Of a stretch of DNA of 39,551 nt, positions 1-39,551 are shown piece after piece. The DNA is from an uncultured Planctomycetia bacterium (lineage in GTDB: Bacteria; Planctomycetota; Phycisphaerae; Phycisphaerales; SM1A02), in assembly GCA_937919205.1 (NCBI GenBank), contig CALFOZ010000231.1, forward strand, positions 1 to 39,551, written 5' to 3'. The notes beneath the pieces are model-generated. The model saw only the letters and a list, made by a program, of their open reading frames with translations. It was not told the DNA's origin and did not search any database. Every line of letters begins with the position of its first letter. Within the stretch, counting starts at the first letter, position 1. The position numbers and the translations under genes were made by a program.

Positions 1-1705
1 AGAACACGGTGTTGAGTACGGTGCGCGCGGAAGGTTTCAAGCCAAATGAAATGTTTGACAGGCCAAGAATAATTCCGCAGTTTGGAAATTGTTTGGCGAT
101 CAATTCAATCCCATCAAGCGTTTGATAGCCAAGCGCGCGGTCGTCCTCATTGCCTGTGGCGATGGTGAATGTCAGCGGATCAAAGATGAGATCATTCTCA
201 TCCAGTCCCCACTTGCGCGTGAACAAGTCGTGAATGCGCGTTGCAATTTCAAGCTTTCTCTGCGCTGTTTTGGCCATTCCTGCTTGCGGGTCTTCATCAA
301 TGGTCAGCGCCACGCACGCGGCGCCGTAGCGCTTCAGCAACGGACACACCGTGTCCATGCGGCCTTCGCCATCTTCCAAATTAATTGAGTTCACAATGCA
401 ACGGCCCGCGGATCTTTTCAGACCGGCTTCAAGTACGGGCGACTCCGTGCTGTCAAGCATCAGTGGCGCGTTCACTTGGCGCACCACGCGTGAAACAAAT
501 TCGGCCATGTCGGTCACGCCGTTGCGGCCCACAAAGTCCACGCACACATCAAGCAAGTGACTTCCGTCTTTCATTTCTTCGCGCGCCATGCCCACAAGTT
601 GGTCCCATTGCTCCTCATCAAGCAAGCGCTTGAACTTGCGACTGCCATTGGCGTTGGTGCGTTCGGCAACAATTAAAAATGAGTTGTCCTGCTTGAACTC
701 CGTCATGCTGTACAAACTGCTACATGCGGGAGCCTGCGCCGTGGTGATGCGCGGAGTGCGCGCGCGCGACTCGCCAAGAACATTGCGCACTTCTTGAATG
801 TGTTGCGGAGTTGTGCCACAGCAACCACCCACAATGTCAATGTTGTATTGTTCAATGAAGCGGCGCATGGCGCTGGCAAATGCGTCGGCGCCCAGTGGAT
901 ATTCCGTGCGACCATCTAGCAAAATAGGCAGGCCCGCGTTTGGAATCACGCTGACAGCGCGATCCCAATGTTTGGCTAAATACGCGATATGTTCGGCCAT
1001 TTCCACTGGTCCAGTGGCGCAGTTCAAACCCAAACTGGCGATTGGAAATGGCTTCAGTGCGTTCACCACCGCGGCCATGTCACTGCCTAGCAACATGGTG
1101 CCGGTGGTTTCCATGGTCACGCTCACCAAAATTGGAATGTCATTCACGGTGCGGCCCGATTGCGCCAGCGCGTCAATGCACGCGTTGATGGCGCACTTCA
1201 CTTGCAACAAATCTTGGCATGTTTCAATCATGAAACAATCCACGCCGCCGTCGATCAATCCAAGCGCCTGCTCGCAGTAGGAATCAAGCATGGATTCCCA
1301 ATCGGTGTTGCCCAGCGTGATCAACTTTGTACCCGGCCCCATGGAGCCCGCCACAAAGCGCGGCTGATTCTTGGTGCTGTGCTTGTCGCACGCGGCGCGC
1401 GCAATCTGCGCGCCAAGTTTGTTCAACTCGCGCGTCCACGCCACCATCTCTGGATCAAAATCCGCGCCCACAAGTTTGTTGGATCCAAATGTGTCGGTCT
1501 CCACAACATCGGCGCCGGCCAAAAGAAAAGTTTCGTGAATGCGCTGAATCATGTCGGGGCGCGACTTCACAAGAATGTCAGTGCAATTGTCGCGGCCTAA
1601 ATAATCTTGCGTGGTGCAATCGGCGCAACTGTGAATACTGGTGCCCATGGCGCCATCAAAAAGAAGTACGTGTTTGTGCAATGTGTCTAGAAAGCGACTG
1701 GCCAT
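1..1705 (-). CDS. metH: Methionine synthase (cobalamin-dependent), N-terminal part: homocysteine S-methyltransferase domain plus start of pterin-binding domain; truncated at window edge
   Basis: My minus-strand translation begins MASRFLDTLHKHVLLFDGAMGTSIHSCADCTTQDYLGRDN and contains DCFMIETCQDLLQVK and the Zn-binding NIDIVGGCCGTTPQHIQEVR. The ORF runs off the window, so it is absent from the ORF track. Confidence 0.93.
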   Translation of the reverse strand, partial: MASRFLDTLHKHVLLFDGAMGTSIHSCADCTTQDYLGRDNCTDILVKSRPDMIQRIHETFLLAGADVVETDTFGSNKLVGADFDPEMVAWTRELNKLGAQIARAACDKHSTKNQPRFVAGSMGPGTKLITLGNTDWESMLDSYCEQALGLIDGGVDCFMIETCQDLLQVKCAINACIDALAQSGRTVNDIPILVSVTMETTGTMLLGSDMAAVVNALKPFPIASLGLNCATGPVEMAEHIAYLAKHWDRAVSVIPNAGLPILLDGRTEYPLGADAFASAMRRFIEQYNIDIVGGCCGTTPQHIQEVRNVLGESRARTPRITTAQAPACSSLYSMTEFKQDNSFLIVAERTNANGSRKFKRLLDEEQWDQLVGMAREEMKDGSHLLDVCVDFVGRNGVTDMAEFVSRVVRQVNAPLMLDSTESPVLEAGLKRSAGRCIVNSINLEDGEGRMDTVCPLLKRYGAACVALTIDEDPQAGMAKTAQRKLEIATRIHDLFTRKWGLDENDLIFDPLTFTIATGNEDDRALGYQTLDGIELIAKQFPNCGIILGLSNISFGLKPSARTVLNTVF

Positions 1706-1802
1706 GCGGCAACTATATATGGACTTTGACGGGTATTCAACCGTGTATCCGGATAAACGGATAGACCAAGTGACTGCCCAAGCGTGTACAACAGTCAAAC
1801 CA

Positions 1803-3401
1803 ATGAAAGCAAGCCTACTTTTTCCACTTGTACGCGTTCTCTGCTTAAGCGTTGTGGCGGGTTGCGATGGCTCGAATTCGCCATCCGCAACGCTAAATAC
1901 TCAGCCTGACCAACTGAAGACCCCCATCAGCCAAGAAGTGGCGCTGGCCACATTTGATGAGACGTGGAACACGGTTGAGCAATCCGATGTGGAGCTGAAT
2001 CATGGCGGCGTGGATTGGGTGGCGGTGAAAGTGGAGTTGCGACCCAAGGCGCAAATCGCAACCAGCCGCGAGGAACTGCGCGCGATTCTTCAAGACATGT
2101 TGTCACGACTGAATCGCAGTCACTTTGGAATTATTCCCGCCGAAAGCGTGTCCGCGTTGGCCAAAGACGAAGCGCCCAAGCAAGCGGATAAAAATTCTTT
2201 ACGCGAGTCACACAGCAGTGTGACAACGGCCACCGCGCTAGAAAAATTTGGCGACACGGCGCGTGAAAAAGAAATTGAGCGTTCCAAAGAAACCGAAAGT
2301 TTGGAATCTGTTTCCACCCAGACACCCATGGACATCAATGTGCAGAACACTTCGCCCCCAAAAAATACGACCAAATCAAATCGCTCCGCCGAGGCCGAAG
2401 CGACGTTCGGTCTTACGCTTCGGTTCATTGAAGAAGTTCCAACCGTCACCGGAGTTCGCGCCAACTCCCCCGCCGACAAAGCCAGCGTGCAATTGGGTTG
2501 GGTGGTGAAGTCGGTGGATGGCGTGGACATGATCGCGGCGAACACTGACTCCGACACCATGGCCGCCAAGTATGTTCAAGAACTTATTTTGCAAAGCGCG
2601 GATGCGGGCGACATAGACAGCCAAGAAACGTGGGTCTTTGAAGGCGCGCTGGGCGACACCATTTCCAAACCACTCACGCGCGCGCTCAGTGAAGGAATTA
2701 GTACAAAACTAGGGCTTTTGCCGCCATTTCAAGTGCGTTGCAACGACCGAGTATTAAGCCAGGACCAATTGCGCGCGCTGGGTCTACCCGATGACTTTTA
2801 TATTGCGGTGATTGCATTCAATATTTGGATGCCCGCGATCGCGCAACAAGTGGACGAGGCATTTCAACGCCACCTCAACGCTGATGGAATTATTATTGAC
2901 TTGCGCGGAAACCCTGGCGGCGCGGGTGGCATGGCCATGGGTGTTGCCGGCCATGTCTTAGATGAGCCAAAAAGTTTGGGCACCATGCGCACGCGCGACG
3001 CCACGCTTGAGTTCAAGGTGAATCCACGGCGCAGTACTTCGCAAGGCGCACGCGTGCAACCGTTTGAAGGTCCTGTGGCCATTGTGGTTGATCCACTTTC
3101 CGCCAGCACCAGCGAAATCTTCGCCGGCGGTTTACAAAAGCTTGGTCGCGCGCGCGTGTTTGGCCGCACCAGTGCTGGCGCGGCGTTGCCCGCGCAAATG
3201 AAGTCGCTCCCTTCAGGCGACGCACTGCTGTTTGCCTTTGCCAATTTCACATTGCCCGATGACTCCATCATTGAAGGCGTGGGCGTGATTGCCGACGAGC
3301 CCACTGGAACACGCCGCGCGGATTGGACGCCGAATCAAGACGCCGATGTGAACGCGGCCGCAAAGTGGATCGCAACGCAATTTGAAGTGGAAAAGCCATA
3401 A
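1803..3401 (+). CDS. S41-family (C-terminal processing-like) peptidase, lipoprotein, with PDZ-like region
   Basis: The internal ATG at 1803 gives a lipoprotein signal (MKASLLFPLVRVLCLSVVAGC). A PDZ-like stretch is followed by IIIDLRGNPGGAGG and SASTSEIFAGGLQKLGRARVFGRTSAGAALP. Confidence 0.85.
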   Translation: MKASLLFPLVRVLCLSVVAGCDGSNSPSATLNTQPDQLKTPISQEVALATFDETWNTVEQSDVELNHGGVDWVAVKVELRPKAQIATSREELRAILQDMLSRLNRSHFGIIPAESVSALAKDEAPKQADKNSLRESHSSVTTATALEKFGDTAREKEIERSKETESLESVSTQTPMDINVQNTSPPKNTTKSNRSAEAEATFGLTLRFIEEVPTVTGVRANSPADKASVQLGWVVKSVDGVDMIAANTDSDTMAAKYVQELILQSADAGDIDSQETWVFEGALGDTISKPLTRALSEGISTKLGLLPPFQVRCNDRVLSQDQLRALGLPDDFYIAVIAFNIWMPAIAQQVDEAFQRHLNADGIIIDLRGNPGGAGGMAMGVAGHVLDEPKSLGTMRTRDATLEFKVNPRRSTSQGARVQPFEGPVAIVVDPLSASTSEIFAGGLQKLGRARVFGRTSAGAALPAQMKSLPSGDALLFAFANFTLPDDSIIEGVGVIADEPTGTRRADWTPNQDADVNAAAKWIATQFEVEKP

Positions 3402-3459
3402 AACAAGATCTCCTTGAGATGATCGCGCAGGTACACTTGTCGCTCTTCAAAGGAACCCC

Positions 3460-4560
3460 ATGAAATCATTTGCAATTCTCATTCTGTCTTTGACTTTGTT
3501 CGCACCAACATTGCACGCGCAAGGCGACGCCTTTGGTTCAAAGCCAAGTGACGCGCCAGCTCCAACCGTAGCACCGCCAGCGCCAACAACGCCAAATAGC
3601 ATGGGTAAAGGTGACGAACCCGCAACGCCCGCAACGCCCGCAACACCAAGCGCAACTCAACCCGCGGCACCCACGCCGAACTTCATCATCTCGCCGCTAT
3701 CACCGCAACCTGCTGGACCACTTCCAACAGCCAGCGACATTTTCACAAAAAGCATCGCCGCAATTGGTGGCGAAGCGGCCATTCGCAAACACACTTCCAT
3801 GGTGACCAAGGGAACATTGTCCATGCCCGGGGTTGGCATGTCGGGCAAGTTGGAAATCCTCACCCTTGCTCCAAATAAAATTCTTACCATCATGGAATTT
3901 CCTGGCGTGGGCAAAATCACGCAAGGCTTTGACGGCACCGTGGGTTGGAGCATAAATCCAATGCAAGGACCAAGTTTAATTGAAGGATCCATGCTTGAAG
4001 AGCTGAAAAAATCCAGCGACATGTATAAAGACCTTGATCCAAGCAAGATTTGGAGCAAAGCCGAAACCAAAGTCGCCGTGAATTTTGGCGGAGTTGCCTG
4101 CTATGAAATTGCAGTGACTGGCGGCCCTGGTGATGGCGCCTTGTATTACGAGATTCAAACTGGATTGACCCGCGGCATGATACTGACCGTGGAAAGTCCC
4201 ATGGGCAAGATGCCATCCACCACCATGATGAGCGACTATAAGGATTTTGATGGAGTGAAGATCGCCACGCGCACGGATCTTGAAGCCATGAACATGAAGC
4301 AAGTTCTTATTGTTGATTCGGTGGATTACAAATCAATTGATCCATCATTATTTAATTTGCCACCAGAAATCAAGGCGCTCGTAGGCGCAGTACCTTCCCC
4401 CGCGCCAACCGTGCCCGCAAGCGGCGCCAAGACATCCACTGGCAAAATTCGCGTGAAGCCAGGCGCGGCCAATGGATCAACGACTGGCACGGCAACTCCT
4501 GCAACCACCACAACGCCCACCACGCCACCCGCGGCGAAGTCCTCCAGTGGAACACCGTAA
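3460..4560 (+). CDS. Secreted LolA-like / outer-membrane lipoprotein-sorting-like protein with Pro/Ala/Thr-rich termini
   Basis: Signal peptide MKSFAILILSLTLFAPTLHAQ; core IGGEAAIRKHTSMVTKGTLSMPGVGMSGKLEILTLAPNKILTIMEFPGVGKITQGFDGTVGWSINP is typical of LolA-like beta folds. Confidence 0.65.
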   Translation: MKSFAILILSLTLFAPTLHAQGDAFGSKPSDAPAPTVAPPAPTTPNSMGKGDEPATPATPATPSATQPAAPTPNFIISPLSPQPAGPLPTASDIFTKSIAAIGGEAAIRKHTSMVTKGTLSMPGVGMSGKLEILTLAPNKILTIMEFPGVGKITQGFDGTVGWSINPMQGPSLIEGSMLEELKKSSDMYKDLDPSKIWSKAETKVAVNFGGVACYEIAVTGGPGDGALYYEIQTGLTRGMILTVESPMGKMPSTTMMSDYKDFDGVKIATRTDLEAMNMKQVLIVDSVDYKSIDPSLFNLPPEIKALVGAVPSPAPTVPASGAKTSTGKIRVKPGAANGSTTGTATPATTTTPTTPPAAKSSSGTP

Positions 4561-4619
4561 TTTCATTCGCCAAACCGCTTCAAACCGCTTATTTTCGCAT
4601 CTTTGAACGCTGAACACCA

Positions 4620-5480
4620 ATGCGTCCAACACACTTTATCCTTGCCGCTTCCATGCTGTGCGTTTCGCGTGTCCTGCATGCGTCGCAAGTTGCAACTGAA
4701 ATAAATCCACCCGCTACAGGCACCTCACCCCAAACCTCACCCCAAGTTGATCAGCCAACTGTTTCAGCGGTGGTGCGGCGCGCCATCGATGTTGTTGGCG
4801 GACAAAAAGAAATTCAATCATTGCGAATTGAAGGCGTGGTCAGTTCGCCGCAAGGCATCACGCACATACAAATGCTGGTGCAAGGCTCAGGACCAGAAAA
4901 ATTTCGCGTGACGCAAAAATTGCCTGGCGGTCAAAGCATGGAAAGTGGCACCGATGGTGAAGTGGCTTGGCTACGAAGTCCAATCGACGGCTCTTGGCGC
5001 TTGCTTGATCGACGCGGCGTGCTGAGCGCGTCGGTTGGTGTGTTGCCCTACAGAATGATGGTCGCCATCTTTGAACGATTTCCAACCCGCGCGCTTGGTC
5101 CGTTGGAAATGAAAGATGGCGTGATGTGCAGACGCATTGACATGAAGGATCGCGAAGAACTAGAGGCCAAAGCGTGGCTTGAAGAATCCAGCGGAAAATT
5201 GCGGGTTTTACAGACCTCAGAAGCCGCCACCAACGGCGTGCCCACTGTTATGACCATTGAAGCGTGGACCAAAGTGGGCGACTTGGATATTCCGCGGCGC
5301 ATATCCATTCGCCGCGGTGAAGCGCTGACCACCAGTGATTTCACCACCATCTCAAGCGACCCCATCGACGCCGCGCTGTTCGCGCCACCCTCCGAAGTTG
5401 TGCTACTTGCAAAGGGGAAGGACCCGATGCAAAAAACATCAACTCAATCTTCCATTGACGCACCTACGATCAAACCTTGA
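4620..5480 (+). CDS. Second secreted LolA-like protein, diverged paralogue of the preceding gene
   Basis: Signal peptide and the same module pattern (AIDVVGGQKEIQSLRIEGVVSSPQGI...FRVTQKLPGGQSMESGTDGEVAWLRSPIDG). Confidence 0.6.
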   Translation: MRPTHFILAASMLCVSRVLHASQVATEINPPATGTSPQTSPQVDQPTVSAVVRRAIDVVGGQKEIQSLRIEGVVSSPQGITHIQMLVQGSGPEKFRVTQKLPGGQSMESGTDGEVAWLRSPIDGSWRLLDRRGVLSASVGVLPYRMMVAIFERFPTRALGPLEMKDGVMCRRIDMKDREELEAKAWLEESSGKLRVLQTSEAATNGVPTVMTIEAWTKVGDLDIPRRISIRRGEALTTSDFTTISSDPIDAALFAPPSEVVLLAKGKDPMQKTSTQSSIDAPTIKP

Positions 5481-5548
5481 ATTTTTTTTAAACATCATCT
5501 AAACCATTTCCAGAACTTTTTATTCACTCAGTGTCACATCGCCCTTTC

Positions 5549-6520
5549 ATGAAGAACATTGTCATCCAACTTGCAAACGTGAACAAGCGCTTTGGCGCCC
5601 TGCACGCTGTGCGCGATGTCTCGTTTGAAATTCAGCGCGGTCAAGTCTGTGGATTTCTTGGTCCAAACGGCGCAGGCAAAAGCACCACCATTCGCATGAT
5701 CATGAGCATCCTGCTTCCAGACTCCGGCACTATTCGCGTGCTTGATGGCTCCGCGCTTGACGCCAAAGATCGCATTGGATATTTGCCCGAGGAGCGCGGC
5801 GTATACCGCAAGATGCGCGTGGCGGATTTTCTGCGCTTCATTGCCAAACTGAAAGGCATTTCGCGCGCCGATGCTGACACGCGCATTCGCGCATGGCTTG
5901 AGCGCGTGGAATTGCCCGGCATTTCCCACAAACGCTGTGAGGAACTTTCCAAGGGAATGCAACAAAAACTGCAGTTTATTGCCTCTGTTTTGCATGCGCC
6001 CCCACTGCTCATTTTGGACGAGCCTTTCTCCGGACTTGATCCCGTGAACCGCCGCCTGCTCAGCTCCGTGGTGCGTCAGTTGAAAGAAAGCGGCACCACC
6101 ATTTTGTTCTCTACGCATCAAATGGAGCAAGCGGAAGATTTGTGCGATCAAATTCTTCTCATCCACAAGGGCGAAAAAGTGTTGGATGAAACTATGGGCG
6201 CCATTTATGGACGCTTTGATCCGCGCACCATACTTGCGGAGCCCGCCAACGCGATTGATGTGGCGAGCGCTTCTTTGCAACACGTGCTTGACATTGAATC
6301 CTTCCGTTGGTCCGTGGAGCAAAAAGCTTTTGAGATTCGCGTGGCCGAGGGTGTTGATCCACAACTTGCCATGGCGAATATCATGCGCGCCACGCCACTT
6401 CGGCGCGTGGAGTTGCAACGCGCCACATTGGATGATGTGTTTGTAACATTGGTCGGAGGCACGGTGGTTGAAATTGAATCCGCCCAAAAATCTAGAACGG
6501 CGCAGGTCAACCATGGCTAA
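5549..6520 (+). CDS. ABC transporter ATP-binding protein (NatA-like, with C-terminal DUF4162-like region)
   Basis: Walker A GPNGAGKST, ABC-type signature LSKGMQQKLQF, Walker B LLILDEPFSGLDPVN, H-loop FSTHQMEQAE. The track start at 5531 is also possible. Confidence 0.93.
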   Translation: MKNIVIQLANVNKRFGALHAVRDVSFEIQRGQVCGFLGPNGAGKSTTIRMIMSILLPDSGTIRVLDGSALDAKDRIGYLPEERGVYRKMRVADFLRFIAKLKGISRADADTRIRAWLERVELPGISHKRCEELSKGMQQKLQFIASVLHAPPLLILDEPFSGLDPVNRRLLSSVVRQLKESGTTILFSTHQMEQAEDLCDQILLIHKGEKVLDETMGAIYGRFDPRTILAEPANAIDVASASLQHVLDIESFRWSVEQKAFEIRVAEGVDPQLAMANIMRATPLRRVELQRATLDDVFVTLVGGTVVEIESAQKSRTAQVNHG

Positions 6521-7805
6521 CCGTGGCTCAGTCCGAAGAATTCGCGCCATTGCCTGGCGTGAATTTCGCTACACCGCCCTCACCAAGGGTTTTTTGATTG
6601 GCGCCATCATTTTGCCGTTAATCATGTTCGCCGCCATTCCATTGCTACCAATGTTGCTCAGTTCCAAGTCCGCGCCGTTGATTGGACGCGTGGTGGTGAT
6701 TGATCCAACCAATTCACTGGCGAAACCCTTTCAAATGTCACTGCCGTTGGATTCTGGTGAATCGCAAGAAAAGCAGGACAATTCACCGCTTTCCGAGCCA
6801 TTGCATGTTGAGTTAAGCGTTGAAACTATCAGCGACCCCGCGCGCGTTGATGAATTTCGCGCGCAACTCAAAGACAGCTCTCTGCGCGGGTTGATCATTG
6901 TCACGCCAGGCGCGGATGGTCTCACCGCGGAGTTGTTGGTTCCCAGTGGCGCCAGTCCGCGACATACGACCATTTTAGAATCAACCCTGCGCGAATCCTT
7001 GACGCGCGCGCGTGTGGCGCAAGCCAACGAAAATTATGATCGCTTAAGCAAACTCATGGGGCGGTCCATAATTGAAACGCGCCGCGTCTCACCCGAGGGA
7101 AGCGAGTCCAAAGAAAATGCGCAACTGCGAATATTGGTGCCAGCGGGATTCATGTTCCTGCTTTGGATCGCTGTCTTCACCAGCGGAAATTATTTGCTGA
7201 CATCAACCATCGAGGAAAAATCCAGCCGCGTGATGGAGGTGCTTTTGTCCGCCGCAAGCCCCGTTGAATTGCTGTGTGGAAAATTATTGGGTCAAGCTGG
7301 CGTGGCTGGCGTGATGTTGTTGATGTACGGCGGCGTGGGGTTGGCTGGCTTGGGCGCGGCGGCCATGCTTGATGTTGTTCCACTGCAACACTTGCTCTGG
7401 ATGCTGGTCTGGTTTCCATTGGCCTACTTCACCGTGGCCGCTATCATGGTCAGCATTGGTAGCGCTGTTTCAGATTTGCGCGAGGCCCAATCATTGATTG
7501 GTCCAGCCATGTTGGCTCTGACTATTCCACTGATGTTGTGGCTACCGATTGTGGAAAGCCCCAACGGAACGCTGGCCACGGTTACCAGTTTTGTGCCTCC
7601 CGCCGCACCTTTTGTGATGATTTTGCGATTGACCGCGGCCAATGAACCCGTGCCCATGTGGCAAGCCTTGCTGGCCGTGCTGGTGAACGTGATCACGGTG
7701 GCCACCATCTTGTGGGCCGGCGCGCGCGTGTTCCGTGTGGGCGTGCTCATGCAAGGCAAGCCGCCAAGTCCAATGGAACTTCTGCGCTGGATCAAAGCGC
7801 GATGA
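6513..7805 (+). CDS. ABC-2 type permease (NatB-like)
   Basis: Overlaps the ATPase gene by 8 bp. IAWREFRYTALTKGFLIGAIILP N-terminus, SSTIEEKSSRVMEVLLSAASPVELLCGKLLG-type motif, multiple TM segments. Confidence 0.9.
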   Translation: MANRGSVRRIRAIAWREFRYTALTKGFLIGAIILPLIMFAAIPLLPMLLSSKSAPLIGRVVVIDPTNSLAKPFQMSLPLDSGESQEKQDNSPLSEPLHVELSVETISDPARVDEFRAQLKDSSLRGLIIVTPGADGLTAELLVPSGASPRHTTILESTLRESLTRARVAQANENYDRLSKLMGRSIIETRRVSPEGSESKENAQLRILVPAGFMFLLWIAVFTSGNYLLTSTIEEKSSRVMEVLLSAASPVELLCGKLLGQAGVAGVMLLMYGGVGLAGLGAAAMLDVVPLQHLLWMLVWFPLAYFTVAAIMVSIGSAVSDLREAQSLIGPAMLALTIPLMLWLPIVESPNGTLATVTSFVPPAAPFVMILRLTAANEPVPMWQALLAVLVNVITVATILWAGARVFRVGVLMQGKPPSPMELLRWIKAR

Positions 7806-7812
7806 ACCGCGC

Positions 7813-9339
7813 ATGAACTTTGACGCGACTGTGATCCTGGTGTGGATCGGCGTACTGCTGTTTGCCACCATCACTATTTACGGATTGTGGTGGTCGCTCT
7901 TCTGCGATCGCGCCAAAGACCAACGCCGCTGTCCACAGTGTTGGCACATGGTGCTGGATCGATTTCCATTTCGATGCCCCGAGTGCGGCTACGTCACGCT
8001 GTTTGAAAAAAATCTTTTTCGCACACGTCGTCGTTGGGGCTTTGCGGCGTTGACACTTTGCTCTTTGATCATTGGCACCACGTGGCTACGAGACCAACTT
8101 GCAACGCGAAGTTGGTGGTCGTTATTTCCAGATCGGATTGTGATTCTGATTCTGCCTTGGTCGGATGACGGCGAGACGTTGCGGGAAATTCCCGCGTACC
8201 TCGCCTCGCGGCTTTCAAGCGTGGACATGAGCGACGCCAATCGACTGCGCTTAATCAATCAATGCGCCAGCGGAGATAGCCTCGCGCCCCCGGGCAGTGT
8301 GCGTTGGATTGAAAAATACGCAGGAATTGCCGATAAAATTGACTCTTCCTTCCCTGGTGTCGACACGGACACGGCCACAATTCACGAATGCGAGAAGGCC
8401 ATGAATTCCATGCCGCCATTTTTACATCTTGAGGCGCCGACCACGTGGAATAGCGTTGAACCGTTGGTTGCCATCGTGCAAGTTGAAAATTGGTGGCCCT
8501 ATGCGTCGGAAATAAAATTACGCGTGATCGGGGTCAACACAATTCCAGTTGGCGCAAGCGACATGGATCGATTGAAACATGAAGTATGGGAGCGGGCGAA
8601 TCCCGCTACTTCCACCGCAGTATCTGGAAAACCATGGAAGGATTCGCGTGGTTTGCCCACTCTGATTCCAATTCATCTTGGTCAACTTTGCGCCGGGAAA
8701 TACGCCGGCGAAATTCTTTTTGAATGGGAATCAACTTTGCCAGCAACCGCGGATTCACCAATCGAGTCAAATGCAAAAGGCGTGATCACAATTCCTATCT
8801 CCATTGATGTGCTTCCAACAGCGCTCGCTCTTGCTCCAATGAGCACTCCTGCAATCGACGAACTTGTGAAAGAAGCCTTCGAGCCAGGGATGCTTCGTTG
8901 GCCCACTGGCCGCGTGCGCCATGCGTTCAGTTATCTCCCATATAAAACCTCTTCAACCGAATTGGAATCCTGCGCATTTGGAATGATCGTTGAGGCGCTA
9001 CAAGATGGCGTGCCGCGGCGGCGTTTGAATTTATGGTGGCGCGGCGGTCGTGGTGGCTCTCGAACTGGTTGGGAAATACAAATGGAAGACCAAAAAGCGC
9101 TGGATATCGCAGTACAAGATGGACATTGGAGCATGCGCATTCGCGGCGATGAAACATTGGCGCGGCGTGTGGCGGGTATGTATGGCACTGCGCCAGTCAC
9201 GCAGTGGTGGTCTGGAACCGTGGAGTTTCCTTTGACTATTTCTGAACGCTCCGGCGACCGCACCACCAGCCGATCCGATCGCGGTCGAGTTTGGGTGTTG
9301 CAGGAGCCCAACGACACAGTGAAAATAAAACCAGATTAA
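7813..9339 (+). CDS. Membrane protein with cytoplasmic-type zinc ribbon, unknown function
   Basis: TM helix, then CPQC-X14-CPEC zinc ribbon (RRCPQCWHMVLDRFPFRCPECGYVTLFEK), second TM helix, long C-terminal domain. Start placed at MNFDATVIL. Confidence 0.7.
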   Translation: MNFDATVILVWIGVLLFATITIYGLWWSLFCDRAKDQRRCPQCWHMVLDRFPFRCPECGYVTLFEKNLFRTRRRWGFAALTLCSLIIGTTWLRDQLATRSWWSLFPDRIVILILPWSDDGETLREIPAYLASRLSSVDMSDANRLRLINQCASGDSLAPPGSVRWIEKYAGIADKIDSSFPGVDTDTATIHECEKAMNSMPPFLHLEAPTTWNSVEPLVAIVQVENWWPYASEIKLRVIGVNTIPVGASDMDRLKHEVWERANPATSTAVSGKPWKDSRGLPTLIPIHLGQLCAGKYAGEILFEWESTLPATADSPIESNAKGVITIPISIDVLPTALALAPMSTPAIDELVKEAFEPGMLRWPTGRVRHAFSYLPYKTSSTELESCAFGMIVEALQDGVPRRRLNLWWRGGRGGSRTGWEIQMEDQKALDIAVQDGHWSMRIRGDETLARRVAGMYGTAPVTQWWSGTVEFPLTISERSGDRTTSRSDRGRVWVLQEPNDTVKIKPD

Positions 9340-9369
9340 GCTCGACCTGCGGCGTGTACCATTTCAAAC

Positions 9370-9912
9370 ATGCAACGCAACCTGTGGGCACCATGGCGCA
9401 TGTCGTACATCCGCAATCTTGAGTCGCAGGCGTTGCAAGCCAAGATCAGCGCGCCTGCCGACTCCGACGGAAACTTTTTGCTGGCCGCGTGGAAAAATCC
9501 TCAACTTGATCTTGCGCAACATGTGGTCTATCGCAACGAGCACGGATTTATTTTGCTCAATCGATATCCATACTCCAACGGACATTTATTGGTGGCGCTT
9601 GGCCAAGCGCGTGCGCGGTTGATGGATTACTCCGCCACACAACGCGCGCACTTCTGGAGTCTGGTGGATCTTGCCGCCGCGCTTGTGGATGTGGCGCTGA
9701 AACCGCAAGGCATGAACATTGGCGTGAACGAAGGCAGTGCTGGCGGCGCGGGACTTCCGCAACACGCGCACGCGCACATTGTTGCGCGCTGGAACGGCGA
9801 TACCAATTTCATGTCCACCGTGGCTGGCGCGCGCGTGATTCCAGAGTCGCTTGACAGCGTGGCCGAGCACTACAAAATCGCTTTAAATGAAGCACAAAAA
9901 CGAGTGGGCTGA
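9370..9912 (+). CDS. HIT-family hydrolase / AP4A phosphorylase-like protein
   Basis: N-terminal LWAPWRMSYI and histidine triad LPQHAHAHIVARW. Confidence 0.9.
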   Translation: MQRNLWAPWRMSYIRNLESQALQAKISAPADSDGNFLLAAWKNPQLDLAQHVVYRNEHGFILLNRYPYSNGHLLVALGQARARLMDYSATQRAHFWSLVDLAAALVDVALKPQGMNIGVNEGSAGGAGLPQHAHAHIVARWNGDTNFMSTVAGARVIPESLDSVAEHYKIALNEAQKRVG

Positions 9913-9939
9913 GATCGAGTCCAGGCATAGACTAAATCA

Positions 9940-10180
9940 TTCGACTCTTTGCCCCGTCGGGCGACCTTTGACCACGCGTCCGGACCGATGCGAACCCCAA
10001 GGGATCCCTACTTAATGGCTGCGTCAATGATCATGCCTCTCGCGTTCGCGCGGCGTGGAAGATCGGGAACGATGGCCGGGGAACCCACGTGAATGCGGGT
10101 TCGGGCAACTTCGTCAGAGAGCGCTTCCTTGTGAAGCGACAGAATTTATTTCTGTTCCTCCGACGGGGCAAAGAGCCGAA
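9940..10180 (-). ncRNA. Candidate structured non-coding RNA of unrecognised family (orientation inferred)
   Basis: 9940-9960 (TTCGACTCTTTGCCCCGTCGG) pairs with 10160-10180 (CCGACGGGGCAAAGAGCCGAA) at 20 of 21 positions. Internal hairpins: 10081-10102, 10122-10138, 10039-10055. Long-range helix 9963-9977/10053-10064. No ORF with recognisable homology fits here. Confidence 0.6.
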
Positions 10181-10232
10181 AATATAAAATGCATTTACAC
10201 ACAAATTCGTACGCCTATGCTTGCCGAATCGG

Positions 10233-11639
10233 ATGAACGCCCCCACGGAAATAAAGCGCGACGCGCCAACCAACGAAGGATTCCTGACGCGCTTTCATCC
10301 GGGCCACTTGCCGCCCATGTCGCGGCCGGCGTACATCAATGAAATTCTAAGCTGGGCGTTCCTGCCATTTTTTCTTGGCGCCATTGAAGGCGGCACGCTG
10401 GGCGTGGTGGTTAAAAAAACATTCACTGGTGTTGAGGGCATTGGACCCACCGAACTCAATTTAGCCGTGGCGCTGGTCACCGCCGCGCCCAACGTTGCAA
10501 ACTTGACCAGTTTTATTTGGGCCGCGCACTCGCAAGGCAAACCTAAAGTGGCGTACATCGCCACCCTGCAAACCATGACCGCGGTGTGCGTGGCGTCGAT
10601 TGCGCTTATGCCCGAACAACGCTGGGGCTTGTGGATGCTTTGCATTTTGGCCACGCTGGCGCGCATCACGTGGACGGGCGTGATCACGTTGCGATCCGCC
10701 GTCTGGCGCGCCAACTATCCACGCGAAATCAGAGCCAAAATCGCTGGAAATATGGCCACAGTGCAAAGTTTGGTTCTGGCGCTGTGCGGCTGGGCCATTG
10801 GCGCGGCGATGGACTTTAATTCCAAAAGTTTCCACATTCTTTTTCCTGCGCTCGCCGTGCTTGGCATCGCTGGAAATATTTTGTGGCGGCGCGTTCCCAT
10901 GCGCGGCGAAAAAAGATTATTACGCGCCGAGCAGGCCGCGCCAAAGCGCAGTGGTCCGCAACTCAATCCAAATTCCGTACTGCGCGTGCTGAAGCAGGAT
11001 CCGCAATATGCCAAGTTCATGTTGTGGATGTCGGTGTTTGGCTTGGGCAATCTCATGATCTCGGCGCCGCTGGCCATTGTGCTAGAGGATGAAATGAACG
11101 CGACATACGCGCAGGGAATTTTGGTGACCACCGTCATTCCATTATTGATCATGCCGCTGGCCATTCCATTTTGGGCGCGGCGACTTGACCGCTCACACGT
11201 GGTTGATTTCCGCGCCATTCACGCGTGGACATTTGTGAGCGCGGCCGCGCTTATTTTTATCGCGGCGCTGGCCAAATCCATGCCACTGTTTTATATATCC
11301 GGCGCTTTGCTTGGCATTGGTTTCGCCGGCGGAAGCTTGGCGTGGAACTTGGGCCACCAAGATTTCGCGCCGCCAGAGCGCGACGCGGAATACATGGGCG
11401 TGCATGTCACGCTCAATGGCATTCGCGGTTTGATCGCGCCATTTCTTGCTGTGGGTTTGTACGAGTGGCTCAAAGGCCACAACCTTGGCGCGTGGAGTTT
11501 CTTTGTGTGCCTCATGATCAATGTCGTCGGCGCGTGGGGATTTGTGCACATGCGCCGCGCGCGCAAGCGCCATCGAAAGGCCACGCTCGTGAGCGATTCA
11601 CAGGCGCAGTTACCAACTCAATCACCCGTGCAAGCCTAA
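10233..11639 (+). CDS. Major facilitator superfamily (MFS) transporter
   Basis: 472-aa polytopic ORF with about 10-12 hydrophobic segments and MFS-like layout. Start placed at MNAPTEIK (10233). Confidence 0.75.
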   Translation: MNAPTEIKRDAPTNEGFLTRFHPGHLPPMSRPAYINEILSWAFLPFFLGAIEGGTLGVVVKKTFTGVEGIGPTELNLAVALVTAAPNVANLTSFIWAAHSQGKPKVAYIATLQTMTAVCVASIALMPEQRWGLWMLCILATLARITWTGVITLRSAVWRANYPREIRAKIAGNMATVQSLVLALCGWAIGAAMDFNSKSFHILFPALAVLGIAGNILWRRVPMRGEKRLLRAEQAAPKRSGPQLNPNSVLRVLKQDPQYAKFMLWMSVFGLGNLMISAPLAIVLEDEMNATYAQGILVTTVIPLLIMPLAIPFWARRLDRSHVVDFRAIHAWTFVSAAALIFIAALAKSMPLFYISGALLGIGFAGGSLAWNLGHQDFAPPERDAEYMGVHVTLNGIRGLIAPFLAVGLYEWLKGHNLGAWSFFVCLMINVVGAWGFVHMRRARKRHRKATLVSDSQAQLPTQSPVQA

Positions 11640-11693
11640 AATCACCGCGTGTTGCGGGCCACGATGAAACTTTCAATTGCCCTTTAATTCAAG

Positions 11694-11795
11694 CGGGTTT
11701 TTCGTTACCATCATCGACCCGGCATGTCGCCGGCGCCTTTCACGGACGCGTGTCCGGGGCGTTTATTCCTGGCCGATTTCGCGGCGTGGTCCGCG
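11694..11795 (+). promoter_or_regulatory. Hairpin-rich 5' leader of rpsA
   Basis: Three consecutive perfect stem-loops: CCGGC-ATGTC-GCCGG (11719-11733), CGGAC-GCGT-GTCCG (11743-11756), CGCGG-CGTGGT-CCGCG (11780-11795). CGGGT/ACCCG (11694-11698/11717-11721) is an overlapping alternative. Confidence 0.45.
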
Positions 11796-11827
11796 CGGCT
11801 CATCACGCACCCTATTGAAACGACAAC

Positions 11828-13588
11828 ATGGTTAATCACAATCTCATCGAAGCCCTCGCTCTTGAAGCAGGCATCGCGGACAAAATGCTCCGCGAGGCGT
11901 ACGGACAAACAGAACTTAATCTTGAAGAAATCCTTGGCGCTGAAGTTGCGTCACTTGGAACCGGCAACATCGTCAAAGGACGCGTTGTTGGCATCAGCGG
12001 TGACTTTGTCATTGTTGACATTCGCGGCAAGAGCGAAGGTCAAGTTCAAAAAGAAGAATTTGAGGAATCAGGCGGCGTCACCATTGGTGATGAAGTTGAA
12101 GTCCTTGTTGAGGAAACCGAAACGCCAGACGGAAGCATCATGCTTTCCAAGCGCAAGGCCGACCGCATTCGCGGTTGGGAGCAAGTGCTTGTCAGCCGCA
12201 AGGAAGGCGACATTGTTGAAGGCAAAGTGTTGCGCAAAATCAAGGGCGGTTTGCTTGTGGACATTGGCGTGCCAGTGTTCCTGCCAGCCAGCCAGGTGGA
12301 TGTTCGCCGTCCAGGCGATATTGGTGAATTCATCGGCAAAACCGTGCGTTCCATGATTCTCAAGATTGATCTTGAGCGACGCAATATCGTCATCAGCCGC
12401 CGCAAGTTGATCGAGGACGAGCGCGAGGATTCCAAGCGCAAGTTGATGGACAAGGTGAACGAGGGCGACATTGTGCGCGGCACCGTGACCAACATCGCCG
12501 ACTTCGGCGCGTTCATTGATCTTGGTGGTCTTGATGGTTTACTGCACATCACCGACATGAGTTGGGGTCGCGTGAATCATCCAACCGAAATCGTGAAGAT
12601 TGGCGACGAGGTTGAAGTCAAGATTCTCAACATCGACCGTGAGCGCGAGAAGATCGCACTTGGACTGAAGCAGAAGGAAGCAAGTCCTTGGGAGGAAATC
12701 GAGAAGAAGTATCCGGTCAATTCCCGCTTGAAGGGAACCGTGGTCAGCTTGATGAGCTACGGCGCGTTTGTTCGTCTTGAGGAAGGCATTGAAGGCCTGG
12801 TGCACGTCAGCGAAATGAGTTGGACTCGCCGCGTGAACCATCCAAGTGAAGTTGTGAACGTGAATGACGAAATTGACATTGTCATTCTTGAAATTGACAA
12901 GCAGAAGTTGGAGATCAGCTTGGGCATGAAGCAGACCGAGGTGAATCCTTGGGAACTTGTGGCCGAGAAATATCCAAACGGAACCATCATTGAAGGCAAG
13001 ATCCGCAACCTGGCCAACTACGGCGCGTTTGTTGAGATTGAGCCTGGAATTGACGGTCTTTTGCATGTCAGCGACATCAGTTGGACCAAGAAAGTTGCGC
13101 ATCCAAACGAGATTTACAAGAAGGGCGACAGCGTGAAGTGCGTTGTGCTTGATGTTGATCGCGACAAACAGCGCGTTGGCTTGGGCACCAAGCAATTGTC
13201 GGAAGATCCGTGGGTGGAAGCGATTCCAAGCGCGTATCGCCCCGGCATGATCGTGAAGGGAACCATCACCAAGATCACCAACTTCGGCGTGTTTGTTGAG
13301 CTTGAAGAAGGTCTGGAAGGCTTGCTGCACATCAGCGAACTTTCCGATCAGAAGGTGGAGAATCCGCTGGACGTTGTGAAGCCAGGACAAGAAGTGGACG
13401 TGAAGATTCTTCGCGTGGACACTTCCGATCGCAAGATCGGCCTGAGCTTGAAGCGCGCTCAATGGGGCGCGGGTATCGATCCAGACATGCGCGCGGATAT
13501 TGCGACGGATGCGGCGGTTCGTGAACGTCCAACCCGCGGCGGTATGGATGATCACGGCGCGCTTGGCACTGACAAGATCAGTTTCTAA
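11828..13588 (+). CDS. rpsA: 30S ribosomal protein S1, six S1 domains
   Basis: Six repeated OB/S1 modules, e.g. GDIVRGTVTNIADFGAFIDLGGLDGLLHITDMSW and GMIVKGTITKITNFGVFVELEEGLEGLLHISELS. Confidence 0.96.
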   Translation: MVNHNLIEALALEAGIADKMLREAYGQTELNLEEILGAEVASLGTGNIVKGRVVGISGDFVIVDIRGKSEGQVQKEEFEESGGVTIGDEVEVLVEETETPDGSIMLSKRKADRIRGWEQVLVSRKEGDIVEGKVLRKIKGGLLVDIGVPVFLPASQVDVRRPGDIGEFIGKTVRSMILKIDLERRNIVISRRKLIEDEREDSKRKLMDKVNEGDIVRGTVTNIADFGAFIDLGGLDGLLHITDMSWGRVNHPTEIVKIGDEVEVKILNIDREREKIALGLKQKEASPWEEIEKKYPVNSRLKGTVVSLMSYGAFVRLEEGIEGLVHVSEMSWTRRVNHPSEVVNVNDEIDIVILEIDKQKLEISLGMKQTEVNPWELVAEKYPNGTIIEGKIRNLANYGAFVEIEPGIDGLLHVSDISWTKKVAHPNEIYKKGDSVKCVVLDVDRDKQRVGLGTKQLSEDPWVEAIPSAYRPGMIVKGTITKITNFGVFVELEEGLEGLLHISELSDQKVENPLDVVKPGQEVDVKILRVDTSDRKIGLSLKRAQWGAGIDPDMRADIATDAAVRERPTRGGMDDHGALGTDKISF

Positions 13589-13610
13589 GTTTCAGAGTGT
13601 GTAAAAATCC

Positions 13611-13649
13611 AACGACCGCGGTTTCAAAGCCGCGGTCGTTTTCTTTTTT
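13611..13649 (+). terminator. Rho-independent terminator of rpsA
   Basis: AACGACCGCGG-TTTCAAAG-CCGCGGTCGTT followed by TTCTTTTTT. Confidence 0.93.
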
Positions 13650-13866
13650 CACGATGGGAACCGCTTTGCGTGCAAAGCGATCGTGATGCGCTCAGTCTTG
13701 GCCGATTCTCAACATAAAGCGATGAAGCCAACCAGAACAAGCAACAGCATCCTTTTCAGATGCGCGCGTTGTGTCTGATCTATGCGGAACATTTTCATGG
13801 ACAATCCTGGCAATGCTTAGTCGGAGTCGCCTGAATTAAAACGTCAATTCAAACGACTCCGCTACA

Positions 13867-15708
13867 TTGTTCACCATGGCGCCGTTTCACAATCTGTCCA
13901 GACAATTCTGGCTATTGAATGCAATTTTAAGCATGATGGCAATGGTTATCACGCCCGCGCGGGCGGATCTTTGCTCCGTCGCCGACGCCAAAGCGCTCTT
14001 TCAAGTTTCGCGGCAGTGGCTGGATCAACAAATATTGCAGGCCCCGCTGGATTTGAAACCGCCGGACTTCACCAAGGATGCATCGCTGTCTCCAACATTT
14101 TCAGCGACCGCCGCGGGCGTGGTTCTGCGTTTGAATGGTCGACCCGTTGGACAAGCGTGGGCGCGCCAAACTGCTGATCATTCATCATGCCTTGCGCAGG
14201 CGCTGATCAAAGCGTTGGCGTTGGCAAATGAAGATCGAATTCTCGCGCATCTTCCCGCGCAAGAGCGCGCCAACGCGGCGCGGCAACTTTCGCTTGAGAT
14301 TGAACTCGTGGGCGACACCCGTCCATTCACGGGCGATCGCATCGACACGCTTGCCGCGCGCATTGACAATGGACGCGAAGCCATGGCCATTCGCGCTGGT
14401 GACCGATGGGCCTTCTCGTTGCCTTCGCTACAGCAATCATTGAATCAAACCCAACTGCCTTGGTACACAATGGTGCTGATGGCGCGCGAAGTTGGAGTGG
14501 ACGCTGGCTCGGATAAAAAATTCAAGTTGCCCGAAAGCGTGGTCGTGTACCGCGCCGACACGCGCAGATTGGCGCAAATTGCCGCAAAAGCGCCGGCATT
14601 TGAAGTATCGCGCGCAATGTTGATGGTTCCACTGGCGCAAATCACCAACAGCGCTCTTGACCAAATGGCGGTCGCTATCGCGGCGCATCTTGAAACCCGA
14701 ATTCGCAATGCGGATGGACTTTCAAAAGAAACTCTTGAAACGTTTCAGGCTCTTGGTCCCGCTGGCGAATATCAACCGGCGCTTGGAGTTGTGGCGCAAC
14801 CAGTATGCGCGCCTCTTGAACAAGCCATGGGCGCTTTCGCCATGGCTCGATTTGCTCAGATGAACTTTCCAGAAATTGATCGCTCCGCCGCGCGCGAGTT
14901 TGCCATATTCACTTTGCAATCTCTGCAACATGTTGTCGGTCAAGAAAAAAATCCACTTGACAATCTTGCCACCATGGCCACATGCCTGTTGGCTTATCAA
15001 TCGTTGGCACATTCCACGCCTGACTGGGCGGATACCACAAGTAAAGAATGGGAAAAAGTATTGCACGCAAAAGTCACTGCCGCGTTCGCGCTCAACGATC
15101 AAACCGATTTGCAAACATGGGCCTTGTGCGCCGCCGCATTGGCGCAGAAGTCGCCAAATGAAGTCGCGCGGGCGCTCGACAATGCGTGGCAAATTCGACC
15201 CGTGGAGAAATTGCTCTCCGCAAGTCCGTGGATGCTTATGGCCGAGCAACGCGTGGGGGCTTCGTCGGACCACGCTCGGGCCAAAGAAGCTTGCGAATTA
15301 CTGCAAATCATGCTGGTTCAGAGTCAGCTTGCGCGCTCCAAAAATCCCGATCTTGCCGCGGACCTTGAAGGCGGTTGGCCAATCACGGCCAGTGGAGTTT
15401 CGGGAGCCACGGCTCAATCATCACGACCAACATTGACCATGGCGTTGGCGCTTGACCCAAAGTTGTTCTCCGCTTCGCCTTCCACGGCCCAACAAAATTT
15501 AGAGTCGCTTCAGTTGGCGCTTCGATTTCTTAAACAGTTGCAGGTGGATCAGTCAGGCTGTTACGCATTTCGTGATCCCGCCAAATCCATAGGCGGAATT
15601 CGCGCCGCGCCGTGGGACAGCAACCAAACATTGGGCGCGAACGCAACCACATTGTTGGCGGTTCTTGAGTCCCGTGGATTGTTGGCGAACGAGCCAACTT
15701 CAAAATAA
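13867..15708 (+). CDS. Secreted protein of unknown function, possible alpha/alpha-toroid (terpene-cyclase-like) C-terminus
   Basis: Signal-like N-terminus ending ITPARAD; helical repeats; C-terminal GCYAFRDPAKSIGGIRAAPWDSNQTLGANATTLLAVLES. Confidence 0.55.
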   Translation: MFTMAPFHNLSRQFWLLNAILSMMAMVITPARADLCSVADAKALFQVSRQWLDQQILQAPLDLKPPDFTKDASLSPTFSATAAGVVLRLNGRPVGQAWARQTADHSSCLAQALIKALALANEDRILAHLPAQERANAARQLSLEIELVGDTRPFTGDRIDTLAARIDNGREAMAIRAGDRWAFSLPSLQQSLNQTQLPWYTMVLMAREVGVDAGSDKKFKLPESVVVYRADTRRLAQIAAKAPAFEVSRAMLMVPLAQITNSALDQMAVAIAAHLETRIRNADGLSKETLETFQALGPAGEYQPALGVVAQPVCAPLEQAMGAFAMARFAQMNFPEIDRSAAREFAIFTLQSLQHVVGQEKNPLDNLATMATCLLAYQSLAHSTPDWADTTSKEWEKVLHAKVTAAFALNDQTDLQTWALCAAALAQKSPNEVARALDNAWQIRPVEKLLSASPWMLMAEQRVGASSDHARAKEACELLQIMLVQSQLARSKNPDLAADLEGGWPITASGVSGATAQSSRPTLTMALALDPKLFSASPSTAQQNLESLQLALRFLKQLQVDQSGCYAFRDPAKSIGGIRAAPWDSNQTLGANATTLLAVLESRGLLANEPTSK

Positions 15709-15746
15709 GTGATACGGCTGATCCTGTTTATCGTAAAATAAATCCA

Positions 15747-16535
15747 ATGCGAATCAATTCTAGTTTCATTTCGCGGATCATCTTCGCAGCCGCCAAGACA
15801 ATCGTTTGTCTAGGCGCGATCACGGGGATCAATCCTATTGCATCCGCCACACGGTCACAGTCCGCGCCGCTTCATGGTGGCGTCCGCGATCGATGGGTGG
15901 CTTCGCTTGGCGCCAAAAAAATTTCTGTGGTATTCAAGCAAGTCCCTATCGTGCAAGTTTTGGAATCCATCTCCCAAAAATCGGGCGTTCCAATTCACGC
16001 ATTACTACTGGATAAACCCGCAGGATCCGCGGGAATTGATCCTGCCATCACCATCGATTTAGAAATCAAAGACATGCGGGCTCTTGAAGTATTGGAGATT
16101 GTTCTGCGCCAGGCGAGCGACGTCTCGCAAAACGAATGCCGCTGGCAAATAACGCAAACCGGAATTGAAGCGGGTCCAAAGTCGCGCTTGCTTCGGCCTA
16201 GCGCAATGGAGCGCCGCGTGTACGTGGTGGCCGATCTTGGTTTCAAGGTTGCGGACTTTCAACCGCCACCATTGCAAAGTGGCGGCACTGGAGGTGGCAC
16301 TGCACCACCTCCCTTCACTCCATCGCAACAGGATGCGCGCTATCAAAAATTAAAATCACTCATCCAAGCAACTGTGGAAACCGATGTGTGGGCTGAATCG
16401 AGCGGTGGTCCTTGCACCATCGCCATATTCAACAACACGATGATCGTGATTGCGCCAGACTTTGTGCACAGATCCATCGCAGGCAATAGTTTGGTTCGGG
16501 CAACCACTTCCCCAACAAGTCAGCCGACGCATTAA
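15747..16535 (+). CDS. Secreted protein with secretin/TonB short N-terminal (STN)-like domain
   Basis: ISVVFKQVPIVQVLESISQKSGVPIHALLLDKP...ITIDLEIKDMRALEVLEIVLRQ matches the STN-like pattern. Confidence 0.55.
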   Translation: MRINSSFISRIIFAAAKTIVCLGAITGINPIASATRSQSAPLHGGVRDRWVASLGAKKISVVFKQVPIVQVLESISQKSGVPIHALLLDKPAGSAGIDPAITIDLEIKDMRALEVLEIVLRQASDVSQNECRWQITQTGIEAGPKSRLLRPSAMERRVYVVADLGFKVADFQPPPLQSGGTGGGTAPPPFTPSQQDARYQKLKSLIQATVETDVWAESSGGPCTIAIFNNTMIVIAPDFVHRSIAGNSLVRATTSPTSQPTH

Positions 16536-17816
16536 ATGGATGACCTTTCGCGAACTGATCCCATTCCCACCCGCCGCGATTTTACCGCATGCACCGGTGA
16601 CGGCGCCACATTCTGTTTCATGGTGGGCGCGGGCGAAACATACATAGCGGCCCTAGTTCTAGCGCTGGGTAAAAGCGCGCTTATCGCAGGCTTAATCATC
16701 ACAATTCCCATGCTTGTTGGCGCCACCGTTCAACTGGCTTCACCCGCTGGCTTGCGCCGTGTGGGTTCGCCACGCAAATGGATCCAAGGTTGCGCCATTG
16801 TGCAAGCGCTTTCATTTGTGCCCTTGATCATCGCCGCCGCATACGGAGATATTCCAACATGGCTGGGGTTTGTCACGCTGTCTATTTATTGGAGCGCGGC
16901 CATCGGCGCGTGGCCCGCGTGGAGCACCTGGGTGGCTCGACTTTTTCCTGAAACTCTTCGCGCCAGTTACTTCAGCAAACGAAATCGTATTTGCCGAATT
17001 TCGCAACTCGCCGCCATGCTTGCCGCGGGCGGTCTTTTATATTTGGGCGAGCGCGACGGATGGCAACTGAAAGCCTTCATGTGGATCATGATCTTCGCGG
17101 CGTTGGCGCGGCTTTCAAGCGTTTGGTTCCTGCATTATCAAGGCGATGTCAAGCTCAAGACAAGCGACATCATTCATGTCCAATACCGCACGTTGCCCAA
17201 GCGACTTGGATCCAGCGGTGATCTGCGCATTGTGCTCTGCTTGATCGCATTGCAATTTGCGGCCAATGTCAGCGGACCCTTTGTGAATCCATGGCTTCTG
17301 GATTATTTACATTTTGACAAAGCCTCGTATTTACTTGTGATTTGCACTATTTTTACGTCAAAATGCCTGGCCCTCACGTTGTTGGGTGGCATCATTCAAA
17401 AGTTTGGCGCCAGGCGCGTACTGCTTATTGGAACCGCCGGAACATCCATTGGTGTATTGATGCTGGTGGTGTCAACCAACTTGGCCTGGATTACATTTGT
17501 GCAGGTGTATAGCGGTGTCATGTGGGCGGCGTGGGAACTTGCCTCATTCTTGGTGCTCCTTGAAAGCATCAAGCATTCAGAGCGCACATCCATGATGGCG
17601 CTCTACAACTTCACAACTTATTTTTCAATCGCGGCTGGATCATTCATTGGCGCATACATTCTCAAATTGATGGATACTTCTGGCGGCGCCTATGTGACCA
17701 TCTTCATTCTGTCGGGCATGTTGCGCTTGGGCGTTTTGTGGTTGCGGCCAACCCGCGTGCGCGCGTCGGCGGTTGAAGTTGTAAGCCCAGCGCCAATGAA
17801 AGACCTGAACGTATGA
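16536..17816 (+). CDS. MFS transporter (second in window)
   Basis: 426-aa polytopic ORF; start codon immediately follows the previous stop codon (TAAATG). Confidence 0.75.
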   Translation: MDDLSRTDPIPTRRDFTACTGDGATFCFMVGAGETYIAALVLALGKSALIAGLIITIPMLVGATVQLASPAGLRRVGSPRKWIQGCAIVQALSFVPLIIAAAYGDIPTWLGFVTLSIYWSAAIGAWPAWSTWVARLFPETLRASYFSKRNRICRISQLAAMLAAGGLLYLGERDGWQLKAFMWIMIFAALARLSSVWFLHYQGDVKLKTSDIIHVQYRTLPKRLGSSGDLRIVLCLIALQFAANVSGPFVNPWLLDYLHFDKASYLLVICTIFTSKCLALTLLGGIIQKFGARRVLLIGTAGTSIGVLMLVVSTNLAWITFVQVYSGVMWAAWELASFLVLLESIKHSERTSMMALYNFTTYFSIAAGSFIGAYILKLMDTSGGAYVTIFILSGMLRLGVLWLRPTRVRASAVEVVSPAPMKDLNV

Positions 17817-19498
17817 CTTGGCCAATCACACTGGCGAATGCTTCGCGTGGATCGCGGTTTCTTACGCTTGTTGGATTGTTGATTGTTGTTGGTGCGTGGA
17901 TGATTCCACAAGCCTTACTGGCTGAATTTTTTCTTCATCCTGTTCGCGCCAATGCCTTGGCGCACGCCTTTGAGTCGGCCGCCGCCGCGCGCATTGGATG
18001 GACCATCATCGGGCTCTCATTCTGGCTATTTCCCCTTGTTTTTCGTGCAATTCAGCCGGCACATTCCATCCACAACACTCCCGCATCTGCATCAACATTT
18101 TCCAGAACGCTTTTTGTACTGCTGGCGCTGTCAATCATCGTGCGATTGATTCGCGTGAATGAAAGTTTGTGGTACGACGAAATCGCCGCGCTGGCAACCT
18201 ATATCATGCATGGTCCAGGCGTGATCATGGGCAACGCCTTCACCACGGCAAATCACCCACTGCAATCACTTCTGTCATGGATGTCGATTCCGCTCAGTAT
18301 TGATCCGGGCATTCGACTTCCATCCATATTGGCTGGTCCTGTCGCGGTATACGCCACTTGGAAGTTCACGCGTCAAGTGGCAAGCGAAAGCATCGCTTTG
18401 GTTGCCGCGGGAGCAATCACATGTGCGCCCGCGGCGGTGTTCGCTTCTGGAGAGGCCCGTGGATACGCGCTCGCCATTGCTCTGGGTGCTTTGGCAAGTT
18501 GCATGATGTTGTCCATTCTGCGACAAACGCATCAGAAAAATACGCCGCTTTGGTACGTGCTGTTCATGTCACTTGCCACATGGGCTCACTTGGTGACCGC
18601 ATTGTTGGCGGTTGGACATTTGCTTGTGGCGCTCTGGTTGATGAGGCGCAAGGAACAACGTACTGCTTCAATCGCCGCGGTTTTTGCCGTGATTTGGGCG
18701 GGTTTTGTATCGATCGGTGTATGGTCGCCGGCGTTGCCGGACTTGTTCCACGCACGCGATCAATTCTTGGCGCTCACTGGAAATGAACCCACATTGTTTG
18801 GCCGTGAAGGCGCGGCTTTGCTGGAACAACTCGCGGGCGCGTATGGATGGGCCGCAATTCCGTCCGCATTGTTGGTGATCATTGGTATGGCAACAACACT
18901 TCGTCAACCAAATCTGCGCCTGGCTTTGGCTGTTACGGCGCTTGGTGTTCCTGTTGCGGTGCTTGTCGCGTGGCTAGGTAACAGTTGGCTATACGCGCGA
19001 TTTATTTTGTTCGCCATGCCTGCCACTGCCTTCTTGATTTCACTTGCGCTTGCTTGGCTTTGGAAATTGCGCCCATGGTTCGCCATCACATTGGCCGCGA
19101 TCACATTCACCACGTGGAGTGCGGACATTCTCACGCGTGTTCCCAAGCAATCCCTGCGCGAGGCGATTGCATTTGTCGCGGCGCAAAAATCGCCCCAAGA
19201 TACGGTGGTCATCATCACTCCCGCCGACAATGTTGGCCAGTGGTACGCCTTGGCGAATAATTTTGAATTGCTTCCCACGGGGCAAAATGGCTCACAACTT
19301 GATGAATGCCTGCGCTTGACGCATCCAACTCCCAAATGGGTTGTGGTGCTGTATCCACATTCCATCTGCGAATCCGCGATTGGTTGCATGCGCCTGGGCG
19401 ATTACAAATTTGCGAAATCATTTCCCGGTTGGGTGGATTGGGGCGCTGGTGATATTCAAGTATTTCAACGCGATCCGTCCCCGCCTGCCATTCGGTAA
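17813..19498 (+). CDS. GT-C-fold-like integral membrane glycosyltransferase (PMT/ArnT-like)
   Basis: Polytopic, with RVNESLWYDEIAALATYI...NHPLQSLLSW typical of GT-C proteins; ATGA overlap with upstream MFS gene. Confidence 0.65.
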   Translation: MTWPITLANASRGSRFLTLVGLLIVVGAWMIPQALLAEFFLHPVRANALAHAFESAAAARIGWTIIGLSFWLFPLVFRAIQPAHSIHNTPASASTFSRTLFVLLALSIIVRLIRVNESLWYDEIAALATYIMHGPGVIMGNAFTTANHPLQSLLSWMSIPLSIDPGIRLPSILAGPVAVYATWKFTRQVASESIALVAAGAITCAPAAVFASGEARGYALAIALGALASCMMLSILRQTHQKNTPLWYVLFMSLATWAHLVTALLAVGHLLVALWLMRRKEQRTASIAAVFAVIWAGFVSIGVWSPALPDLFHARDQFLALTGNEPTLFGREGAALLEQLAGAYGWAAIPSALLVIIGMATTLRQPNLRLALAVTALGVPVAVLVAWLGNSWLYARFILFAMPATAFLISLALAWLWKLRPWFAITLAAITFTTWSADILTRVPKQSLREAIAFVAAQKSPQDTVVIITPADNVGQWYALANNFELLPTGQNGSQLDECLRLTHPTPKWVVVLYPHSICESAIGCMRLGDYKFAKSFPGWVDWGAGDIQVFQRDPSPPAIR

Positions 19499-19507
19499 TC
19501 TCATCGC

Positions 19508-19822
19508 ATGTTTCACGGACCGCTTGAAATGATGAATGAAACCGAAGTCGGCCACGGTTGGCAATTCATCGCGCAATGTATCGAGCCCAGTGGAACACTT
19601 CGTAAAATTACTTTTGGATTGAATTGGGCCGACTACGATTTGCTCTGTCCCGATGGCGGCACCGAGCCGGCCTTGGTTGCTGAAACGGTGTTACGCTGGT
19701 TGATCGCCAACGTGAAACCTGAACAACTCACCAATCGCCTTGATGCGAGCTTGGCGCGGCGAATTGATCCCAAGGCCGACGAGCAAATTCGCCGTCTATT
19801 CATCCAGCGCGATCAACCATAA
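19508..19822 (+). CDS. Small conserved-looking hypothetical protein
   Basis: 104-aa ORF in good coding context following the GT-C gene; its 3' end overlaps the convergent kinase gene by 23 bp. Confidence 0.5.
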   Translation: MFHGPLEMMNETEVGHGWQFIAQCIEPSGTLRKITFGLNWADYDLLCPDGGTEPALVAETVLRWLIANVKPEQLTNRLDASLARRIDPKADEQIRRLFIQRDQP

Positions 19823-21341
19823 GCGGCGGCAACTTCTTGGCGCGAAAATCCAAGGGCATCTCCACCCAAAAACTTGATCCCTTTGAGTTGGATTCAATCC
19901 CAAGTTTGGCTCCCAACATGGCGGAAAGTTCGCGGCAAATAGCTAAACCAAGCCCAGTTCCGCCGTGACTTTTTGTATGGCTGGCGTCCACTTGGCGAAA
20001 TTTTTCAAAGATCGTCTGTTGCATATCCAAAGGAATTCCCGGACCGCGATCCACAACTGCTAAGCGCAGTCCGGGCGCGCCGTCCACGGACCACACATCC
20101 GCGCGCACGATCACGCAGGAACCTTCGGGAGAAAATTTAATCGCGTTGCTGACAAAGTTGTACAAAATTTGCTGTAACTTTCCTGGATCGGTTTCCACCG
20201 TTGGCAATCCATCGGGGCGGTGAATCTCCAGCGTGATTTTTTTTAAATCCGCTTGGGGGCGCATGATGGCGCAAATACCCTCCAGCAAGTCGATAATGCT
20301 GGAATTGGAAACACTCAACTCCATTCGGCCAGCCTCGATCTTGGCCATGTCCAACAACTCATTGATCATCTCCAACAATCCGCGGCCGCTCTTTAAAATA
20401 TGCTCGATGTATCGAATGCGTTTGGGATCAGCGTCACTATCCTTGCGCGCCAACTCCGCCAGCAATTCGGCGAATCCAATCACACTGTTCAAGGGCGTGC
20501 GCAACTCATGCGAAACATTCGCCAAAAATTCACTCTTCAATCGGTTGCTTTCAAACAATCCAACATTGGCCTCGCTTAATTGAACCAACTTGAAATCCAG
20601 ACTTTCATTCATGCTTTGCAATTGTTTTTGGCTTCCATTGAGCGTGGCCACCATGGAGTTGAATGAAGTTCCAAGTTCCTCCAATTCATCGCCCGTGCGC
20701 AACTGACTGCGGCTTGAAAGATCGCCGGCGCGCACGCGGTTGGCCACGTCGCGTAGGCGCCGAACGGCGCGCAAATAGCCGCGCACCACAAAAAGGCGCA
20801 CCGCGAAGATCATTCCAATCCACGCCAATCCGCCGCCAATCAAAATATAAATTTGATCCTGCCAAATCAAACGCGCCGTCGCATCAGCGGAACGTTGCAT
20901 TGAAATCACTCCGGTCAGTGGCAACTTCCTCCACGCCGCATCGGGCACCTCCAATGAAATTGCCTGCCCCGTGGTCACAAGCTCCGCTTGATTGCCACGC
21001 AAGGCGCGGACATAGCGCGACACGAAAGCGTCACCGCTTTGTTGCAATTCGTAACGATCAAAAATATCAGGCGAGGCGGCGAACTCGTCGAACGCGCTTG
21101 AAAGAAATTGATCCCCGCCCGCCGCCTTGGCATCGGATCCCTTGACAAACCGAAACTGGTCGATGGAAATGTCAGGATTCTTACCCCAAACCTTTGAAAA
21201 ATCTCGCATGCTTTGCAGTTGTTGCGCCACGCTTGAATCGCGGATTTGAAACCACGGAATCGCCATGGCGCCGGAAATTGCCACCGCGGCCACCGCGCCC
21301 ATCACGAGCTGACTTCGTTGAGTGAGACTGAGTCTCGCCAT
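19800..21341 (-). CDS. Membrane sensor histidine kinase (N-terminal sensor, HAMP, HisKA, HATPase_c)
   Basis: TM regions, HAMP-like segment, H-box FLANVSHELRTPLNSVIGFAELL, N-box ILYNFVSNAIKFSPEG, VVDRGPGIP, GGTGLGLAICREL. Confidence 0.94.
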   Translation of the reverse strand: MARLSLTQRSQLVMGAVAAVAISGAMAIPWFQIRDSSVAQQLQSMRDFSKVWGKNPDISIDQFRFVKGSDAKAAGGDQFLSSAFDEFAASPDIFDRYELQQSGDAFVSRYVRALRGNQAELVTTGQAISLEVPDAAWRKLPLTGVISMQRSADATARLIWQDQIYILIGGGLAWIGMIFAVRLFVVRGYLRAVRRLRDVANRVRAGDLSSRSQLRTGDELEELGTSFNSMVATLNGSQKQLQSMNESLDFKLVQLSEANVGLFESNRLKSEFLANVSHELRTPLNSVIGFAELLAELARKDSDADPKRIRYIEHILKSGRGLLEMINELLDMAKIEAGRMELSVSNSSIIDLLEGICAIMRPQADLKKITLEIHRPDGLPTVETDPGKLQQILYNFVSNAIKFSPEGSCVIVRADVWSVDGAPGLRLAVVDRGPGIPLDMQQTIFEKFRQVDASHTKSHGGTGLGLAICRELSAMLGAKLGIESNSKGSSFWVEMPLDFRAKKLPPLMVDRAG

Positions 21342-21379
21342 GTTGCACGAAGCATAGCGGGCGTGCGTATTCTGTCACC

Positions 21380-21745
21380 ATGCATCGACCTGGTTCAAAT
21401 AGCGATCAGATGGAACCCGAGGATTTTCTATGTGATTTTTGCGGGCGTTCGTGGACTGTTGCCCAGCCATTTGTGGAGGGTCATCAAGGGAGTTGTCTCT
21501 GTGGCGAATGCTTGAACAGAGCGCTCCATGCGTTTGCAAGCAACAAAGTTGAGCCCACGTGCTCCGATCTTTGCACAATGTGTTTGGAGGCGCGCAAAGA
21601 ACCCGCGTGGTGCGCGCCGGCGCCAGCCCACTCTCCGGCTGACCGCTCAGTGGCGCGCGTCTGTCGGCCTTGCTCCACGCAAGCCACGCGCACGCTTGAA
21701 CGCGATCCTGAATCGGGATGGAAACGCCCCGTTGCCAACACATAA
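21380..21745 (+). CDS. Small Cys-rich protein with ClpX-type zinc-binding module and additional CxxC pairs
   Basis: DFLCDFCGRSWTVAQPFVEGHQGSCLCGECLNRAL resembles the ClpX zinc-binding domain; further CSDLCTMC and CRPC. Confidence 0.6.
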   Translation: MHRPGSNSDQMEPEDFLCDFCGRSWTVAQPFVEGHQGSCLCGECLNRALHAFASNKVEPTCSDLCTMCLEARKEPAWCAPAPAHSPADRSVARVCRPCSTQATRTLERDPESGWKRPVANT

Positions 21746-21817
21746 ATACAGCGTGAATACATGCGAGATTGACGCGGTTGAGCACGCGCGCAGTCAACGA
21801 AGCGGCGCGCCCATGAA

Positions 21818-22468
21818 TCAACCTCGTTTGATCAATGTGGCCGAATGAAATGGCCGGCCTTCGCGGCGATATTTGCGCTCAAAATTAGTTCCCACCACTT
21901 CGCCTTCGCCCGCGCTGGCTGGCGGCGCGAATTCCTTGCGCATGAATAAATCATCCGACGCCGCGATCAACTCCTCATACCACTTCCATAAATCATCGTG
22001 GTCACTGACCAGGCGCACTTCTCCATTGGCTTGCAACACACGGTGAAATTGCTCCAAAGAAGCGCGCTGTAACACGCGGCGTTTGTGATGGCGCGCCTTG
22101 GGCCACGGATCGCTGAAGTACAAATGAATAATTGCCACGCTGTGATCGGCAACCCAATACGTGATGAACTCCACCGCGTTGGCGTACAACATGCGCACAT
22201 TTTTCAGCGCATGCCGGCTCACGCGATCAGTGGCGTGTCGAAAAAATTCGCCCGCATTCTCCACGCCAAGAAAATCCCGCTCGGGACAACGCGTGGCTTC
22301 TTGCACTAGAAAAGTTCCCTTGCCAGATCCAATTTCAATTTCATAGGGGCGCGCAGAATCACGCCCGCTGAAAAAATACTCCGCTCCAATCTTGCCACTC
22401 TCTGGAGTTGGTAAATCCCTTTGATTCCAGCCCCATGGCTTTAAATCTGGAAGCGCTCGATCGGTCAA
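21818..22468 (-). CDS. trmB: tRNA (guanine-N7-)-methyltransferase
   Basis: EIEIGSGKGTFLVQEA, FLGVE, HLYFSDPWPKARHHKRRVLQ, LVSDHDDLWKWYEE. Confidence 0.95.
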   Translation of the reverse strand: MTDRALPDLKPWGWNQRDLPTPESGKIGAEYFFSGRDSARPYEIEIGSGKGTFLVQEATRCPERDFLGVENAGEFFRHATDRVSRHALKNVRMLYANAVEFITYWVADHSVAIIHLYFSDPWPKARHHKRRVLQRASLEQFHRVLQANGEVRLVSDHDDLWKWYEELIAASDDLFMRKEFAPPASAGEGEVVGTNFERKYRREGRPFHSATLIKRG

Positions 22469-22473
22469 TGGGT

Positions 22474-23262
22474 TTATCGACTGGAAGATTTTTGAGCGGC
22501 GGTCTTCTTGGACTTTGCAGACGCGCTCTTAGAGGAAGCCTTGGTGCTGGCAACTTTCTTGGCGGCTGGCTTCTTCGCGGAAGTTTTCTTAACGGTCGCC
22601 TTCTTCGTGGAAGCTTTCTTGGCGGTCGTCTTCTTTGTGGAAATTTTCTTAGCGGTCGTTTTCTTTGTGGAACTTTTCTTAGCGGGCGTCTTCTTCGTTG
22701 ACGACTTCGCTGTGGCCATTGTGGCGCGGGAAACATCCTCAACAGCGATCATGTGTAGCGCGGACTTGCCCTCGCCATGCTTCTTGCTTGGCATGCTTTC
22801 GCCCGCGGATTTCGCTGGCACATTGCGCCGCCACTCCACACGCGGCGCGTCGGCCCACATTCCTTCAAGGTCATACCACGCGCGCTGGCCTGGCTCGAAC
22901 AAATGAACCACCACATCCACAAAATCAGCGGCGATCCATGTTCCATTGGTGTCGCGGTCGCGCTTCCACCGCGGCGATCCGTGTTGCGCGCCAAAAGCCT
23001 TCAACTGATCGGACACCGACTTCATTTGTCGATCGCTTGTTCCACTGACAATCACCAAATACTCGCACAGTTGATTGCGCCCGCGCACATCGATCAACAC
23101 AACCTGCTCGCATTTCAACTCAGAGGACAACCGCGCCAACTCAATGGCGAACTCGCGAATCACTTTCGGATCGCCTTGACTTTGCGAGCGCGAAAGATTC
23201 GCAGACCCAACACTATTCTTCGCGGCCTGCGTCAGGCCTGCGGAAGAAACTTCAGTTGTCAC
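22474..23262 (-). CDS. rsfS: Ribosome silencing factor RsfS with Lys/Ala/Thr/Ser-rich C-terminal tail
   Basis: Iojap/RsfS core [39 protein letters not shown]...[32 protein letters not shown], followed by a KKTTAKK-type tail. Confidence 0.92.
22552..22701 (-). repeat. Five tandem 30-bp (decapeptide) repeats inside rsf[51 protein letters not shown]
   Basis: Direct count of residues 188-237 of the 262-aa ORF shows a 10-aa period, visible as a 30-bp period in DNA. Confidence 0.9.
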
Positions 23263-23549
23263 TCGCTGCGACCCCGCGACATGCCACGACCACCAGCGGT
23301 CTTGGATGACTTGCCCTTGGCTCCGGCCTTCACGCCCGCGCTACCTTCACGGCCAGTCGCCGCGCCAGGTCGACCCAATTCAATTGGCGGAGGACGACGC
23401 ACTTCACGTCGCTTGCGCTCGGAAGGCTTCTCGTAGTACTGGCGCTTCTTGACCTCTTTGGTCAGGCCTTCCTTCTCGCAGATTTTTTTGAAACGTCGCA
23501 GAAGTTGTTCCGCGGATTCACCAGCTCTAGCCTTGATACGAATCGCCAT
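23259..23549 (-). CDS. rpsU: 30S ribosomal protein S21 with basic C-terminal extension
   Basis: [52 protein letters not shown]; 4-bp overlap with rsfS. Start corrected from the track start at 23591. Confidence 0.92.
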
Positions 23550-23657
23550 AGTTTCAGTAGTCCTTTGTGGGTTAAAGTTAAAGAGCCGCACATCATGACC
23601 GTTTTATGCCTTTGCCGCAAGCGGTCATGCGAATGATTTTTCAGCCATAATGAGTCC

Positions 23658-24149
23658 ATGCCCCTATTGGTCGACACCCTGAATGTGCTCCATGTCACAG
23701 GGGTTTTACCGCCAGAATTGGCTGGTCCCGAGCCCGCCGACTTGGCCGATTGGATTCAACGTAGCCGCTACCGCCGTCAAAAGGTTTCATTGGTCTGCGA
23801 TGGAAAGAAACCATCTCAACAAAGTTTTTCGCGCGGCAGTTTGGTGACCCTGATCTGGACTGGCTCGCAAAAAGCCGATGATCGCATTGCGGCGCTACTT
23901 CACAGTTCCAGCCATCCGCGCCAGCACATTGTGGTTTCATCCGATCGCGCCGTGCAACGCGCCGCCGCGCGCCAAGGCGCTAAAATAATTTCAAGTCCGA
24001 CTTTCTTGGAGCATCTTGTGAATGATTTGCGACGAACTCCGCAGGCACACACGCCTAACCGCAACGTGACATTGGATAATGAAAGTGTGCAGAAGTGGCT
24101 TGAGACATTTGGACTGGACGGCGCGAAAAAACCAAAAGGAAAAAAATGA
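23658..24149 (+). CDS. YacP-like NYN-domain (PIN-like) ribonuclease family protein
   Basis: LLVDTLNVLHVTGVLP, VSLVCDG, WTGSQKADDRIAALLHSS, IVVSSDRAVQRAAARQGAKIISSPTFL. Confidence 0.75.
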   Translation: MPLLVDTLNVLHVTGVLPPELAGPEPADLADWIQRSRYRRQKVSLVCDGKKPSQQSFSRGSLVTLIWTGSQKADDRIAALLHSSSHPRQHIVVSSDRAVQRAAARQGAKIISSPTFLEHLVNDLRRTPQAHTPNRNVTLDNESVQKWLETFGLDGAKKPKGKK

Positions 24150-24766
24150 ACGCAAGCAACAACGCCTTCGACTTTGATCATCCGCCAATCGATCCCGTGG
24201 CCGCCTGCGCGCATTGGTTTGAGCAGGCCAAAAAACTTCCACTGGCCAATCCAAACGCCATGACGCTGTCCACCGTTGGCGCCGATGGCCATCCATCTTC
24301 ACGCATTGTGTTGTTGCGCGGCTTTGACGAGCACGGCGCGGTCTTCTACAGCAACCGCGAAAGCAGAAAGGGCATGGCCTTGGCGGCGCACCCGCGCGCG
24401 TCCCTGCTTTTTCATTGGGACGAGGATCCAATTGGTCGACAAATCAACATTGAAGGCGCGGTCACATTCACAAGCGACGCGCAAAGCGACGCCTATTGGC
24501 TCACGCGTCCGCGTGAAAGCCAGATCAGCGCGTGGGCTAGCGCGCAAAGCAAGCCAATTGCAAATCGCGCCGCAATGCAACAAACGCAAGATGAATTTGA
24601 AGCCAAATTTGCTGGAAAAACCGTTCCTCGGCCGCCGCACTGGGGCGGCTACCGCGTGGCGCTTGAGCGAATTGAATTGTGGCAAGGAAATAAATTTCGC
24701 TCCCATGATCGCGTGGTGTACACGCGCGCCGGGTCGAACTGGAATGTGCAGCGACTGTGCCCGTGA
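24146..24766 (+). CDS. pdxH: Pyridoxamine 5'-phosphate oxidase
   Basis: NAMTLSTVGADGHPSSRIVLLRGFDEHGAVFYSNRESRKG, GRQINIEGAV, PRPPHWGGYRVALERIELWQG. Confidence 0.95.
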   Translation: MNASNNAFDFDHPPIDPVAACAHWFEQAKKLPLANPNAMTLSTVGADGHPSSRIVLLRGFDEHGAVFYSNRESRKGMALAAHPRASLLFHWDEDPIGRQINIEGAVTFTSDAQSDAYWLTRPRESQISAWASAQSKPIANRAAMQQTQDEFEAKFAGKTVPRPPHWGGYRVALERIELWQGNKFRSHDRVVYTRAGSNWNVQRLCP

Positions 24767-24827
24767 TCGAGTGCGCGACTGCGCGTCATTGGACGCGGCG
24801 CACGCCAGAAAATAAAATGCGCGTGCG

Positions 24828-27800
24828 TTACGCCATGGCCTCGGAATTGCGCGACGCGCCTTGCCACGCGCGAGGTTTTTTTCCCGGCGGAATCCAACCA
24901 CCGTGCACGGTGGCATCGCCCAATTCGGCGAGCATGGCGCGAATTCTAGAAAGTAAATTCTGATCTGGCACCACGCGCAAGCCGCGGGCCATCATCACCA
25001 CCTCGCGCCCATCTTCAAGTTGTAAACGCAACCACGTGTCCACCGGTCGGCCATCAAGCGCCTGCATGCCACCAGCGGCTTGACGCAACACGCCGGCCAC
25101 CATGTTCCACACGCCACGCAATTGCGATTCTGATTGTCCGCTTGCGCAACGCAGGCGAATCTCCAGTTTGGTGGCCAGATATTCCTGGGCTCGCTCAATT
25201 GGAATCACCCGATCCATGATCACGCTTGGCTCGGCGCGCGATCGATCCAAATGACCAATCACAATTACAAGGCGATCCACCTGCAAAAACTCGCCATATT
25301 TGGCGAAGGCCTCCGGAAAAATAACGCCGTCGGATTGTCCAGATCGATCGGACAATGTGAGCATGGCCATGTGCCGTCCAGGATCGCGCCCCTTCTGACT
25401 CACCGTGGCGCGAAGTCTGCTGACCACTCCAGCCAACACCACCGGCGCGTCGCCCGGCATCTGCGCAATGGCGCGACTGTCCGCAGTGCAAAAAGTCGAA
25501 ACAACTTCCTTGAAATCATCCAGCGGATGACCGCTCACATGAAATCCAATCGCCTCCTTCTCCATCGCCAACATCGTGGCGCGGTCCCATGCCGGAATAT
25601 TTTGAGGCAGAGCCGACACGCCATCTTTTGTACCGTTGGGCGTGGATTCTTCAAACGCTCCAAACATGCTGAGCTGTCCATTTTGCCGATCCTTGGCGCG
25701 CTCTTGTCCCGAACGGATCGCCTCTGGAATTGCGGCAACCAACGCGGCGCGTGATTGCACTCCATGCAACGAGTCGAACGCTCCGCCTTTCACCATCGCA
25801 TCCAAGGTGGATTTGGAAATAGCGCGTCCATCGGCGCGATCACAAAAGTCGAAAAAGTCCTTGTAAAGACCATCTTTCTTGCGTTGCGCAACGGCCGCGC
25901 GCGCCGCGGCCTCGCCCGCGCCCGCAATGGCTTGCAAACCAAATCGAACATGTCCATGCAACGCGTCGGCGGGATCTCCATCGGCAAAGACCACCGCGAA
26001 ATCCGTCTCGCTCAAATTGATATCCGGCGGTCGAACCTCAACGCCAATGTGTGGATGGGCCTTTGTGCAATCGCTCCACACACAGCGTTTGCAATCCTCC
26101 AAATACACCGCCCAATCCTCAAGCTTGCGCGCTTGGCTTTCCAAACTCAACACCGACGCCATATAAAATGCGGGAAAGAAAGTTTTAAGATACGCCGTTT
26201 GATACGCCACGATGGCGTACCCAGTGGAATGGCTCTTGTTGAATCCATATCCGGCGAATCGCAAAATCAGATTGAACAAATTCGCCGCGTCTTGTTGATC
26301 CACTCCGCGCGTGATGGAACCCGCAACAAAATCCGCGCGCGCCGATTCAATCACATCCGTTTTCTTTTTACTAATGGCCTTGATGATGGTGTACGCCGCG
26401 CGAAGCGGAATGCCGCCAAGTTGATGCAACACCTGCATGACTTGCTCTTGATACACCATGATTCCATAGGTCTCGGCCGTCAATCGATCCACCATCTCGT
26501 GCAACTTGGGCACGGGTTGGCGTTTATTTTTGCGCGCGTTGAAGTCGGAAATCAATTCCATCGGGCCCGGCCGAAACAAGGCGTTTGCCGCGATTAAATC
26601 CTCTAAACGATCGGGCTGCATGTCCACCAACAACTTGCGCATGCCGCCAGATTCAAACTGAAAAATACCCATGGTGTCGCCGCGGCGAAACAACGCCAAC
26701 ACCCGTTGATCCTCCGTGGGGATGCGATCAAGATCAAGTGGATGCGGTCCTCCATCGCCCTTGGTTCGACCCAACGCGCTCCAGATCGCGTCTTCATCAA
26801 GTCCGCCACGAATCATTTGTCGACAACGTTCAATAGTGGTCAGCGTGCGCAGGCCAAGAAAATCCATTTTTAACAAGCCAGCTTGTTCGCAAGTTGGTCC
26901 ATCCCACTGCGTCACCACTTCCTCACCCTTGCCCGTCGCTAGGCACAATGGAACAATTTCATCCAACGGCCGCGTCGCAATCACCACGCCCGCGGCGTGA
27001 ATGCTGGCGTTGCGCGCGTGTCCTTCAAGCGCTTGCGCGTGCTCCAACACTTTGGCGATCAATGGATCCGCTTTCATCGCATGTTGCAATTCAGGCTCGC
27101 GGTTAATCGCCTGCGCCAGTGTGATGTTCAACTCGTCCGGCACCATGTTGGACAGGCGTTGTCCATCCGTGGGCGTCAGGCCCATGACGCGCGCGACATC
27201 CTTCACCGCGGCCTTGGCTTTCAATCTTCCAAAGGTGATGATCTGCGCCACATGTCCATATTTTTGGCGCACATATTCCAACACGCGGGCGCGCCCATCT
27301 TGGCAAAGGTCAACGTCGATATCTGGATACTCGTTGCGATCTGGATCCGTAAAGCGCTCAAAGAGCAGGCCAAATCGCTCGGGACAAGCGTTGGAAAGCC
27401 CCAGCACATATCCAACCATCGTGCCCACGCCACTGCCTCTGGCGATGGCGGGAATTCCCTGTTGCCTTGCCCAATTCACGAAATCCCAAACAATTAAAAA
27501 ATAGGCTGAGATACTTTTGTCCGCCAAGATTTTCAACTCGCGCTCCAGGCGCGCTTTGATGACCGGAGTAATTCCCGCCGCGCCATAGCGCCACACAAGC
27601 CCCGCCGCCGCCAACTCGGCCAACGCCTCGTCGCATTCCAGTTTGGCCGTGGCACGATCCTTCGCCGAAGCGTTGGTTGCGTCAAACGGTTTCAATTCAT
27701 ATGCGCAACAAAATTGCTTAAAGACCTCGGTGCCATCCAACGTATCGTCGATTTTTTTCTGCTTTGTCTTTTGCACGCGCACAATGGGCGCGTGGTTTTC

Positions 27801-28700
27801 GCCATGCGGCAATTCCACGTTGCAACGCGCCGCGATAGCGCACGCGTTCTCTATCGACTCGGGAACATCCGCGAACAGCGTGGACATCTCCTCTGGGCTC
27901 TTCACATACAACTGCTCTGGATACTTGATGCGATCGGGCGTGTCCTTGTTCTTGGCCATGCTGATGCAACACAACGTGTCGTGCGTGTCATGATCTTCTT
28001 GGCGTAAAAAATGCGCGTCGTTGTCGCACACCATCGGCAATTTCAATTCCTTGGCCAACTTTTGTAGCAACGGATCAATGCGCCATTGATCCTGGGTATG
28101 CCGCTGTAATTCAATGTAAAAACGCGGCTCTCCGCGCTCATTTTTGCCGAATGTCTTGGCGTGCCACAGGGCCTCGGCGCGCGCGTCGGACCAATGTTTC
28201 TCGTCCTGGGTTTGCGCGAACAGACTCAAGTGATGCGCGATGCTTGAACCAAGATGTCCGTTGATGGCGATGATTCCATCGCCCCACTTTTCAAGCGTGC
28301 TCTTGTCCATGCGCGGCTTGTAATAAAATCCCTTCAAGTACGCGTCCGTGCTCAACTTCATCAAGTTGCGCCAACCCGCAAGATTCTCCGCGAGCAACAC
28401 CAGATGGAACCCTCCATCTTTAAATCCAGTGTGGGTTCGATCCGCGCGATCACCCAAGGCCACATACGCTTCGATTCCTAAAATTGGTTTCACTCCCGCG
28501 TCGCGGGCCGCGTTGTAAAATTCCACAGCTCCATGCAAGTTGCCGTGATCAGTCAACGCCACCGCGTCCATGCCCAATTCCTTCACCCGCTCAACCAAGC
28601 GCTCCATGCGATTGCCACCATCAAGCAAGCTGTACTCGCTGTGCAGGTGAAGATGAGCAAACTGCGGCTTTGAGTTGGCGTGAATATCGTCGGGCACCAA
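24828..28700 (-). CDS. dnaE: DNA polymerase III alpha subunit
   Basis: 1290 aa; PHP domain HLHLHSEYSLLDGGNRMERLV, PDIDVDLCQDGRARVLEYV, AIARGSGVGTMVGYVLGL, QEQVMQVLHQLGGIPLRAAYTIIKAISKK. Confidence 0.97.
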   Translation of the reverse strand: MVPDDIHANSKPQFAHLHLHSEYSLLDGGNRMERLVERVKELGMDAVALTDHGNLHGAVEFYNAARDAGVKPILGIEAYVALGDRADRTHTGFKDGGFHLVLLAENLAGWRNLMKLSTDAYLKGFYYKPRMDKSTLEKWGDGIIAINGHLGSSIAHHLSLFAQTQDEKHWSDARAEALWHAKTFGKNERGEPRFYIELQRHTQDQWRIDPLLQKLAKELKLPMVCDNDAHFLRQEDHDTHDTLCCISMAKNKDTPDRIKYPEQLYVKSPEEMSTLFADVPESIENACAIAARCNVELPHGENHAPIVRVQKTKQKKIDDTLDGTEVFKQFCCAYELKPFDATNASAKDRATAKLECDEALAELAAAGLVWRYGAAGITPVIKARLERELKILADKSISAYFLIVWDFVNWARQQGIPAIARGSGVGTMVGYVLGLSNACPERFGLLFERFTDPDRNEYPDIDVDLCQDGRARVLEYVRQKYGHVAQIITFGRLKAKAAVKDVARVMGLTPTDGQRLSNMVPDELNITLAQAINREPELQHAMKADPLIAKVLEHAQALEGHARNASIHAAGVVIATRPLDEIVPLCLATGKGEEVVTQWDGPTCEQAGLLKMDFLGLRTLTTIERCRQMIRGGLDEDAIWSALGRTKGDGGPHPLDLDRIPTEDQRVLALFRRGDTMGIFQFESGGMRKLLVDMQPDRLEDLIAANALFRPGPMELISDFNARKNKRQPVPKLHEMVDRLTAETYGIMVYQEQVMQVLHQLGGIPLRAAYTIIKAISKKKTDVIESARADFVAGSITRGVDQQDAANLFNLILRFAGYGFNKSHSTGYAIVAYQTAYLKTFFPAFYMASVLSLESQARKLEDWAVYLEDCKRCVWSDCTKAHPHIGVEVRPPDINLSETDFAVVFADGDPADALHGHVRFGLQAIAGAGEAAARAAVAQRKKDGLYKDFFDFCDRADGRAISKSTLDAMVKGGAFDSLHGVQSRAALVAAIPEAIRSGQERAKDRQNGQLSMFGAFEESTPNGTKDGVSALPQNIPAWDRATMLAMEKEAIGFHVSGHPLDDFKEVVSTFCTADSRAIAQMPGDAPVVLAGVVSRLRATVSQKGRDPGRHMAMLTLSDRSGQSDGVIFPEAFAKYGEFLQVDRLVIVIGHLDRSRAEPSVIMDRVIPIERAQEYLATKLEIRLRCASGQSESQLRGVWNMVAGVLRQAAGGMQALDGRPVDTWLRLQLEDGREVVMMARGLRVVPDQNLLSRIRAMLAELGDATVHGGWIPPGKKPRAWQGASRNSEAMA

Positions 28701-28793
28701 AAGTCCTCGTCAAATGTTTGTCAGCGAACATTCCAATAGTAATCCCCTTGCGCCCCGCCACCACCATGTGTCAGGTTGTCCACATTGGTCGCC

Positions 28794-29714
28794 TCACGCC
28801 GCGGAGGCCGGGCATTCCCGCGCCACCCGAAGCAACCATTTTTCACGCAACTGTCGAGTTAAAATACCTGGTTTTGCGCCGCCAATAGTGGCTTTTTCCA
28901 CCCGCACCACGGGCAATACGCCCCATGCGGCATTGGTTAAAAAACATTCCTCCGCGGCCAACACATCATCAATTGTCAACGATTTGCAATGCACTTGCAC
29001 GCCTTGCTCCTGGGCAATTTCAATCACAGTTCGGCGCGAAATTCCCGGCAACACGGGGCTGGAATTGTCCTCGTCGCCAGATGGCGGCGTGAGCAATTCT
29101 CCTGCCTTGACCAGAAAAACATTGCTGGTGCAACCGCACGCCAAATGTCCGCGCGTGTCAAACCAAATCGACTCGCTGGCGCCATTTCGAGCCGCTTGCC
29201 GCAAGGCGAACAACCGTGGCCAATACGCCAAAGTTTTATGCGCCGCGAATCGATCGGAATGTGAAACCCGTTGATCTGAAACCATCACGCCCACGCCGCG
29301 CTCAAACAACTCCGCTGGAAATGGCGTGGCCGCCGTTGCCACAATCAACAATGTTGGGTTGGTCTGCACCGGCGCTGGCTCTGTGACGCCATCACCGCCG
29401 GCTTCTTTTGCGGCGCGCAACATATTCACAACGCCGCCAGTAAGCGTGATGCGAATTCGCGCGTCACTCTCACCCCACTTTGCAACCACTTCGCCCACCG
29501 CTTGCGCCAAAGGTTCAATATGCAACGAACTCATCAACTCCAACTCCGTGGCGCTACGACGCAAGCGCTCCAAATGATCCAGCAAGCGAAACACTTTGCC
29601 ATTTTTGGCTTGCAGGGTTTCGAACAATCCCACTCCATGTTGCAAGCCCGCATCCAGTGGAGATAGCGCGGCGTTGTCGGAGGTCATAAACGAACCGTTG
29701 AACCAGATCACCAT
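28794..29714 (-). CDS. Class IV PLP-dependent aminotransferase (IlvE/Dat/PabC superfamily)
   Basis: MVIWFNGSFMTSDNAALSPLDAGLQHGVGLFETLQAKNGKVFRLLDHLERL; HKTLAYWPRLFALRQA; GHLACGCTSNVFLV. The track start at 29732 is also possible. Confidence 0.87.
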   Translation of the reverse strand: MVIWFNGSFMTSDNAALSPLDAGLQHGVGLFETLQAKNGKVFRLLDHLERLRRSATELELMSSLHIEPLAQAVGEVVAKWGESDARIRITLTGGVVNMLRAAKEAGGDGVTEPAPVQTNPTLLIVATAATPFPAELFERGVGVMVSDQRVSHSDRFAAHKTLAYWPRLFALRQAARNGASESIWFDTRGHLACGCTSNVFLVKAGELLTPPSGDEDNSSPVLPGISRRTVIEIAQEQGVQVHCKSLTIDDVLAAEECFLTNAAWGVLPVVRVEKATIGGAKPGILTRQLREKWLLRVARECPASAA

Positions 29715-29747
29715 GCCTACAAGGTAACGCATGCCAAAAAGAAAACC

Positions 29748-29771
29748 GGGCTTTCAACGTGTTGAAAGCCC
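29748..29771 (-). terminator. Rho-independent terminator (minus strand), downstream of the anti-sigma gene
   Basis: Minus strand reads GGGCTTTCAAC-AC-GTTGAAAGCCC followed by GGTTTTCTTTTT. Confidence 0.85.
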
Positions 29772-29829
29772 AGCTTTAAGTTTGCCAATGAAATCCGCGA
29801 GATGCGCGGCGATCCAATCAGATTCAACA

Positions 29830-30735
29830 TTAAACGTTTCGAACACTTCGCATCACAACTTGCTTGTTCGCGTCGACTAACTGCAGTTCTAGCGCCCCTT
29901 GGAAATTCTTAGATTCGAAGCGTGCTCCAGTAATCTTGCCGCCACCTGTGAGTTTGCCCAGAATTGTCACGCCATCGCCTGACTTCACTTGCAATGTGTA
30001 TTCACCATTCGCAGGCAAGCCATAGGCTTGAAAGAACGACTCGCCAGTCTTCATCACCATCAATGTTCCACTGCAATTGAACTCGGCGCGCGTGGCCGTG
30101 AAAGACCAATTCTCACACGGGGCCGTCAAGAATGTTTCAAGGCTCGGACCAAGCAACGTGTTTAATTCTTTATGCGCGCTGTCACCCTGCGCCAATTGCG
30201 TGATCTTCATTGCTTGATTCGCGATCAAGCTCAGCCAAAAGAATGTTGCAAGAAGCGACGCGGCCAAGCCAACGGTGGCGGCGCGCCACACCATCAGCGA
30301 ACGATTCATTGAGCGAATACGAATTGCGCGACGCTCAACCTGCAAGTGCTTTTCAACGTCGTCAAAATCCTCAACGCTTCGCATTGAATTGGATTCCACC
30401 GGCGATTTTTCCGCACGCGCCTTGCGCAACGCGCCAATGGTTGCGATGGGTGCGAGCCCTTGGCTTGCGTCATCAATTTCGGCCAAGACCGCGCCAATCA
30501 CTTTGTTGCGCAGGAAGGCAGGTGGTTCCTCATCGGAAACCAATTGAAGATCAGCGGCAATGCTGGCTTGCAAGGCGCGAATTTCTTCTTGCACCATGCG
30601 TGGAGCTTCTAAAAAGCTTCGGCTGAAATAAGCGGCTTCATCAGCCTCGAGCATTCCCAAAGCATCCAAAGAGGCCATTTCAAGCATTTCATCTCGTCGC
30701 ATTGGTTCCGGAGTAGTCATTGGTTCAATCTCCAT
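29830..30735 (-). CDS. Anti-sigma factor (RskA-like), single TM
   Basis: N-terminal helical domain, single TM (VWRAATVGLAASLLATFFWLSLIAN), C-terminal RskA-like domain with YGLPANGEYTLQVKSGDGVTILGKLTGG; lies beyond an ECF sigma gene. Confidence 0.75.
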   Translation of the reverse strand: MEIEPMTTPEPMRRDEMLEMASLDALGMLEADEAAYFSRSFLEAPRMVQEEIRALQASIAADLQLVSDEEPPAFLRNKVIGAVLAEIDDASQGLAPIATIGALRKARAEKSPVESNSMRSVEDFDDVEKHLQVERRAIRIRSMNRSLMVWRAATVGLAASLLATFFWLSLIANQAMKITQLAQGDSAHKELNTLLGPSLETFLTAPCENWSFTATRAEFNCSGTLMVMKTGESFFQAYGLPANGEYTLQVKSGDGVTILGKLTGGGKITGARFESKNFQGALELQLVDANKQVVMRSVRNV

Positions 30736-31073
30736 CGGCTCAAGAGCACCAGCCCTTTAACCTTGTTTATTTGGCGCATTGCATGAACACGCCAAACACC
30801 CTTTTTGAAGATTCGGTCCTGCAGTCCAACTTAGACCACGAATGAGGAACGAACCCTAAATCAAAAGCCTTTGAAAGCCTTTGCCACTCCCTCATTGTCG
30901 AACACTTATCCGCACCATCCTTGCTGTTGGCTTCATTCAATTTAAATTTTTCGCACATTATGTTCCAGGCACGCCGCCCAAATACCAAATGGAAGCAAAA
31001 AACCACAAATTTGAAGCCCTACCCCAAATTTCCCCTCTAAAAAATAGGAATTCACCAAAGTCCCAAAAATAAA

Positions 31074-31097
31074 ACCTGCGAAGGAAATCCTTCGCAG
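31074..31097 (-). terminator. Rho-independent terminator (minus strand), downstream of the ECF sigma gene
   Basis: Minus strand CCTGCGAAGGA-TT-TCCTTCGCAGG followed by TTTTATTTTTGGG. Confidence 0.88.
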
Positions 31098-31154
31098 GTC
31101 AATGTTTACTATATATACAAATCTACAGTCAACCAGTTTAAAATATGAACACAA

Positions 31155-31739
31155 TCACGCCAGTTCTTCTGCTGAACCGCCAATTCGATCACGTAAGCGC
31201 GTCAAACCACGGCTCAGCGCGCTTTTAACCGTTCCAAGTGGAACATTTAATTGCTCGCTGACCTCACGCAGGGTGAATCCCTTTAAGTAAGCGCGTTCGA
31301 TCACTTCGCGTTGCAATTCTGGCAACTCTGCAATCTTGGCATGAATGGCGCTATTGCCCTCGCTGGCCACCATAGGTTTGGTGACCTCATTGGAACGCTC
31401 ATTGAGTTGCTTAAAACTAGCATTTTCTGGCTCAAATCCCAGTGTTTCTGGGCGTGAGCTCTTGCGACGCAATTTGTCGATCAAGTGGCGCCGGGTGAGC
31501 AACATCACCCATGTCACCAATCGCGCTCTGCGAAAGTCAAAACGATCGGCAGTCTTCCAAAGTTGCACAAAAATGTCTTGAACCGCATCTTCAGCCTCGG
31601 CGCGGCGGGTCAATACTTGACGCGCCGACTTAAACACCAAAGCACCAAATGCATCATATAACTCCGCGATTGCGGCTTCATCACCTGAAGCAACTTTCGA
31701 CATAAAAACCCACTCTTCTTCGCCTGATTGAAAGGTCAT
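31155..31739 (-). CDS. ECF-type RNA polymerase sigma factor
   Basis: Region 2 AEDAVQDIFVQLWKTADRFDFRRARLVTWVMLLTRRHLID; region 4 ELPELQREVIERAYLKGFTLREVSEQLNVPLGTVKSALSRGLTRLRD. Confidence 0.94.
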   Translation of the reverse strand: MTFQSGEEEWVFMSKVASGDEAAIAELYDAFGALVFKSARQVLTRRAEAEDAVQDIFVQLWKTADRFDFRRARLVTWVMLLTRRHLIDKLRRKSSRPETLGFEPENASFKQLNERSNEVTKPMVASEGNSAIHAKIAELPELQREVIERAYLKGFTLREVSEQLNVPLGTVKSALSRGLTRLRDRIGGSAEELA

Positions 31740-31925
31740 TTTCCACTCCTCCTGGTTGTAAGCGGTTCCCTTAATTAGGAACCACCATGAACTGAACTTA
31801 ATACGATATTTAGAAAAGTCACGAAGAATTTGAAATATTTTTGTACTTTTGTAAAAAACGTGTCAAGATTCTTGCAGAGGCTTGGATTTGGGCAGTTCTT
31901 TTACTTTACTCAAAGACCGAATCGG

Positions 31926-32708
31926 ATGAAAACCCCTGCCAACGCATCTTTGCGCACAGCGAACCGCTCCTTCCAAATAGCGGCTGGTTTTAGTCTTATT
32001 GAATTATTAATAACGTTGGCCATCATCGCAATTTTATTCAGCATCATGATGCCCACGTTCTCCATCGTGCGCAATTCCGCTCAAAAATTAATGTGCATGA
32101 ACAACATGCGCGCCATTCATTACGGAATTCAGGGCTACGCAGGCGCCAACAGTCGACGCTTTCCGCTGAGTCAACACGCATTTGAAAATCGCTATCAGCA
32201 AACAATGGCCATGAGCGCGATCAAAAATCCATTGGTTGATTTGCAACAAGAATGGGATGGGCTCGGTCGGCTGAAGGTGGAAGGCTATTTAGACGATTGC
32301 AAATGTTTATATTGCGCTTCGCATCATGGGCTTCATCCGTATGAGGATTACGAATCCGACTTTGTGAGCGAAAAACAGGTGCCCACTGCGGGCAACAGAT
32401 TGATCTTTACCAATTATCAATATTTTGATCGCAAGCCAAGCAGTAGCCAGAATTCATTTCGACTTGATTCGGTCGGCCAGGAAACAATTGTCGTGAGCGA
32501 CGGTTTGCGAACCAAAAGTGATTTCAACCACACAACTGGTGGCAACGCGCTTCGTGGTGATGGACATATTGCTTGGTTTGGAACTAAGAGCCTTGGATAC
32601 AATTTGCAACTGCTTCCAGAAGATCAAACAGAGATTGCCAATCCGACCGAGCAAGTGAAATTATTCTCCGGCATCTGGACTTCCATTCAACTTGACGTGA
32701 ATAAATAA
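31926..32708 (+). CDS. Type II pseudopilin / DUF1559-like protein with H-X9-DG motif
   Basis: Prepilin motif AAGFSLIELLITLAIIAILFSIMMP; C-terminal H-TTGGNALRG-DGHIAWFG. Start corrected from the track start at 31830. Confidence 0.85.
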   Translation: MKTPANASLRTANRSFQIAAGFSLIELLITLAIIAILFSIMMPTFSIVRNSAQKLMCMNNMRAIHYGIQGYAGANSRRFPLSQHAFENRYQQTMAMSAIKNPLVDLQQEWDGLGRLKVEGYLDDCKCLYCASHHGLHPYEDYESDFVSEKQVPTAGNRLIFTNYQYFDRKPSSSQNSFRLDSVGQETIVVSDGLRTKSDFNHTTGGNALRGDGHIAWFGTKSLGYNLQLLPEDQTEIANPTEQVKLFSGIWTSIQLDVNK

Positions 32709-32735
32709 TCTTCGCAATCCAGTAGATTTCGCGGC

Positions 32736-33803
32736 TTAACGCGGTCGCAACGACACTATATTCATTCGATGCTTTGAAACTCCGGGGTTCGCCGTGACGC
32801 TTGAAATAGCGCGCATGTCTGGTGTCAGCAACACATGATCAATGGACCACAGCGGAAAGAGCCGCGGCCACGAGGTGCGCAAGCCCGAACCGGCCTGCGC
32901 CCATGAGTCGTAAAAGTTTGTAAAGACCCGCGAAAGAATCAAACTACCCGGCAAGGCGTTGAAATCGCCAGCGACAATATCAACATCGCCAAGATCGCCG
33001 CGATGTACGGCCGTCAAAAGTTCTTGCGCCACTTGCATGCGCGACAATGTTGGCTTGCTTGGCAAATCAACCATGGCAATGCGAAGCGCTCGACCATTCC
33101 ACGATGGCGGCCGCACAACAAACTTTGCCAGCCAAATCATGTTGTTGCCAGTGCCGGTGACAGCAATCACCCTGGCTTCTTCAATTGGAAATGTTGTCAC
33201 GCACGCAAATGGCCCCGCGCCAGCGCTGAAAAATTGCGGACCCGCCCATTGGCGCACGCAATTTTGCGTGGTGATTGAACCGCGGTTGCTGATTAAAAAT
33301 AAATCCACGTCATGCTCCGCGCAAATAGTCGCAAGCGCCGTCATGCTACGCGGATCGTTGCCGCTTGGATGATCCGTGTTCCACTGCACAATGCAAATGT
33401 CTTGCGGTGATGGCGCGACATGATCTGTCCACGGTCGAAATTCTCCGCGCACCGCGGCGCCACACGCCAACGCCGCGCACGCCAAGCCACCCCACCTGCG
33501 CACACGATGTCGACGACGATCGCCTGCGCGACAGGCCAGCCAGACAAGCCCAAACGCTACAACGCCTAAAGTTGGAATCCAAGAAATCCACTGCACGAGA
33601 CTGTTTCTGTCCCCAATGATCCGTCCGATACCCCAGACAAAAAAGAGGCTGAACCACATGGCGTCAATGGCACGTGCCGCCCAATCCCAACGCGTGTAGA
33701 GGACTTTGGACGGGGTCGTCACTTCCACGGTGTGCGCGGACGCTTCGGTCATGCCAACAGTTCCACGGGTGCCGCTTTGGCAGAACGCTGACATGCAAGG
33801 CAT
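32736..33803 (-). CDS. Endonuclease/exonuclease/phosphatase (EEP)-fold membrane protein, atypical active site
   Basis: N-terminal TM segments, then ICIVQWNTDH, VDIVAGDFNALPGS, LWSIDHVLLTPD, SKHRMN. Start uncertain (33803 or 33752). Confidence 0.75.
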   Translation of the reverse strand: MPCMSAFCQSGTRGTVGMTEASAHTVEVTTPSKVLYTRWDWAARAIDAMWFSLFFVWGIGRIIGDRNSLVQWISWIPTLGVVAFGLVWLACRAGDRRRHRVRRWGGLACAALACGAAVRGEFRPWTDHVAPSPQDICIVQWNTDHPSGNDPRSMTALATICAEHDVDLFLISNRGSITTQNCVRQWAGPQFFSAGAGPFACVTTFPIEEARVIAVTGTGNNMIWLAKFVVRPPSWNGRALRIAMVDLPSKPTLSRMQVAQELLTAVHRGDLGDVDIVAGDFNALPGSLILSRVFTNFYDSWAQAGSGLRTSWPRLFPLWSIDHVLLTPDMRAISSVTANPGVSKHRMNIVSLRPR

Positions 33804-33870
33804 CGTAAATAGTGGATTTGCGGCAACATGCTTGTTCTATCGGCTTACAAAGCGCAAATGAATGGGCTTT

Positions 33871-33946
33871 CTTGAAAAGAGAATCAGATTCTAATATGTT
33901 TGGCATCGCTCTTGCACTATGTAATTGTCCACCCAATTTCGTGGAC
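33871..33946 (+). promoter_or_regulatory. dnaK promoter/leader region: CTTGAAA...CTAATAT, sigma54-like TTGGCA-N6-TTGCA, and 5'UTR hairpin
   Basis: CTTGAAA 33871-33877; TGGCATCGCTCTTGCA 33901-33916 (GG and GC separated by 10 nt); GTCCAC-CCAATTTC-GTGGAC 33927-33946; AAGGA before the ATG at 33964. Confidence 0.5.
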
Positions 33947-33963
33947 AGAAAAGGAACACAACA

Positions 33964-35868
33964 ATGGCTGGAAAAATTATTGGAATCGATTTAGGAACAA
34001 CAAACTCATGCGTCTCCGTGATGGAGGGCGGTCAACCCAAAGTGTTGATCAACGCTTCGGGCAGTCGCACAACGCCAAGCGTTGTCGGTTTCACCGAGAA
34101 GGGCGAGCGGCTTGTTGGCCAACCCGCGCGCCATCAACAAGTGACCAATCCAAAGAACACCGTGTTCAGTATCAAGCGCTTCATGGGTCGCCGTCATAGC
34201 GAAGTGGAAGGCGAAGAGAAGATGGTGCCCTACGCGGTCACCGGTGGCTCGCAAGATTTGGTCAAGGTTGAAATTCGCGGCAAGGAATACACGCCGCCAG
34301 AAATTAGCGCCATGATTTTGCAAGAGCTGAAGAAAGTGGCTGAAGATTATCTGGGCGAGAAAGTGGATCGCGCGGTCATCACTGTGCCGGCGTATTTCAA
34401 TGACAGCCAACGCCAAGCCACCAAGGACGCCGGCGAAATCGCTGGCCTGCAAGTGGAGCGCATCATCAATGAGCCAACCGCCGCGGCGCTGGCGTATGGT
34501 TTGGAAAAGAAAAAGAACGGCCGCATTGCGGTGTTTGATTTAGGCGGCGGAACATTCGACGTGAGTATTTTGGATATTGGTGACGGCGTGTTTGAAGTCA
34601 TGGGCACCAACGGCGACGGCCACTTGGGTGGCGACGACTTTGATCAGCGCTTGATCGATTTCATCGCCGAGGAATTCCGCAAGAAGGAAGGCATTGATGT
34701 CCGCAAGGACGCGATGGCTTTGCAACGACTGAAGGAAGCCGCTGAAAAAGCCAAGATTGAGTTGTCCAATCAACTTGAAACCGTGGTGAATTTGCCGTTT
34801 ATCACAGCGGATCAAAGTGGTCCGCGCCATTTGCAAGTGACCGTGACGCGTTCGCGCTTTGAGGACATGTGCAAAGATTTGTTCGATCGTTTGCGTGGTC
34901 CATGCGAGCAAGCGTTGCGTGACGCCAAGTTGTCGCCCAAGGAAATCCAAGAAGTGGTCATGGTTGGTGGATCCATTCGCATTCCAAAGGTGCAAGACAT
35001 TGCCAAGGATATTTTCCAAACGCAAGAACTTGATCGCAGTATCAACCCTGATGAAGTGGTTGCCATTGGCGCCGCCATTCAGGGCGCCGTGTTGCAAGGC
35101 GATGTGAAGGATGTTCTTCTGCTTGATGTCACTCCACTTTCGCTTGGCGTGGAAACGCTCGGCGGCGTGATGACCAAGTTGATTCAGAGCAACACCACCA
35201 TTCCAACCAGCAAGAAGGAAACGTTCTCAACGGCCGCTGACAATCAAACCAGCGTCACCATTCACGTGATGCAGGGCGAGCGCGAGTTTGCCGCTGACAA
35301 TCGCAGTTTGGGTCGTTTCGACTTGACGGGAATTGGTTCAGCGCCGCGTGGATTGCCGCAAATTGAAGTTGAGTTTGCCATTGACGCCAACGGAATCTTG
35401 AATGTTTCCGCCACCGACAAGGCCACCAGCACCAAGAAGGAAATCCGCATCACTGGCTCGAGTGGTTTGAGCAAGGAAGAAGTGGCGCGCATGCGTCAAG
35501 AGGCGGAGCAAAATGCCGCGGCCGACAAGACTCGGCGCGAACTCATCGACCTGCGCAATCAGGGCGAGGCGTTGGCGTACTCCACCAAGAAAAGTTTGGA
35601 GGAGCACGGCGGAAAGATTTCGCAGGAGAGCCGTGGCAAAGTTGAAAGCGCGTTGTCAAACCTAGAGGACAAACTCAAGGGCGAGGACAAGGCAGCCATT
35701 CAAGCGGCCATGAAGAACTTGAATGATGCCGCAATGGAACTTGGTAAAGCCGTGTACGAGGCCAGTTCGGCAGGTCAAAAGCCTGGCGAAGGCGCGGACG
35801 CGGGTAAGCCAGCCGGCGGCAAAGAAGATGTGATTGACGCCGAGTTTGAAGTGAATGATCAGAAGTAA
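33964..35868 (+). CDS. dnaK: Chaperone DnaK (Hsp70)
   Basis: [77 protein letters not shown]. Start at MAGKIIG, not the track start at 33925. Confidence 0.98.
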
Positions 35869-35893
35869 CCCGCTTCTACATGAGTTGACTTTG

Positions 35894-35925
35894 AAGCCGC
35901 GGAGATATTTCTCCGCGGCTTTTTT
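35894..35925 (+). terminator. Rho-independent terminator of dnaK
   Basis: AAGCCGCGGAG-ATATTT-CTCCGCGGCTT followed by TTTT. Confidence 0.93.
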
Positions 35926-36029
35926 GTGCGCATTTATGTGCGCATTCATGTGAAACGCCACGCCGGAACTGGTATTCGTCAAGGCGCGTACAAGTGGGCG
36001 CATGTGCGCAAGGTGTCTACCATGATGGC

Positions 36030-36773
36030 ATGCGTATTCAACGAGTGGTCTTGTATTTCATAAGCGTGTGCGTGCTTGCGCTTGCATTGGCCGGCGGCGC
36101 AACTGCGCCAACAACTCGCGTGGGATCTGCTTGGCCATTGACAACATGTCCCGTGTGCCTGAAACCACTTGGCGCAACGCCAGTGATCAAAATAATTGAA
36201 GATGTAAAAGATCCCAGCTTAAATGGACGCGAAATTCGTTTTGAAAGCGAAGAATGCGCCGCCACATTTGAAATTGATCGCGCCAAATATCTCAAGCCCG
36301 CCAACGAGCAAATGGTGCGGGAACAATTGCCTCAGTATCCGACGATCAATTGCGTGGTGATGCCCGACGAGTCGCTGGCCGATCCGAACACTCCCAATGC
36401 TGGCAAGGATGAAAATATAATTGTTGGAAATAGATTGGTGCGCACATGTTGCGGACAATGCGCGCGCCGAGTGCGGCGCGATCCAGTGAAGTGGTTGGCG
36501 CAAGTGGACAAGGGAATTGTGGCTGATCAAGGAGCCAAGTACCCATTGAGAGTGTGCGTGATAAGCGGCGCACCATTGCCAGCCGAGCCAGTGAATGTGT
36601 TTATTGGAAGCCGCTTGGTGGAAGTGGCCACGCCCGAAGACGCGCTCAAAGCCCAGCAAAAACCACTCGAAACCTTGGCAAAGCTAGACGCCGCCATTTC
36701 TGCGTTGAAACCAAGCGCTGAAAAAAATCCAACGACAGACGCGCCACCCATCGCCAAACCTGGCGCAAAGTGA
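36030..36773 (+). CDS. Secreted protein with YHS/TRASH-like metal-binding modules
   Basis: Signal peptide; TTCPVCLKPLGATPVIKIIED...GREIRFESEECAATFEIDRAKYL, then IIVGNRLVRTCCGQCARRVRRDPVKWL, then a third, Cys-poor unit. Confidence 0.65.
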   Translation: MRIQRVVLYFISVCVLALALAGGATAPTTRVGSAWPLTTCPVCLKPLGATPVIKIIEDVKDPSLNGREIRFESEECAATFEIDRAKYLKPANEQMVREQLPQYPTINCVVMPDESLADPNTPNAGKDENIIVGNRLVRTCCGQCARRVRRDPVKWLAQVDKGIVADQGAKYPLRVCVISGAPLPAEPVNVFIGSRLVEVATPEDALKAQQKPLETLAKLDAAISALKPSAEKNPTTDAPPIAKPGAK

Positions 36774-36897
36774 TGTGTTGTTGCGCATCTATGCGCGCAA
36801 CTCGCTACGCATGACGAATGAGGCATGCAACGCATCACGACTGCAAGGCATCAAGCTTGACGCCATTTCGGCAGTCAGCACTGTGAATGACTTTCAA

Positions 36898-37869
36898 TTA
36901 GTGTGGCTTGCGCACAAGCAACGCGGTGAACACGCCGGGCCCCGTTGCCACAGGATCACTGGCGAGCAATCGATAGCGTCGTAATTCAAAGCCCGCAACT
37001 TTGGCAAGACGACGAATGGTGTCCGCGGAAAAACCCAAATGCACATGGCCCATACTGGCGGCATACGCGCGCCGATCATGCGCCACCATGTCAACTATGA
37101 ACAAACGGCCGTTGGCTTTGAGCGCACGCGCCACCTCACGCAACGCCGCGTCAATGTCCACAATGTGGTGCAACACAAACATGGCTACGGCCAGATCCAC
37201 TTCGCCATCTTTTAAGGGCAATGCTTCCATACTTCCACGACGAAATTCCACGTGCTTCACATGCGCAAGGCGTTTCTGCGCGGCGTCCAACATTGACTTT
37301 TCACGGTCCACCGCGATCACTTTGCGCACCAGCCCCGCCAACACTTCACTGGCCTCGCCGGTACCGCACCCCACATCGGCGACCACGGTGTCAGGATCCA
37401 AAAGATCAAGCAGAGCGGCGTGGGTGATGTGCGTTCCAAAAAGTTTTTGGCGAACATCGCTCCACTCTCCGCCCACGCGTCCAAAAAAGGCCTGACTGTC
37501 CACGCGACGCGACGCAATCACGCTGTTCATGCGTTGGCGATCTTGTGCGATCTCTGGATGCGTCTGAATACTGTGACGCGCCACTTCCCACAACGCCTTG
37601 GAATCATCGGGCATGGTGATATTGGCCATGCAATACAAACCCGCGGTGCCGTCACTGCGGCGCGCAATCCACCCACCATCAAGCAATGGCTTTAAATGGC
37701 GACTGGCGGTGCTTTGCGGCACTTGCACAATGCGCGCCAACTCGCCAACGCTCAACTCCTCATCGGCTAAAAGATGCAACATGCGCAGGCGCACAACATC
37801 GCCCAGCGCCGTGAATTGACCCAGCAATCGATCGGCGTCACCAATGTTGCGTGCGTTGCGCCGACTCAT
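36898..37869 (-). CDS. ArsR-family HTH regulator fused to a SAM-dependent methyltransferase domain
   Basis: HTH ALGDVVRLRMLHLLADEELSVGELARIVQVPQSTASRHLKPLLDGGWI; MTase motif I VVADVGCGTGEASEVLAGLVRKVIAVD; AVAMFVLHHIVDIDAALREVARALKANGRLFIVD. Confidence 0.92.
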   Translation of the reverse strand: MSRRNARNIGDADRLLGQFTALGDVVRLRMLHLLADEELSVGELARIVQVPQSTASRHLKPLLDGGWIARRSDGTAGLYCMANITMPDDSKALWEVARHSIQTHPEIAQDRQRMNSVIASRRVDSQAFFGRVGGEWSDVRQKLFGTHITHAALLDLLDPDTVVADVGCGTGEASEVLAGLVRKVIAVDREKSMLDAAQKRLAHVKHVEFRRGSMEALPLKDGEVDLAVAMFVLHHIVDIDAALREVARALKANGRLFIVDMVAHDRRAYAASMGHVHLGFSADTIRRLAKVAGFELRRYRLLASDPVATGPGVFTALLVRKPH

Positions 37870-37881
37870 CGCGCCACGAAA

Positions 37882-38556
37882 TTAAATTCCACCGGGCAGG
37901 GCCAGCGTTGGACCAAGCACTTGACCGCGCGCTTCTAGCGCGGATTGAACGCGTGGATCATTTGGATTGACGCCGTAGGCTTGGCGCAATCTGCGCAAGG
38001 CATCGGCCTGATCGCCCAGTTTTTCCTGCAACTGCGCCATCTGTAGATATGGACTGATGATCCGCTTCATGCCGTAACCCTCATCCAATTCAATGGCGGC
38101 CAAGAGCGCGGTCTTTTCGGAATCCATGTCGCCAGTGCTGTCGGCAATTTCAGCCAACTTCACATACGCCTCGGCGCTACGAAACTCGGCGCCGGCGTTG
38201 CGCAGAAGCAAGTAGACCTCGGGAATATCTTTTTGCTTCTCCATGCAATCCGCCAAGGCAAAGACCACGTCCATGTTGTTGGGCTGGCGCGCGTTGGCGG
38301 CCTCAAACGCGTGGCGCGCCTCGGGCAAATTACCCAGGCACAATTCAGCGCGGCCTAAAATAAATTGCGCCTTCCATTCGCCAGGCCATTGCTCAACCAC
38401 TGGGCGAATCAAATCGGCGGCTTCTTTGCACTGGTCAAAGTCAATGAAGTGCTGGGCCGAATTTGTGGTGGTCTCAATTGGCGGCGTGGTGGCGCAACCA
38501 GCCAGCATTGGTGTGGCGAGAAGCGAAGCGACGATAATTTTGGTGAAGTGAGTCAT
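37882..38556 (-). CDS. TPR-type lipoprotein
   Basis: Lipobox MTHFTKIIVASLLATPMLAGC; TPR-like helical repeats. Start corrected from the track start at 38922. Confidence 0.75.
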   Translation of the reverse strand: MTHFTKIIVASLLATPMLAGCATTPPIETTTNSAQHFIDFDQCKEAADLIRPVVEQWPGEWKAQFILGRAELCLGNLPEARHAFEAANARQPNNMDVVFALADCMEKQKDIPEVYLLLRNAGAEFRSAEAYVKLAEIADSTGDMDSEKTALLAAIELDEGYGMKRIISPYLQMAQLQEKLGDQADALRRLRQAYGVNPNDPRVQSALEARGQVLGPTLALPGGI

Positions 38557-38601
38557 GGGCGTCGAGATGATAAGGTCTTCCGTACAAGAGTGTGCGAACG
38601 A

Positions 38602-39078
38602 ATGAACCCCCTGCAAACCGCAATTTTGCGTCATACAACGGCCGACGGTCAACATCATTTTGACTGGCTTTTGGCGCAAACGGAAATTGTGCTTGCCGAT
38701 GCGCGTGAAATATTGTGCTGGAGGTGTCCGCGCCTTCTTACGGCGATGATTGTGAATGAGCGCATGATTGTGCAGGCGATTGGCAAGCATCGCGGCGTGT
38801 ATGTCATGATGGATGTCGCGCATGAATTGGATGGCGACCGCGGAACGGTGGAAACAGTGGCGCGCGGTTGGGCGCAAGAGTTGCACGACTTGCCGGCACT
38901 GGAGCATTCGGCGACGGCGCAACCCACCACGTCACGCAACATGACCATCCTGCACGAAACCCCGCGCTGTCGCCATTTTATTTTACGCTTTGCAAACACT
39001 GCGCCACTTTGCGTAACTCTTCAGGGCGATCAACTGACACGCCTTGATGACACTGCTCTACGACATGGACGCGACTGA
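38602..39078 (+). CDS. Conserved-looking hypothetical protein
   Basis: In-frame ATG at 38602 gives MNPLQTAILRHTTADGQHHFDWLLAQ; divergent from the TPR lipoprotein gene. Confidence 0.55.
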   Translation: MNPLQTAILRHTTADGQHHFDWLLAQTEIVLADAREILCWRCPRLLTAMIVNERMIVQAIGKHRGVYVMMDVAHELDGDRGTVETVARGWAQELHDLPALEHSATAQPTTSRNMTILHETPRCRHFILRFANTAPLCVTLQGDQLTRLDDTALRHGRD

Positions 39079-39204
39079 ATGCCATCCACTTCATAAGAGC
39101 CGACAATGGGTGCACATATAAAAAAATAGTGAACTGGCGTCACATGAACGCCTTGCGCATCAAGGCGCTTTCGTAGATTGACCGCGCGTGAAAAATTTTG
39201 TGAT

Positions 39205-39551
39205 TTACTTGAACGCGTCCCACACCAACACGCACCATGCAATCAACGCAAACGGCGCTTTAGAGAGCGAGCCCAGAATTCTGCCGATGGCCGCGCCCGC
39301 CGCGGGCTTGAGCGAGTCTTTCATTTCACGTCCGTGCATTTTTTCACCAATGATGGCGCCAACAATCGCGCCCGCGATGGCGCCAATGGCGGAGCCTGCG
39401 AGTGGAATTGGAATTAAAACAGTTCCAATGATCAACCCAATAATGCTTCCAATCATGCTTCCAACCGCGCCTTTGCGCGAGGCGCCACCGGCCTTTGCGC
39501 CCAATGCGCCGGCCACAAATTCAACTATTTCACCCGCGGTTCCCGCAAGAA
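39205..39551 (-). CDS. DUF456-family small membrane protein, truncated at window edge
   Basis: The frame stays open from 39516 to the window end (LAGTAGEIVEFVAGALGAKAGGASRKGAVGSMIGSIIGLIIGTVLIPIPLAGSAIGAIAGAIVGAIIGEK). Confidence 0.75.
   Translation of the reverse strand, partial: LAGTAGEIVEFVAGALGAKAGGASRKGAVGSMIGSIIGLIIGTVLIPIPLAGSAIGAIAGAIVGAIIGEKMHGREMKDSLKPAAGAAIGRILGSLSKAPFALIAWCVLVWDAFK

Follow-up and report, generated by a model that had tools for sequence, protein, structure and literature searches.

The question raised by this locus is why an RsfS (Iojap) protein, a starvation factor that is nearly always compact, ends in a long lysine-rich tail. We analysed the gene in the window, that is, the whole stretch of 39,551 nucleotides, and compared it with its homologues in related genomes. 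The features that bear on the question are the following.

21818..22468, minus strand: trmB-like tRNA methyltransferase gene, directly downstream of rsfS (Pfam Methyltransf_4; neighbours in relatives)
22474..23262, minus strand: rsfS, 262 aa, GTG start, TAA stop (ORF list, Pfam RsfS, homologues)
23259..23549, minus strand: rpsU (bS21), directly upstream of rsfS (likely start MAIRIK; neighbours in relatives)
23197..23262, minus strand: N-terminal extension, RsfS residues 1-22 (alignment and codons)
22855..23139, minus strand: RsfS core, residues 42-136 (Pfam, genome search, S. aureus RsfS mapping)
22768..22824, minus strand: fast-evolving linker, residues 147-165 (pairwise comparisons, alignment)
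22735..22767, minus strand: conserved island of 11 residues, residues 166-176 (alignments)
22477..22734, minus strand: lysine-rich tail, residues 177-262 (composition; HC2 profile match)
22552..22701, minus strand: five S(T/A)KKxxxKKx decapeptides, residues 188-237 (period-30 tandem repeat)

Analysis of the core indicates that it looks functional. The Pfam RsfS profile (PF02410) is matched over positions 3-98 of 98 on residues 42-136 (E 1.6e-22, 80 bits against a curated cut-off of 21.6), so the core is complete, as a sequence-only reading of this DNA had claimed. In S. aureus RsfS the residues that contact uL14 are E70, W77, D81 and Y98 (PMC7125091; PMC9503621). A gapless mapping with an offset of 32 (query 49-143 to 6sj6 17-111) places W77, D81 and Y98 on the conserved W109, D113 and Y130, and E70 on D102, a conservative change. 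RsfS sits on uL14, adjoining bL19 and 23S H95, and blocks subunit joining (PMC7125091). As the contact residues are kept, the protein most likely still acts as an RsfS, to which a polycation has been added. It shares with other RsfS/Iojap proteins (PF02410; 2o5a, 6sj5, 6sj6, 4wcw, 7bl2-7bl5) the complete domain, the uL14-contact residues and the single copy, only one RsfS gene having been detected by the genome search of the source genome; the solved bacterial chains that it matched are 105-152 aa long, whereas the present protein is longer by 22 residues at the N-terminus and by about 115 at the C-terminus.

The GTG start overlaps the stop codon of rpsU by 4 bases and, according to alignment and codons, is common to all nine tailed homologues described below; a gap of a few bases separates rsfS from trmB. 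The 22-residue N-terminal extension is likewise present in all nine and absent from the tail-less congeners, in which an ATG stands at the equivalent of residue 23. The dN/dS of this extension (23197-23262) exceeds that of the core and also varies more. The upstream gene matches Pfam Ribosomal_S21 on 23259-23591, and the bS21 protein has a C-terminal extension that is basic and G/K/R/S-rich in the source genome and G/R-rich in the tail-less congeners. The rpsU-rsfS-trmB cluster (21818-23549) was also found in tail-less congeners wherever the contig reaches far enough.

The tail was earlier placed at 22477-22725, which corresponds to residues 180-262. This span is part of the tail, but the non-core part starts before residue 180, since the linker and the island (147-176) come after the core, whose end lies near residue 146. 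In our alignments, eight of the nine tailed species have an island of the KSPLEMIAVVD type separating the linker from the tail. Residues 177-262 contain 31% lysine and no acidic residue, and the whole stretch after the core, of about 115 residues, has a net charge of about +29; for the entire protein a charge of +28.8 was calculated at pH 7, and for the tail-less congeners one of -1.4 to -2.4. The decapeptides, described in the same reading as five (S/T)(T/A)KKxxxKKx units at residues 188-237, are indeed exactly five, but their first residue is S in every unit. Tandem Repeats Finder independently detected 4.8 copies of a 30-base unit (22555-22698; score 183, with 83% matches). The KKxxxKK spacing exceeds what composition would produce, because nine occurrences were observed in residues 177-262, whereas 5000 shuffles of the same residues averaged 0.68 and never gave more than 5. 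The AlphaFold models were too poor to be informative, also on the island: mean pLDDT was about 45 in two runs, as the input comprised the only eight usable sequences, all near-identical, and a predicted strand at residues 169-173 in run one did not appear in run two.

To describe the distribution of the tail we surveyed 186 RsfS loci within one phylum: 90 distinct ones came from a set of genomes made up of the window's own and its relatives, 80 were the better-scoring ones among the matches listed for the whole phylum, and 16 were taken from around genome G257; the genomes were mostly MAGs, and a tail was called lysine-rich at at least 10 lysines and at least 20% lysine. Of the 101 genomes in the first of these sets, RsfS was found in 94, and no match was obtained in two members of the window's genus (G003 and G008). 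Nine of the 14 genus genomes with RsfS carry the tail (G000, G002, G005, G007, G009, G011, G013, G014 and G015), and the proteins of the other five (G001, G004, G006, G010 and G012) end 17-18 residues past the core. Among the 186 loci, no lysine-rich tail was found outside this genus apart from two unrelated basic tails. One, in G257, is 194 aa long and P/A/K/R-rich, with a charge of about +24 on its last 86 residues; the other, in G108, has 77 aa with SKAETA repeats and a charge of about +9. Their sequences suggest that basic tails may have been gained repeatedly on RsfS.

In the tree of RsfS cores the nine tailed proteins form one clade against everything else (UFBoot 100). Within it, G014, the tail of which comprises 59 aa and lacks decapeptides, branches as sister of the other tailed species with a support of 80 in this unrooted tree. 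The simplest history would be a single gain of the tail, followed by growth through tandem duplication. A scan of public MAG records recovered seven tailed loci, labelled uncultured bacterium, Planctomycetia, Planctomycetaceae or Phycisphaerales; one of these MAGs originates from deep Lake Baikal. The lysine-rich tail of RsfS is thus real and conserved in one group of freshwater planctomycetes. Absence from all close relatives, which the sequence-only reading had linked to an assembly or strain oddity, was not observed: the tail is kept in nine genomes, with five tail-less congeners. We rejected such an artefact, given these nine genomes and the seven loci in public MAGs of several projects. 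We found no report of a tailed RsfS among open-access papers. What is noteworthy is that a usually compact protein has acquired, in one clade, a tail of about +29 whose charge persists through changes of the repeats, and the presence of tailed and tail-less sister species in one genus offers a natural experiment on disordered basic tails of ribosome factors.

The repeats indeed change, as had been suspected. The repeat unit has ten residues in the window, five in G013 (VSPKK, VSSKK) and four in G009 (KKSS), and both repeat number and tail length differ between species, even between near neighbours (134 aa in G002 and 126 aa in G007). Across the eight long-tailed species the tail measures 106-134 aa, with a net charge of +28 to +35, and its composition is kept. 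In four close pairs, simple Nei-Gojobori estimates, which are rough on repeats, gave a dN/dS of 0.11-0.33 for the tail against 0.00-0.09 for the core, so the reading frame of the tail is constrained. A wrong frame or an antisense gene was rejected, the tail being in frame with the core and its dN/dS below 1; antisense ORFs overlapping 22408-22906 were taken as by-products. Between G000 and G013, lysines were kept at 26 of 27 sites and other residues at 21 of 49 (p = 1.5e-6), an excess that is partly favoured by the aligner, since repeat alignment prefers lysine matches. It was seen in the more diverged pairs and was not significant in the closest ones. Together these comparisons provide moderate evidence that selection acts on the charge of the tail.

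The resemblance to H1-like nucleoid proteins, also pointed out earlier, was borne out by profile searches. The HC2 profile (PF07382) matches the RsfS protein with E 4.7e-9 and 37.1 bits, under the curated cut-off of 40, and in the genome search the tail reached 42.2 bits and was the only stretch over the cut-off in the source genome. This survey of the source genome used the HC2 profile and the KKxxxKK pattern. Of the nine tailed species, seven have a tail that the profile detects (E up to 0.01), over the cut-off in the window's only, and the tail-less congeners gave no match. The likeness lies in lysine-pair repeats rich in A, S, T and K, and the match follows from this lysine-rich composition; HC2 proteins are stand-alone nucleoproteins, whereas the present stretch is the C-terminal part of RsfS. 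A weak second HC2 match (C241:29259-29450) was dismissed as a sign of a separate HC2-like gene, as it lies opposite a longer VASPP-repeat frame. HU was found in 16 of the 16 genus genomes, tailed or tail-less, so the tail is no stand-in for a missing nucleoid protein, and replacement of HU was rejected. Replacement of a missing hibernation factor was also rejected, the S30AE (HPF-type) family being present in 15 of the 16. Polyphosphate kinase occurs in the source genome and in 14 of the 16, and none of the three tracks the tail among the genus genomes.

How could such a tail act? The reading that we prefer, and to which we give about an even chance, is a functional RsfS whose disordered basic tail grips rRNA electrostatically. 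The core would still bind uL14 on the 50S subunit and block subunit joining, and in one clade a C-terminal tail, disordered and strongly basic, would have been added to it. From its anchor point at the RsfS site, on the intersubunit face, this tail would follow rRNA that is exposed on the 50S or on a late pre-50S particle, and by electrostatics it would make RsfS bind more tightly or stay bound for longer; its length and positive charge would matter and its exact repeats would not. Because RsfS adjoins bL19 and 23S H95, rRNA is the nearest polyanion (PMC7125091). A flexible basic tail anchored on RsfS should therefore meet rRNA first, and this is why we prefer the electrostatic grip. We infer that the tail binds rRNA and thereby affects anti-association, and an extra affinity for rRNA, or for polyanions in general, appears more economical than DNA binding and nucleoid coupling.

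A serious rival, though a somewhat unlikely one, is nearly neutral growth, in which tandem duplication extended a short basic C-terminus into low-complexity sequence that is tolerated and has no specific role. The confinement of the tail to one clade, the fast-evolving linker and the rapid shifts of repeat unit and number, even between the near neighbours G002 and G007, are all what it would predict. It fits less well with the constraint on the tail in close pairs, with a charge and residue set kept across the eight long-tailed species, with the lysines retained between G000 and G013, and with the fact that no frameshifted or truncated tail occurs within the clade.

We regard as unlikely a more far-reaching proposal, that a hibernation factor uses an acquired H1-like tail to link idle 50S subunits to the chromosome or to polyphosphate granules, coupling ribosome parking to nucleoid or granule organisation in starved cells. 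Should the tail indeed connect ribosomes with DNA or polyphosphate, it would bring together two responses to starvation that are as a rule investigated separately. Starvation polyphosphate could bind the lysines and so recruit or release RsfS, itself a starvation factor, and the kinase is indeed encoded in the source genome; it is equally present in tail-less congeners, however, and therefore gives no co-occurrence signal. We consider this the least probable of the readings. Both versions have precedents in the Pseudomonas proteins AlgP and PhaF, whose H1-like tails are linked to starvation or storage granules and are thought to connect granules to DNA, AlgP being associated with polyphosphate granules under nitrogen starvation (PMC9239181). 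These proteins also join a folded or helical N-terminal part to a long lysine-rich repetitive tail, but their tails are KPAA-rich, a feature absent from the KKxxxKKx units with their few prolines, and the partner domain is unrelated. A tail that binds chromosomal DNA and holds RsfS-bound 50S at the nucleoid would agree with the HC2 match, but that match reflects composition and is under the cut-off on the protein. HU and a separate 20-residue lysine-rich ORF are present in 16 of 16 genus genomes regardless of the tail, and a ribosome-anchored tail would meet rRNA first. DNA binding and the coupling of hibernation to the nucleoid, both suggested by the sequence-only reading, are thus not supported, and we consider the nucleoid version very unlikely.

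An electrostatic grip on rRNA is favoured over these alternatives because a charge of +28 to +35 is kept despite differing repeat units and total lengths, and because RsfS of G257 and G108 carry independent basic tails. Against it, the tail-less congeners manage without a tail, and clade-restricted, repeat-driven growth also fits a nearly neutral low-complexity expansion. Comparable additions are known from other proteins: eukaryotic core ribosomal proteins have independently gained lysine-rich low-complexity tails, although they are not bacterial hibernation factors, and actinobacterial topoisomerase I carries C-terminal lysine repeats on an otherwise ordinary bacterial enzyme, a domain reported to raise processivity (PMC7398561). 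The latter is a DNA enzyme of a family unrelated to RsfS.

The pattern search also detected a second KKxxxKK array in the source genome (C209:11212-11313), which by its codons has acidic residues between the lysine pairs and is of mixed charge. The 20-residue lysine-alanine ORF found throughout the genus lies at about C143 2166-2198 in the source genome, where its sequence is MAKKKKKAAKKKAAKKTSKKR; in tail-less species it is of the MAKKKKAAKKKAAKKKSR type. A GGAGCC motif precedes its ATG by a few bases, and in several genomes an inverted repeat, GAAGCCGGC, follows the stop codon. This tiny ORF looks like a conserved H1-like mini-protein.
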